Shown here piece after piece: positions 1 to 64,000 of a DNA stretch of 64,000 nt (positions within the stretch are counted from its first letter, which is position 1; every line of letters starts with the position of its first letter). The stretch comes from Flavobacterium sp. JAD_PAG50586_2 (GTDB lineage: Bacteria > Bacteroidota > Bacteroidia > Flavobacteriales > Flavobacteriaceae). Location: the NCBI GenBank assembly GCA_023213215.1, contig CP096136.1, forward strand, positions 1,550,001 to 1,614,000, written 5' to 3'. The notes under the pieces are model-generated. The model was given only the letters and a program-made list of their open reading frames with translations. It had not been told where the DNA came from and did not search any database. A program made the translations under genes and the position numbers.

Positions 1-1125
1 TTCGCAATCTTTACCGAGGCATTTTTCTTTAATTTTATCATTGATTGGAAACTTCTTTATTTAATTTTATTAGTAAACTATGTTTTATTAATTAAAATTA
101 AGAAACTTACCGTAAATATCTATTTCGTTTATTTAATGCTTTTATTCTTAATTCACGGATTAATAATGTATAGCATTATTGGAATTACCCCTAATTATTT
201 ATTGTCGCAAATTATGGGTATTACGATAGTTAGCACTTATTACTACAACTTCATACCTCTTTATAATAAAGAAGAAATTATAAATACTTATTTAAAAATG
301 TCTGTTTGGATAGCTGCCATCGGCTATGTTTTTTTTCTTTTAAATATTAATGTAAATGATGGGCGTTTACAAAGTATATTCAAGGAACCTGCTCATTATG
401 CTATTGTCGTCGTTCCTGCATGTTATTATTTACTTAAAACAAAAAAATATTTGTCATTTGCAATAGTTTTTGGATCCCTTATTTTATCGCAATCCTCTAT
501 TGGTTACATGGGTTGTGCGCTAATGTTTATATTACCTAACATATCATTAAAAAGAATAAAATATATAATAATAACTATTCCAGTATTAGTTATAGCTTTT
601 TTTGTGGTTTATAATAATTTTTCATTTTTGAAATTAAGAGTTGATGATACAGTAGAAACATTAAACGCAGTAAATAACGGCAAATTTAAAACATGGACTA
701 ACCAAAGCAGTTATGCCTTATTGAGTAATGCCTACATTGCTAATAAAAATATTCAAGACCATCCTTTTGGTAGTGGACTTGGCAGTCACTATCACATGCA
801 CACACAGGTGTATTTAAAACAAATGCGTCCGCCACCTTATTTAGTAACTTTAAAATCCGAAAAAATTAATTCCCAAGATGCCGCTTCACTTTTTTTGAGA
901 TTAGTTTCAGATTTGGGTTTAATCGGAATTGTGTTAATTGTTTATTTAATGTATTTGAGTTTTAAATCGTATAGATCGAACAAATATTTTTTTGCTCAAG
1001 GTGTAGTAATATATTTGCTTCTGAAACTTTTCAGAGATGGTCATTACTTTCCTCCCGAACTATTCTTTTTTATATGGATAATTTACTATGAGTTAAAAAA
1101 AAGACCTTTAGAAACAATATCATAA
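1..1125 (+). CDS. O-antigen polymerase/ligase-like membrane protein (5' truncated)
   Basis: A multi-pass inner-membrane protein of at least 374 residues, cut off by the window start. The frame is open from base 1, so the first ATG at 136 is probably internal. Many hydrophobic segments are separated by short basic loops. A larger soluble loop contains DHPFGSGLGSHYHMH, the kind of periplasmic loop seen in Wzy polymerases and WaaL-type ligases. These enzymes polymerise or transfer undecaprenyl-linked glycan repeats on the periplasmic side. A glycosyltransferase follows 29 bp downstream on the same strand, consistent with an O-antigen operon. Sequence alone does not separate polymerase from ligase. 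Confidence 0.7.
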   Translation, partial: FAIFTEAFFFNFIIDWKLLYLILLVNYVLLIKIKKLTVNIYFVYLMLLFLIHGLIMYSIIGITPNYLLSQIMGITIVSTYYYNFIPLYNKEEIINTYLKMSVWIAAIGYVFFLLNINVNDGRLQSIFKEPAHYAIVVVPACYYLLKTKKYLSFAIVFGSLILSQSSIGYMGCALMFILPNISLKRIKYIIITIPVLVIAFFVVYNNFSFLKLRVDDTVETLNAVNNGKFKTWTNQSSYALLSNAYIANKNIQDHPFGSGLGSHYHMHTQVYLKQMRPPPYLVTLKSEKINSQDAASLFLRLVSDLGLIGIVLIVYLMYLSFKSYRSNKYFFAQGVVIYLLLKLFRDGHYFPPELFFFIWIIYYELKKRPLETIS

Positions 1126-1154
1126 ACACAAATTAATTTTATTAAATATTTTAA

Positions 1155-2239
1155 ATGAAAATTTATCATTTTGTAGAAAACATTTCTTTAGAACGAGGTG
1201 GAGTAAGGACAGTAGTTGCTAATTTGGATAATTATTTAAATGAAAGCCATCCAAACTGTTCCGTTATATTAACAAATGCAAAGGAAGAATCAGACCCATA
1301 TTTAGAATTTACTTCAACAAAATTTAAAGCCTGGGCCTACTCAAAAGAGCTAAAAGAATATGCTGAAAACATCCCAATAAATAATGCTGTTTTTCATTTG
1401 CAAGGCGTATTTATGCATTGTCATTACTTAGCTAGTAAAGTGGCGCAAAAACGTAATATTCCATATATTGTAACCTGTCACGGGATGATAGAACCCGTAT
1501 ACTTAAAAGAAAAAAGACTAAAAAAGAAGATCTATATGGATTTGTTTTTGAATAAAATTTTATCTAAGTCAACTATTTTACACGCAATAACACCTCACGA
1601 AAAAAATAATTTATTTAAACTCTCTGGACATAAAAACATTATCGAAATCCCTAATTTTATTCATCATTCCAGTTTGCCAAAAGATTTAACTTTCCAACCC
1701 GAAGAGGACTATTTGCTGTTTTTAAGCAGGCTTCATCCTCAAAAAGGACTTGATTTACTCCTAAATGCAATGACAAAAATAAATGACAAAAAAATTAAAT
1801 TAAAAATTGTAGGTACTCAAAATGAGTATTCCAATGAACTACAAAATAAACTCAAAAATTCTAATATTGAAAATAGAATAGAATTTGTAGGCAGTGTTTA
1901 TGGTGATGAAAAATACAAAATCTATGCTAATGCAAAAGCATTTGTTGTACCTTCTTATTCTGAAGCCATAGGAATGGTAAATCTTGAAGCAGCAGCATGC
2001 AAAACCCCTGTAATAACCACTTTTAATACTGGAATTAACCCCGACTGGAACAGTAATGGTGGATTAATGATAAATCCAAAAATTGAGGAATTAATTGAAG
2101 CTATAAACCAGGCTACCTCATGGTCTGCGCAAGAAAGAGAAGATAGAGGAAATAGATTATCCAACTTTGTTGTAAACAATTACAGCTGGGAAAAAAAGGG
2201 TACTTATGGGATGAACTTTATGGTACTTTACAACAATAA
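1155..2239 (+). CDS. Glycosyltransferase family 4 (group 1), C-terminal frameshift
   Basis: A GT-B fold glycosyltransferase of about 361 residues that adds a sugar from a nucleotide donor to a lipid-linked glycan at the cytoplasmic membrane face. The N-terminus has VENISLERGGVRTVV (donor/acceptor loop). The C-terminal half has SRLHPQKGLDLLLNA and the EX7E motif in SEAIGMVNLEA. As written the frame runs on to 2282 through a terminator hairpin. Adding one A to the A7 run at 2191-2197 instead gives a normal ending, WEKKGYLWDELYGTLQQ, with a stop at 2237-2239 just before the hairpin. I take that as the real end. It follows the polymerase-like gene and probably shares its transcript. The sugar specificity is unknown. 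Confidence 0.8.
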
Positions 2240-2264
2240 AAAAGGAGCGAAAATCGCTCCTTTT
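2240..2264. terminator. Bidirectional rho-independent terminator
   Basis: Perfect stem GGAGCGA / TCGCTCC with an AAA loop, flanked by A4 on one side and T4 on the other. It can therefore end transcription of the glycosyltransferase (plus) and of the lipoprotein gene (minus). Confidence 0.85.
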
Positions 2265-2272
2265 GTTATCTG

Positions 2273-2800
2273 TTATTCTTGAGAACTCTCAATTATTGCT
2301 TTTAACATTTCGTTACCAGCAAGACCAGGGCAGTAAGTCTTGTCGTGTTTCAATTCATGAATTCCTGTTTTGAGGTTCATTACTAACTGATCACCGTTTG
2401 CAAAAAATCTATCTGTTTTTTCACCATTGCCTCCAATAATCGCTTCACCATTATTAAGTATACTTATTCCTTTTATTTGAAGTGTTTTTTGTTCTTTGTT
2501 TGTGCTCAATGAAAAACAAATATTAGAAAATTCTAAACCTGTAGGTATTTTATAAACAACTCGCTGTACTGTAGGAGAACCTTTTACATTTACATAAACC
2601 CTTGAGTCTAACATGTCTTTACCATGACGATCGTAAATATTCAAGTAAGTACTGTCATTTTTTTCATAAACAGCGTCTAAGTAAACAACAAAATCACTTT
2701 TTACAGTTTTTTCAGTTTTTTCAACATCTTCTTTCTTTTCTTTTCCACAAGAAACAATTACTAAACTTATTAACGATAATAAGACTATTTTTTTCATCAT
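2273..2800 (-). CDS. Hypothetical lipoprotein
   Basis: A 175-residue predicted lipoprotein of unknown function. The N-terminus MMKKIVLLSLISLVIVSC is a type II signal peptide with the lipidated Cys in VSC, followed by a charged K/E linker. The rest looks like one compact domain rich in beta strands (FVVYLDAVYEKNDS; RVYVNVKGSPTVQRVVYKI). It stands alone on the minus strand inside the polysaccharide locus, with its own promoter (TAAATTTG at 2821-2828) and a shared terminator. The context suggests, but does not prove, a link with surface glycan. I do not recognise a named family. Confidence 0.75.
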   Translation of the reverse strand: MMKKIVLLSLISLVIVSCGKEKKEDVEKTEKTVKSDFVVYLDAVYEKNDSTYLNIYDRHGKDMLDSRVYVNVKGSPTVQRVVYKIPTGLEFSNICFSLSTNKEQKTLQIKGISILNNGEAIIGGNGEKTDRFFANGDQLVMNLKTGIHELKHDKTYCPGLAGNEMLKAIIESSQE

Positions 2801-2820
2801 ATGCTTTTTTAAAATTTTTA

Positions 2821-2828
2821 CAAATTTA
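2821..2828 (-). promoter_or_regulatory. Bacteroidota-type -7 box for the lipoprotein gene
   Basis: Minus-strand TAAATTTG, with a TTG 20 bp upstream as the -33 element, lies about 20 bp before the ATG. This fits the TTG-N17-23-TAnnTTTG pattern known for Flavobacterium. Confidence 0.6.
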
Positions 2829-2874
2829 ATGTTTTATACTAAAACTTTCAAATTATCATATAAAAACATTAACA

Positions 2875-2882
2875 TATATTTG
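2875..2882 (+). promoter_or_regulatory. -7 box TATATTTG upstream of the split wzy-like gene
   Basis: TATATTTG matches the Flavobacterium -7 consensus 30 bp before the TTG start at 2912. No clear TTG lies at -33. It is divergent to the lipoprotein promoter 50 bp away. Confidence 0.45.
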
Positions 2883-2911
2883 CGTTTCTTATAACTTAAA
2901 TTACATCTGTT

Positions 2912-4166
2912 TTGAATAGGACAAAAATTGAAAGATTAACCCGGCTAATTTTTCCAATATTAATTTGTTTTGTAATGACATTTCCAATTTTAAAGGAAAA
3001 CGTATCAACTTTTAGCATTATTTTGCTCTGCTTAAATTTAATAATATATAAAGTTTCGTCCAAAGATTTTAGTTTTATCAAACTTGATACTTTATTATTA
3101 ACAATTCCTTTTTGGATTATTTTATTTACTTCTTTTTTCTACTAATTTAGAAATTAGTTTTATTCACATTCAACACGCTTTGTTTTTCTTACTAGTTCCA
3201 ATAACTTTTTTTTAATTCCAAAAGAATTTTTTACTTCAAAAAAAGTGAATTTATATATTTCTTTTTTAAAAAATACTTGTGTTATAATAACCATAATTTA
3301 TATTGTGTCTTATTTTCAAAGCATTACTTTTTGGAAATTTAAACTCGGTTATTATGAGTATTCTGATTTTAGAGATTTTGTTTATAATGAGTTTAAAGTA
3401 TTTAAAATTCATCCTAGTTATTTTACTTCAATTCTAATTTTGTGTACAGCACACAGTTATGAATTAGTTTTAAAACAAAAAAAATACTTTCATTTGATTT
3501 ATGTTTTTGTTTTTATGATTATCACCTTTCTATTATTGACAAGGTTAAACATTATCGTTTTCATTTCTTTGTTATTTTTAATGACTTTTTTAGAACTTCT
3601 CTCAAACCAAGTTCTCGTGTAGCTTTTGGTTTATTTTTTTAGTGTTTGCAGCCTTACTGGTAGTTTATGTGCCAGGAATTAGAATGAGGTTTGCAGAAAC
3701 AATAAATAGTTTCAATGTTAAACCAAAGGATTTAGACTATGACTCTACCAATATACGGAAAGCAATATTAGACTGTGACTTGAGCTTAGTTAAAGAAAAC
3801 TGGAAAACCGGAATAGGATATGAAAACCTTCAAAACAGCTTAAACGATTGTTATAAATCAAATTATAACTCTAGTTTTTACTTACAAGATAATTATATGA
3901 CTCATAATTATTACTTGTATATTTTTATTTGCAGTGGCTTTTTTGGCTTTATTTTATACCTATTTTATCTATACAACCTAGTAAGAATTTGTGTCAAAAA
4001 AAATATTTTCTTGTTGAATGTGTTAGTTATAAGTACTCTAATTATTTGTTTTGTTGAAGATTATTTATACAGACAATACGGATTACTATACTTCAACTTG
4101 TTACTTATGATTTTTATTAAATATGATGAAAATAAAAAACAAAAAACTACAGAAAACGGTATTTAA
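2912..4166 (+). pseudogene. Frameshifted O-antigen polymerase/ligase (Wzy/WaaL-like)
   Basis: Three consecutive open segments (2912-3145, 3245-3622, 3642-4166) together make one 418-residue polytopic membrane protein. Four indels in T runs repair it: T6 at 3133-3138, T8 at 3206-3213, T6 at 3586-3591 and T7 at 3634-3640. The joins read naturally, for example SSRVAFGLFF into LVFAALLVVYVPG. A periplasmic loop with WKTGIGYENLQNSL resembles the Wzy/WaaL loop. The TTG start is the first in-frame option and is uncertain. The 3' end overlaps the convergent GT2 gene by 20 bp. It is either a real pseudogene or, given the same error type elsewhere in the window, a sequencing artefact. Confidence 0.7.
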
Positions 4167-4915
4167 TTTTTCGCGCTTTTGCTTTAAGGTGCGCTAAATA
4201 AAACTCAAAATAACATTGTAAATTAGAAAAACGTTTGTATTTGAGATGTAATTGGAGATTTTCTTTTAATACAGCATTCACCAATTGATTACTTACACCA
4301 CCGTTTAACATTCTAACCATTTTTTTATCAATAAATCCGGCATTGATGTAATGGTCACATCTAAGGAAAAATTCATAGTCACCTGCAATTTTGTAATCAG
4401 TATCAAAATTGCCATATTTATTAAACAAATCTATATGATGAAATGAACCCACGTGCCCGATATTCATATACCTACTCATCTGTTTATAATTGAACGGCTT
4501 TCCTATTATTTTTAAGATTTTATTATTCTCGTTAATTAATTCAACTTTGCTGGAAATATAATTTATGTTTGGAAATTTATTCATTTCATCCACGTAATTT
4601 TGCAAAGCAAATGGATAATAAGTGTCGTCAGAAACCAACAAAAGCAATCCATGATGAATTTACTTTTTTTAAAGATTTATTCCAAGCATCGTAAATTCCT
4701 GAATCTGGTTCAGAAGTCCAATAATATGGTATATTTAGATCCCGGAATTTTGATACGTTTTCTTTTATTATGTCAACCGTTTTATCTTTCGAGGCTCCAT
4801 CCGCCAAAATCACTTCAAAATTTTTGTAAGATTGATTTAATAACGAATCTAATGTTGCTTGTAGTGTCTTTTCGGAATTATAAGTTGCAATAATTATGGA
4901 AAGTTGTAGGCTCAT
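4147..4915 (-). pseudogene. Glycosyltransferase family 2 (WcaA-like), one frameshift
   Basis: A GT-A fold glycosyltransferase of 255 residues after repair. The N-terminus LSIIIATYNSEKTLQATLDS and ILADGASKDKTVDII are the standard GT2 nucleotide-binding start. The DxD-like motif is broken as written: the frame reads WIAFVGF then stop. Removing one T from the TTT at 4632-4634 gives WIAFVGSDDTYYPFAL, with the metal-binding SDD. The C-terminal half (4147-4647) continues normally with the acceptor region GDYEFFLRC. It is the last gene of the minus-strand rfb/wzx operon. Specificity is unknown. Confidence 0.8.
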
Positions 4916-4935
4916 TTTTTATTAAGTTTGTTGAA

Positions 4936-5622
4936 CTAATCTCTAAAAAAGATTGCGTCAATTTCTAACAATTGACCTGTTTTTTCATCTTCAAAACCGT
5001 CTTCCAGAGAATATAATTTAAATCCGGAATCTTCTAAAATCTTAAAAATTTCTTTAAAATTTGGAGCTCCTTCATAGGTTGGTTTGATTGCTAATTCTAT
5101 TTGAATTCCTTTAATTTTCTTTAACGATTCGATAGATCCGTTAAGAATGTTTTTTTCATAACCTTGGGTGTCCAGTTTTAAGAAAACAATGTCGTTTGAA
5201 TCGCAAATTGTTTCAAAAATAGAATCTAAAATTTTAATTTCTACTTTTTCCTGACTTATGTATTCTGTGTGCTTTGCATTTTTTTCCATGTATTCGGTTC
5301 TGGAGAAAAACGAACTGGAAGCAAGGTTTTTTGCAATATTTATGGTTTTGGTTTCATTTTTATCGCCTAACGCAAAGTTTTTTGTTAAACAATTTTTGTC
5401 CTTCCTCAAATTATTCTTTAATTCATTAAAGACACTTGTTATAGGTTCAAAAGAAATGATTTTTCCTGTATATTCTATTTTTCGTAATTCCAAAGCATAT
5501 TGTCCTGTGTTTGCACCAACGTCCAGGATTTTCGTAATCCCAAAGTGTTTCAGTAATTTTTTTCTTCTTCTTAATGGCTTGTTCAGCCTGTATTTTATTT
5601 TGTCTTTTATGAACCTAATCAT
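4936..5622 (-). CDS. FkbM-family SAM-dependent methyltransferase
   Basis: A 228-residue class I methyltransferase of the FkbM type (Methyltransf_21). Motif I is KILDVGANTGQYALEL (~residues 30-46), the acidic end of beta-2 is IISFEP, and the typical FkbM motif FLKLDTQGYEKNIL lies near residue 147. In polysaccharide loci such enzymes O-methylate a sugar, often a terminal residue. The start overlaps the 3' end of the Wzx gene by 8 bp, so translation is probably coupled. The target sugar cannot be told from sequence. Confidence 0.85.
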   Translation of the reverse strand: MIRFIKDKIKYRLNKPLRRRKKLLKHFGITKILDVGANTGQYALELRKIEYTGKIISFEPITSVFNELKNNLRKDKNCLTKNFALGDKNETKTINIAKNLASSSFFSRTEYMEKNAKHTEYISQEKVEIKILDSIFETICDSNDIVFLKLDTQGYEKNILNGSIESLKKIKGIQIELAIKPTYEGAPNFKEIFKILEDSGFKLYSLEDGFEDEKTGQLLEIDAIFFRD

Positions 5623-6928
5623 TTATTACGTTTTTTATTCTTTTGTTAATAATATTGAATGCTTGTATCGGTAGAACAATGCATAGCGGCAGTATACTTA
5701 TGCAAGTTCCAACTACAATACCGGACACACCCAAATTGGTTTTTATTAAGGCAATACAAATTGGAATGTTAATAATTGCTCCAAAAATTGTAAGGCCCAA
5801 AGATAAGTTTATTTTGTTTACTCCATTCAAAAAATAATTATACATCGCTGTAAAGGATCTAAAAGTAATGTAAAGTGATATTGAAATTAATAATTCCGAC
5901 GGAATTTTTAAATCGGTTTTAAGCCACCAGAAAATAATTTTTTCGATAATAAAAAACAATATAATGGTTCCCACGATAAATATTAAAAAACAAAAATTAT
6001 AGATTACTAAAGTTCTTTTGATCCATCTGTATTGTCTCTCTGCAAATTTTTTGGAGAATATAGACCAAAAAGGGGCAAGTCCGGATATAACTAATAACAT
6101 TGGAACCTGATATATTTTTAGAACGATATCATAGTTTGCAACTTCTTTCGGACCGAAATATTTCTCAATTAAAAGATAATCAGTGGAAAAAATAATTATC
6201 ATACATATGTGAATGATAAAATATTTAATTCCAATATTTGACTTTGATTTTAGTACATTCAAATCAAAATATTTTAAAGAAATCTTAATGTTTTTATTTG
6301 TGTAGAAAAAATATATTGTAAAGCATGTACTCATCAATATATTCACGGAGCCAAAAACCAACGATACTATCAGTACCTTAGAGTAGCCGTGAAATAAATC
6401 ATATTTACTAAGTAAAAAAATAAATATCAGTATAAATAACTGAATTACCATTAGCGAAAATTCGACCAAATGTGATTTTAAAATACCAACAAATAATGAT
6501 TTGTAATTTCCTATTAGTAAGACAGATAAGGAAAATACTAGATTTAGGAATAAAATAAAATTGAAATTAATGACCTTAGAGTCTATATTTAAAAAATCAC
6601 TGACCGAAACAAACAGACTTAAAAAAAGATAAATAATCAAAATAAATAATGCCACTATTCCAATTCCCACGTAAATCGTCGTTATCAATGTATTTATTTT
6701 ACCTATTTTGTCCTTAGTGATTGTTGGTAACTCCGTTTTAATAATATTAGAAAATCCGAAATCCAAGAGATAAACCCATGAAATAATAGAATATATAGTT
6801 GTCCAAATACCGTAATCGCTTTTACCCAAATACTTAAAAGTAATTGACGTAGTTACAAAAACCAGTAACATCGATATAAACTTGAAAAGTATGCTGTAAA
6901 TTAATTGTGAATGTATTTTTGTTTCCAA
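5615..6928 (-). CDS. Polysaccharide flippase (Wzx-like, MATE/MOP superfamily)
   Basis: A 437-residue protein with about 12 membrane segments. The N-terminus has FKYLGKSDYGIWTTIYSIISWVYLLDFG, typical of Wzx proteins. It would flip undecaprenyl-pyrophosphate-linked glycan units across the inner membrane. No soluble domain is present and the length is normal for the family. It lies between rfbD (upstream) and the FkbM methyltransferase (downstream, 8-bp overlap) in one minus-strand operon. Confidence 0.85.
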   Translation of the reverse strand: METKIHSQLIYSILFKFISMLLVFVTTSITFKYLGKSDYGIWTTIYSIISWVYLLDFGFSNIIKTELPTITKDKIGKINTLITTIYVGIGIVALFILIIYLFLSLFVSVSDFLNIDSKVINFNFILFLNLVFSLSVLLIGNYKSLFVGILKSHLVEFSLMVIQLFILIFIFLLSKYDLFHGYSKVLIVSLVFGSVNILMSTCFTIYFFYTNKNIKISLKYFDLNVLKSKSNIGIKYFIIHICMIIIFSTDYLLIEKYFGPKEVANYDIVLKIYQVPMLLVISGLAPFWSIFSKKFAERQYRWIKRTLVIYNFCFLIFIVGTIILFFIIEKIIFWWLKTDLKIPSELLISISLYITFRSFTAMYNYFLNGVNKINLSLGLTIFGAIINIPICIALIKTNLGVSGIVVGTCISILPLCIVLPIQAFNIINKRIKNVIND

Positions 6929-6969
6929 CTTTATTGATTTTTTGTGTTCAATTAACTATTGTTTGATAT

Positions 6970-7803
6970 TTAGACTTTCAAACTTTCTTCCCAATTTTTT
7001 ATTTCCAATCCAAAAACCCTTTTTATTTTTGTTTTATCTAAAACACTATATCGTGGTCTTTTTGCCGGTGTAGGGAAGTCAGAAGTTGGAATGTCTTGTA
7101 AGTCTATATTGATATTATTAACTTCAAAAATTTCTTTGGCAAAATCATACCAACTGCATTGCCCTTCGTTGCTGAAGTGATAAATTCCAAAACTGCTGCT
7201 GTTGCTTGTAATGATTTTAAGCAAAGCCGCTGCTAAATCTACCGCATTTGTTGGCGTGCCAATCTGGTCATTTACCACTGAAATCGAATCTCTTTCCGAA
7301 GCCAACCGCAACATCGTCTTCATAAAATTATTTCCAAATTGTGAATAAACCCATGAAGTTCTAATGATATAATAATCATCAAAAACCGACTGAATGGCTT
7401 TTTCTCCATCTAATTTGGTTTGTCCGTAAACGCCTTTTGGATTAGGAATATCATTTTCTGAATAAGCTTTTGAAGTGTTACCATCAAAAACAAAGTCAGT
7501 AGAAATATGAAGTAAAATAGTTGAATATTCTTTGCAAACCTCAGCTATATTCCGGGCACCAATAACATTAATTAAATGTGCTTTTTCGGACTCACTTTCG
7601 GCTTTGTCAACAGCCGTGTAAGCTGCAGCATTTATACAATAATTGGGTTTTATTTTAGAAAATACTGTTTTGCAATTTTCTAAATTTGAAATGTCTAAAT
7701 CTGTCGAAGAACAAAAAACAAAATGGATTTCAGGATAATTAGGCGCAATAAACCGCAGGCTTTGTCCTAACTGTCCATTGGCTCCGGTTACTAAAGCTAC
7801 CAT
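6970..7803 (-). CDS. rfbD: dTDP-4-dehydrorhamnose reductase
   Basis: Final step of dTDP-L-rhamnose synthesis: NAD(P)H-dependent reduction of dTDP-4-dehydro-L-rhamnose in the cytoplasm. The 277-residue short-chain dehydrogenase fold has the Rossmann motif VTGANGQLGQSL at the N-terminus, DFVFDG in the middle, and the catalytic YxxxK in YGQTKLDGE. The C-terminal KRPRYSVLDKTKI is characteristic of RfbD/RmlD. It overlaps rfbC by 7 bp. Length and motifs are intact. Confidence 0.95.
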   Translation of the reverse strand: MVALVTGANGQLGQSLRFIAPNYPEIHFVFCSSTDLDISNLENCKTVFSKIKPNYCINAAAYTAVDKAESESEKAHLINVIGARNIAEVCKEYSTILLHISTDFVFDGNTSKAYSENDIPNPKGVYGQTKLDGEKAIQSVFDDYYIIRTSWVYSQFGNNFMKTMLRLASERDSISVVNDQIGTPTNAVDLAAALLKIITSNSSSFGIYHFSNEGQCSWYDFAKEIFEVNNINIDLQDIPTSDFPTPAKRPRYSVLDKTKIKRVFGLEIKNWEESLKV

Positions 7804-8348
7804 GCCTTTTTGGCATTTTCAATTGTTGGCTGTATTTTATCTTTTTCGGAAATAATCAATTCTGATATTGGAAATTGCCAATCAATATTTATCGATGGGT
7901 CATTAAAAATAATGCCTCCTTCCGATTCCTTATTATAAAAATTATCGCATTTATAAAAGAAAGTCGCTTTCTCACTTAATACCAAAAATCCATGTGCAAA
8001 TCCTCTTGGCACAAAAAGCTGTTTTTGGTTTTCTGCCGATAAAACTACTGCTTCATATTTTCCGAAAGTTGATGAATTTGGCCGAATATCAACAGCTACA
8101 TCCAAAACTTCGCCTTCCAAAACGCGGACTAATTTTGCTTGAGCATGTTCTCCGGTTTGATAATGCAAACCTCGTATAACACCTTTTGAAGAAAGCGATT
8201 GGTTGTCCTGAACAAAGTGAACACGTTGGTTAATTCCTTTCTGAAAAGTACTTTCGTTGAAGCTTTCCATAAAATAACCGCGTTCATCGACGATAATTTT
8301 GGGTTCAACAATAAAACATCCTTCAAGTTTGGTTGCAATAAAATTCAT
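7797..8348 (-). CDS. rfbC: dTDP-4-dehydrorhamnose 3,5-epimerase
   Basis: Third step of the dTDP-rhamnose pathway, epimerising C3 and C5 of dTDP-4-dehydro-6-deoxyglucose. This 183-residue single-domain cupin has the signatures GVIRGLHYQTGEHAQAKLVR (with the catalytic-region His), VLDVAVDIR and PRGFAHGFLVLSE. It sits 3 bp downstream of rfbA and overlaps rfbD by 7 bp, so the three genes form one translational unit. Nothing is missing. Confidence 0.95.
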   Translation of the reverse strand: MNFIATKLEGCFIVEPKIIVDERGYFMESFNESTFQKGINQRVHFVQDNQSLSSKGVIRGLHYQTGEHAQAKLVRVLEGEVLDVAVDIRPNSSTFGKYEAVVLSAENQKQLFVPRGFAHGFLVLSEKATFFYKCDNFYNKESEGGIIFNDPSINIDWQFPISELIISEKDKIQPTIENAKKAW

Positions 8349-8351
8349 ATT

Positions 8352-9208
8352 TTAAATCAAGCTAAGTAAATGCTTTCCATAACCGCTTTTTAGCAAGGGT
8401 TCGGCTAATTTTTCTAACTGTTTTGTATCAATAAAGCCCATTCTGTAGGCAGCCTCTTCAATAGCACCAATTTTTAATCCCTGACGCTCTTCTATTACCT
8501 GCACAAATTGTCCGGCCTGCATTAACGATTGGAACGTTCCGGTATCTAGCCAGGCAGTACCTCTGTCCAAAATGCTTACTTTGAGTTTTCCTCTTCTTAA
8601 ATATTCTTTATTAACGTCCGTGATTTCGATTTCACCGCGGTGACTAGGTTTAATATTGGCAGCAATTTCTACTACATCATTATCATAAAAGTAAATTCCG
8701 GGAACGGCAAAATTTGATTTTGGCTGTTGTGGCTTCTCTTCTATTGAAAGCACTTTTCCGTCTTTGTCAAAATCTACAACACCATACCTTTCCGGGTCAT
8801 GAACGTGGTAGGCATAAATGATTCCACCATCCGGATTGTTATTGGCTAACAATAATTCAGATAATCCGGTTCCGTAAAAATGTTATCGCCCAAAACCAAG
8901 GCAACCTTATCTTTTCCAATAAATTCCTTTCCGATGATAAATGCTTCCGCAAGACCATTTGGATGTTCCTGAACAGCATATTCAAATTTGCAGCCTATGC
9001 TTTTACCATCTCCTAATAATTGTCTGAATAATGGTAAGTCGTGTGGCGTTGAAATGATTAATATTTCATTGATTCCAGACCATATAAGTGTTGACAATGG
9101 ATAGTAAATCATTGGCTTATCATAAATGGGCATAAGTTGTTTACTTACCGCTAAAGTTAATGGGTGCAACCTTGTTCCAGAACCTCCTGCCAGAATAATC
9201 CCTTTCAT
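8352..9208 (-). pseudogene. rfbA: Glucose-1-phosphate thymidylyltransferase, one frameshift
   Basis: First step of the dTDP-rhamnose pathway (glucose-1-phosphate + dTTP). The N-terminal part (8846-9208) has the nucleotidyltransferase signature [17 protein letters not shown] and ends prematurely at [15 protein letters not shown]. The rest is in the next frame (8352-8852, AYHVHDPERYGVV onward). Adding one T (minus strand) to the T5 run at 8876-8880 restores [18 protein letters not shown], the conserved RfbA sequence, and a 285-residue protein of normal length. It is almost certainly a functional gene carrying a sequencing indel. It is 7 bp downstream of the Wzz-like gene. Confidence 0.9.
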
Positions 9209-9214
9209 AAAACC

Positions 9215-10222
9215 TTATTTTGTTGATAATTTTGTAGCCTGTCTTTTATAAAAACTTCTAAATAAATATACTCCCAGATAAACGAAAATTAAAAAAAACG
9301 GAAGGATTATTTTCATTTTATTGTTAAGTCCACTTTTGTTTATTACGTTAAGTACACTACTTGTTTTTGTGATTACATCCTGGGAAGTTATTAACTCAAC
9401 TTTTAACGCACCTAATTCATTATTAAGTCCATTCTTGGTTTGAAGCATTTGGCTTACTTCAGTATTTTCATTATAATATACCAATTTGTCGCTTTTTTGG
9501 CTATCATTCATTGCTTTCAAAATTTGATCTAAAAAACCATCAACTTCTTCAATAACTGCTTCATCATGTTTAACTTTTTCCTTGATATTACTTATGTGTG
9601 CTTTATGCAATTTTTGGAAATATTCATTCTGATTCAAAAATGATAATAGCGGATCTACCATTTCCTTGTTAGAAATTTTTGCTTTTGTAGAAATGATAAG
9701 GGTGTGTCGTCCATAATTTTTACTCGTAATCTTATCAGTAATTACCTTATTAATATCACCGTCTTCAGAGAGTAATTTTATTAATTCAAAATTTTGTGTA
9801 TTCTGAGCGTTACTTACATTCGCAGTATTGCTGCCGACAAAATTATAGATATCAATAATCGGCTTTATTTCTATGCCTGCAATTGATTTTGGATTTTTAA
9901 CACCAATTGATTTAAAAAACACAGTATCCTGCTCATTAAGTTTTGACTCTAATAGTCCAACTTTGGCATATAAATAATCGACGCTGCCAAAATTTGGGCA
10001 AACTATAACCTCACTTTTATAAGATCTTCCAGATCTATCCAAATAATATCCTAAAACCGCGCCGATTATAAATAATGCAATGAAAATAATCAATCTCTTT
10101 TGGACGAACAAAATCCCTCTGAAAATTGAATTAGATATTCCTTCAAAAAAATTATTGATTTTCTTTGAGATTTGTGATAAATCAATTTCCTCGTTGTCTA
10201 TGTTTTGAGGTTTTGCACTCAT
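9215..10222 (-). CDS. Wzz-like chain-length determinant protein
   Basis: A 335-residue inner-membrane protein with an N-terminal transmembrane helix (~residues 45-63, IIFIALFIIGAVLGYYL), a large charged periplasmic helical region with coiled-coil character, and a C-terminal helix (ILPFFLIFVYLGVYLF). This two-helix hairpin layout is that of the polysaccharide copolymerase (Wzz) family, which sets glycan chain length with Wzy. The canonical proline-rich motif before the second helix is not evident, so the call rests on topology and on position directly upstream of rfbA. Confidence 0.65.
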   Translation of the reverse strand: MSAKPQNIDNEEIDLSQISKKINNFFEGISNSIFRGILFVQKRLIIFIALFIIGAVLGYYLDRSGRSYKSEVIVCPNFGSVDYLYAKVGLLESKLNEQDTVFFKSIGVKNPKSIAGIEIKPIIDIYNFVGSNTANVSNAQNTQNFELIKLLSEDGDINKVITDKITSKNYGRHTLIISTKAKISNKEMVDPLLSFLNQNEYFQKLHKAHISNIKEKVKHDEAVIEEVDGFLDQILKAMNDSQKSDKLVYYNENTEVSQMLQTKNGLNNELGALKVELITSQDVITKTSSVLNVINKSGLNNKMKIILPFFLIFVYLGVYLFRSFYKRQATKLSTK

Positions 10223-10231
10223 AATAAATAC

Positions 10232-11925
10232 TTATTTTACGTTAAAAATTTGTTCTAATATTTTAATGGTAATCAAATAGGTCGGCTTCACACCTGTTGT
10301 TCCCAAGCCTCCCGAAGCCAGTGTACTTCCTGTTTCAAGCGGATTATCCGAAGCATAATAAGCGTACCTTACTTTTACATTTTGCGGAATGCTTTTCCTG
10401 ATTTTGGATGCCGATTGAATTGCCTTCTGATAATAAGCGCCCTCCATTTCAAGTCCAATTACTTCCCATGTCGATTCGTGGAAAAACTTCAGCAAATCCT
10501 TATTTTGAAGTGAGGTTCCCAAAACAGTAACCATTGGTCCGGAACATACCGGAATTCCATTTCCTTCAAACATTTCCAAAGTCAACTCGTTTTCAAACGG
10601 ATAATTATCTGCAGTTCCTTCATTGATATGTGCTGAAGGAATCATAATATCTCCTTTTCCGCCTTCCAGAATTCCAGCCTTACCCATAATCGAAACCGAT
10701 TCTACATTTAGGAAAGTCCTGTTTTTTCCTTCCTTATAAGGTTTTAATAATTCGTCAATAGTTTCAAATGCCTGTTCGCCAAAAGCATAATCCATTACAA
10801 TCAATACAGGTGCTTCCTTACCAATTACAGCTTTTGGAAAACTCGATTTTGCCCAGTCAATTTTGGCTGTATCAAATATCTGTACATCAATATTGGTTCC
10901 CGACATAACATCAGGAAGCGATAGCATTCCTTGCTTAAGCGCTACTTCTTCTACTTTATTTCGAACATCCTTTGCTCCAGATTTACTCAGTTCTTCATAA
11001 ACAAAGAAATCTGATTTGTCTTTAAACTTTGTTTTTAAGACATTCGTTGCAAAAATAGAATTCATTACACTGTGCATATTCGCACTGATAATATGGATTG
11101 GCCTTTCTAATAGATTGTTCTCCTTAAGAGCTTCCTTGATATTGTTAGCCCAGATTTCCCCGTGGATATGATGGCCTAATCTTTCCCTTAAAATCGGGCT
11201 GAAAGTAATGGTTCTTTTATTATTGTTGATGGTCTCATCTATCGCTAATTTTCCCAACCAATAGATAACGTGTAAAAAACGGTCTGGTTTTTCTTTGGTT
11301 CCAAAATCATCATAAATAGCCAACACTTCTGAAAAACTTCTTCCCAAAACATTCGCTGCATGCGAAATGGCAATTTCTTTTTCCTTAAGTGTCATTTTTT
11401 TATTCTGTAAAACGGCTTCTTCCAGTTTTTCCCAATCACGGGTTAATTCTACCTCCATTTCGTCAAGTAAAACCCTGTTTTTTATTTTATGGGATTCTAT
11501 GAAAATAAAAGTCAAATGCGTCAGGATATCATAAATATCCGAACGTCCACGCGTGATTTCCACATTCATCTGTTCGTCATCGATACGGTAACAGTTCCTT
11601 CTTCTTTTGGCGGAACAATTGGCGTGAAATGTGATTTGGAATACCCTTCGTCTGAAGTTAAATTGATGAATCTGCATTCCTCAATGCCCACCGGAAGCCT
11701 TTCAATTACATAAAGCAAACCGCTGAGTTCCACTTTTTCTTCTGCAATGCTTCCGTAAATTTCCGGTCGCAGGGAAAGTAATGCTTCCCTTAAAGTTTCT
11801 CCTGAAACACCCATTGGTTTATAGAAACCTCTGTTAAATAAATGCCTCATGGTAATGTACAATCGTTCGATAGCTGCCGACGATTCTTGCGCTCGTGAGC
11901 GCGAAATGTTTTTAATTTCTTTCAT
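10232..11925 (-). pseudogene. DUF6909-type protein with nucleoside-phosphorylase-like motifs, one frameshift
   Basis: One protein of about 564 residues, broken near 11566-11590 by a single missing base. The upstream segment ends EEGTVTVS and the downstream frame resumes DDEQMNVEITRG. I start it at the ATG at 11925 (MKEIKNISRSRAQ), 22 bp after a TATATTTG promoter box. The C-terminal half carries GLEMEGAYY and YASDNP. These resemble the E-M-E ribose-binding and Asp purine-binding motifs of the PNP/MTAN nucleoside phosphorylase superfamily. MDYAFGEQAF and INEGTADNYPF are further conserved-looking patches. I believe this is the uncharacterised family named DUF6909; a nucleoside or nucleotide substrate is inference only. 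Confidence 0.6.
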
Positions 11926-11946
11926 TAAATTGTTTTTTCTAACCTG

Positions 11947-11954
11947 CAAATATA
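11947..11954 (-). promoter_or_regulatory. -7 box TATATTTG for the DUF6909-type gene
   Basis: Minus-strand TATATTTG lies 22 bp upstream of the chosen ATG at 11925. Using it excludes the upstream in-frame ATG at 11949, which overlaps the box. Confidence 0.55.
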
Positions 11955-11966
11955 GGGTTTTTGTCG

Positions 11967-12842
11967 TTAGTTGGTTAGAATTAGGTTTATTGCGGGTTCA
12001 TATACCCTCATTTTATCCGAAGGATTATTAATGTCTTCCTTAGTCTGACGATTCCATTTTCCTTTAGAGAATGTATAAATAAACTCCCTTTCTACATAAT
12101 TATAAAGCACATAAGGGAAATACAATTTCTGAATTGTAGTTGCTTTTGTATTTGAATCAATCACTTCCTTTTCCAATTTGTTTTTTTCGATGATTAGCTT
12201 TTCAAAGCCTACGAATAGTCCGGTCTTGGGCATTCTTAAATTGAAATCCACAACATTGAAATAGCCTTTTTTGACTCCTTTCCTTACCGAAACCAGATAG
12301 TCTTTCTTAAGTAGTTCTTCTCCTGGTGAACCATCTGGATTAACCGCATAAAAGTGGATTTTAAAACTACTGCTTTCCAATTGGCTATCGGTAATTATTG
12401 CGACTTGCTTTATGTATTTGGTCTTTTTGTATTTTGGGTCGTATGGAAAAAATTTGGCATCAATCCGAGGTCCGTTTTCAAATGCCTGGTAACTCTCGAT
12501 TTTTACTTTTCCGATTTCGTTTTGCCTAGTTTCAAATCGTTTTGCGATGACCACTTCGCTTAGTTCGAAGGCGTTTATTTTTAGGGTTACATTATCGGAT
12601 TCTGAAGCTTTTACTGTCTTTTTTTCATACCCTAAAGCTGAAAAAATCAAATTCTTATCAGGCAGGCAATTGATTATAAATTCCCCATTTTCTTCCGATG
12701 TGGTGCTGTTGTTTTCATTTTCAACCCAAATATTCACATAGGAAACGGGCTTTTTATTTTCATCAATAACAATTCCTTTTATTTGAGCCGAAACAGCAAC
12801 AGATATAAACAGCATCAACCACAACAGTCTTTTTTCTTTCAT
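11967..12842 (-). CDS. Exported protein with carboxypeptidase-regulatory-like domain
   Basis: A 291-residue exported protein. The signal peptide MKEKRLLWLMLFISVAVSAQ precedes a CarboxypepD_reg-like beta-sandwich (~residues 20-95: IKGIVIDENKKPVSYVNIWV, then ENGEFIINCLP), as found at the start of many Bacteroidota outer-membrane proteins. The rest is a unique domain with no TonB plug or barrel, so it is not a SusC-type receptor. It starts 2 bp after the GH3-like gene and probably shares its transcript. The function of the C-terminal domain is unknown. Confidence 0.7.
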   Translation of the reverse strand: MKEKRLLWLMLFISVAVSAQIKGIVIDENKKPVSYVNIWVENENNSTTSEENGEFIINCLPDKNLIFSALGYEKKTVKASESDNVTLKINAFELSEVVIAKRFETRQNEIGKVKIESYQAFENGPRIDAKFFPYDPKYKKTKYIKQVAIITDSQLESSSFKIHFYAVNPDGSPGEELLKKDYLVSVRKGVKKGYFNVVDFNLRMPKTGLFVGFEKLIIEKNKLEKEVIDSNTKATTIQKLYFPYVLYNYVEREFIYTFSKGKWNRQTKEDINNPSDKMRVYEPAINLILTN

Positions 12843-12844
12843 CT

Positions 12845-14335
12845 TTATTTTTTTCTTTGCAGTAAATCTGCAATTTTCCTGTCATTACTCAGCCTTGGAA
12901 TCTTATTCTGACCACCCAATTTTCCAATGGATTTCATGTATTCCTGAAAACCGTTTTTGGAAACTTTTGAAATAACTAGTGTTTTCAGAACCTTTCCAAC
13001 AATCAAATCGTCGTAATATACATTTTGCTTTCGCATGGCATTGTCGATTTTTAGGGCGAATTCTTCCAGGTTTTCAGCTTCATTTTCAAACTCAATAAAC
13101 CATTCGTGATACGGCAATCCTGAATCAGGCGCAATTTGAGGTGCTACTGTAAATTCGTTAACCCGAATGTTTGTGTTTTCCATCGCTTCTTTCAACGCAT
13201 GCTCCACTTCCTTACCAATCACGTGCTCACCAAACGCAGAAATATAATGCTTGATTCGTCCAGAAACTATAACCCGATACGGTTTCAGGCTTGTGAATTG
13301 CACAGTATCACCAATATTGTAAGCCCAAAGTCCGGCGTTGGTAGAAATGATTAAAACATAATTGGTATTTAATTCTACTTCGCCAATTGTATACCGCCTT
13401 GGGTTTTCGGTGAAAAATTCATCTGATTTCACGAATTCATAGAAAATTCCTGAGTTCAAAAGCAGCAGCATTCCCTTTTCCGCTTGTGAATCCTGATAGG
13501 CAAAAAAGCCTTCCGAAGCCGGAAATAATTCGATCGAATCTACTTTTCTTCCGATAAGGTTTTCAAATTTGGCGCGATAAGGCTCATAATTTACGCCACC
13601 ATAAATAAACAAATTGAAGTTTTTGAAAATATCGCCAACTGGTTTATTTCCTTTTTGTTCCAGTTTTTCAAAGTACATCTGAACCCAGGAAGGAATTCCG
13701 GAAATGACAGTCATATTTTCATTGAAAGTTTCTTCCACAATGGCGTCAACTTTCGTTTCCCAGTCTTCAATACAGTTGGTTTCCCAGCTTGGCATTCTGT
13801 TTTTCTGTAAATATTTCGGAACAAAATGCGCTACTATTCCCGAAAGCCTTCCGAGTTTTATTCCGTTTTTTTCTTCCAAAACAGGGCTTCCCTGAAGGAA
13901 AATCATTTTACCATCAACAAAATCGGTTTTTCCAGTTTCGTGAATGTAGCCGAGAATAGCATTCCGTGCCGCTTCAATATGAAATGGCATCGATTCTTTG
14001 GTTAGCGGAATATATTTGGCTCCGGAAGTGGTACCCGACGTTTTGGCAAAATAGATTGGCTTTCCTTTCCAAAGGATATCCGCTTCACCTTTTACAACGC
14101 GATCTACATAAGGACGAAGTTCCTCGTAATCCCGAATCGGAACCTGTTTAGCAAAGTCATCAAAAGATTTTATCTCAATAAAATTGTGATCTTTACCAAA
14201 CTGAGTCTTATTGGCTGAAGCCAAAAGATTCCGAAAAACTTTCTGCTGTGTTTCAATCGGATTCCCAACCCATCGTTGGGTTTTATTGTGAATGACCTTA
14301 GCAAATATTTTGGCGGCTGTTGTTTTTAAAGACAT
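12845..14335 (-). CDS. GH3 auxin-responsive-promoter family protein (acyl-adenylate type)
   Basis: A 496-residue member of the GH3 family, part of the ANL adenylating superfamily. The ATP-binding P-loop-like motif is FAKTSGTTSGAKYIPLT (~residues 102-118). Later motifs include LFPASEGFFAYQ and NVGLWAYNIGDTVQFT-like GLWAYNIGDTV, then a C-terminal subdomain. Plant GH3 enzymes conjugate amino acids to acyl acids; the bacterial substrate is unknown. It is 3 bp downstream of the M23 peptidase gene and 2 bp upstream of the next gene, in a three-gene operon. Length is typical. Confidence 0.85.
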   Translation of the reverse strand: MSLKTTAAKIFAKVIHNKTQRWVGNPIETQQKVFRNLLASANKTQFGKDHNFIEIKSFDDFAKQVPIRDYEELRPYVDRVVKGEADILWKGKPIYFAKTSGTTSGAKYIPLTKESMPFHIEAARNAILGYIHETGKTDFVDGKMIFLQGSPVLEEKNGIKLGRLSGIVAHFVPKYLQKNRMPSWETNCIEDWETKVDAIVEETFNENMTVISGIPSWVQMYFEKLEQKGNKPVGDIFKNFNLFIYGGVNYEPYRAKFENLIGRKVDSIELFPASEGFFAYQDSQAEKGMLLLLNSGIFYEFVKSDEFFTENPRRYTIGEVELNTNYVLIISTNAGLWAYNIGDTVQFTSLKPYRVIVSGRIKHYISAFGEHVIGKEVEHALKEAMENTNIRVNEFTVAPQIAPDSGLPYHEWFIEFENEAENLEEFALKIDNAMRKQNVYYDDLIVGKVLKTLVISKVSKNGFQEYMKSIGKLGGQNKIPRLSNDRKIADLLQRKK

Positions 14336-14338
14336 ATG

Positions 14339-15208
14339 TTATTCAAATTCAATAAAAATACTTGGATCGATAGGATAACCATCTTTCCACAATTCAAAAT
14401 GCAGATGAACTCCAGTTGATTCCTGACCGGTTGAGCCTGCTAAAGCAATGACTTCTCCTGTCCTGACTGCGTCATTTTGTGAAACCGTTATTGAAGCTGC
14501 ATGTTTATAAACCGAAATAAATCCGCTATTATGCCTTATAATGACTACGTTTCCGGTATTTGGTGTCCAATCAGCGAAAATCACTCTTCCGCTCAGGGTA
14601 GCTTTTATTGGAGTATTTTTAGGCAAAGCAATATCTACAGCATAATGCTTGTTTTTGGGGTTGAATTTTTCGGTTATCATTCCCTTTACCGGCGGAAATA
14701 AAACAGTACTTACTTTTGGTTTTGCCTTTTCGAAAAGATTGTATTTGTCTTCTCTTTCCACTTCCTCGCGTAGCTTTAAATCAGCTTTGGAAGGTTTTAG
14801 GTTTTCCTCTGAAACGGCTTCGGAAGCGGCTGCCATAATGGAATCCTTGTTAAACTTGGCGTATTCGAGATCACCTGTCAATACTTTTTTTATGGATTGT
14901 ATGTAAGCTTCATTTTTCTTGAGCGCGTGACTTAATGAGTCTGATTTCAAGGCTAATTCTGTAGCATCTTTTTTAAGTTGTGTTGAAGCATAACCCGGAA
15001 TAAATTCGCGTAAAGGTGTAAAGGCAATTATATAAGTCGTAACGAAAATAATCAGTAAAGCACCAATTGTTGCGACTACAAAAACATTCATTAAAGTCAG
15101 GCGAAGCGAAAATATTTCCTCAAATGTGTCTTCGTTCAAAATAACCAATCGGTTTTTTGTGAAGAGTTTTTTCTTGATTATTTTTCGCTTGAGTCGTTTT
15201 TCAGACAT
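14339..15208 (-). CDS. M23 family metallopeptidase (LytM/peptidoglycan endopeptidase)
   Basis: A 289-residue membrane-anchored protein. A basic cytoplasmic N-terminus is followed by a transmembrane helix (~residues 37-64, NVFVVATIGALLIIFVTTY), a helical linker, and a C-terminal LytM domain. Zinc ligands are visible as HYAVD (H-x3-D) and HLHFE (HxHxE), so the active site looks complete. It would cut, or help regulate cutting of, peptidoglycan cross-links in the periplasm. It is the first gene of the operon with the GH3-like protein; a -7 box lies 20 bp upstream. Confidence 0.85.
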   Translation of the reverse strand: MSEKRLKRKIIKKKLFTKNRLVILNEDTFEEIFSLRLTLMNVFVVATIGALLIIFVTTYIIAFTPLREFIPGYASTQLKKDATELALKSDSLSHALKKNEAYIQSIKKVLTGDLEYAKFNKDSIMAAASEAVSEENLKPSKADLKLREEVEREDKYNLFEKAKPKVSTVLFPPVKGMITEKFNPKNKHYAVDIALPKNTPIKATLSGRVIFADWTPNTGNVVIIRHNSGFISVYKHAASITVSQNDAVRTGEVIALAGSTGQESTGVHLHFELWKDGYPIDPSIFIEFE

Positions 15209-15227
15209 AGTAGTTTGGAATGTTTTA

Positions 15228-15235
15228 CAAATATA
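15228..15235 (-). promoter_or_regulatory. -7 box TATATTTG for the M23 peptidase operon
   Basis: Minus-strand TATATTTG about 20 bp before the ATG at 15208. No clear TTG at -33. Confidence 0.5.
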
Positions 15236-15323
15236 GAAAATAAGTTGGCTTAGCCTTTTTAGAGTAAACGATGTTTAACGTATATTTATTATAGTGAAAT
15301 TCAAAAGAATGTTATTTTCTTTT

Positions 15324-15331
15324 TACCTTTG
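15324..15331 (+). promoter_or_regulatory. -7 box TACCTTTG for tatA
   Basis: TACCTTTG fits TAnnTTTG and lies 48 bp before the tatA ATG. No obvious -33 TTG. Confidence 0.45.
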
Positions 15332-15378
15332 CATCAGTTTTATAAAATAAAATCTGCGAAAGCATAAAATTATATATC

Positions 15379-15563
15379 ATGGGAAGAATAGGAATGCCTG
15401 AAATATTAGTTGTTCTAGTTGTTGTTTTATTACTTTTCGGAGGAAAAAAATACCGGAATTAATGAAAGGATTAGGCTCTGGAGTTAATGAATTCAAAAAA
15501 GCATCCAAAGGAGAAGACGACGCAAATCCTGCTTCTAAAAAAGAAGAAGAAGCTAGAAAATAG
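15379..15563 (+). pseudogene. tatA: Sec-independent translocase subunit TatA/E-like, one frameshift
   Basis: A small membrane protein of the twin-arginine export system. The N-terminal helix is [19 protein letters not shown]. As written the frame ends after KKYRN. Adding one A to the A7 run at 15444-15450 restores the TatA hinge, [20 protein letters not shown], an amphipathic helix and a charged tail ending EEEARK: 61 residues, the family's usual size. The gene stands alone with its own promoter and terminator. A sequencing indel is far more likely than loss, since tat function is widely conserved. Confidence 0.85.
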
Positions 15564-15589
15564 TTTACCTTGAATACAAGAAAATAATA

Positions 15590-15624
15590 CCCAAATTCCA
15601 TTTATGGTGTTTGGGCTTTTTTTT
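15590..15624 (+). terminator. Rho-independent terminator after tatA
   Basis: Stem CCCAAA / TTTGGG with an inner CCAT / ATGG pairing, followed by a run of eight T. Confidence 0.8.
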
Positions 15625-15652
15625 GCCTTTAATAAATTTTAAACATTAATTG

Positions 15653-17032
15653 ATGAAAACAACCTTACTGACTATTGCCTGCTTTTTATGCTTTTTCAAC
15701 TTATTCAGCCAGGAAATTATTGGCTCTTGGGTAGGTGAACTGGAAGTTCCGGGAGCTAAACTTCCTTTAATCTTCAATATCCGACAAAATGGAAGTGAAT
15801 TAGTTACGACTATGGACAGTCCGATGCAGGGCGCAAAAGATATGCCAACAGAAAAAACATCGTTTGTCAATAACGAATTGTTTGTAGACGCCAAAAAATT
15901 AGGAATTGCCTACAAAGGAAAATTGGAAAACGGAAAAATAATAGGGTCATTTATTCAAGGTGGCGCTTCAGTTCCGCTAAACCTTTCCAAAAAGAAAGAG
16001 GGAGAATCGGTTTTAAAAAGGCCTCAAATGCCAAAACCTCCCTTTAATTATACTATTGAAGAGGTAACTTTTACCAATCCGACAGATAAAAATATTCTTG
16101 CCGGAACCTTAACTACACCAGCTAATAAAAAGGATTTTCCGGTGGTGGTTTTAATTTCAGGTTCAGGACAACAAAACCGGGATTCAGAAATTTTCGGTCA
16201 CAAATCCTTTTGGGTAATTGCTGATGATTTTGCCAAAAAAGGAATCGGCGTTTTGCGTGTTGATGATAGAGGAACCGGTGGGTCTAATGGTTTAAGTAAG
16301 AATGTAACCACTCAAAATTTTGCCGGAGACACTAACGCTGCCGTTGAATTTTTAGCCCAAAAAGGATTTAAGAATATTGGTTTGATTGGTCACAGTGAAG
16401 GCGGAATCATAGCTCCAATGGTGGCTTCCCAAAATGCGAAAGTAAAATTCATTATCTCAATGGCTGGTCCGGGAGTTCCAATAGAGGAATTGATGGTATT
16501 GCAGGCCAACGCAATTGCAAAAGCTTCGGGAGCAACGGAAGAAGAATTGAAATCGGGAGAGGAAACCAACCGAAAAATCTATTCGCTCATCAAAAGCTAT
16601 AACGGAGATAATCTAACCGGAGAAGTCCAAAAATTGTTTGCTTCGGAAATGCAGAAATTACCCAAAGAACAACAGCCTGATGCTGCGGAAATTGAAAAGA
16701 TAACCTTATCAGAAGCCAAAAAGGTAACTATTCCGTGGTATATTTATTTCTTAAAAATCAATCCTGATCTATACTGGAGCCAACTGAAAATCCCTATATT
16801 GGCAATTAATGGTTCCAAAGATCTGCAGGTAATTTCAAAAGAAAACCTCAACGGGATAAAAGTCTCTTTAGAAAAGGCCAAAAACAAGAAATCTGAAACT
16901 ATGGAATTTCCTAATCTGAATCACTTATTCCAGGAAGCAAAAACCGGAACTGTTGAAGAATATGGTCAATTGGAACAAACAATTGCTCCACAGATTTTGG
17001 ATAAGATGAGTTCGTGGATACTTACTTTATAG
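15653..17032 (+). CDS. Exported alpha/beta hydrolase
   Basis: A ~459-residue exported hydrolase, starting at MKTTLLTIACFLCFF (the ATG at 15653; another ATG lies one codon before). The signal peptide ends near LFSQ. Residues ~20-115 form a small beta domain (IIGSWVGELEVPGAKLPL). The rest is an alpha/beta hydrolase with oxyanion region VLISGSGQQNRDS, VDDRGTGGS, nucleophile elbow GHSEGG, Asp near NGSKDLQV and His in NLNHLFQ, so the triad looks complete. It is probably a periplasmic or surface esterase; the substrate is unknown. It converges on tex across a repeat-bearing gap. Confidence 0.85.
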   Translation: MKTTLLTIACFLCFFNLFSQEIIGSWVGELEVPGAKLPLIFNIRQNGSELVTTMDSPMQGAKDMPTEKTSFVNNELFVDAKKLGIAYKGKLENGKIIGSFIQGGASVPLNLSKKKEGESVLKRPQMPKPPFNYTIEEVTFTNPTDKNILAGTLTTPANKKDFPVVVLISGSGQQNRDSEIFGHKSFWVIADDFAKKGIGVLRVDDRGTGGSNGLSKNVTTQNFAGDTNAAVEFLAQKGFKNIGLIGHSEGGIIAPMVASQNAKVKFIISMAGPGVPIEELMVLQANAIAKASGATEEELKSGEETNRKIYSLIKSYNGDNLTGEVQKLFASEMQKLPKEQQPDAAEIEKITLSEAKKVTIPWYIYFLKINPDLYWSQLKIPILAINGSKDLQVISKENLNGIKVSLEKAKNKKSETMEFPNLNHLFQEAKTGTVEEYGQLEQTIAPQILDKMSSWILTL

Positions 17033-17158
17033 CGAATTGCGTCTCCAAGTTTACCAGGAAATTTATCGGTGAAATGATGCTGTAAATCAAACCGGCTTCT
17101 ACTCTATTTTATTAAAAATATCACGGAAAATTTCTGATGAAATCAGTTTTGACAGATT

Positions 17159-17271
17159 GTGTGAAAAAATTTATTTTCAAGAAATTCACACGAAAAGTGT
17201 GTGAAGAAATTTATTTTTACAATTTTCACACACTTTATGTGTGAAAATTTATTTTTGAGAAACTTTCACAC
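17159..17271. repeat. Three tandem 40-bp palindromic units
   Basis: GTGTGAA begins at 17159, 17199 and 17239, and TTCACAC begins at 17185, 17225 and 17265: three direct repeats of exactly 40 bp, each an inverted repeat. The middle unit has perfect 10-bp arms (AGTGTGTGAA / TTCACACACT). All loops share AAATTTATTTT. The array fills the gap between convergent genes and has no coding potential. It resembles REP/BIME-type elements. Confidence 0.85.
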
Positions 17272-17298
17272 CAAATAAGAATTTGTTTTTTGAGGATT

Positions 17299-19422
17299 TT
17301 ACAACACCATCGTCAGCTGAATTCGCTTTCTCTCCTCATCAACCTCAACGACTTTTACCTGAACATGCTGATGCAGCTTTACCACTTCATTTACATCGGA
17401 AACAAAGCCTGCTTTGAGTTGTGAAATATGAACCAATCCGCTTTCCTTAATACCGATATCAACAAAGCAGCCGAAAGCCGTAATGTTGTTGACAATTCCG
17501 GGTAAAATCATTCCCGTTCTTACATTTTTTATTGTGGTAACTGAAGGATCAAATTCGAAAACCTTAGCCGATTTTCTTGGGTCTAATCCTGGTTTTTCGA
17601 GTTCTTTAACGATGTCTTTCAGTCCAAGTATTCCTATTTCGGGCGTGATGTAGTTTTCTAATTTTAGTTGCGAAATCTTCTCTTTATTGGCGATTAACTC
17701 ATTGGTTTTTAAACCCAGATCTTTGGCCATTTTTTCTACGATTGGATACGCTTCGGGATGCACAGCCGAATTATCGAGTGGATTTTTTCCGTTGTGGATT
17801 CGAATGAAAGCTGCGGCCTGTTGATAAGCTTTGTCTCCTAAACGCGGAACTTTTTTCAATTGCTTCCGGTCTTCAAATGCTCCGTTTTCCGAACGGTAGG
17901 CGACAATGTTTTCGGCCATTTTTTCCCCAATTCCTGAAACATAACTTAATAACGATTTACTGGCTGTATTGATATTGATTCCGACTGAATTCACGCAGCG
18001 TACCACTACCGTATCCAATTCTTCCTTGAGTTTGGATTGGTCGACATCGTGCTGGTATTGTCCTACCCCAATTGATTTTGGGTCAATCTTTACCAATTCA
18101 GCCAAAGGATCAGCCAAACGACGTCCGATAGAAACCGAACCACGAACCGTTACATCAAACTTCGGGAATTCCTCGCGTGCAATTTTGGAGGCCGAATAAA
18201 CCGAAGCTCCGGCTTCTGAAACGACAAAAACCTGAATTGGTTTATCAAAAGCAATTTTCTTGATAAAGAATTCGGTTTCCCGGCTTGCCGTTCCGTTTCC
18301 GATAGAAATCGCTTCAATGTTATAGGCATTTACCATCGATCGGATTTTCTTCATTGCCATCGCGCTTTCATTCTGTGGCTGATGCGGATAGATGGTTTCG
18401 TTATAAAGCAAATCGCCTCTTTCATCCAGGCAGACAATTTTACAACCCGAACGAAATCCGGGATCGATTGCCAAAATCCGCTTTTCTCCCAATGGCGGTG
18501 CCAATAAAAGCTGGTTTAAGTTTCCGGCAAAAACGTCAATGGCCTTGATGTCGGCTTTCGCTTTAGCGTCTTGTAAAGTTTCATTAGAAATTGCAGGTTC
18601 CAATAATCGTTTGTAGCTGTCTTTTATTGCTAATTCAATATGCTCTGTGGTGTCATTCTTGGCTTTGATAATTTCGTTTTCGATAAAGTCGATTGCTTCC
18701 TCGTTTTCGATATCAACATTCAACTTTATGAATCCTTCGTTTTCAGCTCTAAGCATTGCCAATAACCTGTGTGATGGTGCTTTCGAAATTGGTTCAGCCC
18801 AATCAAAATATTGCTTGAATTTTTGTGCGTCTTCCTCATTCTCCTTCTTCTTAACAACCTTTGTTGAAACGATAGCTTTTCGCTGAAAAATTCGTCGCAG
18901 ATTTTTCCGGATGAAAATATTTTCGTTAATCCATTCGGCGATGATATCCCGTGCTCCTTGAAGCGCTTCATCTTCGTTGCGGACTTTATCGTTAAGGTAT
19001 TGCGTCGAAATATAATCGACATCGTCTTTGCCTTGTGCGAAAATGATTTTGGCCAAAGGTTCCAATCCGTTTTCACGGGCGACATCAGCTCTTGTTTTTT
19101 TCTTCCTTTTATAAGGCAGGTACAGATCCTCTATTTCCTGTAAATCGAAACTGTCTTTTATTTTTTTAGCTAATTCGGGCGTAAGCTGGCCTTGTTCTTC
19201 GATGGTTTTAAGAATGGAATCTTTCCGTTTTACTATTTCATCGTATTGTTTCGAAAGTTTGGCAATGGTCTCGATTACGACTTCGTCAAGATTTCCGGTT
19301 TGGTCTTTCCGGTAACGGGAAATAAAGGGTATTGTGCAATCTTCGGAAAGTAATTTTAAGGTTGCTTCTATGTTTTTTGGTACAGTATTTACTTGCGTTT
19401 GGATGAATTGTATGCTGGTCAT
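17299..19422 (-). CDS. tex: Tex-family S1 RNA-binding transcription accessory protein
   Basis: A 707-residue protein of the Tex/Spt6-like family, which binds nucleic acid and affects transcription. Regions in order: helical Tex N-terminus (SEDCTIPFISRYRKDQTGNLDE), YqgF/RNase H-like domain (RILAIDPGFRSGCKIV, ISIGNGTASRETE), helix-hairpin-helix (LLSYVSGIGEKMAENIVAYR), and a C-terminal S1 domain (GMILPGIVNNITAFGCFVDIG). Length is slightly below the E. coli protein but all domains are present. It is followed upstream on the same strand by nnrD, 9 bp away. Confidence 0.95.
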   Translation of the reverse strand: MTSIQFIQTQVNTVPKNIEATLKLLSEDCTIPFISRYRKDQTGNLDEVVIETIAKLSKQYDEIVKRKDSILKTIEEQGQLTPELAKKIKDSFDLQEIEDLYLPYKRKKKTRADVARENGLEPLAKIIFAQGKDDVDYISTQYLNDKVRNEDEALQGARDIIAEWINENIFIRKNLRRIFQRKAIVSTKVVKKKENEEDAQKFKQYFDWAEPISKAPSHRLLAMLRAENEGFIKLNVDIENEEAIDFIENEIIKAKNDTTEHIELAIKDSYKRLLEPAISNETLQDAKAKADIKAIDVFAGNLNQLLLAPPLGEKRILAIDPGFRSGCKIVCLDERGDLLYNETIYPHQPQNESAMAMKKIRSMVNAYNIEAISIGNGTASRETEFFIKKIAFDKPIQVFVVSEAGASVYSASKIAREEFPKFDVTVRGSVSIGRRLADPLAELVKIDPKSIGVGQYQHDVDQSKLKEELDTVVVRCVNSVGININTASKSLLSYVSGIGEKMAENIVAYRSENGAFEDRKQLKKVPRLGDKAYQQAAAFIRIHNGKNPLDNSAVHPEAYPIVEKMAKDLGLKTNELIANKEKISQLKLENYITPEIGILGLKDIVKELEKPGLDPRKSAKVFEFDPSVTTIKNVRTGMILPGIVNNITAFGCFVDIGIKESGLVHISQLKAGFVSDVNEVVKLHQHVQVKVVEVDEERKRIQLTMVL

Positions 19423-19431
19423 TGTGAGAAA

Positions 19432-20252
19432 TTAATTTTGAATTTTTTTGAAAGATTTTCCAAGGTTTTCTATAACATCGTTAATCAACATGCTTTCGGG
19501 GCTTTGGGTTTCTAATGTTATATCGGCAGCTAAGCCATGGAGGTAGACTCCAAGTTTTGATGCATTTAAAGGTTCATATCCTTGTGCCAATAAAGCCGTA
19601 ATGATTCCGGTCAAAGCATCTCCGGAACCTCCTTTTGCCAAACCTGAATTACCTGTAGTATTTTCAAAGCTTTCGTCTCCGTTGGTAATAAATGTTTTAT
19701 GTCCTTTTAAGACGATGATGAGTTTTAACTCGCGGGCTTTTGCGATAGCAGTCTGCCTTCTGTTTTCATCTGAAACATGCTCTCCAAATAATCGGTCAAA
19801 TTCCTTTGGATGTGGCGTGAAAATAGATTGGTCTGGTAAAGACAGCATATACCCTGGATTTTTAGCTAAGATGTTTAACGCATCAGCATCAAAAATGATT
19901 GGAGAATCTACATTTTTTATCAATACTTTCAGTAGGTTTTCTGCCGCTTTATCCGTTCCGATTCCGGGACCAATGGCAATGGCATTATAAATGTTCCAAT
20001 GGTTTTCTTCTTCGCGGAAGGATGTCATTATTTCAGGAATCGAAGCAAAAACAGCAAATCTTTCTTTTTGGGAATGTTTAATGTGACCAAACCTGCTCCT
20101 GTTCTCAAACAAGCTTTAGCTGCAATAATGGCTGCGCCCATTTTGGATTGGCTTCCGGCGATAATGAGGGCATGCCCGTAATTTCCTTTATGGGAGTCCG
20201 GAATCCTTTTCTTAAAGATTTCTTGGATGCTATGGATATCAAGCGTTGTCAT
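19432..20252 (-). pseudogene. nnrD: ADP/ATP-dependent NAD(P)H-hydrate dehydratase, one frameshift
   Basis: Repairs hydrated NAD(P)H in the cytoplasm. The protein starts [16 protein letters not shown] at 20252 and reads [19 protein letters not shown] then [20 protein letters not shown] before shifting frame. One base added to the T5 run at 20065-20069 (A5 on the coding strand) joins it to [16 protein letters not shown] and the ribokinase-like core, with AIGPGIG, FTPHPKEFDRL and the catalytic-region NSGLAKGGSGDALTGII. Repaired length is 273 residues: the NnrD half only, without the NnrE epimerase domain. It lies 4 bp after the cation transporter. Confidence 0.85.
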
Positions 20253-20256
20253 AAAT

Positions 20257-21163
20257 TTAATCCTGAACGATAAAATCTTTCGGGTCTTCTTTTTAAATTC
20301 CGGTTGGATGTTGATGTGGTTGATATGGAATTTATTGAATAATAGTATTTCTATTTCATTAAGTAAAACGTTGAATTCGCTCATCTTTATATCATCGGCA
20401 CAATCAAGGTGTGCTTCGAGATGCAGTTCGTCATCATTCAGATGCCAAACATGGATGTGATGCAGCTTATTAACTCCTTTTATCTTATGTACTTCGCGTA
20501 CCAGTTCCTTAATATCAATAAAATCTGGTGTGAAGAGCATTAGCATTTTGGTAGCCGATTTTATCAAATCATAACTTACGTAAATTAAATACAACGCTAT
20601 CAACAACGTCATTACGCTATCAACCCAAAACCATCCATAAAGTTTCATAAGGATCCCGCCAATCAAAACAGCAACGGAAGCCAGCATATCTGTCAATAAA
20701 TGTAGGTAAGCCGATTTCATATTAAGGTTGTGTTTGGAGTCTTTTTTGAGTAATAAAACCGAGCTTCCGTTTACGGCAATTCCCAATATGGCCAACCAAA
20801 TAACCAACGTTGATTCGATGGGTTGCGGATGAAATATCCTTGTAGCTGCTTCATAGATTAAAAAAGGGCTACGATAACTAAGGTAATGGCATTGATAAAG
20901 GCAGCGATTAATTCGGCGCGTTTGTAACCAAAGGTGTGATCTATGGATGCTTTTCTTCTGGATAATTTATGGGCGCCGTAACTGAAAATCAACGATAAGA
21001 CATCGGAAAAATTGTGTAGTGCATCAGAAATCAAGGCTAAACTGCCTGAAATAATTCCGCCAACAATCTGCGCTATGGTTATGACAAGGTTTAGAAAAAT
21101 AGAAATAACTAAGTTCTTTCCTTTCACTTCATGTTTATGGATGTGAACGTGGTTGTGCTCCAT
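20257..21163 (-). pseudogene. Cation diffusion facilitator (CzcD/ZitB-like), two frameshifts
   Basis: An inner-membrane antiporter exporting zinc or similar divalent cations. After repair it has 302 residues. The N-terminus is His-rich (MEHNHVHIHKHEVKG), then six membrane helices with the metal sites ALISDALHNFSDV and [13 protein letters not shown], and a C-terminal cytoplasmic domain ([20 protein letters not shown]). Shift 1 is the A6 run at 20860-20865: one more base gives [20 protein letters not shown]. Shift 2 is T5 at 20290-20294: one more base gives [14 protein letters not shown] and stop. Unrepaired, the second shift falsely fuses this gene to nnrD. It is 3 bp downstream of rpiB. Confidence 0.85.
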
Positions 21164-21166
21164 CAG

Positions 21167-21598
21167 TTATTTACAGGCTATTTTATTAACTCTGGTTGCG
21201 TGCCTTCCGCCTTCGAAATTGGTATTCAAAAAAGTATCTACCATTTCAACTGCTTGTGGTATTGAAGTAAATCGAGCCGGAATACTTATGATATTAGCAT
21301 CGTTATGCTGTCTTGCCAAAGCCGCAATTTCCTTTGTCCAACATAATGCCGAACGAATGCCTTGGTGTTTATTAACTGTCATATTAATTCCGTTTCCCGA
21401 ACCGCAGATTACTATTCCAAAATCTGCTTTTTCGGTTTCAATATCTAAGGCTACAGGATGACCAAAATCCGGATAATCAACACTGTCAGAAGTATCTGTT
21501 CCATGATTCAAAATCTGATGTCCTTTTTTATTTAAAAAGTCGACGATTGCTTTCTTATATTCTGGTCCTGCGTGGTCGTTTCCGATGGAGATTTTCAT
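21167..21598 (-). CDS. rpiB: Ribose 5-phosphate isomerase B
   Basis: Interconverts ribose 5-phosphate and ribulose 5-phosphate in the pentose phosphate pathway. I start at MKISIGNDHAGPEYKK (21598), not at the upstream MRKFVQQITKD, because the family begins exactly here and a TAAATTTG box sits at 21625-21632. The 143-residue protein has DHAG, the catalytic-loop GICGSGNGINMTVNK-like ICGSGNGINMTVNK, and ALCWTKEIAALARQHNDANI. Typical length. It is the first gene of a minus-strand run (rpiB, CDF transporter, nnrD, tex). Confidence 0.95.
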   Translation of the reverse strand: MKISIGNDHAGPEYKKAIVDFLNKKGHQILNHGTDTSDSVDYPDFGHPVALDIETEKADFGIVICGSGNGINMTVNKHQGIRSALCWTKEIAALARQHNDANIISIPARFTSIPQAVEMVDTFLNTNFEGGRHATRVNKIACK

Positions 21599-21624
21599 AG
21601 TGTTGTCTTTTGTAATTTGTTGTA

Positions 21625-21632
21625 CAAATTTA
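21625..21632 (-). promoter_or_regulatory. -7 box TAAATTTG for rpiB
   Basis: Minus-strand TAAATTTG 26 bp before the rpiB ATG. It supports the short start. Confidence 0.5.
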
Positions 21633-21639
21633 CGCAAAC

Positions 21640-22355
21640 TATTGGATTGATTTTGGTTTATTATAACTGTTTGATTTTTAAATGATAGTAATTTTAAGGT
21701 TTTGCCTTATTTTTATAAGTGACTGAAAATAATTGCGTTATACCTAATTTAAATGTTAAAATTTTAGAATGTTAATAGCTTTTCGCAATTCGTTGATTTT
21801 CAGTTAACCTTAAATTAACATCAATTGTTAACAACTTCGGATAGAATTTTAGAAGTTTTTCTTGGTTACCCACTTTAAAATTGTAATGCAAAACCGGAAT
21901 GAAAAAAACAAATTTAGTTTGCGGAATTTTTGGAAAAGTTATCAATATAAAAATTGCTTTTCTTAACCGAAATCAACAATCAAAGTTATTTACAAAATTT
22001 AGGCATTGTTAGTTGTGAACAACTGTTAACTAAATTTTAAAAAGACTTAAAAATGAACCTTTTAATCTCTTAAAACTATGTTGATAAATCGATATAAAAA
22101 ACGATAACTCTAAAATCTAATTTTAAAATATAAAGTTATTGTACAAATCAACACCCTATAATAACCATCATAAATTTAAATTTAAAAATCTTTTTTTGTT
22201 TTTGTTTTTAATATGTGTTGACAACTTTTATGATTTAAGATGTAAACGAATATATTTAGATTATCTACGCTTTTATCCTAAATCATTACGCTTGTGTATT
22301 TATTAAAATAAATGAATTTAATTATGTTCTTTTGCCAAAATTAAAAAAATTAAAA
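21640..22355. other. AT-rich gene-free gap; candidate replication origin
   Basis: About 715 bp with no credible ORF between divergent rpiB (minus) and the propeller gene (plus). It contains five related 9-mers: TGTTAACAA (21826), TGTGAACAA (22014), TGTTAACTA (22024), TGTTGATAA (22079) and TGTTGACAA (22216). TGTTGATAA differs by one base from the DnaA box TGTGGATAA. A perfect palindrome AGTTGTGAACAACT lies at 22011-22024. Long A/T-only stretches at 22030-22210 could serve as an unwinding element. Calling it oriC is inference. Confidence 0.4.
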
Positions 22356-23822
22356 ATGAAGAAAATTTACTTTTTATTACTGTTAAACTCTGTAATTTCT
22401 ATAGCTCAAACTCAAATAGGATCAGATATTAATGGAGAAGCTGCAGATGATTGGAGTGGTTGGAATGTTTCCTTATCATCAGATGGTAATATTATGGCTA
22501 TTGGTGCTAAGAATAATGATGGAAATGGTTCTAATTCGGGACATGTACGTGTTTATCGAAATGTATCCGGTGTTTGGACCCAAATAGGTTTTGATATTAA
22601 TGGAGAAGCTTCAGATGATTGGAGTGGTGATAGTGTTTCCTTATCCTCAGATGGCAGTATTGTAGCTATTGGTGCTTCCCGTAATGATGGAAATGGTAAT
22701 AGTTCCGGTCATGTACGCGTATATCGAAATGTATCTGGCGTTTGGACCCAAATAGGTTCTGATATTAATGGTGAGGCACAATATGATGACAGTGGTGAGA
22801 GTGTTTCCTTATCTTCAGATGGCAATATTCTGGCTATTGGTGCTTCTTATAATACGGGCAATGGTGCTGGTGCTGGTCATGTTCGTGTTTATCAAAATAT
22901 ATCTGGCGTATGGACCCAAATAGGCTCTGATATCAATGGAGAAGCCGCAGGAGATCGAAGTGGTTTAACCGTTTCCTTATCTTCAGATGGCAGTATTGTA
23001 GCTATTGGTTCTCCCTATAGTAATGCAAATGGTACTGAATCAGGTCAGGTAAGAATCTTTCAAAATGTATCTGGTGTATGGACAAAAATAGGATCAGATA
23101 TTAATGGAGAAGCTGATACTAATTTTGGTTATGGTGTTTGCTTATCTTCAAATGGTGCCATTGTAGCTATGGGTGCTCCTTTCAGTAATGAAAATGGTAA
23201 TAATACCGGTCATGTACGTGTGTATCAAAATATATCCGGAGTTTGGACGCAAATGGGATCTAATATTGTTGGAGAAGCTGCAGGAGATCGAAGTGGGTAT
23301 AATCTTTCCTTATCTTCAGATGGTAGTATCCTGGCTATTGGTGCATACCAAAATGACGGTAACGGTGCTAGTTCCGGTCAGGTACGTGTCTATCAAAATG
23401 TATCAGGATTTTGGACCCAAAGAGGATCTGATATTGATGGTGAAGCGACTAATAATTATAATGGTTATAGTCTTTCCTTGTCAGCAAATGGAAGTATCCT
23501 GGCTACAGGAGCTTATCTAAATAGCGGTAATGGTGCTAATTCAGGTCATGTAAGGGTATATGATTTAACAGCTATTTTAGCTTCCGATTCTTTCGTTCAG
23601 TCTAACTTTTTGATCTATCCAAACCCTTCAAACGGAATTATAAATATTGCTTTGGAAGACAGTTTACAATTAGAAAAAGTAAGTGTTTATAACCAATTAG
23701 GTCAATTGGTAAAAAAAGCAGAAACTAATATATTGAATACGATTGAATTAGCACAGGGAACGTATTATATAGAAGTTGTTACTAACCAAGGAAAAGCAAC
23801 AAAGAAAATCATAGTAGAATAA
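22356..23822 (+). CDS. Secreted seven-repeat beta-propeller with T9SS sorting domain
   Basis: A 488-residue secreted protein. I start at MKKIYFLLLLNSVISIAQ (22356), a good signal peptide, not at the upstream TTG. Seven repeats of about 56 residues follow, each of the form GSDINGEA...SLSSDG.I.AIGA...G.VRVY.N.SGVWTQ, fitting a seven-bladed propeller. The repeats are very alike at DNA level too (168-bp unit). The last ~75 residues (FLIYPNPSNGIINI onward, ending KKIIVE) are a type A T9SS C-terminal sorting domain. The protein therefore likely crosses the outer membrane and is attached or released. The ligand is unknown. Confidence 0.85.
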   Translation: MKKIYFLLLLNSVISIAQTQIGSDINGEAADDWSGWNVSLSSDGNIMAIGAKNNDGNGSNSGHVRVYRNVSGVWTQIGFDINGEASDDWSGDSVSLSSDGSIVAIGASRNDGNGNSSGHVRVYRNVSGVWTQIGSDINGEAQYDDSGESVSLSSDGNILAIGASYNTGNGAGAGHVRVYQNISGVWTQIGSDINGEAAGDRSGLTVSLSSDGSIVAIGSPYSNANGTESGQVRIFQNVSGVWTKIGSDINGEADTNFGYGVCLSSNGAIVAMGAPFSNENGNNTGHVRVYQNISGVWTQMGSNIVGEAAGDRSGYNLSLSSDGSILAIGAYQNDGNGASSGQVRVYQNVSGFWTQRGSDIDGEATNNYNGYSLSLSANGSILATGAYLNSGNGANSGHVRVYDLTAILASDSFVQSNFLIYPNPSNGIINIALEDSLQLEKVSVYNQLGQLVKKAETNILNTIELAQGTYYIEVVTNQGKATKKIIVE

Positions 23823-23843
23823 TTTTAAAATTTAAATATTTTT

Positions 23844-23877
23844 AAAAGGTTTACTTTTTCTGGTAAGCCTTTTTTTA
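23844..23877 (+). terminator. Rho-independent terminator after the propeller gene
   Basis: An 11-bp stem AAAAGGTTTAC / GTAAGCCTTTT (one G-T pair), loop of eight, then a T run. Confidence 0.75.
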
Positions 23878-23970
23878 TTTTTAAATGTTAGATTTCTATT
23901 AAAACTAAGCGCTAATTACGGTTAACTGATTACTATTTCGTAATTTTCAGCATTAATTAGAAAATGAATA

Positions 23971-26151
23971 ATGAGTAAGAAACCAAAAAAGTTCGGGAAA
24001 AATGAGAAAACCTTTTCCGAAAAGATATTTAAGATACTATCAAAGAACGCCAATAAGCCTTTTAACTACAAACAGATTGCTGCTATTTTAGAATTAGATG
24101 ATACCAAAAGCAGGAATGAAATAATCAAGGATTTAAAGATATTGGCAGCCCAAAAATTAATCATAGAATCAGAGCCGGGAAAGTATTTAGTCAAAGCTTC
24201 CAGCCAGCAATATTACGAAGGTACAGTCGATATGACTTCGAGAAAGTCAGGCTATTTTGTTTGTGATGAATTAGAAAACGATGTGTTCATTCCGTTCATA
24301 AACCTCAATCATGCTTTAGATAAAGACAAGGTAAAAGCCTATGTCTATAACCGAAGAAGTTCCCGGAAACCCGAAGCGGAAGTAATAGAAATCATAGAAA
24401 GACACAAAACAGAATTTGTGGGTGTAGTTGATATCCAGAAGAATTTCGGATTTGTAACTACGGCAAACGCCAAAATGTATACCGATATTTTTATTCCGAA
24501 AAGCAAATTAGGAGATGCCGAACATGGAGATGTAGTTTTGGTAACCCTGGAAGATTGGCCTGCAAAAGCCGATTCTCCATTCGGATCAGTGATAAAAGTG
24601 CTTGGAAAACCAGGAGAACACAATACCGAGATCCATGCGATTTTAGCCGAATATGGTTTACCGTATGATTTTCCAATAGAAGTGGAAGCTTATGCTAACA
24701 AAATTGATACTTCCATAACTGAAAAGGAAATAGAAAAACGTCGGGATATGCGAAAGGTACTGACGTTTACCATCGATCCAAAAGATGCAAAAGATTTTGA
24801 TGATGCTTTATCATTTCAGGTTTTGGATAATGGAAACTTTGAAATTGGTGTCCATATTGCCGATGTTTCGCATTATTTACAGGAAGGAACTATTTTAGAT
24901 GATGAAGCCTATAATCGCGCGACTTCTGTGTATTTAGTAGACCGTGTTGTTCCAATGCTTCCTGAAGTATTATCCAATTTTGCCTGTTCGCTTCGTCCGT
25001 ATGAGGAAAAATATACATTTTCAGCCATATTCGAATTAACGCCAAAAGCTGAAGTAGTAAATCAATGGTTTGGAAGAACGATAATTTATTCCGATCAGCG
25101 ATTTGCCTATGAAGAAGCACAGCACATCATTGAAACTAAAGGCGATATCATTCCGGCTGAAATTTCATTGACCGGAAAAGAATATAAGGTTCCGGCCGAA
25201 ATTGTGGCTGCTACCTTAAAACAAGACGAATTAGCCAAAATACTCAGAAGGAAAAGAATGGCTGATGGCGCTATTTCATTTGATAAGGTGGAAGTAAAAT
25301 TCAATCTCGATGAAAATGCAGAACCGGTTGGCGTTTTCTTTAAAGTATCAAAAGATGCCAATCATCTTATTGAGGAATTTATGTTGTTAGCCAACAGAAA
25401 AGTGGCCGAATTTATCGGAAAACAAAAGAAAACCTTTGTCTATCGTATTCACGATGAGCCTAATGAAGATAAGTTAATCAATCTGCAGACAGTGATTTCT
25501 AAGTTCGGTTATTCCATTAGTATGAAATCCAAACAGGATATTTCTAAGTCGTTGAATAATTTATTGAATGACGTTAATGGAAAAAAAGAACAGAATTTGG
25601 TGGATACTTTAACAATTAGAAGTATGAGCAAGGCCAAGTATTCGACCGAAAATATTGGGCATTATGGTTTGGCTTTTGATTATTACAGTCATTTCACCTC
25701 ACCAATCCGTCGTTATCCCGATGTAATGGCGCATCGATTATTACAGTATTATTTAGACGGAGGAAAATCGGTTGATGCAGAAATTTACGAAGAAAAATGT
25801 AACCATTCCAGCAATATGGAAGGTTTGGCCGCGCAGGCTGAAAGAGATTCTGTAAAATACATGCAGGTAAAATACATGCAGGATCACAAAGACCAGGAAT
25901 TTTTAGGTGTGATTTCCGGAGTTACCGAATGGGGAATTTATGTTGAAATTGTCGAAAACAAATGTGAGGGAATGGTTCGAATCCGAGAGATAAAAGAAGA
26001 TTATTATACTTTTGATGAAAAGCAATATGCCTTGGTAGGACAAGCGACACAAAGTATTTTGCAGCTTGGAGATGAAGTTTTTGTAAAGGTAAAAACAGCC
26101 GATTTGGTTAAGAAACAATTGGATTTCCATTTTATCAGAAGAAACGTTTAA
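23971..26151 (+). CDS. rnr: Ribonuclease R
   Basis: A 726-residue processive 3'-5' exoribonuclease. Order of parts: basic N-terminal region with a winged-helix-like segment (KPFNYKQIAAILELDD), cold-shock domains (GTVDMTSRKSGYFVCD, FGFVTTANAKMYTDIFIP), the RNB catalytic domain with FTIDPKDAKDFDDALS (metal-binding Asp cluster) and HFTSPIRRYPDVMAHR, and a C-terminal S1 domain (FLGVISGVTEWGIYVEI). All key residues are visible. No clear promoter box stands immediately upstream. It is followed 11 bp later by the head-GIN-domain gene. Confidence 0.95.
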   Translation: MSKKPKKFGKNEKTFSEKIFKILSKNANKPFNYKQIAAILELDDTKSRNEIIKDLKILAAQKLIIESEPGKYLVKASSQQYYEGTVDMTSRKSGYFVCDELENDVFIPFINLNHALDKDKVKAYVYNRRSSRKPEAEVIEIIERHKTEFVGVVDIQKNFGFVTTANAKMYTDIFIPKSKLGDAEHGDVVLVTLEDWPAKADSPFGSVIKVLGKPGEHNTEIHAILAEYGLPYDFPIEVEAYANKIDTSITEKEIEKRRDMRKVLTFTIDPKDAKDFDDALSFQVLDNGNFEIGVHIADVSHYLQEGTILDDEAYNRATSVYLVDRVVPMLPEVLSNFACSLRPYEEKYTFSAIFELTPKAEVVNQWFGRTIIYSDQRFAYEEAQHIIETKGDIIPAEISLTGKEYKVPAEIVAATLKQDELAKILRRKRMADGAISFDKVEVKFNLDENAEPVGVFFKVSKDANHLIEEFMLLANRKVAEFIGKQKKTFVYRIHDEPNEDKLINLQTVISKFGYSISMKSKQDISKSLNNLLNDVNGKKEQNLVDTLTIRSMSKAKYSTENIGHYGLAFDYYSHFTSPIRRYPDVMAHRLLQYYLDGGKSVDAEIYEEKCNHSSNMEGLAAQAERDSVKYMQVKYMQDHKDQEFLGVISGVTEWGIYVEIVENKCEGMVRIREIKEDYYTFDEKQYALVGQATQSILQLGDEVFVKVKTADLVKKQLDFHFIRRNV

Positions 26152-26162
26152 TTGATAAAGTT

Positions 26163-26834
26163 ATGCTTATGAAAAAATTAGTTTTTAGTTTATTGTTAGT
26201 TGCTTCAATTTCGTTTGGGCAAATTGAAAAGAAACCAGGCGATTTTCACAAGGTGACTTCGTTTGACAGGATTGATGTGATGTTGGTTCCGGGAAACGAA
26301 AATAGAGTTCAAATTGAAGGAAGCAAAGCTGAGGATGTTGAATTAGTCAATAAAAATGGCGAATTAAAGATCAGGCTTCCACTGTTAAAAATGCTTGATG
26401 GCGATAATATTTCGGTGACAGTATATTACACAGATATCGATGCCGTTGAAGCGAATGAAGGTTCCCGAATTGCCTGTGGCGATAATATAACCGGAACTTC
26501 CTTTGATATCATTGCCAAGGAAGGTTCAGAGGTAAAACTAATCCTGAATGTAGATAAGTTAAAGGTAAAAGCTGCCAATGGCTCGACTGTAACTGTTGAT
26601 GGCGCTGCCAAAGTTCAGGATATTGTAATTAATTCGGGTGGAATTTATGAAGCAGAGAAGTTCGAAACCGAACAAACAGTAATCGCATGCAATGCCGGTG
26701 GAGAAGCCCATATATTTGCAACGGATTTAGTGGATGCAAAAGTTAGGGCTGGTGGTAATATTACCATTCATGGAAAGCCAAAACAAATTAACCAAAAGGT
26801 GGTTGCTGGTGGAAACATCAGGGAAGCCAAATGA
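26163..26834 (+). CDS. Exported head-GIN-domain (DUF2807) protein
   Basis: A 223-residue exported protein; MKKLVFSLLLVASISFGQ is a signal peptide (the start could be 26163 or 26169). The rest is a repetitive beta-solenoid of the putative auto-transporter adhesin, head-GIN type (DUF2807), with patterns such as FDRIDVMLVPGNENRVQIEG and VRAGGNITIHGKPKQINQKV. Function in Bacteroidota is unknown; envelope location is inferred. It starts 11 bp after rnr. Confidence 0.8.
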   Translation: MLMKKLVFSLLLVASISFGQIEKKPGDFHKVTSFDRIDVMLVPGNENRVQIEGSKAEDVELVNKNGELKIRLPLLKMLDGDNISVTVYYTDIDAVEANEGSRIACGDNITGTSFDIIAKEGSEVKLILNVDKLKVKAANGSTVTVDGAAKVQDIVINSGGIYEAEKFETEQTVIACNAGGEAHIFATDLVDAKVRAGGNITIHGKPKQINQKVVAGGNIREAK

Positions 26835-26897
26835 TTTTTACATTAAATTCTAAATTTTGAATTTTAAGTTTTAAATTGCAGGGTCAAAATTTTAACA

Positions 26898-27593
26898 ATG
26901 ATTTTACTTCAAGATATTCTATCTGCCATTCCGCTAGGTTTCTTTCTGAGTTTTATGATTGGACCGGTTTTCTTTGTATTACTTGAAACCAGTGTTGTAA
27001 AAGGATTTAGAGCCGCAGTAATGTTTGATTTAGGTGTGGTTTTGGCCGATATTGTCTTTATTACCATCGCTTTTTTTAGTAGTTATCGCCTAATCCAAAG
27101 CATAAAGGATGATCCCGCATTGTTTATTTTTGGCGGAATCGTAATGCTGACTTACGGTATTATCTCATTTATCAACAACCGAAAACAGGAAAAGAAAATC
27201 AATATAGACGCCATTGATCCAAAGGAATTAGCAAAGACCAATTATCTTTCTTTATTCATTAAGGGTTTTTTCCTCAATTTTATCAATATTGGCGTACTCG
27301 GTTTTTGGCTCGCCATCCTGATTACTATAGGTCCACAACTAGAACTGAAGACCTCAAGAATGCTGACGTTCTTTACCACATTAATCATAACGTATTTCAT
27401 TACCGACCTGTTTAAGATACTTTTAGCCAAGCAATTAAGAAAACAACTCAACCAAAAAAACATCCTGTTAATCAAGAAATTCATAAGTATTGTTTTGATT
27501 GTTTGTGGTATTGTTTTGCTTTCTCAAGCCTGGTTTCCACGGGAACAAAAGATTGTGAATAAGGCAATAGAAAAACTCGAGCATGAGCAATAA
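26898..27593 (+). CDS. LysE-family exporter
   Basis: A 231-residue inner-membrane transporter with about six hydrophobic segments. The N-terminus AIPLGFFLSFMIGPVFFVLLE includes the GP signature of the LysE/RhtB superfamily, which exports amino acids or related small molecules. It is probably co-transcribed with the AraC-type regulator that begins 2 bp after its stop codon. The substrate cannot be told. Confidence 0.85.
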   Translation: MILLQDILSAIPLGFFLSFMIGPVFFVLLETSVVKGFRAAVMFDLGVVLADIVFITIAFFSSYRLIQSIKDDPALFIFGGIVMLTYGIISFINNRKQEKKINIDAIDPKELAKTNYLSLFIKGFFLNFINIGVLGFWLAILITIGPQLELKTSRMLTFFTTLIITYFITDLFKILLAKQLRKQLNQKNILLIKKFISIVLIVCGIVLLSQAWFPREQKIVNKAIEKLEHEQ

Positions 27594-27595
27594 TT

Positions 27596-28603
27596 ATGAT
27601 TCAAACCCTTCAAATAGTCACTTTACTTCAGGGAATATTTTTACTTGTAATACTTTATAAGAATAAAAAAAACTATACCTACAACAACTATTTTTACTTA
27701 AATGCGACTTTAATTTCCTTATTGATTTATTTAATAGGAGATAATAACAACAATCTATTTATTTCTGATATAGATGTCTTTTTAGTTGATAATACCTTGT
27801 TTATCACGTTTTTTTTGTTGTTTCTGAAAAACCTCAGAAATCAAAAACCAATTCAGTTTTCTGAGATATTCTATTATTCAATTCCGACCATTTTATATAG
27901 CTGTATCGAGGTGTATGAACTCGTTTTTAGGGAAACGGAAACCATCGAAAGAATGGAATACCTGTTGTACCTAATTTTTGTAATTTATCTGATAAGAGCC
28001 TTTTTTTACACCTTAAAATTATCGGTTCCCCTACTTATAAAAACGCCTTTTTATTTATTGATTATCTCCTTATTGATTAATTACAGCACAATTTTTTTCA
28101 CCTTTGATTTGCTAAACGTCAGAAACTTTCATGCCATCCTAATTTTTGTAATTGCTTTTGTCTTTTATTATTTGACCTATTTGTTTGTATTAAAATATGA
28201 TTTTATAACTAAGCCTGTTGTGGTTAATAAGTATAAAAACTCGTCCTTACATCTTACTGATGTTGAAGCTTATAAAAAAAGGATTATCGAGGCGATGGAA
28301 ACGGATAAAGTCTTTACAGACGCGAACCTGTCATTGCAAACGTTTAGTGAAAGTGTAGCTATTCCGAAACATTACATTTCCGAAATCCTTAGCGTTCATT
28401 TAAATACTAATTTCCAGGATTTTGTTAACGAATACCGGGTTGCCGAATTTATAAAATTATATTCCAATCCGGATAATGATCATTTTTCCATTCTTGGACT
28501 TGCCACTTCAGCTGGATTTAAAAATAAGGCTACTTTCAATGCTAACTTTAAGAAAATCAAAGGTGTATCTCCAACAGAATACAAACTTAACCATCAGCCA
28601 TAA
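27596..28603 (+). CDS. Membrane-bound AraC-family transcriptional regulator
   Basis: A 335-residue protein with about seven N-terminal membrane segments (LQIVTLLQGIFLLVILYKN onward to ~residue 200) and a C-terminal AraC/XylS helix-turn-helix pair (~residues 245-330: LQTFSESVAIPKHYISEIL and ILGLATSAGFKNKATFNANF). This layout suggests a one-component sensor acting from the membrane. It directly follows the LysE-type exporter gene and could control it. The signal is unknown. Confidence 0.85.
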   Translation: MIQTLQIVTLLQGIFLLVILYKNKKNYTYNNYFYLNATLISLLIYLIGDNNNNLFISDIDVFLVDNTLFITFFLLFLKNLRNQKPIQFSEIFYYSIPTILYSCIEVYELVFRETETIERMEYLLYLIFVIYLIRAFFYTLKLSVPLLIKTPFYLLIISLLINYSTIFFTFDLLNVRNFHAILIFVIAFVFYYLTYLFVLKYDFITKPVVVNKYKNSSLHLTDVEAYKKRIIEAMETDKVFTDANLSLQTFSESVAIPKHYISEILSVHLNTNFQDFVNEYRVAEFIKLYSNPDNDHFSILGLATSAGFKNKATFNANFKKIKGVSPTEYKLNHQP

Positions 28604-28668
28604 TCGGTCTATTAGTCCATTCTAATTATACCTTACCTCTATTATTAGCATACGGTTTTTTTAGCTTC

Positions 28669-28676
28669 TACTTTTG
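28669..28676 (+). promoter_or_regulatory. -7 box TACTTTTG for the LTA-synthase-like gene
   Basis: TACTTTTG matches TAnnTTTG 39 bp before the ATG at 28716. No clear TTG at -33. Confidence 0.45.
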
Positions 28677-28715
28677 TAATCACTTCTCTCCATAAGTGTT
28701 TTATCTAAAAAAGTA

Positions 28716-30674
28716 ATGAAAGAAATATCTCGAAACCGCTATGCGATCCTACAAAACTTTATTGCCGTTTATTGTTCTTTAGGCTTTGCCATAAGACTGA
28801 TTCTGTTTATCATGTCGTTTAAATCTATCGATTTTTCTATACTGATTATTGTTAAGATATTCGGAATGGGATTGCTGTTTGATTTTGGAACAGCCGTGTT
28901 TTTTATTTTGCCCTATGCTATGTATATCTTGCTCTTTCCCTCTAAAAAAACTGGAAATGCAGCCGATAAAATCCTTACTTATAACATCTTGTTTTTTACA
29001 TTTTTTATTACGGTTTTCTCCTTTTTGGCTGAGTTTCCGTTTTGGAGCGAATTCAACACCCGATTTAATTTTATTGCAGTTGATTATTTGATTTATACTT
29101 ATGAAGTAGTTGAAAACATAAATCAGTCTTATCCGTTGCCAATACTGATTCTTTTCCTGCTGGCACTTACAGGTTTATTCTTCCTTTATTTCCATAAGAC
29201 AAAAAAATTTCAATTTACTTTTTCGAACCCAATGGCTTTTAAAAGTAAAGTTGCCTACACTTTGGTTTTAGCTTTTATAAGCTTCATTTATATCCAATTT
29301 GTAACCAATGATTTGGCTGAGTATGGAAGGAATCAGTATGGGAATGAGCTGTCAAAAAATGGTGTCTATTCTTTCTTTGCAGCTTTTCGTTCCAATGAAT
29401 TGGATTACGAAACTTTCTATCAAAAATTACCGGAAAAAGATGCATTTTCACTTGTCAAAAAAGACATTAAACAAAGCAATCAAGATTATCTTTCCAATAC
29501 CATGACAAGCCTGGAGAGAAAGGTTAGCAATTCGGGAACAGAAACCCATCCTAACATTGTATTGGTCTGCATAGAGAGCTTCGGTGCTGAGTTCATGACT
29601 GCATTTGGCAACACGCAAAACCTAACGCCCAACCTTGATAAAATGGCGGAAGAGAGCATCTTTTTTACCAATCTTTATGCTACAGGAACGCGAACTGTAA
29701 GAGGAATGGAAGCGCTGACACTATCTGTTCCGCCCACACCTGGAAATAGTATTGTAAGACGTCAGCATAATGCTAATCTATATTCTATTGCAACTGTTTT
29801 AAAACAGAAAAAATACAATTTGAATTTCATTTATGGTGGCGATGGCTATTTCGATAATATGAACACGTTTTTTGGCGGCCAGGGATTCAATATTGTAGAC
29901 AGGAATCGGGGAAATCCTCTTGCAGATGATATAAAAACCAAGCGAATCAATATTGAGGACGATGAAGTTACGTTTGAAAATGCCTGGGGAATCTGCGATC
30001 AGGATATCTATAATAAAACCCTGAAAATTGCTGATGCCAATTATAAAACCGGACAGCCTTTTTTCAATTTCATCATGACTACATCAAACCACAAACCTTA
30101 TTCCTTTCCCAAAAACACCATTGATATGCCTCAGGGAAAACGGGAATCGGTTATAAAATACACCGATTATGCCATTGGAAAATTCATTAATGAAGCCAAA
30201 AGCAAACCCTGGTTTAAAAATACCGTATTTATTTTTATTGCCGACCATTGTGCCAACAGCGCCGGGAAATGGGAAGTGAATATTGATAAGCATCACATTC
30301 CGGCAATGATCTATAATGCCAATATAGCTCCGGAAAAGGTAAGTAAGTTGGTTTCCCAAATAGATATTATGCCAACGCTTTTTGGATACCTGAACTGGAG
30401 TTACAACACTTCATTATACGGAAAGGATATTCGTCTAATGCAGCCCAATGAAGAACGTGCTCTGTTAGGAAATTATAGAACCATTGGTCTTTTGCAGAAC
30501 CATACTTTCACAGAAATCAACGATAAAAAGCAATGCCACCAATACTCTTGGAATACCGCAACTAAGGAAATGAAAGCAATAAAAACTCAAAATAATGTTT
30601 TAAAAAACAGTACAATAGCTAATTATCAGACCGCGAGTTATCGTTTTAAAAATGGTTATATGAAGGTAAAGTAG
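28716..30674 (+). CDS. LTA synthase/sulfatase-family membrane enzyme
   Basis: A 652-residue inner-membrane enzyme. About five N-terminal membrane helices (to ~residue 190) precede an extracytoplasmic sulfatase-fold domain with IVLVCIESFGAEFM (metal ligand Glu), TNLYATGTRTVRGMEAL (catalytic Thr region), FIYGGDGYFDNMNTFFGG and FIADHCAN (metal ligands Asp-His). Relatives transfer phosphoglycerol or phosphoethanolamine to envelope glycans or lipids. In a Gram-negative host, lipid or polysaccharide decoration is more likely than lipoteichoic acid. Its own promoter and a downstream inverted repeat suggest a single-gene transcript. Confidence 0.85.
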   Translation: MKEISRNRYAILQNFIAVYCSLGFAIRLILFIMSFKSIDFSILIIVKIFGMGLLFDFGTAVFFILPYAMYILLFPSKKTGNAADKILTYNILFFTFFITVFSFLAEFPFWSEFNTRFNFIAVDYLIYTYEVVENINQSYPLPILILFLLALTGLFFLYFHKTKKFQFTFSNPMAFKSKVAYTLVLAFISFIYIQFVTNDLAEYGRNQYGNELSKNGVYSFFAAFRSNELDYETFYQKLPEKDAFSLVKKDIKQSNQDYLSNTMTSLERKVSNSGTETHPNIVLVCIESFGAEFMTAFGNTQNLTPNLDKMAEESIFFTNLYATGTRTVRGMEALTLSVPPTPGNSIVRRQHNANLYSIATVLKQKKYNLNFIYGGDGYFDNMNTFFGGQGFNIVDRNRGNPLADDIKTKRINIEDDEVTFENAWGICDQDIYNKTLKIADANYKTGQPFFNFIMTTSNHKPYSFPKNTIDMPQGKRESVIKYTDYAIGKFINEAKSKPWFKNTVFIFIADHCANSAGKWEVNIDKHHIPAMIYNANIAPEKVSKLVSQIDIMPTLFGYLNWSYNTSLYGKDIRLMQPNEERALLGNYRTIGLLQNHTFTEINDKKQCHQYSWNTATKEMKAIKTQNNVLKNSTIANYQTASYRFKNGYMKVK

Positions 30675-30691
30675 ATATTAGTTCTACAACC

Positions 30692-30745
30692 TTTGTAACA
30701 ATTTTTTTGTAACATTCTATTTTGTTACAGTTTTTTTGTTACAAA
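30692..30745. repeat. Nested GTAACA inverted repeats, possible terminator
   Basis: TTTGTAACA at 30692 and 30706 faces TGTTACA at 30723 and TGTTACAAA at 30737, giving nested stems; the right arms carry runs of T. It lies 17 bp after the LTA-synthase-like stop and may end that transcript. Confidence 0.55.
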
Positions 30746-30880
30746 TTCCTACCTGATTTTTTCTCGGTAAATAACGTCTGGATTTGAATACTATTTTACT
30801 AAAGATTTACAATAAAAAAACCTCCAATTTTCCGGTGATCTTGTCGGATTCTACACTAACTTTCTAAATTTTACAATAAA

Positions 30881-31150
30881 AAACCTCCAGGTTTCTTTAA
30901 CTTTTAGGAGTTCTCGTCCGAATTCGAACGAATATCTTTAATTAATTTTTCTTAAAAATTAAAAATAAAAAAACCTCTAGGTTTCTTTAACTTTTAGGAG
31001 TTCTCGTCCGGATTCGAACGAATATCTTTAATTAATTTTTCTTAAAAATTAAAAATACAAAAACCTCCAGGTTTCTTTAACTTTTAGGAGTTCTCGTCCG
31101 GATTCGAACGAATATCTTTAATTAATTTTTCTTAAAAATTAAAAATAAAA
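30881..31150. repeat. Three 90-bp tandem repeats carrying a tRNA-Cys 3'-end fragment
   Basis: AAACCTC occurs at 30881, 30971, 31061 and 31151, an exact 90-bp period. The three full units are nearly identical. Each holds (minus strand) GTTCGAATCCGGACGA, the T-arm sequence of the neighbouring tRNA-Cys (one base differs in the first unit), and an AAACCTNNAGGTTT palindrome followed by T-rich sequence like the tRNA-Cys terminator. The fourth AAACCTC is that real terminator. A decayed copy starts near 30818. No ORF. Confidence 0.9.
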
Positions 31151-31173
31151 AAACCTCTCACAGGGAGAGGTTT
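31151..31173 (-). terminator. Terminator of tRNA-Cys
   Basis: Perfect 9-bp stem AAACCTCTC / GAGAGGTTT with a 5-nt loop, followed on the minus strand by a T-rich tail (bases 31150-31141). Confidence 0.85.
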
Positions 31174-31181
31174 AATTTCTG

Positions 31182-31252
31182 AGGCATCGTCCGGATTCGA
31201 ACCGGAGTAGACGGTTTTGCAGACCGGTGCCTAGCCGCTCGGCCACGATGCC
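31182..31252 (-). tRNA. tRNA-Cys (GCA)
   Basis: The minus strand folds as a cloverleaf: acceptor GGCATCG / CGATGCC, anticodon loop CTGCAAA (anticodon GCA), T-arm TCCGG-TTCGAAT-CCGGA. The discriminator base is T, as is usual for tRNA-Cys. CCA is not encoded. It has its own strong promoter at 31263-31270 and a terminator. Confidence 0.95.
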
Positions 31253-31262
31253 GTTGTGCCGG

Positions 31263-31270
31263 CAAATATA
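31263..31270 (-). promoter_or_regulatory. tRNA-Cys promoter (TTTG-N18-TATATTTG)
   Basis: Minus-strand TATATTTG, with TTTG 18 bp upstream, ends 10 bp before the first tRNA base. It is the best full match to the Bacteroidota promoter consensus in this window. Confidence 0.75.
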
Positions 31271-31346
31271 GACTTTTTTTGAAAGTTGCAAAGATTAAAG
31301 GATTATCAGCAAAAAAATACTTTGTAATCCAGGATGTAATTAGCAC

Positions 31347-31706
31347 TTAACTTCTGTATTCTTCCATTTCAATAGTAACGGCTTCAACATCACCGCCAAT
31401 TGGAGGATTGAGTTTGGAAACCGCTAAAAGAATTCGGGAAACCGATGGTATTTCCCTGAAGATTCTATCAAGTATTCGGTGTGCAACATGCTCTAATAAT
31501 TTGGAACGTATCGCCATTTCCTCTTCTACAATCCGGTTTAAAAGCACATAATCAACGGTATCTTTGAGTTCATCAGAAAGCGCAGATTTCCTTAAATCGG
31601 TTTTAATTTCCAAATCTACACGGTAATCAGAACCAATACGTGCTTCTTCTTCTAAACAACCATGAAAGGAAAACGTTCGGATATTTTTAAGTTTTATGGT
31701 ACCCAT
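31347..31706 (-). CDS. folB: Dihydroneopterin aldolase
   Basis: Folate pathway enzyme converting dihydroneopterin to hydroxymethyl-dihydropterin. I start at MGTIKLKNIRTFSFHGCLEEE (31706), the usual FolB beginning, not at the longer upstream option, giving 119 residues. Signatures: FHGCLEEEARIG (active-site Glu), TVDYVLLNRIVEEEM, and LEHVAHRILDRI. Complete. It is divergent from glnS. Confidence 0.9.
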   Translation of the reverse strand: MGTIKLKNIRTFSFHGCLEEEARIGSDYRVDLEIKTDLRKSALSDELKDTVDYVLLNRIVEEEMAIRSKLLEHVAHRILDRIFREIPSVSRILLAVSKLNPPIGGDVEAVTIEMEEYRS

Positions 31707-31795
31707 ATTTATAGTATTCAGCCACAGTATTCCAGTTAGAGTATTTAGTTTCACAAGAAAACTGTAAACCGTAAACCGAAAACTGTAAACTTTTT

Positions 31796-31803
31796 TATCT
31801 TTG
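31796..31803 (+). promoter_or_regulatory. -7 box TATCTTTG for glnS
   Basis: TATCTTTG lies 17 bp before the glnS ATG and overlaps no gene. Just upstream is a partly repeated stretch of CTGTAAAC-like words. Confidence 0.55.
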
Positions 31804-31820
31804 CTAAAATTACAAAAATA

Positions 31821-33506
31821 ATGTCAACAGAAGAGAAGTCCCTTAATTTCATTGAACAAATAATAGAGGAAGATTTGAAAAATGGTTTGTCCAATGACAA
31901 ATTACGTTTTCGTTTTCCGCCTGAGCCTAATGGCTATTTGCACGTGGGTCATGCCAGTGCGATTTGTTTAAACTTTGGCTTAGGAATTGATTATCAGGCG
32001 CCGGTAAACCTGCGTTTTGACGATACGAATCCCGCAAAGGAAGAACAGGAATATGTAGATGCTATTAAAAGGGATATCGAATGGCTTGGTTATAAATGGA
32101 ATAACGAATGTTACGCCTCTGATTATTTCCAGCAATTATACGATTGGGCTATCGAGTTTATTAAAACCGGAAAGGCTTATGTTGACAGCCAGTCTTCAGA
32201 AGAAATGGCCATCCAAAAAGGAACCCCAACAACTCCCGGAACTGATTCACCCTTCAGAAACCGATCTGTCGAAGAGAATTTGGATTTGTTTACACGAATG
32301 AAAAATGGAGAATTTCCTAACGGAACCCATATCCTTCGTGCCAAAATAGATATGACGCACAACAATATGCTGATGCGTGATCCAATAATGTACCGAATAC
32401 TGCATGCGCATCACCACAGAACCGGAAATGACTGGTGTATTTATCCTATGTATGACTGGGCTCATGGTGAAAGTGATTACCTGGAACAGATTTCACATTC
32501 CTTCTGTACGCTTGAGTTTTTGCCTCACAGGGAATTATATGATTGGTTTTTAGACCAGGTTTACGATAGCAAAAAAGTAAGACCAAAACAAAGGGAATTT
32601 GCACGCAGGAACTTGTCGCATACCGTAGTTTCGAAAAGGAAGCTATTGCAATTAGTTGAAGAAAAACACGTTACCTCTTGGGATGATCCTCGTATGAGTA
32701 CCATTTCCGGAATGAGAAGGCGTGGTTATCCGCCAATGGCTATCCGAAATTTTGCGAATACCATTGGAATTGCGAAGCGAACTAATCTTATTGATGTTTC
32801 GCTTTTGGAGTTTTGCGTTCGGGAAGATTTAAACAAAACGGCACCAAGGGTTATGGCCGTTTTGAATCCGGTGAAGTTGATTATCACTAATTATCCGGAA
32901 GGAAAGGAAGAAATCCTCGATGCAGAGAACAGTCAGGAAGATCCAAGTTTAGGTTTCAGGAAAGTTCCATTTTCAAGGGAATTATATATCGAAAGAGAAG
33001 ATTTTCAGGAAGAGGCCAATAAAAAGTTCTTCCGATTGACATTAGGAACAGAAGTCCGTTTGAAAAATGCTTATATCATTAAAGGAGAATCAGTTGTAAA
33101 GGATTCAGCCGGAAATATTACCGAAATTCACTGTACTTACGATGAAGATTCCCGAAGTGGAAGCGGTTCTGAAGCCAGTCAAAGAAAGGTAAAAGGAACG
33201 ATTCACTGGGTTTCTATCAATCATGCCCTTGAAGCAGAAGTTAGGATATATGATCGTCTTTTTACGCATGAAAATCCGGATGGAGATAAAGAGGTTGATT
33301 TTAAGGAATACATCAATCCCAATTCATTGGAAGTTATTAAAGGTTATTTGGAACCAAGTCTGGCCACAGCCAAAAACGGAGAACGATTCCAATTCCAACG
33401 TTTGGGGTATTATTGTGTGGATAAGGATTCTTCTGCAGAAAAATTGGTTTTTAACAAAACAGTTGGCTTGAGGGATACTTGGGCAAAAGTTGAAAACAAG
33501 GAATAA
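31821..33506 (+). CDS. glnS: Glutaminyl-tRNA synthetase
   Basis: A class I aminoacyl-tRNA synthetase, 561 residues, charging tRNA-Gln. N-terminal Rossmann motif FRFPPEPNGYLHVGHASAI (HVGH = HIGH motif), LRFDDTNPAKE, and the KMSKS-like loop TVVSKRKLLQL are all present, followed by the anticodon-binding beta-barrels (SGSGSEASQRKVKGTIHWV). Length is normal. A terminator follows at 33531. A second synthetase of the same class, gltX, lies at 39.0-40.5 kb; the motifs clearly separate the two. Confidence 0.96.
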   Translation: MSTEEKSLNFIEQIIEEDLKNGLSNDKLRFRFPPEPNGYLHVGHASAICLNFGLGIDYQAPVNLRFDDTNPAKEEQEYVDAIKRDIEWLGYKWNNECYASDYFQQLYDWAIEFIKTGKAYVDSQSSEEMAIQKGTPTTPGTDSPFRNRSVEENLDLFTRMKNGEFPNGTHILRAKIDMTHNNMLMRDPIMYRILHAHHHRTGNDWCIYPMYDWAHGESDYLEQISHSFCTLEFLPHRELYDWFLDQVYDSKKVRPKQREFARRNLSHTVVSKRKLLQLVEEKHVTSWDDPRMSTISGMRRRGYPPMAIRNFANTIGIAKRTNLIDVSLLEFCVREDLNKTAPRVMAVLNPVKLIITNYPEGKEEILDAENSQEDPSLGFRKVPFSRELYIEREDFQEEANKKFFRLTLGTEVRLKNAYIIKGESVVKDSAGNITEIHCTYDEDSRSGSGSEASQRKVKGTIHWVSINHALEAEVRIYDRLFTHENPDGDKEVDFKEYINPNSLEVIKGYLEPSLATAKNGERFQFQRLGYYCVDKDSSAEKLVFNKTVGLRDTWAKVENKE

Positions 33507-33530
33507 TCTAAAATAGATTTTATTAATGTA

Positions 33531-33557
33531 AAGCTCACTTTTATAGTGGGCTTTTTT
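33531..33557 (+). terminator. Rho-independent terminator after glnS
   Basis: Stem AAGCTCACT / AGTGGGCTT with loop TTTAT, followed by T6. The rest of the 281-bp gap to the next gene shows nothing clear. Confidence 0.8.
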
Positions 33558-33787
33558 ATTATTTGTAAAACTTATAGAGATTTTAAAACTTATCATTTTA
33601 AACAATCAAAATCGGCTTTCATAAATGATTTTTATTGCACTTTTAAAAATCCTGAAAGGAAAACTACAATTCACTGAATAAACTTTCGGGAATTCGCCTT
33701 AAAATAAGTTTTTGTTGTTTAACCCGTTTTTAACACAACATTTAAAGGATTTTTTGTAAATTCACTTAAATTAAAAATTATAATATT

Positions 33788-34153
33788 ATGTCAGGCAATA
33801 ACGGAAATGGAGTTTTAGCACTTTTAGCAGGTGCTGCAATTGGAGCAGCGTTAGGAATTTTATTTGCTCCTGAAAAAGGTTCAAAAACCAGAGAAAAAAT
33901 AAAAGATAAATTCAAGGATGGAATCGACGATTTAAAAGATCGCGCAAAATCAAAATGGGATTCATTTGATGATGAAACCAAAGAGAAATTTTCGAACACT
34001 AAGGAAGTACTTCAGGAAAGAGTGGAGGATTTACTTTCCAGTACAAGTTACAAAGCCGAAGAAGCGATTAGTTATCTGGAAGAGAAATTAGCGGAGCTTA
34101 AAAACAAAACGCCAAACTTCAGAAATAATGGCCTTAGAAGAATTAAAAGATAA
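33788..34153 (+). CDS. YtxH domain-containing protein
   Basis: A 121-residue protein with an N-terminal glycine-rich hydrophobic helix (GNGVLALLAGAAIGAALGIL) followed by the YtxH signature FAPEKGSKTREKIKD and a long charged amphipathic helix. YtxH proteins are often general-stress or envelope-associated; no activity is known. Its last 26 bp overlap the start of the next gene, so the two are translationally coupled. Confidence 0.85.
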   Translation: MSGNNGNGVLALLAGAAIGAALGILFAPEKGSKTREKIKDKFKDGIDDLKDRAKSKWDSFDDETKEKFSNTKEVLQERVEDLLSSTSYKAEEAISYLEEKLAELKNKTPNFRNNGLRRIKR

Positions 34154-34481
34154 TGTAGAGGACATTCAGGAAAATACAAAAGCTTATATAGAAGATACAA
34201 TTGCCTACTATAAGCTTTGGGGTTTTAAGGTAGCCATGAAGTCAACGACCTTAATCCTTAAATTTACGCTGATTGCTATTTGCCTTATGATTGTTTTGCT
34301 ATTCGTTTCCGTTGCCGGAGCTTTGGCTTTGGGTAATGCTTTTGATAGCAATGTTTTAGGATTTTTAGCTGTAGCCGGAATTTACCTGATATTGGTTTTA
34401 CTACTGTTTTTGGTAAAAGACAAAATAGTGGAAGGTCCAATCCTGGAGAAATTCTCAGAAATATTTTTTAACGAAGACTAA
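34128..34481 (+). CDS. Holin-superfamily-like membrane protein
   Basis: A 117-residue protein. After a charged helix (MALEELKDNVEDIQENTKAY) come two adjacent membrane helices (STTLILKFTLIAICLMIVLL and LGFLAVAGIYLILVLLLFL). This resembles the Phage_holin_3_6/YqjE group, which is chromosomal and often pairs with YtxH or YqjD-type proteins. There is no endolysin or phage gene nearby, so a lysis role is unlikely. Confidence 0.65.
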   Translation: MALEELKDNVEDIQENTKAYIEDTIAYYKLWGFKVAMKSTTLILKFTLIAICLMIVLLFVSVAGALALGNAFDSNVLGFLAVAGIYLILVLLLFLVKDKIVEGPILEKFSEIFFNED

Positions 34482-34483
34482 TT

Positions 34484-34738
34484 ATGGAACCGAAAAAATA
34501 TGCATCCTACGCTGAAATCGATCACGATTTAAAGATACTGAAAGTGGAAAGGGAAATCCATTACCAGAAAATAATTTTGAGTATTGATAAAACCAAAGAA
34601 ACGATTATGCCTTCAAAATCGGTTTCCTTTGTTGGCGATGTTTTGCAAAAAGCAACCACAGGACCAATAGGAACCATCTTAAAGATAGCTGTTCCTTATG
34701 CAATCAATTGGTATATAAACAGAAAAAGAGGCGATTAA
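34484..34738 (+). CDS. Small conserved-looking hypothetical protein
   Basis: An 84-residue protein of unknown function, beginning 2 bp after the holin-like gene. The charged helical N-terminus (MEPKKYASYAEIDHDLKIL) is followed by a moderately hydrophobic C-terminal segment (IGTILKIAVPYAINWYINRK). It probably works with the YtxH and holin-like proteins at the membrane. The stop codon sits in the loop of a terminator. Confidence 0.7.
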   Translation: MEPKKYASYAEIDHDLKILKVEREIHYQKIILSIDKTKETIMPSKSVSFVGDVLQKATTGPIGTILKIAVPYAINWYINRKRGD

Positions 34739-34750
34739 GCCTCTTTTTTA
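34727..34750 (+). terminator. Terminator of the YtxH operon
   Basis: Stem AGAGGC / GCCTCT, loop GATTAA, then a run of seven T. It begins inside the last codons of the 84-residue gene. Confidence 0.85.
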
Positions 34751-34767
34751 TTTTAAACCTTTAAAGA

Positions 34768-35781
34768 TTATTTCTTTGGTGGTTGTGGTGGTTGCGGTTT
34801 TGTATCTTCAGGATTTGAAGTATCAGACGGATTGTAATCTAATGCAGTATGATTTCCTGATTTCTTTGGCTTTTTAGGCTGGTTTCTCATAGTTTCAGAA
34901 ACTTGGTTCGAAGCAGCAAAACTGGCTACCATATTGTTCAACATATCACTTCCTGCCTGAGGAGAATTAGGTAACAAAATCAGGTTCGAATTGGTATCAG
35001 CACCAATAGCCTGTAAAGTATCATAATGCTGGGTAACAACAATTAGCGCTGAAGCTTCATGAGAACCGATTCCAACTTCGTTTAAAACAGCAACACTTTC
35101 TACCAATCCTCGTGCAATTTCCCTACGTTGATCGGCAATACCCTGACCTTGTAATTTTTTGCTTTCTGCTTCTGCTTTTGCTTTGGCTACGATTCTGATT
35201 CGTTGTGCATCTGATTCGAACATTGCAGCAGTTTTTTCTCTTTCAGCAGCATTGATACGATTCATCGCATTCTTAACCTGGATATCCGGATCAATATCTG
35301 TTACCAAAGTGTTGATAATGTCGTAACCATAAGTCGTCATCGCTTCGTTTAGTTCGCGTTTTACAGCAATAGCAATATCGTCTTTTCTGATAAACACATC
35401 ATCCAGAATCAGTTTTGGAACTTCAGCACGAACTACATCAAATACATAAGCTGTAATTTGGTCATGAGGATATTCTAATTTGTAAAACGCTTCATAAACG
35501 TGTTCCGGAATTACTTTAAACTGTACCGAAACTTTCATTTTAACAAACACATTATCTTTGGTCTGCGTTTCAATGATAACGTCTAATTGTTGAATTCTTA
35601 AGTTCACACGGCCTGCAATCCTGTCAATTATAGGAAGTTTAAGTTGCAAACCTGAATTTCGGATGCTTAGAAACTTTCCAAAACGCTCAACAACCACTGC
35701 AGTTTGTTGCTTGACAGTGAAGAACGAAGAAAACAGGATTATTAAACCAAAGACCAATAAAGCAATTAAGATTGGATTCAT
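34768..35781 (-). CDS. SPFH/Band 7 (stomatin-like) protein
   Basis: A 337-residue membrane-anchored scaffold protein. An N-terminal helix (LIALLVFGLIILFSSFF) is followed by the SPFH domain (VVVERFGKFLSIRNSGLQLKLP; DNVFVKMKVSVQFKVI), then a coiled-coil region rich in E/A/K (NRINAAEREKTAAMFESDAQ) and a Pro/Lys-rich tail. Family members form membrane microdomain oligomers and often modulate proteases. No NfeD partner gene is adjacent. It is divergent from the outer-membrane protein gene at 35861. Confidence 0.9.
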   Translation of the reverse strand: MNPILIALLVFGLIILFSSFFTVKQQTAVVVERFGKFLSIRNSGLQLKLPIIDRIAGRVNLRIQQLDVIIETQTKDNVFVKMKVSVQFKVIPEHVYEAFYKLEYPHDQITAYVFDVVRAEVPKLILDDVFIRKDDIAIAVKRELNEAMTTYGYDIINTLVTDIDPDIQVKNAMNRINAAEREKTAAMFESDAQRIRIVAKAKAEAESKKLQGQGIADQRREIARGLVESVAVLNEVGIGSHEASALIVVTQHYDTLQAIGADTNSNLILLPNSPQAGSDMLNNMVASFAASNQVSETMRNQPKKPKKSGNHTALDYNPSDTSNPEDTKPQPPQPPKK

Positions 35782-35828
35782 AATTTTTTAAATATTAAGG
35801 TTAGTAAAGTTGTTGTACGAAAAAAATG

Positions 35829-35836
35829 TATGTTTG
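35829..35836 (+). promoter_or_regulatory. -7 box TATGTTTG for the gene at 35861
   Basis: TATGTTTG lies 24 bp before the ATG at 35861. It supports that start over the upstream TTG at 35810. Confidence 0.5.
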
Positions 35837-35860
35837 TTACAAATTATAAGTTACTATTTT

Positions 35861-36508
35861 ATGAATAAGAACATCATAATCTTATTGCTGTTACTTTCAA
35901 CATCAATCGGATTTGCCCAATATGGTTACCGCGATGGAAACCGAATTGGAATTTCGGCCGGACTTTCCCAAACAACTTTATTCACCAATAATTTTGATGC
36001 CAAACCGGAATTGGGTTTTTCAGGTGGACTTTCGGTTAGAGGGAATTACTATAACAACTGGAGCATGATTTATGGCATGCAGTTTTTCTCTAACAATTTT
36101 TCTTTGGAATCTGCTTCAAACCAAAAATTGAAATACAATATACAAGGTGTTAAGGTCCGAATTTTGTTCAGCTACAATATAGTGGAAGACCACGTTTCGC
36201 TAGATTTTGGCCCAGTACTTCAAATCAACGGAAAGTTAGGCGTTGCTGCTTCAGACGAAGATAAGATAATCAAAGGCACTTTGTTAAGAGCAAAAGATAT
36301 TGAAGATGTTTCAACAGTAAGCGGTAACTTTTACCTGGGTGTTTCAGCCGGAAATAAAACCGTTCGTGCCGTTCTTTTTTATGAATACGGATTCACGAAT
36401 TTCCTGAACAAACTTAATAAGAACGAAGATTTGGAAGTGTTGAATAACGGAGACGAATTCAAAGGAAACTTGGGAACGATAAACGCACAAGTGGTATTTA
36501 ATTTATAA
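35861..36508 (+). CDS. Outer-membrane beta-barrel-like protein
   Basis: A 215-residue exported protein. MNKNIIILLLLLSTSIGFAQ is a signal peptide. The mature part alternates polar and aromatic residues in strands (RIGISAGLSQTTLFTNN; WSMIYGMQFFSNNFSL; AVLFYEYGFTNFL) and ends with VVFNL, a terminal aromatic residue plus one, as in small porin-like barrels (PF13568-type). A role as channel or structural protein is inferred. It is followed 15 bp later by another exported protein. Confidence 0.75.
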   Translation: MNKNIIILLLLLSTSIGFAQYGYRDGNRIGISAGLSQTTLFTNNFDAKPELGFSGGLSVRGNYYNNWSMIYGMQFFSNNFSLESASNQKLKYNIQGVKVRILFSYNIVEDHVSLDFGPVLQINGKLGVAASDEDKIIKGTLLRAKDIEDVSTVSGNFYLGVSAGNKTVRAVLFYEYGFTNFLNKLNKNEDLEVLNNGDEFKGNLGTINAQVVFNL

Positions 36509-36523
36509 CCTAATCTACACCTT

Positions 36524-37540
36524 ATGTACAGAAATTTGAAAGTAGTAGCATTAATGTCAATATGCTTTAATTATTCTTTTTCACAACAATCTTTCCTAGA
36601 GCCCAAAGACGGCAAGAAAGTAAGCGTTGACGGAAGCAGTGTTGAATTGTTGGATTCACAAGAAAAGTTTAAATATAAGGAATCTAACAGCCAAAAAGAA
36701 AATAAGATAAGCCTTAATCAAATCAAGACTGCTGTTTTAGGGAATTATCATATTGAAACCTTTACCATTGATAATAAGCCTGAAGTTTGTTTTGTGATTG
36801 CTGAATCCAATGGAAAAAAATTAGTTGGGTTTAATAAAACAAAAAACACAAGTACAACAATGTCCAGCGGCTTTTCCACCATTTATTACTATTATGTTTT
36901 GGACAATAACAATAATCTAATCGATAAAATGAAATTTGCCAGCGATGATTATGGCGGAACTACCAAAGAAAGAGATGATGCAGAAGCGATTATTAGAAAA
37001 CATTTTTCTGACTGCTCAGGATTAATATGGAGGCTTAATGAAAACGATACTAATAAAATGGATTTAGATAATGCATCAAAAACGGCCAAGAAGTTTGCGA
37101 AAAAATTTGATGAAGGAAATGCCAAAATGATTTTGCTTTTTAGCAACCCAAAGTTTTCTTCGTGTAGTATATCAGAGGAAGCTCCAATCAAAAAAGATAT
37201 AACCGAAACGGTTACTATCGCAAACCAAGATTATGCTTTCGGAAGTACCACGATTGATGTTACAGGTAAAAATAATAAGATGTCTATGAAAGGAACTCTT
37301 TCCGTAAAAGACGGTTATTTTTGTTGCGTAACGAAATACAATTCAACCAAATACAAAATAACCAGTTATAAGGAGGGAATAATAACCTGTTTAGATAGTG
37401 AAAGAGATTTAGAGTATACTGTATCAATTGTGCCCGAAAATGGAAAAGAAAGTGGATTCGCATATGATACAAAGATTATTTTTATTGTAGATAAAAAAAT
37501 GGGAGGTTCAACCTCTTATTATTGGTGTAAAAAACAGTAA
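36524..37540 (+). CDS. Exported hypothetical protein
   Basis: A 338-residue protein of unknown function with an N-terminal signal peptide (MYRNLKVVALMSICFNYSFSQ). The rest is soluble, mixed alpha/beta and Lys/Asn/Ser-rich. Segments such as SGFSTIYYYYVLDNNNN and KMGGSTSYYWCKKQ are notable, as is a Cys in the last few residues. I recognise no family. It begins 15 bp after the barrel-like gene and was originally followed by a terminator now split by an insertion sequence. Confidence 0.6.
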   Translation: MYRNLKVVALMSICFNYSFSQQSFLEPKDGKKVSVDGSSVELLDSQEKFKYKESNSQKENKISLNQIKTAVLGNYHIETFTIDNKPEVCFVIAESNGKKLVGFNKTKNTSTTMSSGFSTIYYYYVLDNNNNLIDKMKFASDDYGGTTKERDDAEAIIRKHFSDCSGLIWRLNENDTNKMDLDNASKTAKKFAKKFDEGNAKMILLFSNPKFSSCSISEEAPIKKDITETVTIANQDYAFGSTTIDVTGKNNKMSMKGTLSVKDGYFCCVTKYNSTKYKITSYKEGIITCLDSERDLEYTVSIVPENGKESGFAYDTKIIFIVDKKMGGSTSYYWCKKQ

Positions 37541-37546
37541 AAAAAA

Positions 37547-37560
37547 GCCCCGAATCATTC
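37547..37560. terminator. Left arm of a terminator split by the IS element
   Basis: GCCCCGAA at 37547-37554 pairs with TTCGGGGC at 38987-38994. Without the IS and one TTC copy the sequence would be GCCCCGAA-TCA-TTCGGGGC flanked by A and T runs, a perfect bidirectional terminator for the convergent gene at 36524 and gltX. Confidence 0.85.
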
Positions 37561-37594
37561 TAGACTGCACCCAAAAGTTTAGACAAATTTATAA

Positions 37595-38428
37595 TTAATT
37601 TTGACAATAATGAGTCCGATATTTTATCGGACTCATTTTGTTTAAATTTGATTTGATTCTTTCGTTATTGTAATAGATAATGTATTTATCGATTTCTTTT
37701 TTCAATTGTTCAATTGATTTGAATTTTTGCGTGCAAAACATTTCAGATTTTAGTGTTCCAAAGAAATTTTCAATAATAGCATTGTCTAAACAATTTCCTT
37801 TTCTTGACATACTCTGTATAATCCCTTTCTTCTTTAATAGATGTTGATACTGCCTCATTTGATATTGCCAGCCTTGGTCAGAATGAAGTATTAAATTTGT
37901 ATTATTTGGTATTTTCTTAAATGCTTTTTTCAGCATCATAACTACTTGATCAAACACTGGTCTTTCAGTCAGTTCATAGCTGATTATTTCTTGATTAAAC
38001 AAGTCAATTATCGGCGATAAATACAACTTATCTCCAGATACGTTAAACTCTGTTATATCGGTTGCCCATTTTTGATTTGGAGCTTCGGATTTAAAATTCC
38101 TTTCCAATATATTTGGAGCTATCTTGCCATTTTCGCCTTTATAAGATTTGTATTTTCTTATTCTGACAATACTTTTTAATCCTAATAGCTTCATCAATCT
38201 TAAAACGGTTTTATGGTTGATGGGGATTCCTCTATTTTGAAGTTCATCGGTTATTCGTCTGTAACCATAGCGCCCTTTATGCCGTTGATAAATGGCTTTA
38301 ATCAACTCCTTGATTTCTTCATATTTATCAGGTAATTTATTCTGCTTTTGATGATAATAAAAGCTACTGCGTGCCATATTTGTTAGATCCAGAAGTAATC
38401 CTAAATCAAATTTATGCCTTAACTCCAT
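37595..38428 (-). CDS. IS3-family transposase OrfB (DDE integrase)
   Basis: A 277-residue catalytic half of the transposase. A helical HTH_21-type segment (KGRYGYRRITDELQNRG) is followed by the rve integrase core with the DDE residues: Asp in KWATDITEF, Asp in LILHSDQGWQY, and Glu in IIENFFGTLKSEMF. The ATG overlaps the OrfA stop by one base (TAATG). An A-AAA-AAG heptamer upstream lets the two be joined by -1 frameshifting. Confidence 0.92.
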   Translation of the reverse strand: MELRHKFDLGLLLDLTNMARSSFYYHQKQNKLPDKYEEIKELIKAIYQRHKGRYGYRRITDELQNRGIPINHKTVLRLMKLLGLKSIVRIRKYKSYKGENGKIAPNILERNFKSEAPNQKWATDITEFNVSGDKLYLSPIIDLFNQEIISYELTERPVFDQVVMMLKKAFKKIPNNTNLILHSDQGWQYQMRQYQHLLKKKGIIQSMSRKGNCLDNAIIENFFGTLKSEMFCTQKFKSIEQLKKEIDKYIIYYNNERIKSNLNKMSPIKYRTHYCQN

Positions 38429-38943
38429 TATGGCTTGGGATTTCTCCTGGCTTGAATTAAGGCTTGCAGCTTTTTTAGCAATTCATTCTCACAGCGAAGT
38501 CTTTCGTTTTCTTTTAATAGTTCTTCCTCTCTTGTTAGGGGTTTGCCTGACTTGCTTTTTTTACGTTTATCACTCATAGAAATTGGTCTGCCTCTTTGCT
38601 TTGGCTGTAATCCTTCTATTCCAAAGTTAGCAAAATCTTTTTTCCATTTTAAAATTATGGAAATATTAGGGATATTAAACCTAATGCCAGCTGTCATCAA
38701 TGAAAGAGATTCTTTTTCTATGGCTTTAACCACTTTTAATTTAATTTCAGTGGAATAACTTTGATTTATCCTTGGCAATAACCCTATTTTACCATAAGTC
38801 GTGTAAAAGCTCACCCACTTGCGAATATTCCATCTTGGAATCTGCTTCAATTTTGAAACATATCCATCTGAATAATGTTTCTTTAATACTAATTCTACAC
38901 ATTCTAACTTAAATGCATAATCATACTTTACTTTTCTTTCCAT
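38428..38943 (-). CDS. IS3-family transposase OrfA (HTH)
   Basis: A 171-residue DNA-binding half of the transposase. It contains helix-turn-helix segments (FKLECVELVLKKHYSDGYVS; IPRWNIRKWVSFYTTYG) and a C-terminal leucine-zipper-like helix (LLKENERLRCENELLKKLQA). The slippery heptamer A-AAA-AAG lies at 38470-38476 (minus strand, in frame). A -1 shift there leads, without a stop, into the OrfB frame, as in other IS3 elements. Confidence 0.9.
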   Translation of the reverse strand: MERKVKYDYAFKLECVELVLKKHYSDGYVSKLKQIPRWNIRKWVSFYTTYGKIGLLPRINQSYSTEIKLKVVKAIEKESLSLMTAGIRFNIPNISIILKWKKDFANFGIEGLQPKQRGRPISMSDKRKKSKSGKPLTREEELLKENERLRCENELLKKLQALIQARRNPKP

Positions 38944-39003
38944 AAAAAATGCCCCAAATAGTGTCTAACTTTTTGGGGCATGTCCATTCGGGGCTTTTTT
39001 TAT

Positions 39004-40509
39004 TTATAAACTTTCAATTGCTTTCTCCAATCGCTCAATGGTTTTTTCCTTTCCGATCAATTCTACAATGTCAAAAAGATGCGGGCCTTTTAAGGCTCCA
39101 ACCAAACTCAAACGGAACGGCTGCATTACTTTTCCCATTCCAATTTCGTTTTGCGTCATCCAGTCTTTAACGACAGTTTCTATGTTTAACGAAGTGAAAT
39201 CGCTGATATTTTCCAATACTGAAATCAATTCCTGCATTAATCTTGGCGTTTCCTCTTTCCAGTTTTTGGCTGCTTTTTCATCATAAGATGTCGGTGCTTC
39301 AAAAAAGAAATTGCTCATCTCCCAGAATTCGGAAACAAAGTTCGCTCGCTCTTTTATTAAAGAAACTATTTTGACCAATGATGTATAATCGATATCAATC
39401 CCTTTTTCGTAAACAGTAGGAGCAAAGGCTTTCGCTAAATCGTCATCAGATTGTTTTTGCAGGTATTGATGATTGAACCATTTGTTTTTCTCCGGGTCAA
39501 ATTTGGCTCCGGCCTTGTGAACACGATTCAAATCGAATTTCTCAACCAGTTCTTCCAACGAAAATAATTCCTGTTCTGTACCGTCATTCCATCCCAATAA
39601 AGCCAGAAAGTTGATTACAGCTTCTGGTAAAAATCCATTCTCTCTGTAACCGGATGAAATTCCTTCTTCCGATTTCCATTCCAATGGAAACACAGGAAAT
39701 CCTAATTTATCTCCGTCGCGTTTTGATAATTTGCCGTTTCCGACAGGTTTTAAGATCAATGGCAAATGCGCAAATTCAGGAGCTTCCCATCCAAATGCTT
39801 TGTATAATAAACTGTGTAATGGCATTGAAGGCAACCATTCCTCACCACGGATTACGTGTGATGTTTCCATTAAATGATCATCAACAATGTTGGCCAAATG
39901 ATAAGTCGGCATTCCGTCAGATTTAAACAAAACCTTATCGTCTAACAGATTCGTTTCAAATTTAATATCGCCACGAATGATGTCATGCAAATGCAAAGTT
40001 TCATCCACCGGAGTTTTAAAACGGATTACATAATCTTCACCGGAAGCAATTCTTTTTTCGATTTCGGCTGCCGAAATGACTAAAGACGTATCCAGTTTTT
40101 CACGATTGTGCCAGTTGTATATGAATGTTTTTCCTTGCTCTTCGTGTTGTTTTCTATGCGCATCCAACGCTTCAGCAGTATCGAAAGCATAATACGCCCA
40201 ACCTGAATTTATCAGTTGATCAGCATATTGTTTATACAATTGTTTTCTTTCCGATTGACGGTAAGGGCCAAATTTTTCGTTTTTTCCAACCGTTTCGCTT
40301 GGGGCAATTCCAAGCCATTCCAAAGCTTCAAAAATATATTCTTCAGCTCCGGGAACAAAACGGTTTTGGTCGGTATCCTCTATTCTCAGATAAAAAACAC
40401 CGTTATTTTTTTTCGCGAATAGATAATTGAATAAGGCAGTCCTAACTCCACCAATGTGTAAAGGTCCGGTTGGACTTGGAGCAAAACGAACTCTAACAGG
40501 TCTTGACAT
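39004..40509 (-). CDS. gltX: Glutamyl-tRNA synthetase
   Basis: A class I aminoacyl-tRNA synthetase, 501 residues, charging tRNA-Glu. I start at MSRPVRVRFAPSPTGPLHIGG (40509). The upstream extension to 40566 is only the translated promoter and repeat. The HIGH motif is LHIGG, FLRIEDTDQNRF follows, and the KMSKS motif is KLSKRDGDKLGF. The C-terminal anticodon-binding domain is complete. Its promoter contains a 7-bp tandem repeat (see findings). It converges with the gene at 36524 across the IS. Confidence 0.96.
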   Translation of the reverse strand: MSRPVRVRFAPSPTGPLHIGGVRTALFNYLFAKKNNGVFYLRIEDTDQNRFVPGAEEYIFEALEWLGIAPSETVGKNEKFGPYRQSERKQLYKQYADQLINSGWAYYAFDTAEALDAHRKQHEEQGKTFIYNWHNREKLDTSLVISAAEIEKRIASGEDYVIRFKTPVDETLHLHDIIRGDIKFETNLLDDKVLFKSDGMPTYHLANIVDDHLMETSHVIRGEEWLPSMPLHSLLYKAFGWEAPEFAHLPLILKPVGNGKLSKRDGDKLGFPVFPLEWKSEEGISSGYRENGFLPEAVINFLALLGWNDGTEQELFSLEELVEKFDLNRVHKAGAKFDPEKNKWFNHQYLQKQSDDDLAKAFAPTVYEKGIDIDYTSLVKIVSLIKERANFVSEFWEMSNFFFEAPTSYDEKAAKNWKEETPRLMQELISVLENISDFTSLNIETVVKDWMTQNEIGMGKVMQPFRLSLVGALKGPHLFDIVELIGKEKTIERLEKAIESL

Positions 40510-40526
40510 TTTCTTAAATTTTGATG

Positions 40527-40534
40527 CAAAGATA
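40527..40534 (-). promoter_or_regulatory. -7 box TATCTTTG for gltX
   Basis: Minus-strand TATCTTTG lies 17 bp before the gltX ATG. A TTG 22 bp upstream, within the 7-bp repeat, could be the -33 element. Confidence 0.6.
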
Positions 40535-40538
40535 AACA

Positions 40539-40570
40539 GAAGCAAGAAGTAAGAAGCAAGAAGCAAGAAG
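40539..40570. repeat. 7-bp simple sequence repeat (GAAGCAA)n
   Basis: Units begin at 40539, 40546, 40553, 40560 and 40567 (the last is partial; the second has T for C). The array occupies the spacer and -33 region of the gltX promoter. Confidence 0.85.
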
Positions 40571-40675
40571 TTTTTAGTAAGGTTTAAAGCAACGAATTTT
40601 CTTTAGCAAACTTTTAACGCTTGGGTATTCGGTAAAAATTGTACATTTATCGGTTATAAATCAGAATTACAAAAA

Positions 40676-43600
40676 TTGGACAATTCAAAAATCATCTATC
40701 AAAAGTTAGAAGACTTTATTAGGAAGTTTTACACCAACGAATTGCTGCGGGGAACCATTTTCTTTGTAGGGATTGGTTTGCTGTATTTTTTATTCACACT
40801 TTTCGTGGAATACTTTCTTTGGCTTAAACCAACAGCCAGGACAATTTTGTTTGGAACCTTTGTTCTTGTTGAGCTCTTTCTAATATTTAGATTTATCTGT
40901 TTTCCGCTATTCAAATTATTCAAACTTCAAAAAGGCATTGATTATGAGGAGGCTTCGATAATTATCGGAAATCATTTCGGTGAAATAGAAGATAAACTGA
41001 CTAACTTTTTGCAGCTTTCTTATGATAGCAACAAATCGGAATTGTTAGCCGCATCGATTGACCAAAAAGCAAATACGTTGCAGCCGATTCCGTTTGGGAA
41101 TGCTGTTAATTTTGGTAAAAACAAGAAATACTTGCCGTTGGCGATAATCCCCATTTTGTTTTTTGCCTTCTTTTATATTTCCGGAAACAGTGCTTTGATT
41201 TCGCAAAGTTTGAATCGTGTGGTTAATTTCAAAAAACAATTCTTACCGCCGGCTCCATTCGAATTTGAAATCCTGAACAAAGATTTGCAAACCGAACAGA
41301 ACAAGGATTTTCTTTTGAAAGTAAGGACGGTTGGTAAAGTAGCGCCAGAAAATGCAGTGATTTTCATTGATGATGAAAGCTATTTTATGGAAAGCAATAA
41401 ACAGGGAGAATTCGAATTTGTTATTCCAAAACCTTCTGAAGATGTCGAATTCCACATTGAAGCAAATGATGTTTCCTCTCATGATTATGAATTGAAAGTG
41501 GTTACCGTGCCATCAATCGCCAATTTTGAAATGGTATTGAATTTCCCAAATTACCTCAATAAAAAAACAGAAGTTATCAAAGGAACCGGAAATGCGATAA
41601 TTCCCGAAGGCACTCAGGTAACCTGGAGAATGAATACTCTGGCAACCCAAAAAGTAGATTGGGTCAATGAGAATGCAAAATATACTTTTGCTAAAAACGA
41701 CAATATGTTTACATTGTCAAAAAGCATCCTCCAGAATGTAGATTATCAAATCCTGACATCGAATAACAAGGTTCAGAATTACGAAAAGCTGAATTACCAA
41801 ATTTCAGTAATTAGGGATCAGTTTCCAACCATTACAGTAAACAATGCTCCTGATAGTTTGAAAGTCAATAAGAACTTTGTTTTAGGCCAGGTTTCTGACG
41901 ATTACGGACTTTCAAGACTTCAAATTGTCTACTATCCTAAAGCAACACCAAACATTGCTAAAAAGGCAGCTATAAACGTTAAGAGAGATGTTTACGACCA
42001 GTTTGTGTTTTCATTTCCAAGTAATCTTCCGGTAGAAGAAGGAGTTTCTTATGAATACTATTTCGAGATATTCGATAATGATGCCATCCACAATTACAAA
42101 AGCACAAAATCATCAGTATTCAGTAGCCGAATCGCAACAGAAACAGAGAAGCTGGACGAACAAATGCAACAGCAGAATGAAAACATCAATTCATTGGCCA
42201 AATCATTAAAAGCCCAGGACAAGCAATTATCTGAAATGGATAAACTGCAGAAAATGGGCAAAGAAAAAGAGAATCTCGAATACAAAGACCAACAGAAGGT
42301 AAATGATTTTATCCAGCGTCAAAAGCAGCAGGATGAAATGATGAAAGAGTTCTCAGAGAAGATGAAGGATAATTTGGAGAAATTCAAAACAGAAAAGAAT
42401 GATGAGAAAAAAGAAGCACTTCAGGATCGACTTGAAAAGTCTAAGGAAGAAATAGAAAAGAATAAAAAGCTGTTAGACGAACTTCAGAAACTGAATGATA
42501 AAATCAGTAAGGAAGAATTGTTTGAAAAGATGGAGAAATTCCAACAGGCAAGCAAGAATCAAACGAAGAGTTTAGAACAATTAGTTGAACTTACTAAACG
42601 TTATTACGTAGAAAAGAAAGCACAGCAAATCGCTGACAAAATGGATAAGCTAGCTGAGAAGCAGGACAAATTAGCCGAAAAGACAGATGAGAATAATGCC
42701 GAAAAGCAGGAAGAAATCAACAAGGAATTTGATAAACTTCAGGAAGAACTAAAAGACCTGCAAAAGGAGAATAATGAATTGAAATCTCCAATGGACATGC
42801 CTAAAACTGAAGAAAAGGAGAAAAGCATTGATGAGGATTTAAAGAACGCAAAAGACCAATTGCAAAAGCAACAAAAGGACAAAGCCAAGCCTAAACAGAA
42901 AAGCGCTGCTAAGAAGATGAAACAGATGAGCCAGCAAATGCAGGAACAAATGGAGTCGGGTGAAATGGAACAAATGGAAGAAGATGTAGCCATGTTGCGT
43001 CAGATTTTGGATAATCTTTTGGCTTATTCGTTTTCTCAGGAAGATGTGATGAAACAGTTTAAGAACCTTAAACGTGGAGCACCATCATTCAACAAAAACC
43101 TAAAAACGCAACAGGATTTAAAACAACAGTTCAAACATATTGACGATAGTTTGTTTGCGATGTCATTGCGTAATCCAAAAATTGCCGAAGATGTCACTAA
43201 AGAAATTGGTAACGTTCAATATTACGTAGATAAAGCGATTGAAAATTTAGCTGAAGCTAATGTTCCGAAAGGAAATTCACATCAGCAATATGCGGTTTCC
43301 TCTTCCAACAAATTAGCAGACATGTTGAGCGATATGCTGAATGGCATGCAGATGCAGATGTCGGGTTCAGGCGCAGGAAAGCCAAAGCCGGGACAAGGAC
43401 AAGGCGCTGGAATGCAACTTCCGGACATTATCAAAAAGCAGGAAGGTTTAGGCGAAAAGATGAAAAAAGGCATGAAGCCAGGAGATAAACCAGGCGAAGG
43501 TAATGAAGGTAAACAAGGAGAAGGAAAACAAGGCGAGGGCGAAGGTCAGGGACAAGGTCAGAATGGCAACAAAAGCGGAAAGGGAGGCAGTGGAAAAGGA

Positions 43601-44059
43601 AGTGGTCAAGGCAATGAAAAAGGCGGAGAAAACGGTCAGGACGGAGAAGGCGATGCAAAGGCAATAATGGAGATTTACAAAGAGCAGCAACAGTTGCGCG
43701 AGGCTTTGGAAAAGGAGCTTAAGAAGCAAGGTGTAGGCGGTAACGGCCAAAACGCTTTAGACCAAATGAAACAGATAGAGAAGCAATTGTTGAATAAAGG
43801 CTTTAATAACGAAACACTTCAAAAGATTCTCAATGTTAAGTATGAGCTGTTGAAATTAGAAAAAGCGGTTCAGCAACAAGGCGAAGATAAGAAGCGTCAA
43901 TCGGAAACGAATAAGAAAGAATTTAGCAATCAGGCAACTGCATTGCCATTGCGTCTTCAAGAATATTTGAATAGTATTGAAATTTTAAATAGACAAAGCT
44001 TACCTTTGCGCTCCAATTTTAACCAGAAGGTTCAAGAATATTTCAAAACCAATGATTAG
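40676..44059 (+). CDS. DUF4175-family large membrane protein
   Basis: A 1127-residue protein common in Bacteroidota, function unknown. Two or three N-terminal membrane helices (~residues 20-80 and 155-170, LPLAIIPILFFAFFYISG) are followed by immunoglobulin-like beta regions (~210-480). Then comes a long charged coiled coil (~490-760, repeats of E/K/Q such as KQDKLAEKTDENNAEKQEEI) and a Gly/Gln/Lys low-complexity stretch near 900-1000 (GEGEGQGQGQNGNKSGKG). The start is TTG at 40676 because no ATG is in frame upstream. The stop overlaps ybeY by 8 bp. A structural envelope role is inferred. Confidence 0.85.
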   Translation: MDNSKIIYQKLEDFIRKFYTNELLRGTIFFVGIGLLYFLFTLFVEYFLWLKPTARTILFGTFVLVELFLIFRFICFPLFKLFKLQKGIDYEEASIIIGNHFGEIEDKLTNFLQLSYDSNKSELLAASIDQKANTLQPIPFGNAVNFGKNKKYLPLAIIPILFFAFFYISGNSALISQSLNRVVNFKKQFLPPAPFEFEILNKDLQTEQNKDFLLKVRTVGKVAPENAVIFIDDESYFMESNKQGEFEFVIPKPSEDVEFHIEANDVSSHDYELKVVTVPSIANFEMVLNFPNYLNKKTEVIKGTGNAIIPEGTQVTWRMNTLATQKVDWVNENAKYTFAKNDNMFTLSKSILQNVDYQILTSNNKVQNYEKLNYQISVIRDQFPTITVNNAPDSLKVNKNFVLGQVSDDYGLSRLQIVYYPKATPNIAKKAAINVKRDVYDQFVFSFPSNLPVEEGVSYEYYFEIFDNDAIHNYKSTKSSVFSSRIATETEKLDEQMQQQNENINSLAKSLKAQDKQLSEMDKLQKMGKEKENLEYKDQQKVNDFIQRQKQQDEMMKEFSEKMKDNLEKFKTEKNDEKKEALQDRLEKSKEEIEKNKKLLDELQKLNDKISKEELFEKMEKFQQASKNQTKSLEQLVELTKRYYVEKKAQQIADKMDKLAEKQDKLAEKTDENNAEKQEEINKEFDKLQEELKDLQKENNELKSPMDMPKTEEKEKSIDEDLKNAKDQLQKQQKDKAKPKQKSAAKKMKQMSQQMQEQMESGEMEQMEEDVAMLRQILDNLLAYSFSQEDVMKQFKNLKRGAPSFNKNLKTQQDLKQQFKHIDDSLFAMSLRNPKIAEDVTKEIGNVQYYVDKAIENLAEANVPKGNSHQQYAVSSSNKLADMLSDMLNGMQMQMSGSGAGKPKPGQGQGAGMQLPDIIKKQEGLGEKMKKGMKPGDKPGEGNEGKQGEGKQGEGEGQGQGQNGNKSGKGGSGKGSGQGNEKGGENGQDGEGDAKAIMEIYKEQQQLREALEKELKKQGVGGNGQNALDQMKQIEKQLLNKGFNNETLQKILNVKYELLKLEKAVQQQGEDKKRQSETNKKEFSNQATALPLRLQEYLNSIEILNRQSLPLRSNFNQKVQEYFKTND

Positions 44060-44474
44060 TTTTAATTACGAGTTAGATTTCAAATTAGAAGATGAAACCG
44101 CTTATTCAGACTGGATATCCAAAGTCATTAGCTCTGAAAATAAGCACGAAGGAGAGATTAACTATATCTTCTGTGATGATGACTATTTAATTGAATTAAA
44201 CCAGCAGTATTTAAGCCACGATACCCTTACGGACATTATCAGCTTTGATTATTCTGAGGGAAATCACTTACAGGGTGATATTTTCATTTCAATCGAAAGA
44301 GTACGTGAAAATGCCGAAGACTTCAAAGTTCCTTTTAATGAAGAGTTGAAACGGGTTTTAGTTCACGGTGTTTTACATTACTGCGGATATAAAGATAAAA
44401 GCGAGGAAGACGAAAAACTCATGCGTCAGAAAGAAGAGGAAAAAATGAAGATGTTCCACGTGAAACATAACTAA
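44052..44474 (+). CDS. ybeY: Endoribonuclease YbeY
   Basis: A 140-residue single-strand-specific metalloendoribonuclease involved in 16S rRNA maturation and ribosome quality control. The zinc-binding motif is visible as VLVHGVLHYCGYKD (HxxxHxxGY; the usual final His is replaced by Lys-Asp). DTLTDIISFDY is the other conserved patch. It overlaps DUF4175 by 8 bp and is 3 bp before mnmG. Its last codons contain an exact 16-bp parS site. Confidence 0.9.
   Translation: MISFNYELDFKLEDETAYSDWISKVISSENKHEGEINYIFCDDDYLIELNQQYLSHDTLTDIISFDYSEGNHLQGDIFISIERVRENAEDFKVPFNEELKRVLVHGVLHYCGYKDKSEEDEKLMRQKEEEKMKMFHVKHN
44452..44467. other. parS site 1 (exact consensus)
   Basis: TGTTCCACGTGAAACA is identical to the 16-bp ParB/Spo0J binding site of B. 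subtilis. It lies inside the 3' end of ybeY and codes FHVKH. parS sites cluster near replication origins. Confidence 0.85.
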
Positions 44475-44477
44475 TAA

Positions 44478-46349
44478 ATGTTTTTAGAAAAATACGACGT
44501 TATAGTAGTAGGTGCCGGTCACGCCGGATGTGAAGCCGCGGCAGCTTCAGCCAATTTAGGCTGTAGTACATTGTTGGTTACAATGAGCCTGCAGAACATT
44601 GCACAGATGTCCTGTAATCCTGCGATGGGCGGAATTGCCAAAGGGCAAATTGTTCGCGAGATTGATGCGCTTGGCGGATATTCCGGAATCATTTCAGATA
44701 ATACCGCTGTGCAGTTTAAAATGTTGAATAAATCTAAAGGACCGGCAATGTGGTCTCCAAGAGTACAGTCAGACCGAATGCGTTTTGCTGAAGAATGGAG
44801 ATTGCGTTTGGAACAAACGCCGAATGTTGATTTTTATCAGGAAATGGTCAAAGGTCTTTTGATTAAGAATAATAAGATTGAAGGCATAGTTACTTCACTC
44901 GGAATCGAAATTAAAGCGAAAACAGTTGTTTTGACTAATGGGACATTCCTTAACGGATTAATCCATATTGGCGACAAACAATTTGGCGGAGGAAGAGCAG
45001 GTGAAAGTGCGGCTTACGGAATTACAGATGATTTAATTAAAGTTGGTTTCGAAGCAGGAAGAATGAAAACAGGAACGCCGCCAAGAGTTGACGGACGTTC
45101 TTTGGATTATTCTAAAATGAGAGAAGAACCGGGTGACGATGTTCCGGATAAATTTTCTTATTCTGATGAAACTAAACCTTTATCGCATCAATTGCTTTGC
45201 CACATGACTTATACTTCAAACGAAGTGCATAACATACTTCGTGAAGGTTTTGACCGTTCGCCTATGTTCAACGGAAGAATTCAAAGTATCGGACCAAGAT
45301 ATTGCCCATCTATAGAAGATAAAATTAATCGCTTTGCAGATAAAGACAGACACCAGCTATTTGTAGAGCCAGAAGGGTGGAATACGGTTGAGGTCTATGT
45401 AAACGGTTTTTCAACTTCTTTGCCAGAAGATATTCAGTTTAAGGCATTGCGATCAGTAGAAGGATTTGAAAAAGTCAAGTTCTTCCGTCCAGGATATGCC
45501 ATTGAATACGATTATTTCCCGCCAACACAGCTCAAGCATACACTCGAAACTAAACTCGTTGAAGGCTTGTATTTCGCCGGACAGATTAATGGAACCACAG
45601 GGTATGAGGAAGCAGCGTCACAAGGAATGATGGCCGGGATAAATGCTGCCTTAAAAGTAAAAGAACAAGGACCAATGATCTTACGTCGCGATGAAGCTTA
45701 TATTGGAGTCCTTATAGATGATTTGATTACTAAAGGAACCGAAGAGCCATACAGGATGTTTACTTCACGTGCTGAATACAGAACCTTATTGCGTCAGGAT
45801 AATGCTGATTATAGATTAACGCCAAAGTCTTTTGAAATAGGTTTGGCGTCAGAGAAAAGATTACGCAGAATGGAACACAAGTTCAACGAAAGTGAAAAAA
45901 TGGTCAATTTTTTCAAGGAAACGAGTGTTACTCCAGAAGAAGCAAATCCCATTTTAGAAGCCAAGGAAAGTTCTCCAATGGTTCAATCGGATAAAATGTT
46001 TAAAGTCTTTTCTCGTCCGCAAATTGATCTGGATGATTTTATGAAATTTGACAAAGTAAAAGAATACATTGCTGGAAATGATTTAGACAAAGAGATTATC
46101 GAGCAGGCAGAAATACAGGTTAAGTATTCTGGTTACATCGAAAAGGAAAGAAACAATGCCGAGAAGCTGATTAGGTTAGAAGATATCAAAATCCCTGAGA
46201 ATTTCGATTACCATAAAATCAAATCAATGTCGATTGAAGCAAAGCAAAAACTAAGCAAAATACGTCCGGTAACCATTTCACAAGCATCAAGAATCAGTGG
46301 AGTTTCTCCGGCTGATGTTTCAGTTTTATTAATTTATATGGGAAGATAA
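44478..46349 (+). CDS. mnmG: tRNA uridine-5-carboxymethylaminomethyl modification enzyme MnmG
   Basis: A 623-residue FAD-dependent enzyme that, with MnmE, modifies U34 of certain tRNAs. The N-terminal FAD-binding motif is VVGAGHAGCEAA. Family signatures are present: CNPAMGGIAKGQIVREIDALGG, KTGTPPRVDGRSLDY and YFAGQINGTTGYEEAASQG. The C-terminal helical domain ends ISGVSPADVSVLLIYMGR. It is 3 bp after ybeY and has parS sites on both sides. Complete and of normal length. Confidence 0.97.
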   Translation: MFLEKYDVIVVGAGHAGCEAAAASANLGCSTLLVTMSLQNIAQMSCNPAMGGIAKGQIVREIDALGGYSGIISDNTAVQFKMLNKSKGPAMWSPRVQSDRMRFAEEWRLRLEQTPNVDFYQEMVKGLLIKNNKIEGIVTSLGIEIKAKTVVLTNGTFLNGLIHIGDKQFGGGRAGESAAYGITDDLIKVGFEAGRMKTGTPPRVDGRSLDYSKMREEPGDDVPDKFSYSDETKPLSHQLLCHMTYTSNEVHNILREGFDRSPMFNGRIQSIGPRYCPSIEDKINRFADKDRHQLFVEPEGWNTVEVYVNGFSTSLPEDIQFKALRSVEGFEKVKFFRPGYAIEYDYFPPTQLKHTLETKLVEGLYFAGQINGTTGYEEAASQGMMAGINAALKVKEQGPMILRRDEAYIGVLIDDLITKGTEEPYRMFTSRAEYRTLLRQDNADYRLTPKSFEIGLASEKRLRRMEHKFNESEKMVNFFKETSVTPEEANPILEAKESSPMVQSDKMFKVFSRPQIDLDDFMKFDKVKEYIAGNDLDKEIIEQAEIQVKYSGYIEKERNNAEKLIRLEDIKIPENFDYHKIKSMSIEAKQKLSKIRPVTISQASRISGVSPADVSVLLIYMGR

Positions 46350-46355
46350 AAAATC

Positions 46356-46371
46356 TGTTCCACGTGAAACT
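46356..46371. other. parS site 2 (one mismatch)
   Basis: TGTTCCACGTGAAACT differs from the parS consensus only in its last base. It lies 7 bp after the mnmG stop codon and 1.9 kb from site 1. Confidence 0.75.
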
Positions 46372-46403
46372 AAGTTTCGCAAGCCTTATCAATAAAGAGT
46401 TTT

Positions 46404-47248
46404 ATGAGTTTCCAGAACAATATTTTTTTTAAGAAAGTTAAAGACTATTCCGTTTCAAAAGAGATTTTCGAATTGCACCACAATCCGGAATATGATCTGT
46501 TAATCACATTTCCAAAACCAAGCCTGGAGAAATTACCAAGCTATTACGAAAGTGAAGACTACATTTCACACACCGATGGCAAGCGTTCGCTATTCGAAAG
46601 AATGTACCATCTTATTAAAAACATAGCACTTAAAAAAAAATTAAATTAATTAATGCGCAATCTCAAAAAGGAAGACTTTTAGATATTGGTGCAGGAACGG
46701 GTGACTTTTTAGTAGTAGCCAATAAAGACGGCTGGGATACAACAGGAATTGAGCCAAGCGAAAAGGCAAAGACCATCGCAATGAATAAAGGAGTGGCTTT
46801 TGTGGGTAGTCTTTCCGACTTAAAAGATCATTCGTTTGATGTAATTACCATGTGGCACGTTTTAGAACACGTTCCGAATCTAGAGGAGTATATTGTAGAA
46901 TTAAAGAGGTTGTTAAAGCCTACAGGTACAATTCTAATCGCAGTGCCAAATTTTAAATCCTTTGACGCAGAATACTACGGAAGATTTTGGGCAGCTTATG
47001 ATGTGCCGAGACACATTTGGCATTTTTCGAAAACAGCTATCAAAAAATTATTTAGCGAAAAAGAAATGAAATTAATCGAAGTGCTTCCAATGAAATTTGA
47101 CAGTTTTTATGTGAGCTTATTGTCCGAGAAATACAAAACAGGAAAGATGAATTTCATAAAGGCTTTTTTCGTAGGATTAAAATCAAACAAAAGCGGAAAA
47201 CAAACTAATGAGTATTCTTCACACATTTACGTTATAAAAAACGAGTAA
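46404..47248 (+). pseudogene. Class I SAM methyltransferase, one frameshift
   Basis: A protein of 281 residues after repair. The first part (to LKKK) shifts in an A9 run at 46632-46640. One extra A gives LKKKIKLINAQSQKGRLLDIGAG, with methyltransferase motif I LLDIGAGTGDFL, then ITMWHVLEHVPNLEEYIVELKRLL and WAAYDVPRHIWHFS, a type 11/23 methyltransferase. The N-terminal ~80 residues may be a small substrate domain. The target (lipid, sugar or small molecule) is unknown. It follows mnmG and may share its transcript. Confidence 0.8.
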
Positions 47249-47448
47249 AAAGCAATACAGAAGGTGTATTTTGGCGATTATACAACTAAATGACTGATAA
47301 GATGCCGAAAATAAGAAGTCCTTTTAAAGCGCTTTATTTCAAGCCAAAAACAATAGTTAAATGGTATTGCTAATTTTTATCCAATAAATAAAAACTATAA
47401 TTTAAAAATTACTAAAATTCAGGCTTAGATTATTGAATTTTATTTTTA

Positions 47449-47456
47449 TACTTTTG
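47449..47456 (+). promoter_or_regulatory. -7 box TACTTTTG upstream of the OmpH-like gene
   Basis: TACTTTTG lies 72 bp before the ATG at 47529. The rest of the 280-bp gap from 47249 shows nothing else clear. Confidence 0.4.
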
Positions 47457-47528
47457 AAAACCATAAATAATTTACAAATCATAATGAAATCGAAGATTCA
47501 CGAATACCAAGTAAACAATATTATAAAC

Positions 47529-48097
47529 ATGAGAAAAAAAACAGTTATCCTTTTTGCAATTGCAATTGCAATGATCTCCTGTAATAAAACAGCAGAAACT
47601 AAAGAATTTAAAACGGCCTATATTGATACATCCAAATTAATGGAAGAATCTATAGAAGCTAAAGATATCGAAGCAAAATATAAAGATAAAGCCAAAGTAA
47701 TGGGCAACCAATTAGAGGTTGAAGTGGCAAGATTCAAATCCGAGGCAGCGAGTTTCAAAGACAATGCACAAAAAAATGGACAGGCTTGGGCTCAACAAAA
47801 AGGATCGGAATTGCAGCAGACTGAGCAGCGATTAAACTATGCCCAACAGGCTATGTTACAACAACTGCAGCAGGAAAGCGGCGTTGAAATGGATTCACTG
47901 GTAAAAACTTACAGAAATATTATCAAGGATTACGGTAAGCAAAAAGGATACGAATATATCTATGGAACAGGTGAAGTAGCATCGATCCTTTATGCAAAAG
48001 ACAGCTATGATATATCAAAAGAAATTATCAAAATGATTAACGACAAGTATAAAGCTACCGGCAAAAAAGAAGATACACCAACTGAAGAGAAAAATAA
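47529..48097 (+). CDS. OmpH/Skp-like lipoprotein, 3'-end frameshift
   Basis: A 189-residue predicted periplasmic lipoprotein. MRKKTVILFAIAIAMISC ends in the lipobox Cys. The body is a long helix pair of the OmpH/Skp chaperone type (TAYIDTSKLMEESIEAKDIE; EVARFKSEAASFKDNAQKNG; then EYIYGTGEVASILYAKD). Skp helps outer-membrane proteins cross the periplasm. As written the frame runs through a terminator and into the next gene to 48308. One extra A in the A5 run at 48090-48094 ends the protein at TEEKK, with stop at 48095-48097 just before the terminator. I use that end. Confidence 0.8.
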
Positions 48098-48117
48098 TCC
48101 TGCAGTTAAGAATATTG

Positions 48118-48143
48118 AACGCCTCAATTTGAGGCGTTTTTTT
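48118..48143 (+). terminator. Rho-independent terminator after the OmpH-like gene
   Basis: Stem AACGCCTC / GAGGCGTT with loop AATTT, followed by a run of seven T (37-43 of this stretch). Confidence 0.85.
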
Positions 48144-48167
48144 ATTGCTTTTTTTGACGTAAAAACT

Positions 48168-48175
48168 TACATTTG
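48168..48175 (+). promoter_or_regulatory. Helicase promoter (TTG-N20-TACATTTG)
   Basis: TACATTTG with TTG 20 bp upstream, 18 bp before the helicase ATG. Both elements are present. Confidence 0.6.
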
Positions 48176-48193
48176 TTTTTCAATTAATATAGT

Positions 48194-50454
48194 ATGGAAT
48201 TATCAGCCGAAGCCAATTATGTATTGCAATTTATTAATCAGACGAATCGTTCCATCTTCCTTACCGGAAAAGCCGGAACAGGAAAAACGACACTGCTTAA
48301 GGAAATAATTTCCACTACACACAAAAAATGTGTAGTTGTGGCGCCAACGGGTATCGCCGCATTAAATGCTGGCGGAGTTACAATTCATTCGATGTTTCAA
48401 TTACCTTTCGGCGGATTTATTCCCGATAATTCTATACCTCAGTTCTCAGAAAATTCCAAGTTTGAAACAAAAGCTACATTAAGAAGGCATTTCAAAATGA
48501 GCGGTTTAAAAAAATCTGTGATTCAAAATATGGAATTGCTTATTATTGATGAAGTCAGTATGCTCCGCGCCGATCTGATGGATGCCATCGATTTCATGTT
48601 GCAGTCTGTCCGAAGGAAAAGCCAGCCTTTTGGAGGCGTTCAGGTGCTTTTTATTGGCGATTTATTACAGTTGCCTCCAATCATCAAGGAAGAAGAATGG
48701 CGCACATTGCGCGCTTATTATAAAGGAAAATTCTTTTTTCATTCCCATGTAATTCAACAAAATCCTCCATTGTATATTGAGTTATCTAAAATCTTCCGAC
48801 AATCAGATGAGCAGTTTATTGCTGTTTTAAATAATTTGAGGAATAATCAAATTTCTCAAAACGATATTCAAATATTAAATCAGTTTGTACAACCCAATTT
48901 TGATCTGAAGGCAAACAAAGGTTATATTACTCTGACTACCCATAATCTCAAGGCAGATGCTATAAATACTCAATCACTACAGGATTTAAAAGGAAAATCT
49001 ATGGTCTACAAAGCTTTAATCGTAGACGACTTCCCAGATAAGATATATCCTGTGGAAGAAAATTTAGAATTGAAAGCAGGAGCACAGGTCATGTTTATCA
49101 AAAACGATTTATCCTTCGAAAAAAATTACTTTAACGGAAAAATGGGTCTAATCCAATCGCTTTCCGAAGAAGAAATACTGGTTCATTTCCCCGAAGAAAA
49201 GAAGACAATCGAAGTAGAACGATACGAATGGCAGAATATCCGTTATTATGTTGATCAAAATACCAAAGAGATAGAAGAAGAAGTATTGGGAACTTTCACG
49301 CATTATCCAATAAAATTAGCTTGGGCCATAACCGTTCACAAAAGCCAGGGATTAACTTTTGATAAAGCTGCGCTTGATGTTTCGCAGGTTTTCCTTCCCG
49401 GGCAGGCTTATGTGGCACTCTCCCGATTACGATCGCTAAATGGCCTCGTGTTGCTTTCTCCGCTACAGATGAACGGAATATCGAGCGATCAGGATGTTAT
49501 GGAATACGCAGAGAATAGGGCTGACGAAACTCTTTTGGAAAATTCTTTGAAGCTGGAAACGAAAAATTTTATCCATAATTATCTGAAATCAAGCTTCGAC
49601 TGGGCAGATTTAGCACAGGAATGGCGTAACCACCAATTTAGCTATAACGAAAATGCAGAGCTTTCAGCCAAATCAAAACATGCTGAATGGGCAAAAAAAC
49701 AAACAGATGTTATTGAAAATCTTTTGAATCCATCAAAAAAATTCATCGCCCAGCTAAACACACTTTTTAGGGAAGAAGACGTTGATTTTAAATTTGTTTT
49801 CGAAAGGATTGAAGCTGCCTATGCCTATTTCCTACAGCCGCTAGATACATTGGTTCATGAGATCTTGTGGAAATTGGAAGAGGTAATCCGCATTAAAAAA
49901 GTCAAAGCATTTTATGATGAGCTGTCAGTCTTGGAGGAAGCTCAAATAAAGGCGGTTTTGCAACTAATGAAAGCCAGGTTATTAATAGAAACTGTAATGA
50001 AAGGCGAAACCATTTCAAAGGAGAAATTATCTTCAGAAGCCATTAAGTATTACAAAATCAGGAAACTGGAAAGTATCAGGGAAGAATTTAAAAACACAAA
50101 TGTCACGCTTATCGAAGACGAAGTCGACCTGGAACGTTACACCAAAAAGAAAAAACCGCTAAAGAACCCAAAAAATCAACCGTTCAGGAAACCTATGAAC
50201 TGTGGCTGCAAAAGAATTCCATCAAAGAAATCGCGGCCATCCGAAAACTCACGACCCAAACAATTGCCGGCCATATTGCCAAACTTATAGAAACCGAAAC
50301 TATAGCAATTACAGATGTCTTGCCGGAAGAAAAAATACACGAATTGGCAGAGGCTTTCAAAGGCTACAAGGAAGAAACCCTTAACGGATTGAAAGAACAA
50401 TATGGAGACAAATTTACTTGGGACGAATTGAAAATGTTCAAGGCAAGTTTGTAA
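48194..50454 (+). CDS. PIF1/RecD-like helicase with C-terminal HTH, 3' frameshift
   Basis: A 753-residue superfamily 1 helicase after repair. Walker A is FLTGKAGTGKTTLLKEI, then VVVAPTGIAALNAGG, Walker B LLIIDEVSMLRADLMD, VLFIGDLLQLPPI, and the C-terminal UvrD_C_2 motifs ITVHKSQGLTFDKA and YVALSRLRSLNGLVLLSP. One extra A in the A6 run at 50150-50155 restores the tail, which contains a helix-turn-helix (SIKEIAAIRKLTTQTIAGHI, HTH_40 type) and ends KMFKASL. It probably unwinds DNA in repair or replication. The stop is 1 bp from the end of the convergent DoxX gene. Confidence 0.88.
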
Positions 50455-50455
50455 A

Positions 50456-50842
50456 CTATGTAAGCCAGAAAACCGCTAAAACAGCCGGCACAAAATAGAT
50501 TGCTATAGTCCTTGCACCGTCATAATCTTTTGCCAATCGTTGGCCCAATAGTAAAAAAATCAATGTAATACAGGCTAAAACAGCACCGTAGTAACCAAAT
50601 ACCCGGTCACCATTGATTAACAGTTGTGCACAGCCCACCAAAGTCAAAACACTGGTAGCTAATTCTAATAGCAAAATAATTCCAAGCGCAAGAGGAACAT
50701 TATTCTTAAGTAGTGAGGTATTAGCAAAATGGCCTTTAAGCCACTCCACATTTCCCTGCCAGCCAAAAACCTTATCATAGGCAGATTGCACAAAAGTCAC
50801 AGCAAGAAAAAGCAAAACAAGTATAGAAGCAGTTATAGTCAT
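50456..50842 (-). CDS. DoxX-family membrane protein
   Basis: A 128-residue protein with four hydrophobic helices (ASILVLLFLAVTFVQSAYDK; PLALGIILLLELATSVLTLV; YGAVLACITLIFLLLGQRL; AIYFVPAVLAVFWL). The layout, size and N-terminal SAYDKVFGW are those of the DoxX-like family, linked elsewhere to redox or quinone-related functions. It lies 4 bp downstream of holB and may be co-transcribed with it. Confidence 0.8.
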   Translation of the reverse strand: MTITASILVLLFLAVTFVQSAYDKVFGWQGNVEWLKGHFANTSLLKNNVPLALGIILLLELATSVLTLVGCAQLLINGDRVFGYYGAVLACITLIFLLLGQRLAKDYDGARTIAIYFVPAVLAVFWLT

Positions 50843-50846
50843 AATT

Positions 50847-51995
50847 TTATTTTTTATGGATTAAACGGGTAAGTTTTATAGATAAATCGGTTAATATAAT
50901 CTTAGGATTTCCGTTGCGCTCAATATGGTAAATAGCATCCGAAAGTTCACTAAAAATAGAATTTATATTGTTGCCATTTACAAAAGGAGCAAATTTATCA
51001 AAAGTGAAATTGGCAACAGTAGGCTCGATGTATACTAGGTTTTTAGTTTCATAATTATGCAGCAAAGCCTGGCGGAACATAACAATGCAATAGTTTAGGA
51101 ACTGCTTTTGCCCCTCACGGCCCAAGCCGGCAATTTCTTCGCTCCAGCTTATCAGATCCTGAATCGCCGCCGCATTTCCTTTTGCTCTGAAAGCAGCGCG
51201 AACCCAATCCACAAACCACTTTTCAAAAGGTAAATCTTCAGCGTCATTATTCACAATATGCATCGCCTTATTATAATTTCCCTGTGCCTGATGAGCCACT
51301 TTGCTGGCCGAAGAATCATCTAAAAAGTATTTCTCCTTCAACGCTTTTGTAATTACAGCTTCTGGCAAAGCACCAAAATGAAGCACCTGGCAACGCGAAC
51401 GGATAGTCTGGATGATATCTTCCTCATTTTCAGAAATCAACAGGAACAACGTTTTTTCAGGTGGCTCTTCCAGCAATTTCAATAGTTTATTTGACGCCGC
51501 AATGTTCATTTTGTCCGCCATCCATACAATCATAATCTTATAACCGCCTTCATAAGATTTCAACGCCAAAGATTTTAAGATATCCTGAGCATCTTCAACC
51601 CTGATTTCGCCCTGTTTGTTTTGAACGCCCAAATGTTTGTACCAGTCAAATAAGCTGCCATACGGATTTCGAAGAACAAACTCTCTCCAATCCATAATAA
51701 AATCGGCACTCTTAGGTTTGGTCTTAATGTCTTCGTTAGTAACATTCGGATAAACAAAATGTAGGTCCGGATGCGAAAGAGACTGAAATTTTAGATTGCA
51801 GCTTTCATTTCCTCCATTATTCTCGTTGCCTGAATTATTGCAAAGAACAAATTGGGCATAAGCAATGGCCATAGCCAAAGTGCCACAACCTTCAGGGCCG
51901 ACAAACAATTGCGCATGCGGAATCCTTCCTGATAACGCACTCTTAACCAGATGGTTCTTAATATAATCCTGTCCAAGTATTTCGGAAAACTGCAT
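50847..51995 (-). CDS. holB: DNA polymerase III subunit delta'
   Basis: Clamp-loader subunit, 382 residues from MQFSEILGQDYIKNHLVK (51995). Motifs: HAQLFVGPEGCGTLAMAIAYA (modified P-loop), KIMIVWMADKMNIAASNKLLKLLEEPPEKTLFLL-type core with LLKLLEEPPEKT, and TIRSRCQ sensor 1. I reject the extension to 52115: it is translated repeat DNA and lies upstream of the TATATTTG box at 52000-52007, which is only 4 bp before this ATG. The mRNA may be leaderless. Confidence 0.93.
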   Translation of the reverse strand: MQFSEILGQDYIKNHLVKSALSGRIPHAQLFVGPEGCGTLAMAIAYAQFVLCNNSGNENNGGNESCNLKFQSLSHPDLHFVYPNVTNEDIKTKPKSADFIMDWREFVLRNPYGSLFDWYKHLGVQNKQGEIRVEDAQDILKSLALKSYEGGYKIMIVWMADKMNIAASNKLLKLLEEPPEKTLFLLISENEEDIIQTIRSRCQVLHFGALPEAVITKALKEKYFLDDSSASKVAHQAQGNYNKAMHIVNNDAEDLPFEKWFVDWVRAAFRAKGNAAAIQDLISWSEEIAGLGREGQKQFLNYCIVMFRQALLHNYETKNLVYIEPTVANFTFDKFAPFVNGNNINSIFSELSDAIYHIERNGNPKIILTDLSIKLTRLIHKK

Positions 51996-51999
51996 AAGG

Positions 52000-52007
52000 C
52001 AAATATA
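52000..52007 (-). promoter_or_regulatory. -7 box TATATTTG for holB
   Basis: Minus-strand TATATTTG ends 4 bp before the holB ATG, so transcription would begin at or next to the start codon. Confidence 0.6.
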
Positions 52008-52060
52008 GAGGAATATTTTGCTATCTGAAAACGTTATAAGACAAAGGCAGTCAAAATAAT

Positions 52061-52424
52061 CTAAACCCGAAAACCAACATTTTAAAGAGATATTAAATAA
52101 GTTTAAACCGAACAAGAGATAGTTTAAACCGAATAATTAATACTTTAAACCCAATAAGCAATAGTCTAAACCCAATAAACAATAATATAAACCGAACAAG
52201 CAATAGTCTAAACTCGAATAGAGATTATTTAAACTCGTATAACGATAGTTCAAACCCGTTTTATAATTGTCTAAACTCGTATAGCTTCCTGCTGAACTAA
52301 TATAGCTTCTGTCTAAACCCGTATAAGCTACTGCTAAACCCGTAATGATGTTATCTAAACTCGTATAACAAATATCTAAACTCATTTTATAATACTTTAA
52401 ACTAATTTTAAAACATTTTAAACC
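52061..52424. repeat. 18-unit degenerate 21-bp tandem repeat
   Basis: The core TAAAC (with few variants, e.g. CAAAC, TGAAC, TAAAG) occurs at 52062, 52083, 52104, 52125, 52146 and so on every 21 bp to 52419: 18 units, no insertion or deletion. The typical unit is YTAAACYCGTATA plus about eight variable bases. Because 21 is divisible by 3, a minus-strand heptapeptide pattern (GL/SL every seven residues) is open for 103 codons, but a stop breaks it and no start or ribosome site supports it. The array fills the gap between the holB promoter and the HTH gene promoter. Confidence 0.92.
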
Positions 52425-52495
52425 GATTTTAAAAAATTTAATCGTCAATCCATCTTCTTAAATCAAAAACCTATAGTCATTAATAAAAAAATAAA

Positions 52496-52503
52496 TATGT
52501 TTG
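52496..52503 (+). promoter_or_regulatory. -7 box TATGTTTG for the HTH gene
   Basis: TATGTTTG lies 58 bp before the ATG at 52562 and 72 bp beyond the last 21-bp unit. Confidence 0.45.
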
Positions 52504-52561
52504 TTCAAGTCACAATGGCCCCAGACATTTGAAATTGTAATTATTAAAAACAACAATAAAA

Positions 52562-52918
52562 ATGATTAAACTTAACCTAAGGCATGCACTAAAAAGCAAA
52601 GGCATAGAAGACGCACACAAGTTCCTGAAGCAATGCGGGCTTACTTATCACTCAGCAAGTAAGATGCTGAATAACAATACCGAAAGCATAAACTTCAATT
52701 ACCTCGAAAAGATCTGCCTGGAATTAAACTGTACCATTGATGATCTTGTAATCTGGATACCGGATAGCAGTAATAAGCCTCACGAAAGCCATCCACTATA
52801 CAAATTGCAGCAAAAAGGGTCAAGCGAAACAATAACCCAAAAAATAAGGAAACTCCCTTTCGATAAGGTACAGCAGATAAATAATTACATCGATAATATA
52901 AATACACAGGGCCAATGA
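52562..52918 (+). CDS. Cro/CI-type helix-turn-helix transcriptional regulator
   Basis: A 118-residue protein. The N-terminal half (~residues 1-65) is an HTH_26/XRE-like domain: LRHALKSKGIEDAHKFLKQ, GLTYHSASKMLNNNTESINF (recognition helix region) and LEKICLELNCTIDDLVIWIP, the last being the classic CI-like helix. The C-terminal part (ITQKIRKLPFDKVQQINNYI) is a short helix that could mediate dimerisation. It adjoins the 21-bp array, a possible binding site; that link is inference. Confidence 0.85.
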   Translation: MIKLNLRHALKSKGIEDAHKFLKQCGLTYHSASKMLNNNTESINFNYLEKICLELNCTIDDLVIWIPDSSNKPHESHPLYKLQQKGSSETITQKIRKLPFDKVQQINNYIDNINTQGQ

Positions 52919-53026
52919 GTCCTGTTGTTTTTTTATAATCCATTGAAAATTAAAACAATGAAACTTAAAATTTCCTTAAAAAACATCGATAAAAGGTTAA
53001 AAACAGTCGGTAAAATTAAATTTTAT

Positions 53027-53034
53027 TATATTTG
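53027..53034 (+). promoter_or_regulatory. -7 box TATATTTG for pgk
   Basis: TATATTTG lies 28 bp before the pgk ATG. No TTG at -33 is clear. Confidence 0.55.
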
Positions 53035-53062
53035 CAAGGATTCAAACCTTTTAAATTACTAA

Positions 53063-54250
53063 ATGAAAACACTTCAGGATTTCAATTTCAAAGACAAAAA
53101 AGCTATAATAAGAGTTGATTTCAATGTCCCTTTAGACGATGATTTCAATGTTACAGACGACACGAGGATTGAAGCCGCAAAACCAACCATAGATAAGATC
53201 CTTGCTGATGGTGGAAGTGTAATTTTAATGTCGCATCTAGGAAGGCCAAAAGGAAAGGAAGATAAATATTCTTTACGCCATATCGTAGATAAAGTTTCAG
53301 AAGTTTTAGGCGTAAAAGTTCAATTTGCAACCGATTGCAGAGGAGAAATTGCAGCAAATGCCGCAAAAAATCTTAAACCGGGCGAAGTTTTATTATTAGA
53401 AAACCTTCGTTTTTATGCCGAAGAAGAAGCCGGCGATGAAAATTTCGCAAAAGAGTTAGCATCATTGGGAGACATTTATGTAAACGATGCCTTCGGAACG
53501 GCACACAGAGCACACGCATCAACAACAATCATAGCTAAATTTTTTCCAGACAATAAATGTTTTGGATTGCTTTTGGCAAAAGAAATAGAGAGCTTAAACA
53601 AGGTTTTAAAAGATTCAGAAAAACCGGTAACAGCAGTTCTTGGAGGCTCAAAAGTTTCTTCAAAAATCACGGTTATCGAGAATATTTTAGACAAAGTGGA
53701 TCACATGATTATTGGTGGCGGAATGACATTCACTTTTGTAAAAGCCCTTGGCGGGAAAATTGGAGATTCAATCTGTGAAGATGATAAGCAGGAACTGGCT
53801 CTGGAAATCCTACGCCTGGCAAAAGAAAAAAACGTTCAGATACATATTCCGGTTGATGTGGTCGCAGCAGATGCCTTTTCAAATGACGCCAATACAAAAA
53901 TAGTAGACGTTCGCGAAATTCCGGATGGATGGCAAGGGTTAGATGCAGGGCCAAAATCATTAGCCAATTTCAAAAAGGTAATAATGGAATCCAAAACAAT
54001 TCTTTGGAATGGTCCGTTAGGCGTTTTTGAAATGGAAAATTTTGCTAACGGAACAATAGAATTAGGAAATTATATTGCAGAATCAACAGAGAATGGAGCC
54101 TTCTCATTAGTTGGAGGCGGAGATTCAGTTGCTGCCGTAAAACAGTTTGGGCTTGAAGATAAAATGAGTTACGTTTCCACTGGTGGTGGCGCAATGTTAG
54201 AAATGTTAGAAGGAAGGACTTTACCCGGAATCGCGGCAATTTTAAGTTAA
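53063..54250 (+). CDS. pgk: Phosphoglycerate kinase
   Basis: Glycolytic enzyme, 395 residues, transferring phosphate from 1,3-bisphosphoglycerate to ADP. Signatures: [14 protein letters not shown] at the N-terminus, [37 protein letters not shown]-like [12 protein letters not shown], and the C-terminal nucleotide site [17 protein letters not shown] and [13 protein letters not shown]. It is complete and stands alone with its own promoter. Confidence 0.97.
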
Positions 54251-54358
54251 AAAAGTTAAAGTTTTGATACTGAACAATAATAAACCGTAAACTGCGTTAT
54301 CAATTGGTTACAATTAATAAATAGAATTTGAAATATAACACTTTACAAAAATAAAGTT

Positions 54359-56611
54359 ATGACTATAAAAAAAATCACATCACTGGCACTACTCCTGGCT
54401 TCGTCTGCAATATTTGCACAGCAGGATTCCATAGTTGCTACAGCTGTAAAAAAAGAACCACTAACCCGAAGAGAAGTTCTTGATTCGATCAAGGCTACTT
54501 TTGTTCATGACAACATAGCTTCCTGCATCGACAGTTTATGGATGAAAGAAATGGTTAGTCTGGATTTGTATAACGACTTAACAACAGATATCAAGAATAT
54601 CGACGTTGACCAAAAAGTAGATTACGAATTGCCAACAGAACTCCTTAAGGAACGACTGAAGAAGATGGACGAAAAATCGCCATTCAACATTGAGTATAAC
54701 GTTGGTTTAGAAAACGTTATCAAATCATTCCTAAAAAACAGAAAAAGAGCGTTCGAAAGATTAATGGGCGTTTCTCAATTCTATTTTCCTTTATTTGAAG
54801 AATCTCTCGCCTCAAAAAACATTCCCCTTGAAATTAAATATTTAGCAGTCGTTGAATCAGCATTGAATCCAAGAGCGGTTTCAAGAGTTGGAGCAACGGG
54901 ATTATGGCAGTTCATGTACCAAACAGGAAAACAGTACGATTTAAACATCAACTCTTATGTTGACGACAGGAATGACCCTCTAAAATCGAGTAATGCGGCT
55001 ACACAATACATGACCAATATGTACAAAATATTTGGCGATTGGGATTTAGTATTGGCGTCTTATAATTCTGGTCCAGGAAACGTAGCAAAAGCAATCAGAC
55101 GTTCAGGAGGACAACAAAATTACTGGAACATCAGAAAGCATTTGCCAAAAGAAACTCAGGGATATCTTCCGGCTTTCTTAGCTACAATGTATATTTTCGA
55201 ATACCATAAAGAACACGGAATTAAGCCAGATAGAGCCATTGCGAATCATTTCGCAACCGATACCGTGATGATAAAAAACGCCATGACATTCAAACAAATT
55301 TCAGAGTTGTTAGATGTTCCTGTTGCTGAGTTGCAGTTCTTAAATCCGTCGTACAAAAGAGAAGTAGTACCTTACATCACGGGAGAAAATCATTTCTTAA
55401 GATTACCGGTAAATAAAGTGGCAGTATTCACTTCGAACGAAGATAAAATCTATGCTTTCGTAAAATATGAATCCAATAAAAGGGAAAAACCATACGAAAG
55501 TATGTTGGCTTCCAGAAATTCAAATGATTCAAATAACGGAACAGTTTCAAGAGTTAAATACCATAAAGTTAGGAAAGGCGATAGCTTAAGCGAGATATCA
55601 GATAAGTATGGTGTCACGATGACGGAAATTAAAAAATGGAATCATCTGAAAAGCAGCAAAGCGCCAATGGGTAGAAAATTAAAAATCTACACTACCGAAG
55701 CTGTTGCTTCAAATAGCAGAAAAGTAACAAAACCAGATACGACTTTCGTTAAAGAATCAACCGCTTTAGCTTCAAATTCAACAAAGACATATAAAGAAGA
55801 AAAAGTTGTTTCGTATAAAGATGTTGTTAAATACCATAAAGTAAAAAGAGGCGATAACCTTGGAGAAATCTCAGATAAATACGGAGTTTCTGTTGCAGAA
55901 GTAAAAAAATGGAACAAACTTAAAGGAACCAATATCGTTCCCGGAAAAAGTTTAAAAATCATCCGAAACGAAAGAGTTGTAACTACCGTTAGAAGAGAAG
56001 TGAAAGCTGATAAAAATGCTGTGGAAACTGCGGTTGCTTCAAACGAGGAAGGAAAACCAAGCGATTTCTATGTTGTTGAAAGAGGTGACAACCTGTTTAG
56101 TATTGCTAAAAAGTTCAACGTTAGCTTGGAAGACCTTAAAAAATGGAACAACCTTGAGGACTTAAATGTAGATCAGGGAATAAAATTAACTTTAGCCGAT
56201 ACAGGTAATTCTCCAAAAGAAGCCACAAACAAAGCGGAAGTTAAAGTTACTGAGCATGTTGTAGAAAGAGGCGAAAACCTTGGAGCAATTGCCAGAAAAT
56301 ATGATGTAGCCGTTTCTGATATCAAAGACTGGAACAATTTGGAAGACAATAATATTCAGCTGGGTGCTAAATTAATTGTGGGTAAAAAATACATGATTTC
56401 TTCAGAAAACAGTAAAAGCGCCAACACCAGAAAAGAAAGCATAGCTGTTAATAACAGAGAACAGGTAAAATTATACTACGTTAAAAAAGGCGATTCATTG
56501 TACAGCATTTCCAAAAAATATCCTGGAGTTACAATTCAGGATCTGAAAAAATGGAACGGAATCAAAAACGAGAGTTTAAAAACCGGGATGAAATTAAAAA
56601 TTAACGGTTAA
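54359..56611 (+). CDS. Lytic transglycosylase with five LysM domains (MltD-like)
   Basis: A 750-residue exported peptidoglycan lytic transglycosylase. Signal peptide MTIKKITSLALLLASSAIFAQ. The SLT catalytic domain (~residues 140-290) has the catalytic Glu in LAVVESALNPRAVS, then GATGLWQFMYQTGKQY and ASYNSGPGNVAKAI. Five LysM repeats follow (~400-750), each with the pattern KVKRGDNLGEISDKYGV...KKWNKL. LysM binds peptidoglycan. It differs from E. coli MltD in having more LysM units. A role in cell-wall turnover is inferred. Confidence 0.92.
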   Translation: MTIKKITSLALLLASSAIFAQQDSIVATAVKKEPLTRREVLDSIKATFVHDNIASCIDSLWMKEMVSLDLYNDLTTDIKNIDVDQKVDYELPTELLKERLKKMDEKSPFNIEYNVGLENVIKSFLKNRKRAFERLMGVSQFYFPLFEESLASKNIPLEIKYLAVVESALNPRAVSRVGATGLWQFMYQTGKQYDLNINSYVDDRNDPLKSSNAATQYMTNMYKIFGDWDLVLASYNSGPGNVAKAIRRSGGQQNYWNIRKHLPKETQGYLPAFLATMYIFEYHKEHGIKPDRAIANHFATDTVMIKNAMTFKQISELLDVPVAELQFLNPSYKREVVPYITGENHFLRLPVNKVAVFTSNEDKIYAFVKYESNKREKPYESMLASRNSNDSNNGTVSRVKYHKVRKGDSLSEISDKYGVTMTEIKKWNHLKSSKAPMGRKLKIYTTEAVASNSRKVTKPDTTFVKESTALASNSTKTYKEEKVVSYKDVVKYHKVKRGDNLGEISDKYGVSVAEVKKWNKLKGTNIVPGKSLKIIRNERVVTTVRREVKADKNAVETAVASNEEGKPSDFYVVERGDNLFSIAKKFNVSLEDLKKWNNLEDLNVDQGIKLTLADTGNSPKEATNKAEVKVTEHVVERGENLGAIARKYDVAVSDIKDWNNLEDNNIQLGAKLIVGKKYMISSENSKSANTRKESIAVNNREQVKLYYVKKGDSLYSISKKYPGVTIQDLKKWNGIKNESLKTGMKLKING

Positions 56612-56633
56612 TCCGAAAATCTTCTATAAATTT

Positions 56634-56668
56634 GGGTTTTATTTCAGTTATGAGTAAAACCCTTTTTT
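56634..56668 (+). terminator. Terminator after the transglycosylase, overlapping the next start
   Basis: Stem GGGTTTTA (56634) / TAAAACCC (56655) followed by T6 at 56663-56668. The next gene's ATG (56650) lies in the loop. Confidence 0.7.
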
Positions 56669-57618
56669 ATGGCTTTTTGTAACGTTTTTTGTGAGTTCCT
56701 GCTCCTTTAAAAAAGACGAGCCTGATCATGAAGGTTCGACGGAAATAAATACAATTTCCGTAATCATTGATGACCAGCTTTGGAACGGAGAAGTTGGTGA
56801 CAGCATCAGGAATAAGTTTGCTTCACCGGTTTTAGGTTTACCACAGGAAGAACCTTTGTTTACCATAAACCAATATCCAGTAAAACTTTTCGAAGGTTTC
56901 TCCACCAACAGCCATAACATTATTATTGTAAAAAAGGGAAATGAAAATAAATTCGAATTTAAGCAAAACGAATTTGCAACACCTCAAAATGCATTTCATA
57001 TCACCGGGAAAACATCGTTTGAAATAATTGAGCTTCTGGAGGAAAATGCTCCGGAGATTATCAAAAAAATGAGAGCCATCGAAGTCATCCATAATCAGGA
57101 AATCTTCAGGGATTCATTATTGGATACCAAAAAATCCAAAAAAATTCAATATTGATTTGCTGATTCCGTCCAAATATGAATATGTAATGCGGAGAAAAAA
57201 TTTCATTTGGCTCAAAAGTGAAATCGTCAGCGGGAACACAAGCCTTATAATTTATGAAGTTCCTTGGAAAAGTATCCGACCTGCTTATGCGGTTACTGAT
57301 ATTGTAATAACTAGGGATTCTATAGGGAAGGCTTACATCCACGGATCTGATTATGGAACTCAAATGGTATCCGATCAGGCGTATTCTCCTTATTTTTCAA
57401 AAACAATGTTGGCCGGAAATAAAGCCTACGAAACCAAAGGAACCTGGCAAATGAAAAACGACTTCATGTCGGGACCGTTTATAAATTACGCCATCTTTGA
57501 TAAGGCTCACCGGAGGATTTTAGTGCTGGAAGGATTTTGTTACGCACCTTCAAAAGAGAAACGCGATTTGATGTTTGAATTAGAATCCATCATCAAATCC
57601 ATTCAGATAAAAAAATAG
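56650..57618 (+). pseudogene. DUF4837-family lipoprotein, two frameshifts
   Basis: A predicted lipoprotein of 322 residues after repair. One extra T in T6 at 56663-56668 gives the lipoprotein signal MSKTLFLWLFVTFFVSSC. One base fewer in A7 at 57138-57144 joins ...DTKKSKK to FNIDLLIPSKYEYVMRR. Without repair only 56691-57155 and 57157-57618 are open. The body has DDQLWNGEVGDSIRNKFA and later WLKSEIVSGNTSLIIYEVPW and TKGTWQMKNDFMSGPFINY, typical of DUF4837 in Bacteroidota. Function unknown. It is followed 2 bp later by the acetyltransferase. Confidence 0.75.
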
Positions 57619-57620
57619 AC

Positions 57621-58067
57621 ATGGACTTAAAATGGAAAATAAAGCGATTTGAGGCACTTTCTGTAAGTGAGCTATATCAATTACTGCAATTGCGCAGTGA
57701 AGTCTTTGTAGTGGAGCAAAATTGCGTTTATCAGGATGTTGATGGCAAAGATTCAAAAGCATTACATCTGATAGGAGAAGATAATGGTCAAACAGTAGCT
57801 TACGCGCGATTGTTTAAGCCCAACGATTATTTTGATGAAGCATCCATCGGAAGAGTGGTTGTCAAGCAAGTATACAGGGAAAAGAAACTGGGACATGTCC
57901 TTATGAAAGAAGCGATTGATACGATCGTATCAGAATTCCATGAAACCAAAATAACGATTTCAGCTCAATTATACTTAAAGAAATTCTACGAAAGCCACGG
58001 ATTTATCCAAACCAGCGAAACGTACCTGGAAGACGATATTCCGCATATTCAAATGAAAAGAAGTTAG
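57621..58067 (+). CDS. GNAT-family N-acetyltransferase (ElaA-like)
   Basis: A 148-residue acetyl-CoA-dependent transferase. LRSEVFVVEQNCVYQDVDGKD is the ElaA-type N-terminus. The acetyl-CoA binding region is IGRVVVKQVYREKKLGHVLM (Q/R-x-x-G-x-A/G-like), and the C-terminal ESHGFIQTSETYLEDDIPHI fits the family. The substrate is unknown. It starts 2 bp after the DUF4837 gene and converges on the OmpA-domain gene with a 4-bp overlap. Confidence 0.85.
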   Translation: MDLKWKIKRFEALSVSELYQLLQLRSEVFVVEQNCVYQDVDGKDSKALHLIGEDNGQTVAYARLFKPNDYFDEASIGRVVVKQVYREKKLGHVLMKEAIDTIVSEFHETKITISAQLYLKKFYESHGFIQTSETYLEDDIPHIQMKRS

Positions 58068-58875
58068 GTTTTGGTAATAACCAATTCCACTCTACGGTCA
58101 TATTGTGTTCCTTTACCCAAAGGGACGGTGTTCCCATAACCCTTAAAAGTCATTCGTTCTTTTGGAACTTTCTTAAAGATTAAATATTTGTAAACAGCCT
58201 GAGCACGGTTGATAGACAATTGACGTTTTTTGGTATCCAAATCGATAGCTTCCTTTTGATAAGGCGGCGTGCAGCAAACATGGCCCTGGATTTCAAATTC
58301 GAGGTTCTTATACTTCAACAACAAACGCGCAATTTTATCCAAATCGGTTTTGGATTTGAAAGGTAATTTACTGCTTCCTCTTTCAAATAAGATATTGTCG
58401 AGATAAATATGGTCTCCCACAACATGGTTTTTTTGAATAGTGTTGTAAAAGCCTGGAATTATAATCTTTGGCAACGGCTTCAGATTTAAAACTACATCCA
58501 CACGGCGATTTTTTGAACGCTTTTCTGGAAGGTTTTCAACAACGTCATCGTCAATCAAAATTCTTCCTTTGCCTTCAATGGTTACAATGATTTTGTTTTT
58601 AATGCCGTTTTCGATAAACTTAGTCTGGATGGCTGTTGCTCTTTTAGTCGAAAGCTTGAAGTTGTAGGCATCTTTGCCAACATCATCTGTATAGCCATAA
58701 ATCTGGATAGATTCGATTCGGGTAGAATCAGTTTTTTTATAAAATCAACTACTTCGTTTACCTGTTTTTCGTTTAGTGCAAACTTGTCAAATTCAAAATA
58801 AACCGAGTGAACCACTTCTTCCTGAGCCTGAAGAAAACCAAAAAACAATAGGGGCAAATATTTTAATAGCTTCAT
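58064..58875 (-). pseudogene. Exported protein with two OmpA-like domains, one frameshift
   Basis: A 270-residue exported protein after repair. Signal peptide MKLLKYLPLLFFGFLQAQ. One extra base in the T7 run at 58732-58738 joins VVDFIKK to TDSTRIESIQIYGYTDDVG and then to ILIDDDVVENLPEKRSKNRR. Two peptidoglycan-binding OmpA-like domains follow one another (VYFEFDKFALNEKQVNEV; then DNILFERGSSKLPFKSK), with no beta-barrel. Tandem OmpA domains without a barrel are uncommon. The gene lies 1 bp downstream of the CtpA-type protease gene, so the two may act together in the periplasm. Confidence 0.8.
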
Positions 58876-58876
58876 A

Positions 58877-60514
58877 TTAAATCTTCAAAATCTTATTATA
58901 CTGTGTCTTGTCATTTAAGACTTCTATCGACTTTTTAATCTCAAAATTATTTTTGATATAATATTGATACAAACCTTCCTTGTACTGATATCTTTTAATG
59001 ATTTCGTCCAAAAGCAAGTTCTTGATTTCCTTCTGATTTTTGTCAATTAAGGTCTCCTCACTTCTTTCCAAAGCCGTTTGCAACTGCTGATATTCTGTTG
59101 CAATAGCTAAATCTACATTTTCTTTCTTGGCTTTTTCGAGCAAGGTTTTCAAAGCCACTTCGGTTTCGGTGTCCAAAGCTATTTTTTCTCTTTTTATGAA
59201 CAATTTAAAATCAGCAATATCACCATCGGAAATTGTTGGAATCTTATCGCCCAAAGTCGGATTCTTATAGAAATAGTAAGTGCCATAATTAAAAATAGCA
59301 TCGTTTTTTTGCAAGGCTTCGGCAATGGCGCTGGTTTTTGTGTTTTCCAAAACTACATCCGGCAAAATTCCGCCACCATCATAAACTGTTCTCCCTTTTT
59401 GGGTTTTGAAAGCATTATAGTTCTTTTCCTCAGTTCGGATGGCTTTTCCATTTTTGTCTTTATGCCCGTAATCCAAAGCCTGGATGCATCTTCCTGACGG
59501 CGTGTAATATTTGGAAATGGTAACTTTAACCTGAGTGCCATAAGTCATGTCAATTGGACGTTGCACTAATCCTTTACCGAAACTTCTGCTGCCTACAATT
59601 ACAGCTCTGTCTAAATCCTGCAGAGCACCGGAAACAATCTCCGAAGCCGAGGCACTTTTACCGTCAACAATTACCACTAAGGGAATTTCAGTATCAACTG
59701 GCTCCTTTGTGGTTTTATTGGTGTTATTGTATTTAGAATTTTTGGATTTCGTGGTTACGATGACTTCGCCTTTTGGCACAAATAGATTACAAATGTTAAC
59801 CGCTTCGTGTAATAATCCACCCGGATTTCCGCGTAAGTCTAAAATGATTTGGGTGGCGCCTTCTCCTTTTAATTTTTCCAATGCTTCTTTAGTTTCAGAG
59901 GAAGCTTTGGCGTTGAATTGGGCCAAAACAATGTAACCTGTTTTATCATCGGCCATTCCATAAAAAGGAACCGCTTTTATTCCCACTTCATCCAGAATTA
60001 ACTGCGTAGATAGTAGTTTTCCCTGACGCAGGTATTTGATATCGATTTTAGTTCCTTTTGCTCCTTTGGTTAATTGCGAAGCATCATCCTTGAAATCAGC
60101 AAGCAACACATCGCCAATCTGGATAATCTCATCACCAGCTCTTAGCCCGGCTTTATCCGCAGGAAATCCTTTGTAAGGTTCTCTGATGATAAGTTTGTCT
60201 TCCTTACGCGTAATCATCGCTCCAATTCCAGTGTATTCTCCGGTGTTGTTTATCTTGAATTTGATTACGTCCTGTTCGTTGAAATAATTGGTATACGGAT
60301 CCAAATCAGCCAACATGCTTTTAATGGCTTTATCCATCAGTTCGGCCGGATTGGTTTCGTCAACATAATTTTGATTGACCGTCTTAAAAAGCGTGGTGAA
60401 GATTTCTATCTGTTTAGAAATTTCAAAAAAATCGTCTTTAAAGCTGACTCCGACAAAGAGAAAAACACTCAGGATTGCCGTGATAAAATATCTTTTTTTA
60501 ATTTTCGGTAACAT
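58877..60514 (-). CDS. S41 family carboxy-terminal processing protease (CtpA-like)
   Basis: A 545-residue periplasmic serine protease. An N-terminal signal/anchor (YFITAILSVFLFVGVSF) precedes the PDZ domain (GIGAMITRKEDKLIIREP; AGLRAGDEIIQIGDV). The catalytic domain contains the Ser in GKSASASEIVSGALQD and Lys in GSRSFGKGLVQRPID, the Ser/Lys dyad. The C-terminal ~150 residues are helical. It cleaves C-terminal tails of envelope proteins or tunes peptidoglycan enzymes. A small ORF upstream overlaps its start. Confidence 0.92.
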   Translation of the reverse strand: MLPKIKKRYFITAILSVFLFVGVSFKDDFFEISKQIEIFTTLFKTVNQNYVDETNPAELMDKAIKSMLADLDPYTNYFNEQDVIKFKINNTGEYTGIGAMITRKEDKLIIREPYKGFPADKAGLRAGDEIIQIGDVLLADFKDDASQLTKGAKGTKIDIKYLRQGKLLSTQLILDEVGIKAVPFYGMADDKTGYIVLAQFNAKASSETKEALEKLKGEGATQIILDLRGNPGGLLHEAVNICNLFVPKGEVIVTTKSKNSKYNNTNKTTKEPVDTEIPLVVIVDGKSASASEIVSGALQDLDRAVIVGSRSFGKGLVQRPIDMTYGTQVKVTISKYYTPSGRCIQALDYGHKDKNGKAIRTEEKNYNAFKTQKGRTVYDGGGILPDVVLENTKTSAIAEALQKNDAIFNYGTYYFYKNPTLGDKIPTISDGDIADFKLFIKREKIALDTETEVALKTLLEKAKKENVDLAIATEYQQLQTALERSEETLIDKNQKEIKNLLLDEIIKRYQYKEGLYQYYIKNNFEIKKSIEVLNDKTQYNKILKI

Positions 60515-60611
60515 CTTTTTTATATTTTCTTTTTAATCGTTTTCTGATTAGTAGGATTAAGACAACTAAAGTAACAATAACTGGCCAAACTAAAACGGAT
60601 ATTGTCCTTAT
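60498..60611 (-). CDS. Possible small transmembrane protein, no clear start codon
   Basis: An open frame of ~37 codons between rnpA and the CtpA gene reads TISVLVWPVIVTLVVLILL followed by IRKRLKRKYKKDVTEN, a textbook single helix plus basic tail. Its stop overlaps the CtpA start. No ATG, GTG or TTG is in frame; a TAA lies at 60612-60614. Either a start was lost to a sequencing indel or this is chance. Confidence 0.25.
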   Translation of the reverse strand: MRTISVLVWPVIVTLVVLILLIRKRLKRKYKKDVTEN

Positions 60612-60632
60612 TTATTGTGTATGGCAATTTCA

Positions 60633-61019
60633 CTAAAGATTTTTTCCTTCCTGAATGGTTTTGATGAACTTTTCAAAAAGCTGGATGGTCTTTTCATTTA
60701 TTTCCTGATAGTTGAGCCTTTCATTCGTTTGATAAAAAAACATGCAGCAGTATTTTGTATCGGCATTTTCGGTCAGCAATTGTTTATTAAGTCGATAACA
60801 TTCGCGAAGCAAACGCTTAAAGTAATTTCGGTCAACCGCTTTTTTGAAGTATTTTTTGGAAACGGAAACTCCAATTTTAATCGGAACATTTTCCTCAAAA
60901 TCATGGGCGACGTAAACCAGCCTTAACGGATATTTACTTACCGATTTACCTTTTGTAAACAGCGAATCGATAATCTTTTTGCTTTTGAGTTTTTCCGTTT
61001 CCGGATAAGAAAAATCCAT
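60633..61019 (-). CDS. rnpA: Ribonuclease P protein component
   Basis: A 128-residue protein cofactor of RNase P, which matures tRNA 5' ends. The RNR motif is visible as KAVDRNYFKRLLRECYR, preceded by VSVSKKYFKK. The N-terminal helix-strand pattern and size fit the family. It begins in a TAATG overlap with the upstream gene's stop. In most bacteria rnpA is near rpmH and oriC; rpmH is not adjacent here. Confidence 0.93.
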   Translation of the reverse strand: MDFSYPETEKLKSKKIIDSLFTKGKSVSKYPLRLVYVAHDFEENVPIKIGVSVSKKYFKKAVDRNYFKRLLRECYRLNKQLLTENADTKYCCMFFYQTNERLNYQEINEKTIQLFEKFIKTIQEGKNL

Positions 61020-61434
61020 TATTCCTTCAACTTGTAAATATTGTAAACAAATTTCACTTCATTGTAGGTGATGTAAAACTGAATCCTGTCGTCTTCCTTC
61101 TTTTTGGTAATGATTAAAATGGTACACTTTGAAAATTTATTGTCAACGCATTCAAACGGGACAATATTCACTTCCTCATTATCTGTAATTTCACCATACG
61201 CTTTTATTCTGAAAGACTGAATCTCAGAAGAATTGACGGTAATCAAATCTTTCTTGGCATCAAGGGTTATCAAAACTTTAGCCGGAACAAAATCCGACCA
61301 TTCGTTCCAGTCGCCATTGTCTTTCTTGTCGGTAAAACTTACGCTTTGTGTTTGAAAAAGAATAGGCTGCGCATAACTTTTTGCAGACCGAAGTTTACTG
61401 CCACTAATAACAAAAAGATTTTCAAGTAGTTCAT
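61019..61434 (-). pseudogene. Exported hypothetical protein, one frameshift
   Basis: A 138-residue exported protein after repair. The start MNYLKIFLLLVAVNFGLQK (61434) shifts in a T5 run at 61378-61382. One extra base gives LQKSYAQPILFQTQSVSFTD, a signal peptide and mature start, then DWNEWSDFVPAKVLITLDAKK and the open part from 61273. The body (FRIKAYGEITDNEEVNIVPF) is beta-rich; function unknown. The stop overlaps the rnpA start by one base, so it likely shares the operon. Confidence 0.65.
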
Positions 61435-61479
61435 GGTGAAAAATATTTTGGGTAAATCTACAAATTCTATTCCAAAAAA

Positions 61480-61503
61480 ACGAACCCTAAAGTTCGCTTT
61501 TTT
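61480..61503. terminator. Terminator between the M1 peptidase and the rnpA operon
   Basis: Stem CGAAC / GTTCG with loop CCTAAA, flanked by A7 and T6. It sits downstream of the M1 peptidase on the minus strand. Confidence 0.65.
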
Positions 61504-61505
61504 AT

Positions 61506-63392
61506 TTACTTAATTTCCAAAACATTATTCTCCCTTTTCACGTCGGTCATTAAACCGCTTGGGTCAATGGTTATCTTTTTGATGGTAGTTTTTCCTTTTG
61601 GAATTTCAAAGAAATAAGTTGGCTGAGCCCAAGTCCAAGCTGGTAAAACCGTGCGTTTAATTTCGGGAGTTGGATTTTCCTTTTCAAAATTCATCATTCG
61701 CAACGGAATGTAGAAAGTCTCTTTTTTGCCATCGTTATATTCCACCAAAATATCCATTGGCATTGGAATTCTCCCAATTCTTTCTAACGAAACGCCTGTT
61801 CTCTGAACACCATCAGTGGCTCCTTCAACATTTTTAATTGCGTAATCCACAGTATTCAAAGTTTGCGTCCAGTCGGTTAAATACCAATCTAGGTTTGCAC
61901 CCGAAACCCGTTCTGCAGTCCGTTTGATATCGTTGGGTGTTGGATGTTTGAATTTGAATTCGTTGTAAAAACGTTTCAGGGTTTTTCTTGTGTTTTCCTT
62001 TCCGATAAGATATTCTAATTGTGATAGGAAAAGGGAACCTTTGTAATAAGATCCAATTGTATATGCCCGGTTTATATCATATCTGTCGCCTTGAGTTGAC
62101 ATGGGCTGTTCCTTTCCAGTCTTTACAAAGGAGTAATAAGCTGAATAGATGGATTCAAAAGGGTTTTCGGCTTTCTTATCCGCAATTTCATTCAGTGCCA
62201 AATATTCAATATAGGTTGAAAATCCTTCATCCATCCATGGATGTTTTGATTCGTTTGACGCTAAAACGTGCTGAAACCAGGAATGTGCCAATTCATGTGG
62301 AGCCGCTTTCAACATTGCCTGTACAGATCCTGTCCCCAATATTAGCGTACACATAGCATATTCCATTCCGCCATCGCCACCTTGGATAAATGAATATTGT
62401 TTATAGGGATAATCGCCAACAATCTTGTTGTAATAATCCATAACCCTAACCATTAAAGGCTGAAGGTTTTTCCAGTTTTCTATGTAATCCGGATTGTTTT
62501 TATAAAGAAAATGTAAATCGACATTGTTTGGGCCTTTAACTACATCGTGAAGATAATTCCTATCGGCAGCAAAGGTAAAATCGTGGACATTTGGCGCTAT
62601 GAAATGCCATGTTAGGGTTTTTGATTTTGGATCTTTCTTTACTTCCTTTCCTTTGTCTTCATAGCCAAAACCAATTTCGTTTTTGTTTTGCAGATAGCCT
62701 GTCCCGCCAAGGATATAATTTTTATCGATAGTAATGGCTACATCAAAATTTCCCCAAACACCATGGAACTCCCTGGCAATGTAAGGATCGGCATGCCAGC
62801 CTTCAAAATCAAATTCGGCTATTTTTGGATACCACTGTGCCATCGACAATTCGACACCAACCGAATTAGTCCTGCCCGAACGGCGAATCTGAACGGGAAC
62901 CTGTCCGTCAAAATCTAAAGTCAAAGTAGTAGATTTCCCCGGAAGGATTGGTTTTGCCAAAGCGACCTCCAAAATAGTTCCAGCTACTTTTGTTTTGGCT
63001 GGAGCTCCGTCCTGGTTAAAGTTTGAGATTTTCAGATATCCAATCTCATTTGGCTGAAGCTTTGCAATTCGGCTTTCTACAATTTCCTTGCCATCAGTTC
63101 CTTTGGAAACGGTAACAAAACGAACATCAGGGTTTTCAATAGATTGTACCCGCATATCCATTTCGCTTCCAGGCTGAAACGCATTATTGTACAAATGATA
63201 ATAAACGGTTCGAAGTGTATCTGAGGAATTGTTGGTGTAGACCAGTTTTTGTTTTCCTTTATATTGATAAGTTTCCATATTGATGGAAACCTCCATTTTA
63301 TAATCTGCTTTTTGTTGCCAATAGCCTTTCGGTTGAGCAAAAACAGCAGTAAAACTGAAAAATATAAAACCAAATAGAATTTTGTGCTTCAT
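61506..63392 (-). CDS. M1 family metallopeptidase (aminopeptidase)
   Basis: A 628-residue exported zinc peptidase. Signal peptide MKHKILFGFIFFSFTAVFAQ. An N-terminal beta domain is followed by a GGMEYAMC region (the GAMEN-like exopeptidase motif) and the zinc site HELAHSWFQHVL with the third ligand in DEGFSTYIEYLAL (HEXXH-x18-E). The motif is complete, so it is probably an active peptidase in the periplasm or at the cell surface. It is transcribed after the subtilase gene, separated by a terminator. Confidence 0.9.
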   Translation of the reverse strand: MKHKILFGFIFFSFTAVFAQPKGYWQQKADYKMEVSINMETYQYKGKQKLVYTNNSSDTLRTVYYHLYNNAFQPGSEMDMRVQSIENPDVRFVTVSKGTDGKEIVESRIAKLQPNEIGYLKISNFNQDGAPAKTKVAGTILEVALAKPILPGKSTTLTLDFDGQVPVQIRRSGRTNSVGVELSMAQWYPKIAEFDFEGWHADPYIAREFHGVWGNFDVAITIDKNYILGGTGYLQNKNEIGFGYEDKGKEVKKDPKSKTLTWHFIAPNVHDFTFAADRNYLHDVVKGPNNVDLHFLYKNNPDYIENWKNLQPLMVRVMDYYNKIVGDYPYKQYSFIQGGDGGMEYAMCTLILGTGSVQAMLKAAPHELAHSWFQHVLASNESKHPWMDEGFSTYIEYLALNEIADKKAENPFESIYSAYYSFVKTGKEQPMSTQGDRYDINRAYTIGSYYKGSLFLSQLEYLIGKENTRKTLKRFYNEFKFKHPTPNDIKRTAERVSGANLDWYLTDWTQTLNTVDYAIKNVEGATDGVQRTGVSLERIGRIPMPMDILVEYNDGKKETFYIPLRMMNFEKENPTPEIKRTVLPAWTWAQPTYFFEIPKGKTTIKKITIDPSGLMTDVKRENNVLEIK

Positions 63393-63410
63393 GCTGAAAT
63401 GAAATAAAAA

Positions 63411-63432
63411 AAGGAAGGTTTTACGCTTCCTT
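63411..63432 (-). terminator. Terminator after the subtilase gene
   Basis: Stem AAGGAAG / CTTCCTT with an 8-nt loop, followed on the minus strand by a T run (bases 63410-63406). Confidence 0.8.
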
Positions 63433-63437
63433 TGTGT

Positions 63438-64000
63438 TTATAATTTAGGGTTGTTCTTTATCGAATTGGACATTTCCTCGGCCATTTTCAGTGCGTTGTA
63501 GGCGTTGACAATTTTGCCTGAAACTGAAGCTTGTGAAAAAGGGATCTTAATTCTTTTCTCGTCAACCAAAACCTCAAGATTCAAAGGAGTTCCCGATTGC
63601 ATTAAGATTTGTTTTACCTGCGCCGCTTTCAGATTTGGATAATACTCACGGATTAAGGTGGCAACACCAGCTGCATTTGGAGCAGCCATTGATGTTCCCT
63701 GCAAGTATTTGTATTTGTTACCAGGAACGGTTGCATAAATCTTTACCCCAGGAGCATAAACGTCTACATTTTTCTGTCCGTAGTTTGAAAATTTTGCAAT
63801 TACCTTTTCACCATATTCATAATTTAAGGCACCAATAGTCAATAAGTTGTCTGCAATTTCAGCACCATTTACTGCATCAGTCGGGAAATTTGGCTCCTTG
63901 TCTATGTCTTTGGCATCATTTCCTGCAGCGTGGACAATTAACACATCTTTACTTGCCGCATATTTTATAGCATCGTAAACCCATTCAGCATGTGGAGAGA
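63438..64000 (-). CDS. S8 family (subtilisin-like) serine protease (5' truncated by window)
   Basis: The C-terminal ~187 residues of a subtilase; the frame is open to the window edge, so the GTG at 63944 is internal. The oxyanion-hole Asn is in VHAAGND and the catalytic Ser in LQGTSMAAPNAAGVAT. The Asp and His of the triad lie outside. No T9SS tail is visible; the protein ends NSIKNNPKL. It is probably exported, judging by family; the substrate is unknown. Confidence 0.88.
   Translation of the reverse strand, partial: SPHAEWVYDAIKYAASKDVLIVHAAGNDAKDIDKEPNFPTDAVNGAEIADNLLTIGALNYEYGEKVIAKFSNYGQKNVDVYAPGVKIYATVPGNKYKYLQGTSMAAPNAAGVATLIREYYPNLKAAQVKQILMQSGTPLNLEVLVDEKRIKIPFSQASVSGKIVNAYNALKMAEEMSNSIKNNPKL

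Follow-up and report, generated by a model that had tools for sequence, protein, structure and literature searches.

Among the known systems closest to the probable origin described here is the basal unwinding system (BUS) of Bacillus subtilis oriC, which, in the available extracts of the papers concerned (PMC8287927, PMC6669920, PMC10721633, PMC8235120), comprises two co-oriented DnaA boxes, a short GC-rich spacer and DnaA-trios. According to the same extracts, Arg202 and Glu228 are the residues of B. subtilis DnaA in contact with the guanine of the trio, Asn187 touches the adenine, and the trios of H. pylori are read on the lower strand. The search rule for such elements, as given in the accessible part of PMC8287927, requires an uninterrupted run of three or more 3'-NAN-5' triplets no farther than 16 bp from a box. 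Among the Flavobacteriia, Ori-Finder places oriC at mnmG in Mariniflexile litorale and Algorimicrobium, as far as the available text of these reports goes (one figure legend of the Algorimicrobium paper swaps the oriC and ter genes), and the corresponding portion of the report on Elizabethkingia meningoseptica gives an Ori-Finder-predicted origin far from dnaA. The rpiB-rnr spacer is unnamed as an origin in the literature searched, which was covered partially and with DoriC outside the search; this placement may already be listed in DoriC.

In Flavobacterium sp. JAD_PAG50586_2, the window (the whole 64,000-nucleotide stretch of DNA that was analyzed, to which the coordinates below refer unless the genome is named) contains an intergenic gap at 21638-22355 (no strand), located at approximately 1.572 Mb in the single contig of 3,808,583 bp, of which the window covers bases 1,550,001-1,614,000. 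The nearest rpiB sequences retrieved, up to 90% identical, belong to Flavobacterium and Flavobacteriaceae records, in keeping with a Flavobacterium. Taking into account the ORF map, the AT content, the skew split and the comparative core, this gap is very probably the chromosomal origin. An earlier note on this DNA had proposed an oriC here, in an AT-rich spacer free of ORFs and flanked by mostly divergent genes, and the description holds. The AT content of the gap is 0.78, compared with 0.65 for the window, and no ORF of at least 80 aa lies wholly inside it; the ORF listed from 22332 starts with TTG, and an ATG in the same frame is found at 22356. Five main minus-strand ORFs (17.3-21.6 kb) and six main plus-strand ORFs (22.4-30.7 kb) face outward, with small overlapping ORFs on opposite strands also present amid both divergent runs. 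The left neighbor is rpiB (21167-21637, minus strand, LacAB_rpiB family, Pfam PF02502). On the right, a gene assigned by its domain matches to an FG-GAP repeat protein with a T9SS sorting domain (22356-23822, plus strand) stands between the origin and rnr (23971-26151, plus strand, ribonuclease R family, Pfam RNB). A gene similar to this one also occurs in 5 of 80 related loci. An Rfam scan of 21000-23000 gave no match at gathering scores.

The GC skew was measured on sampled stretches, 43 of them in the 3.81-Mb genome itself, and a half/half split was tested on a 1% grid. The skew amplitude is weak, with a mean of +0.036 on the right side of the gap (16 of 21 stretches positive) and of -0.022 on the left side (16 of 22 negative). 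The best split nevertheless falls at the gap, within a few tens of kilobases (permutation p 5e-5); a switch located elsewhere, which the earlier note had named as the outcome contrary to its proposal, is not observed in the sampled stretches. Over the window alone, cumulative G-C reaches its lowest point at 14.5 kb and not at 21.6 kb, on a shallow plateau that reaches the gap, so that this coarse switch supports the neighborhood and not the exact spacer. Fourfold-site skew per coding strand was set aside, its noise being too high for use. Six of eight single-contig relatives were also sampled, with 10 stretches each, centered on the rpiB locus. The predicted sign is obtained for 10 of 10 stretches in each of G040, G014, G056 and G021 and for 8 of 10 in G059; the sixth, G023, gives 5 of 10 at rpiB (p 0.14), with no clear switch. 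A change of skew sign at the locus is therefore seen in five of the six sampled relatives, with tied best splits spanning several percent of the genome.

The gap further contains a cluster of DnaA-type boxes. The related 9-mers described earlier are indeed present, but their number is not five, since six are counted under the consensus TGTKRWYAR. The first, TGTTAATAG (21770-21778, plus strand), begins at an offset of 132 from the rpiB start that is common to many Flavobacterium loci. It is followed by a palindromic site, TTGTTAACAA, at 21825-21834 (no strand), which is read as TGTTAACAA on either strand and thus counts twice (21825/21826, offsets 187/188), by TGTGAACAA at 22014-22022 (plus strand, offset 376), by TGTTGATAA at 22079-22087 (plus strand, offset 441) and by the inverted box TGTTGACAA at 22216-22224 (listed on the plus strand, offset 578), which, from its sequence and the core alignment, ends the core discussed below. 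The box at 22079 differs by one mismatch from TGTGGATAA and, as previously reported, by a single base from the DnaA box TTATCCACA; it is the only site in the gap within one mismatch of the latter. For the family-type consensus the cluster is above chance, with six boxes against a mean of 0.45 in first-order dinucleotide randomizations (1 of 5000 random versions of the gap reached six) and none with six, at a maximum of five, among 13,910 overlapping 720-bp windows drawn from 40 sampled stretches and the remainder of the window, figures that are flattering because TGTKRWYAR was picked after inspection of the relatives and of the gap. The perfect palindrome and the long A/T-only stretches that had been noticed are likewise found: the 14-bp palindrome TAAATTTAAATTTA at 22171-22184 lies within an A/T-only run at 22170-22189 (no strand). 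Judging from its composition, this run is probably the start of a duplex-unwinding element, and together with its neighbors it forms an AT-rich candidate element adjoining the boxes.

The evidence that, on comparative grounds, decides the origin assignment is a conserved core of 94 positions at 22132-22225 (plus strand), defined by alignment, model and genome search. Its model was derived from 45 aligned cores, which were selected from the profile-matched loci and include the window copy as one row. In the genome under study, the model scores 52.8 bits at 22132-22225, and the runner-up 12.6 bits. At E 0.001 a core match is obtained in 134 of 149 family genomes, in 130 of them as a single match; 26 of the 149 supplied model rows, and the core is found in 108 of the 123 that contributed none. 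Under stricter filters, 120 of 125 good-quality family genomes carry it. A second match occurs in four genomes (G003, G045, G054, G078), in two of them overlapping on the other strand. Fifteen of the 149 have no core at E 0.001, ten of these being less than 90% complete and five not; upon closer inspection of three, G005 gave nothing, and G058 and G035 gave weak matches. In an order-level draw at E 0.01, the core is present in 31 of 99 genomes: all 12 that belong to the family, and 19 of the 87 that do not, whose scores are mostly weak, although one other family (f7) shows it in 9 of 11 (best 33.2 bits, in G222). The core model is thus chiefly characteristic of the family and loses its power beyond it. 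A separate, related locus profile, built from 60 rpiB/rnr loci, matches 109 of 123 fetched loci of this type (some genomes being included twice) and misses 14, several of them at contig ends or beyond an insertion; in 100 control stretches of 20 kb it never exceeded 7.6 bits. Collectively, the skew split at the gap and the widespread core, strongly matched only once in this genome, support the oriC assignment of the earlier note.

Of 30 family loci retrieved with rpiB, 23 have rnr as the direct right-hand neighbor, oriented divergently and inside the 1.5 kb obtained; the remaining seven are L006 and L021, at contig ends, the window locus with its inserted gene, G021, G024 and G059, where rnr lies 1.6-2.5 kb from rpiB, and G023, where the distance is 37 kb. 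Across 80 Flavobacterium-type loci, five of which derive from one F. paronense assembly, the rpiB-rnr distance ranges between 0.35 and 3.5 kb. Box-like words are enriched upstream in 29 relatives, with 31 copies of TGTTAATAA in 18 loci, 24 of CTATTAACA in 17, 14 of TGTTGATAA in 11 and 8 of TGTGGATAA in 8, against an expectation of 0.35-2.7. Moreover, box offsets from rpiB recur in many of the 80 loci at approximately 132, 188, 376 or 386, 441, 507 and 578, and the window spacer has its boxes at the corresponding positions, the one at 507 being degenerate. In twelve of the 80, the 1.2 kb directly upstream of rpiB (a shorter stretch at contig ends) are free of boxes, and in seven of these twelve the core is found farther on. 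Boxes within one mismatch of TTATCCACA number at most one in 16 of 27 family gaps scored and in 43 of the 80 stretches upstream of Flavobacterium-type rpiB, some of which end before the core.

Two side observations concern the same set of loci. In F. paronense CECT 8460 (L151-L155), the rpiB-origin locus occurs five times, once on a 3.2-Mb contig and four more times on three contigs 15-20 kb long; either the assembly is redundant or these are genuine copies in the vicinity of the origin. Furthermore, a Flavobacterium-type rpiB is present in four MAGs whose titles name Nitrotoga, Rhizobium, Bifidobacterium and Bdellovibrio (L156, L158, L202, L211), with the origin core matched in L156, L158 and L211; these are probably mislabelled or mixed bins.

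Divergent genes require promoters, and the rpiB-rnr pair is retained in many relatives, so the gap could be regarded as a shared rpiB/rnr promoter-regulatory region in which the sites would be targets of a transcription factor, or of DnaA in a regulatory role. This explanation is hardly credible in view of the loci in which the core survives apart from these genes. In G023, the 3.4 kb around rpiB contain no box, and boxes with a weak core (21.5 bits) remain 5' of rnr, 37 kb away. The rpiB-rnr spacer of F. cauense and F. supellecticarium is closed to approximately 355 bp and carries no boxes, and the core with further boxes is located approximately 12 kb away, between gltX-like and DUF4175 genes (L231, G061:C1:537876; L232, G060:C11:58906). 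The matches of these flanking genes in the window are at 39004-40566, which encodes a class I tRNA synthetase (E or Q) that we take to be gltX, and at 40676-44059 (DUF4175); the 500 bp at this junction in the window itself hold one box. From the sequence comparison, the displaced core is read as a short-range move of the origin. The persistence of the core away from rpiB and rnr makes the origin a unit separable from its neighbors and counts against a mere promoter region, which would also leave the skew switch unexplained.

A further set of origin-associated markers is found to the right of the gap, around mnmG (gidA; 44478-46349, plus strand, TIGR00136). Perfect matches to GTTNCACGTGNAAC, which we take to be the parS-type consensus, occur exactly twice in the whole genome, at window 44453 and 46357. 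The corresponding sites are TGTTCCACGTGAAACA at 44452-44467, 5' of mnmG (no strand, pattern match), and a second one at 46356-46371, 3' of mnmG (no strand), where the 16-mer has one mismatch and the central 14 positions none. With this assumed consensus the two sites lie 22-24 kb from the gap, in agreement with the 22 kb given earlier, and rnpA, previously placed 39 kb away, is found at 60633-61019, 38 kb from the gap. The same region encodes a PIF1-like helicase with RecD-type similarity (48194-50290), 26 kb from the origin. An origin beside mnmG, with the gap as a nearby AT-rich regulatory spacer, would accord with the flanking parS-type sites, with the Ori-Finder predictions that, in their available text, name mnmG as the origin gene of M. 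litorale and Algorimicrobium, and with the sampled skew, which is unable to separate points 22 kb apart. The local sequence points the other way: the 1.5 kb preceding mnmG contain no family-type box and the 1.5 kb following it a single one, versus six in the 0.7-kb gap; the gap also has the sole strong match to the core; and the moved core of F. cauense lies approximately 4 kb before the mnmG match and not beside it. Placement at mnmG is thus considered quite improbable, and the gap remains the preferred origin.

As regards dnaA, this gene is the classic origin marker and lies at the origin in many bacteria. Here it is located at 795 kb of the genome, approximately 0.78 Mb from the gap; no box cluster is found around it, no 720-bp stretch of the surrounding 3.5 kb holding more than two family-type boxes, and none of the six core matches detected down to E 1 in this genome falls there, which reduces the probability of an origin at dnaA to a practically negligible level. 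The dnaA frame itself (L001:1030-2172, genome approximately 794.9-796.0 kb) stops after 380 aa, compared with 474-518 aa in 40 relatives, and by eye the remainder runs on in another frame; a sequencing indel is the likely cause. The genome completeness is 94.56%. Further signs of assembly frame errors are given by a cation-efflux gene broken into two ORFs at window 20028-21163, one of which also bears the start of the adjoining Carb_kinase domain.

Within the conserved core of the gap, the parts follow the order weak box-like site, box-like site, four C-rich bases, five triplets, AT tract and inverted box. The weak tandem pair and a period-3 element (22136-22172), which the earlier note does not mention, lie in the best-conserved part. 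Site 1 of the pair, TTATTGTAC (22136-22144, plus strand), is a weak box-like site with columns 5, 6 and 8 invariant in 89 rows; site 2, AAATCAACA (22145-22153, plus strand), is mostly CTATTAACA by column in the aligned relatives. The co-oriented tandem positions are conserved across rows, yet both sequences are weak in this species. Four base pairs (CCCT) after site 2, the minus strand presents a period-3 DnaA-trio-like element, 3'-TAT TAT TGG TAG TAT-5' (22158-22172). This element was recognized only by side-by-side comparison of the relatives, and a pattern of at least three in-frame NAT or TAN triplets finds no match in the gap. Plus-strand A occupies model columns 27, 30, 33, 36 and 39, so that the first base is T at each of the five triplets, in 98-100% of 89 unique rows. 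In this T-first register, read on the minus strand from 3' to 5', the 445 triplets include TAT 200 times, TAG 93, TGG 73 and TAA 36 times. The BUS-preferred 3'-GAT-5' occurs in none of the 445, and two consecutive 3'-GAN-5' triplets near a box in none of 84 rows. With regard to the BUS search rule, the longest 3'-NAN-5' run is two in this species and likewise in 57 of the 84 rows, all of which fail the rule, and the other 27 rows pass it with three triplets or more. The boxes beside known trios point the same way as the boxes here, and it is from this general background that the triplets are tentatively assigned to the minus strand. Since the order of the parts is BUS-like but the search rule fails, the element is presumed to work like a BUS and is not classed as one.

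The residues of the DnaA pocket were read off an alignment to 8btg, with B. subtilis numbers, for 35 family DnaA sequences (30 loci from 41 genomes, plus five more). Asn187, Ile190, Ile193, Arg202 and Glu228 correspond to Gln, Ile, Val, Ile and Val in 34 of the 35, so that only Ile190 of the BUS pocket is kept; the DnaA of G023 differs, with Gln, Ile, Ser, Ile and Ala. Seven loci from other families of the class have Ile, Val or Ser at position 202 and Val, Ala or Ile at position 228; an eighth such locus, L327, yielded no protein. A draw from the phylum added 30 loci of other classes, every one of them with Ser or Thr at position 202 and 20 of them retaining Glu228. One tentative and rather doubtful explanation is that the trio is re-coded in Flavobacteriaceae, where DnaA would capture thymine (3'-TAN-5') and not guanine (3'-GAN-5') at the first base, in a hydrophobic pocket made of Ile202 and Val228 with Gln187. 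A phylum-wide link between the trio base and the DnaA pocket was looked for and is not clean, a strict link being contradicted by L289, L305 and L312 of other classes, which show G/A-type triplets beside boxes near dnaA although Arg202 and Glu228 are both absent in them as well; the tie between pocket and triplet is consequently suggestive only. These three loci were picked by eye among the 11 of 30 loci with some candidate five-triplet run, many of which are plain T-rich.

From the arrangement of these parts, we infer a sequence of events in which DnaA would bind the boxes scattered over 21770-22087 as well as the tandem pair (22136-22153). A DnaA filament starting from the tandem pair would extend rightward on the minus strand across the period-3 element (22158-22172) and melt the AT tract between this element and the inverted box at 22216. 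Helicases are generally loaded after origin melting; initiation here would proceed in the same manner, with forks travelling both ways, and ParB at the two parS-type sites around mnmG would organize the new origins. The practical value of the assignment is a sequence-defined origin for a large family where dnaA can mislead and where there are often too few standard boxes for an origin to be located by counting them. In addition, the movable 94-bp core with its non-canonical triplets offers a direct test, beyond the studied species, of an unwinding mechanism proposed to be broadly conserved. The origin is ordinary in kind; the noteworthy aspects are its conserved, movable core and the unusual triplets.

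Compared with bacterial oriC regions in general, this one shares the box cluster, the AT tract, the intergenic position, the skew switch and the nearby parS-type sites, but its boxes are mostly TGTTRAYAA, with one only within one mismatch of TTATCCACA. As in the published Flavobacteriia predictions, the origin is away from dnaA and agrees with the GC skew, and the gene named for M. litorale and Algorimicrobium, mnmG, is only 22 kb from the gap in this genome; unlike in those predictions, the conserved core pins the origin to the rpiB side of that interval. The similarity to the B. subtilis BUS comprises the two co-oriented box-like sites, the 4-bp C-rich spacer, the period-3 element and the AT tract that follows it, as well as the reading of the element, in line with what is assumed for known trios, on the opposite strand relative to the TTATNNACA direction. 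In contrast to the BUS, where the triplets are 3'-GAT-5', those found here read 3'-TAN-5', and the Arg202 and Glu228 that make the guanine contacts in B. subtilis are Ile and Val in 34 of the 35 family DnaA sequences examined.
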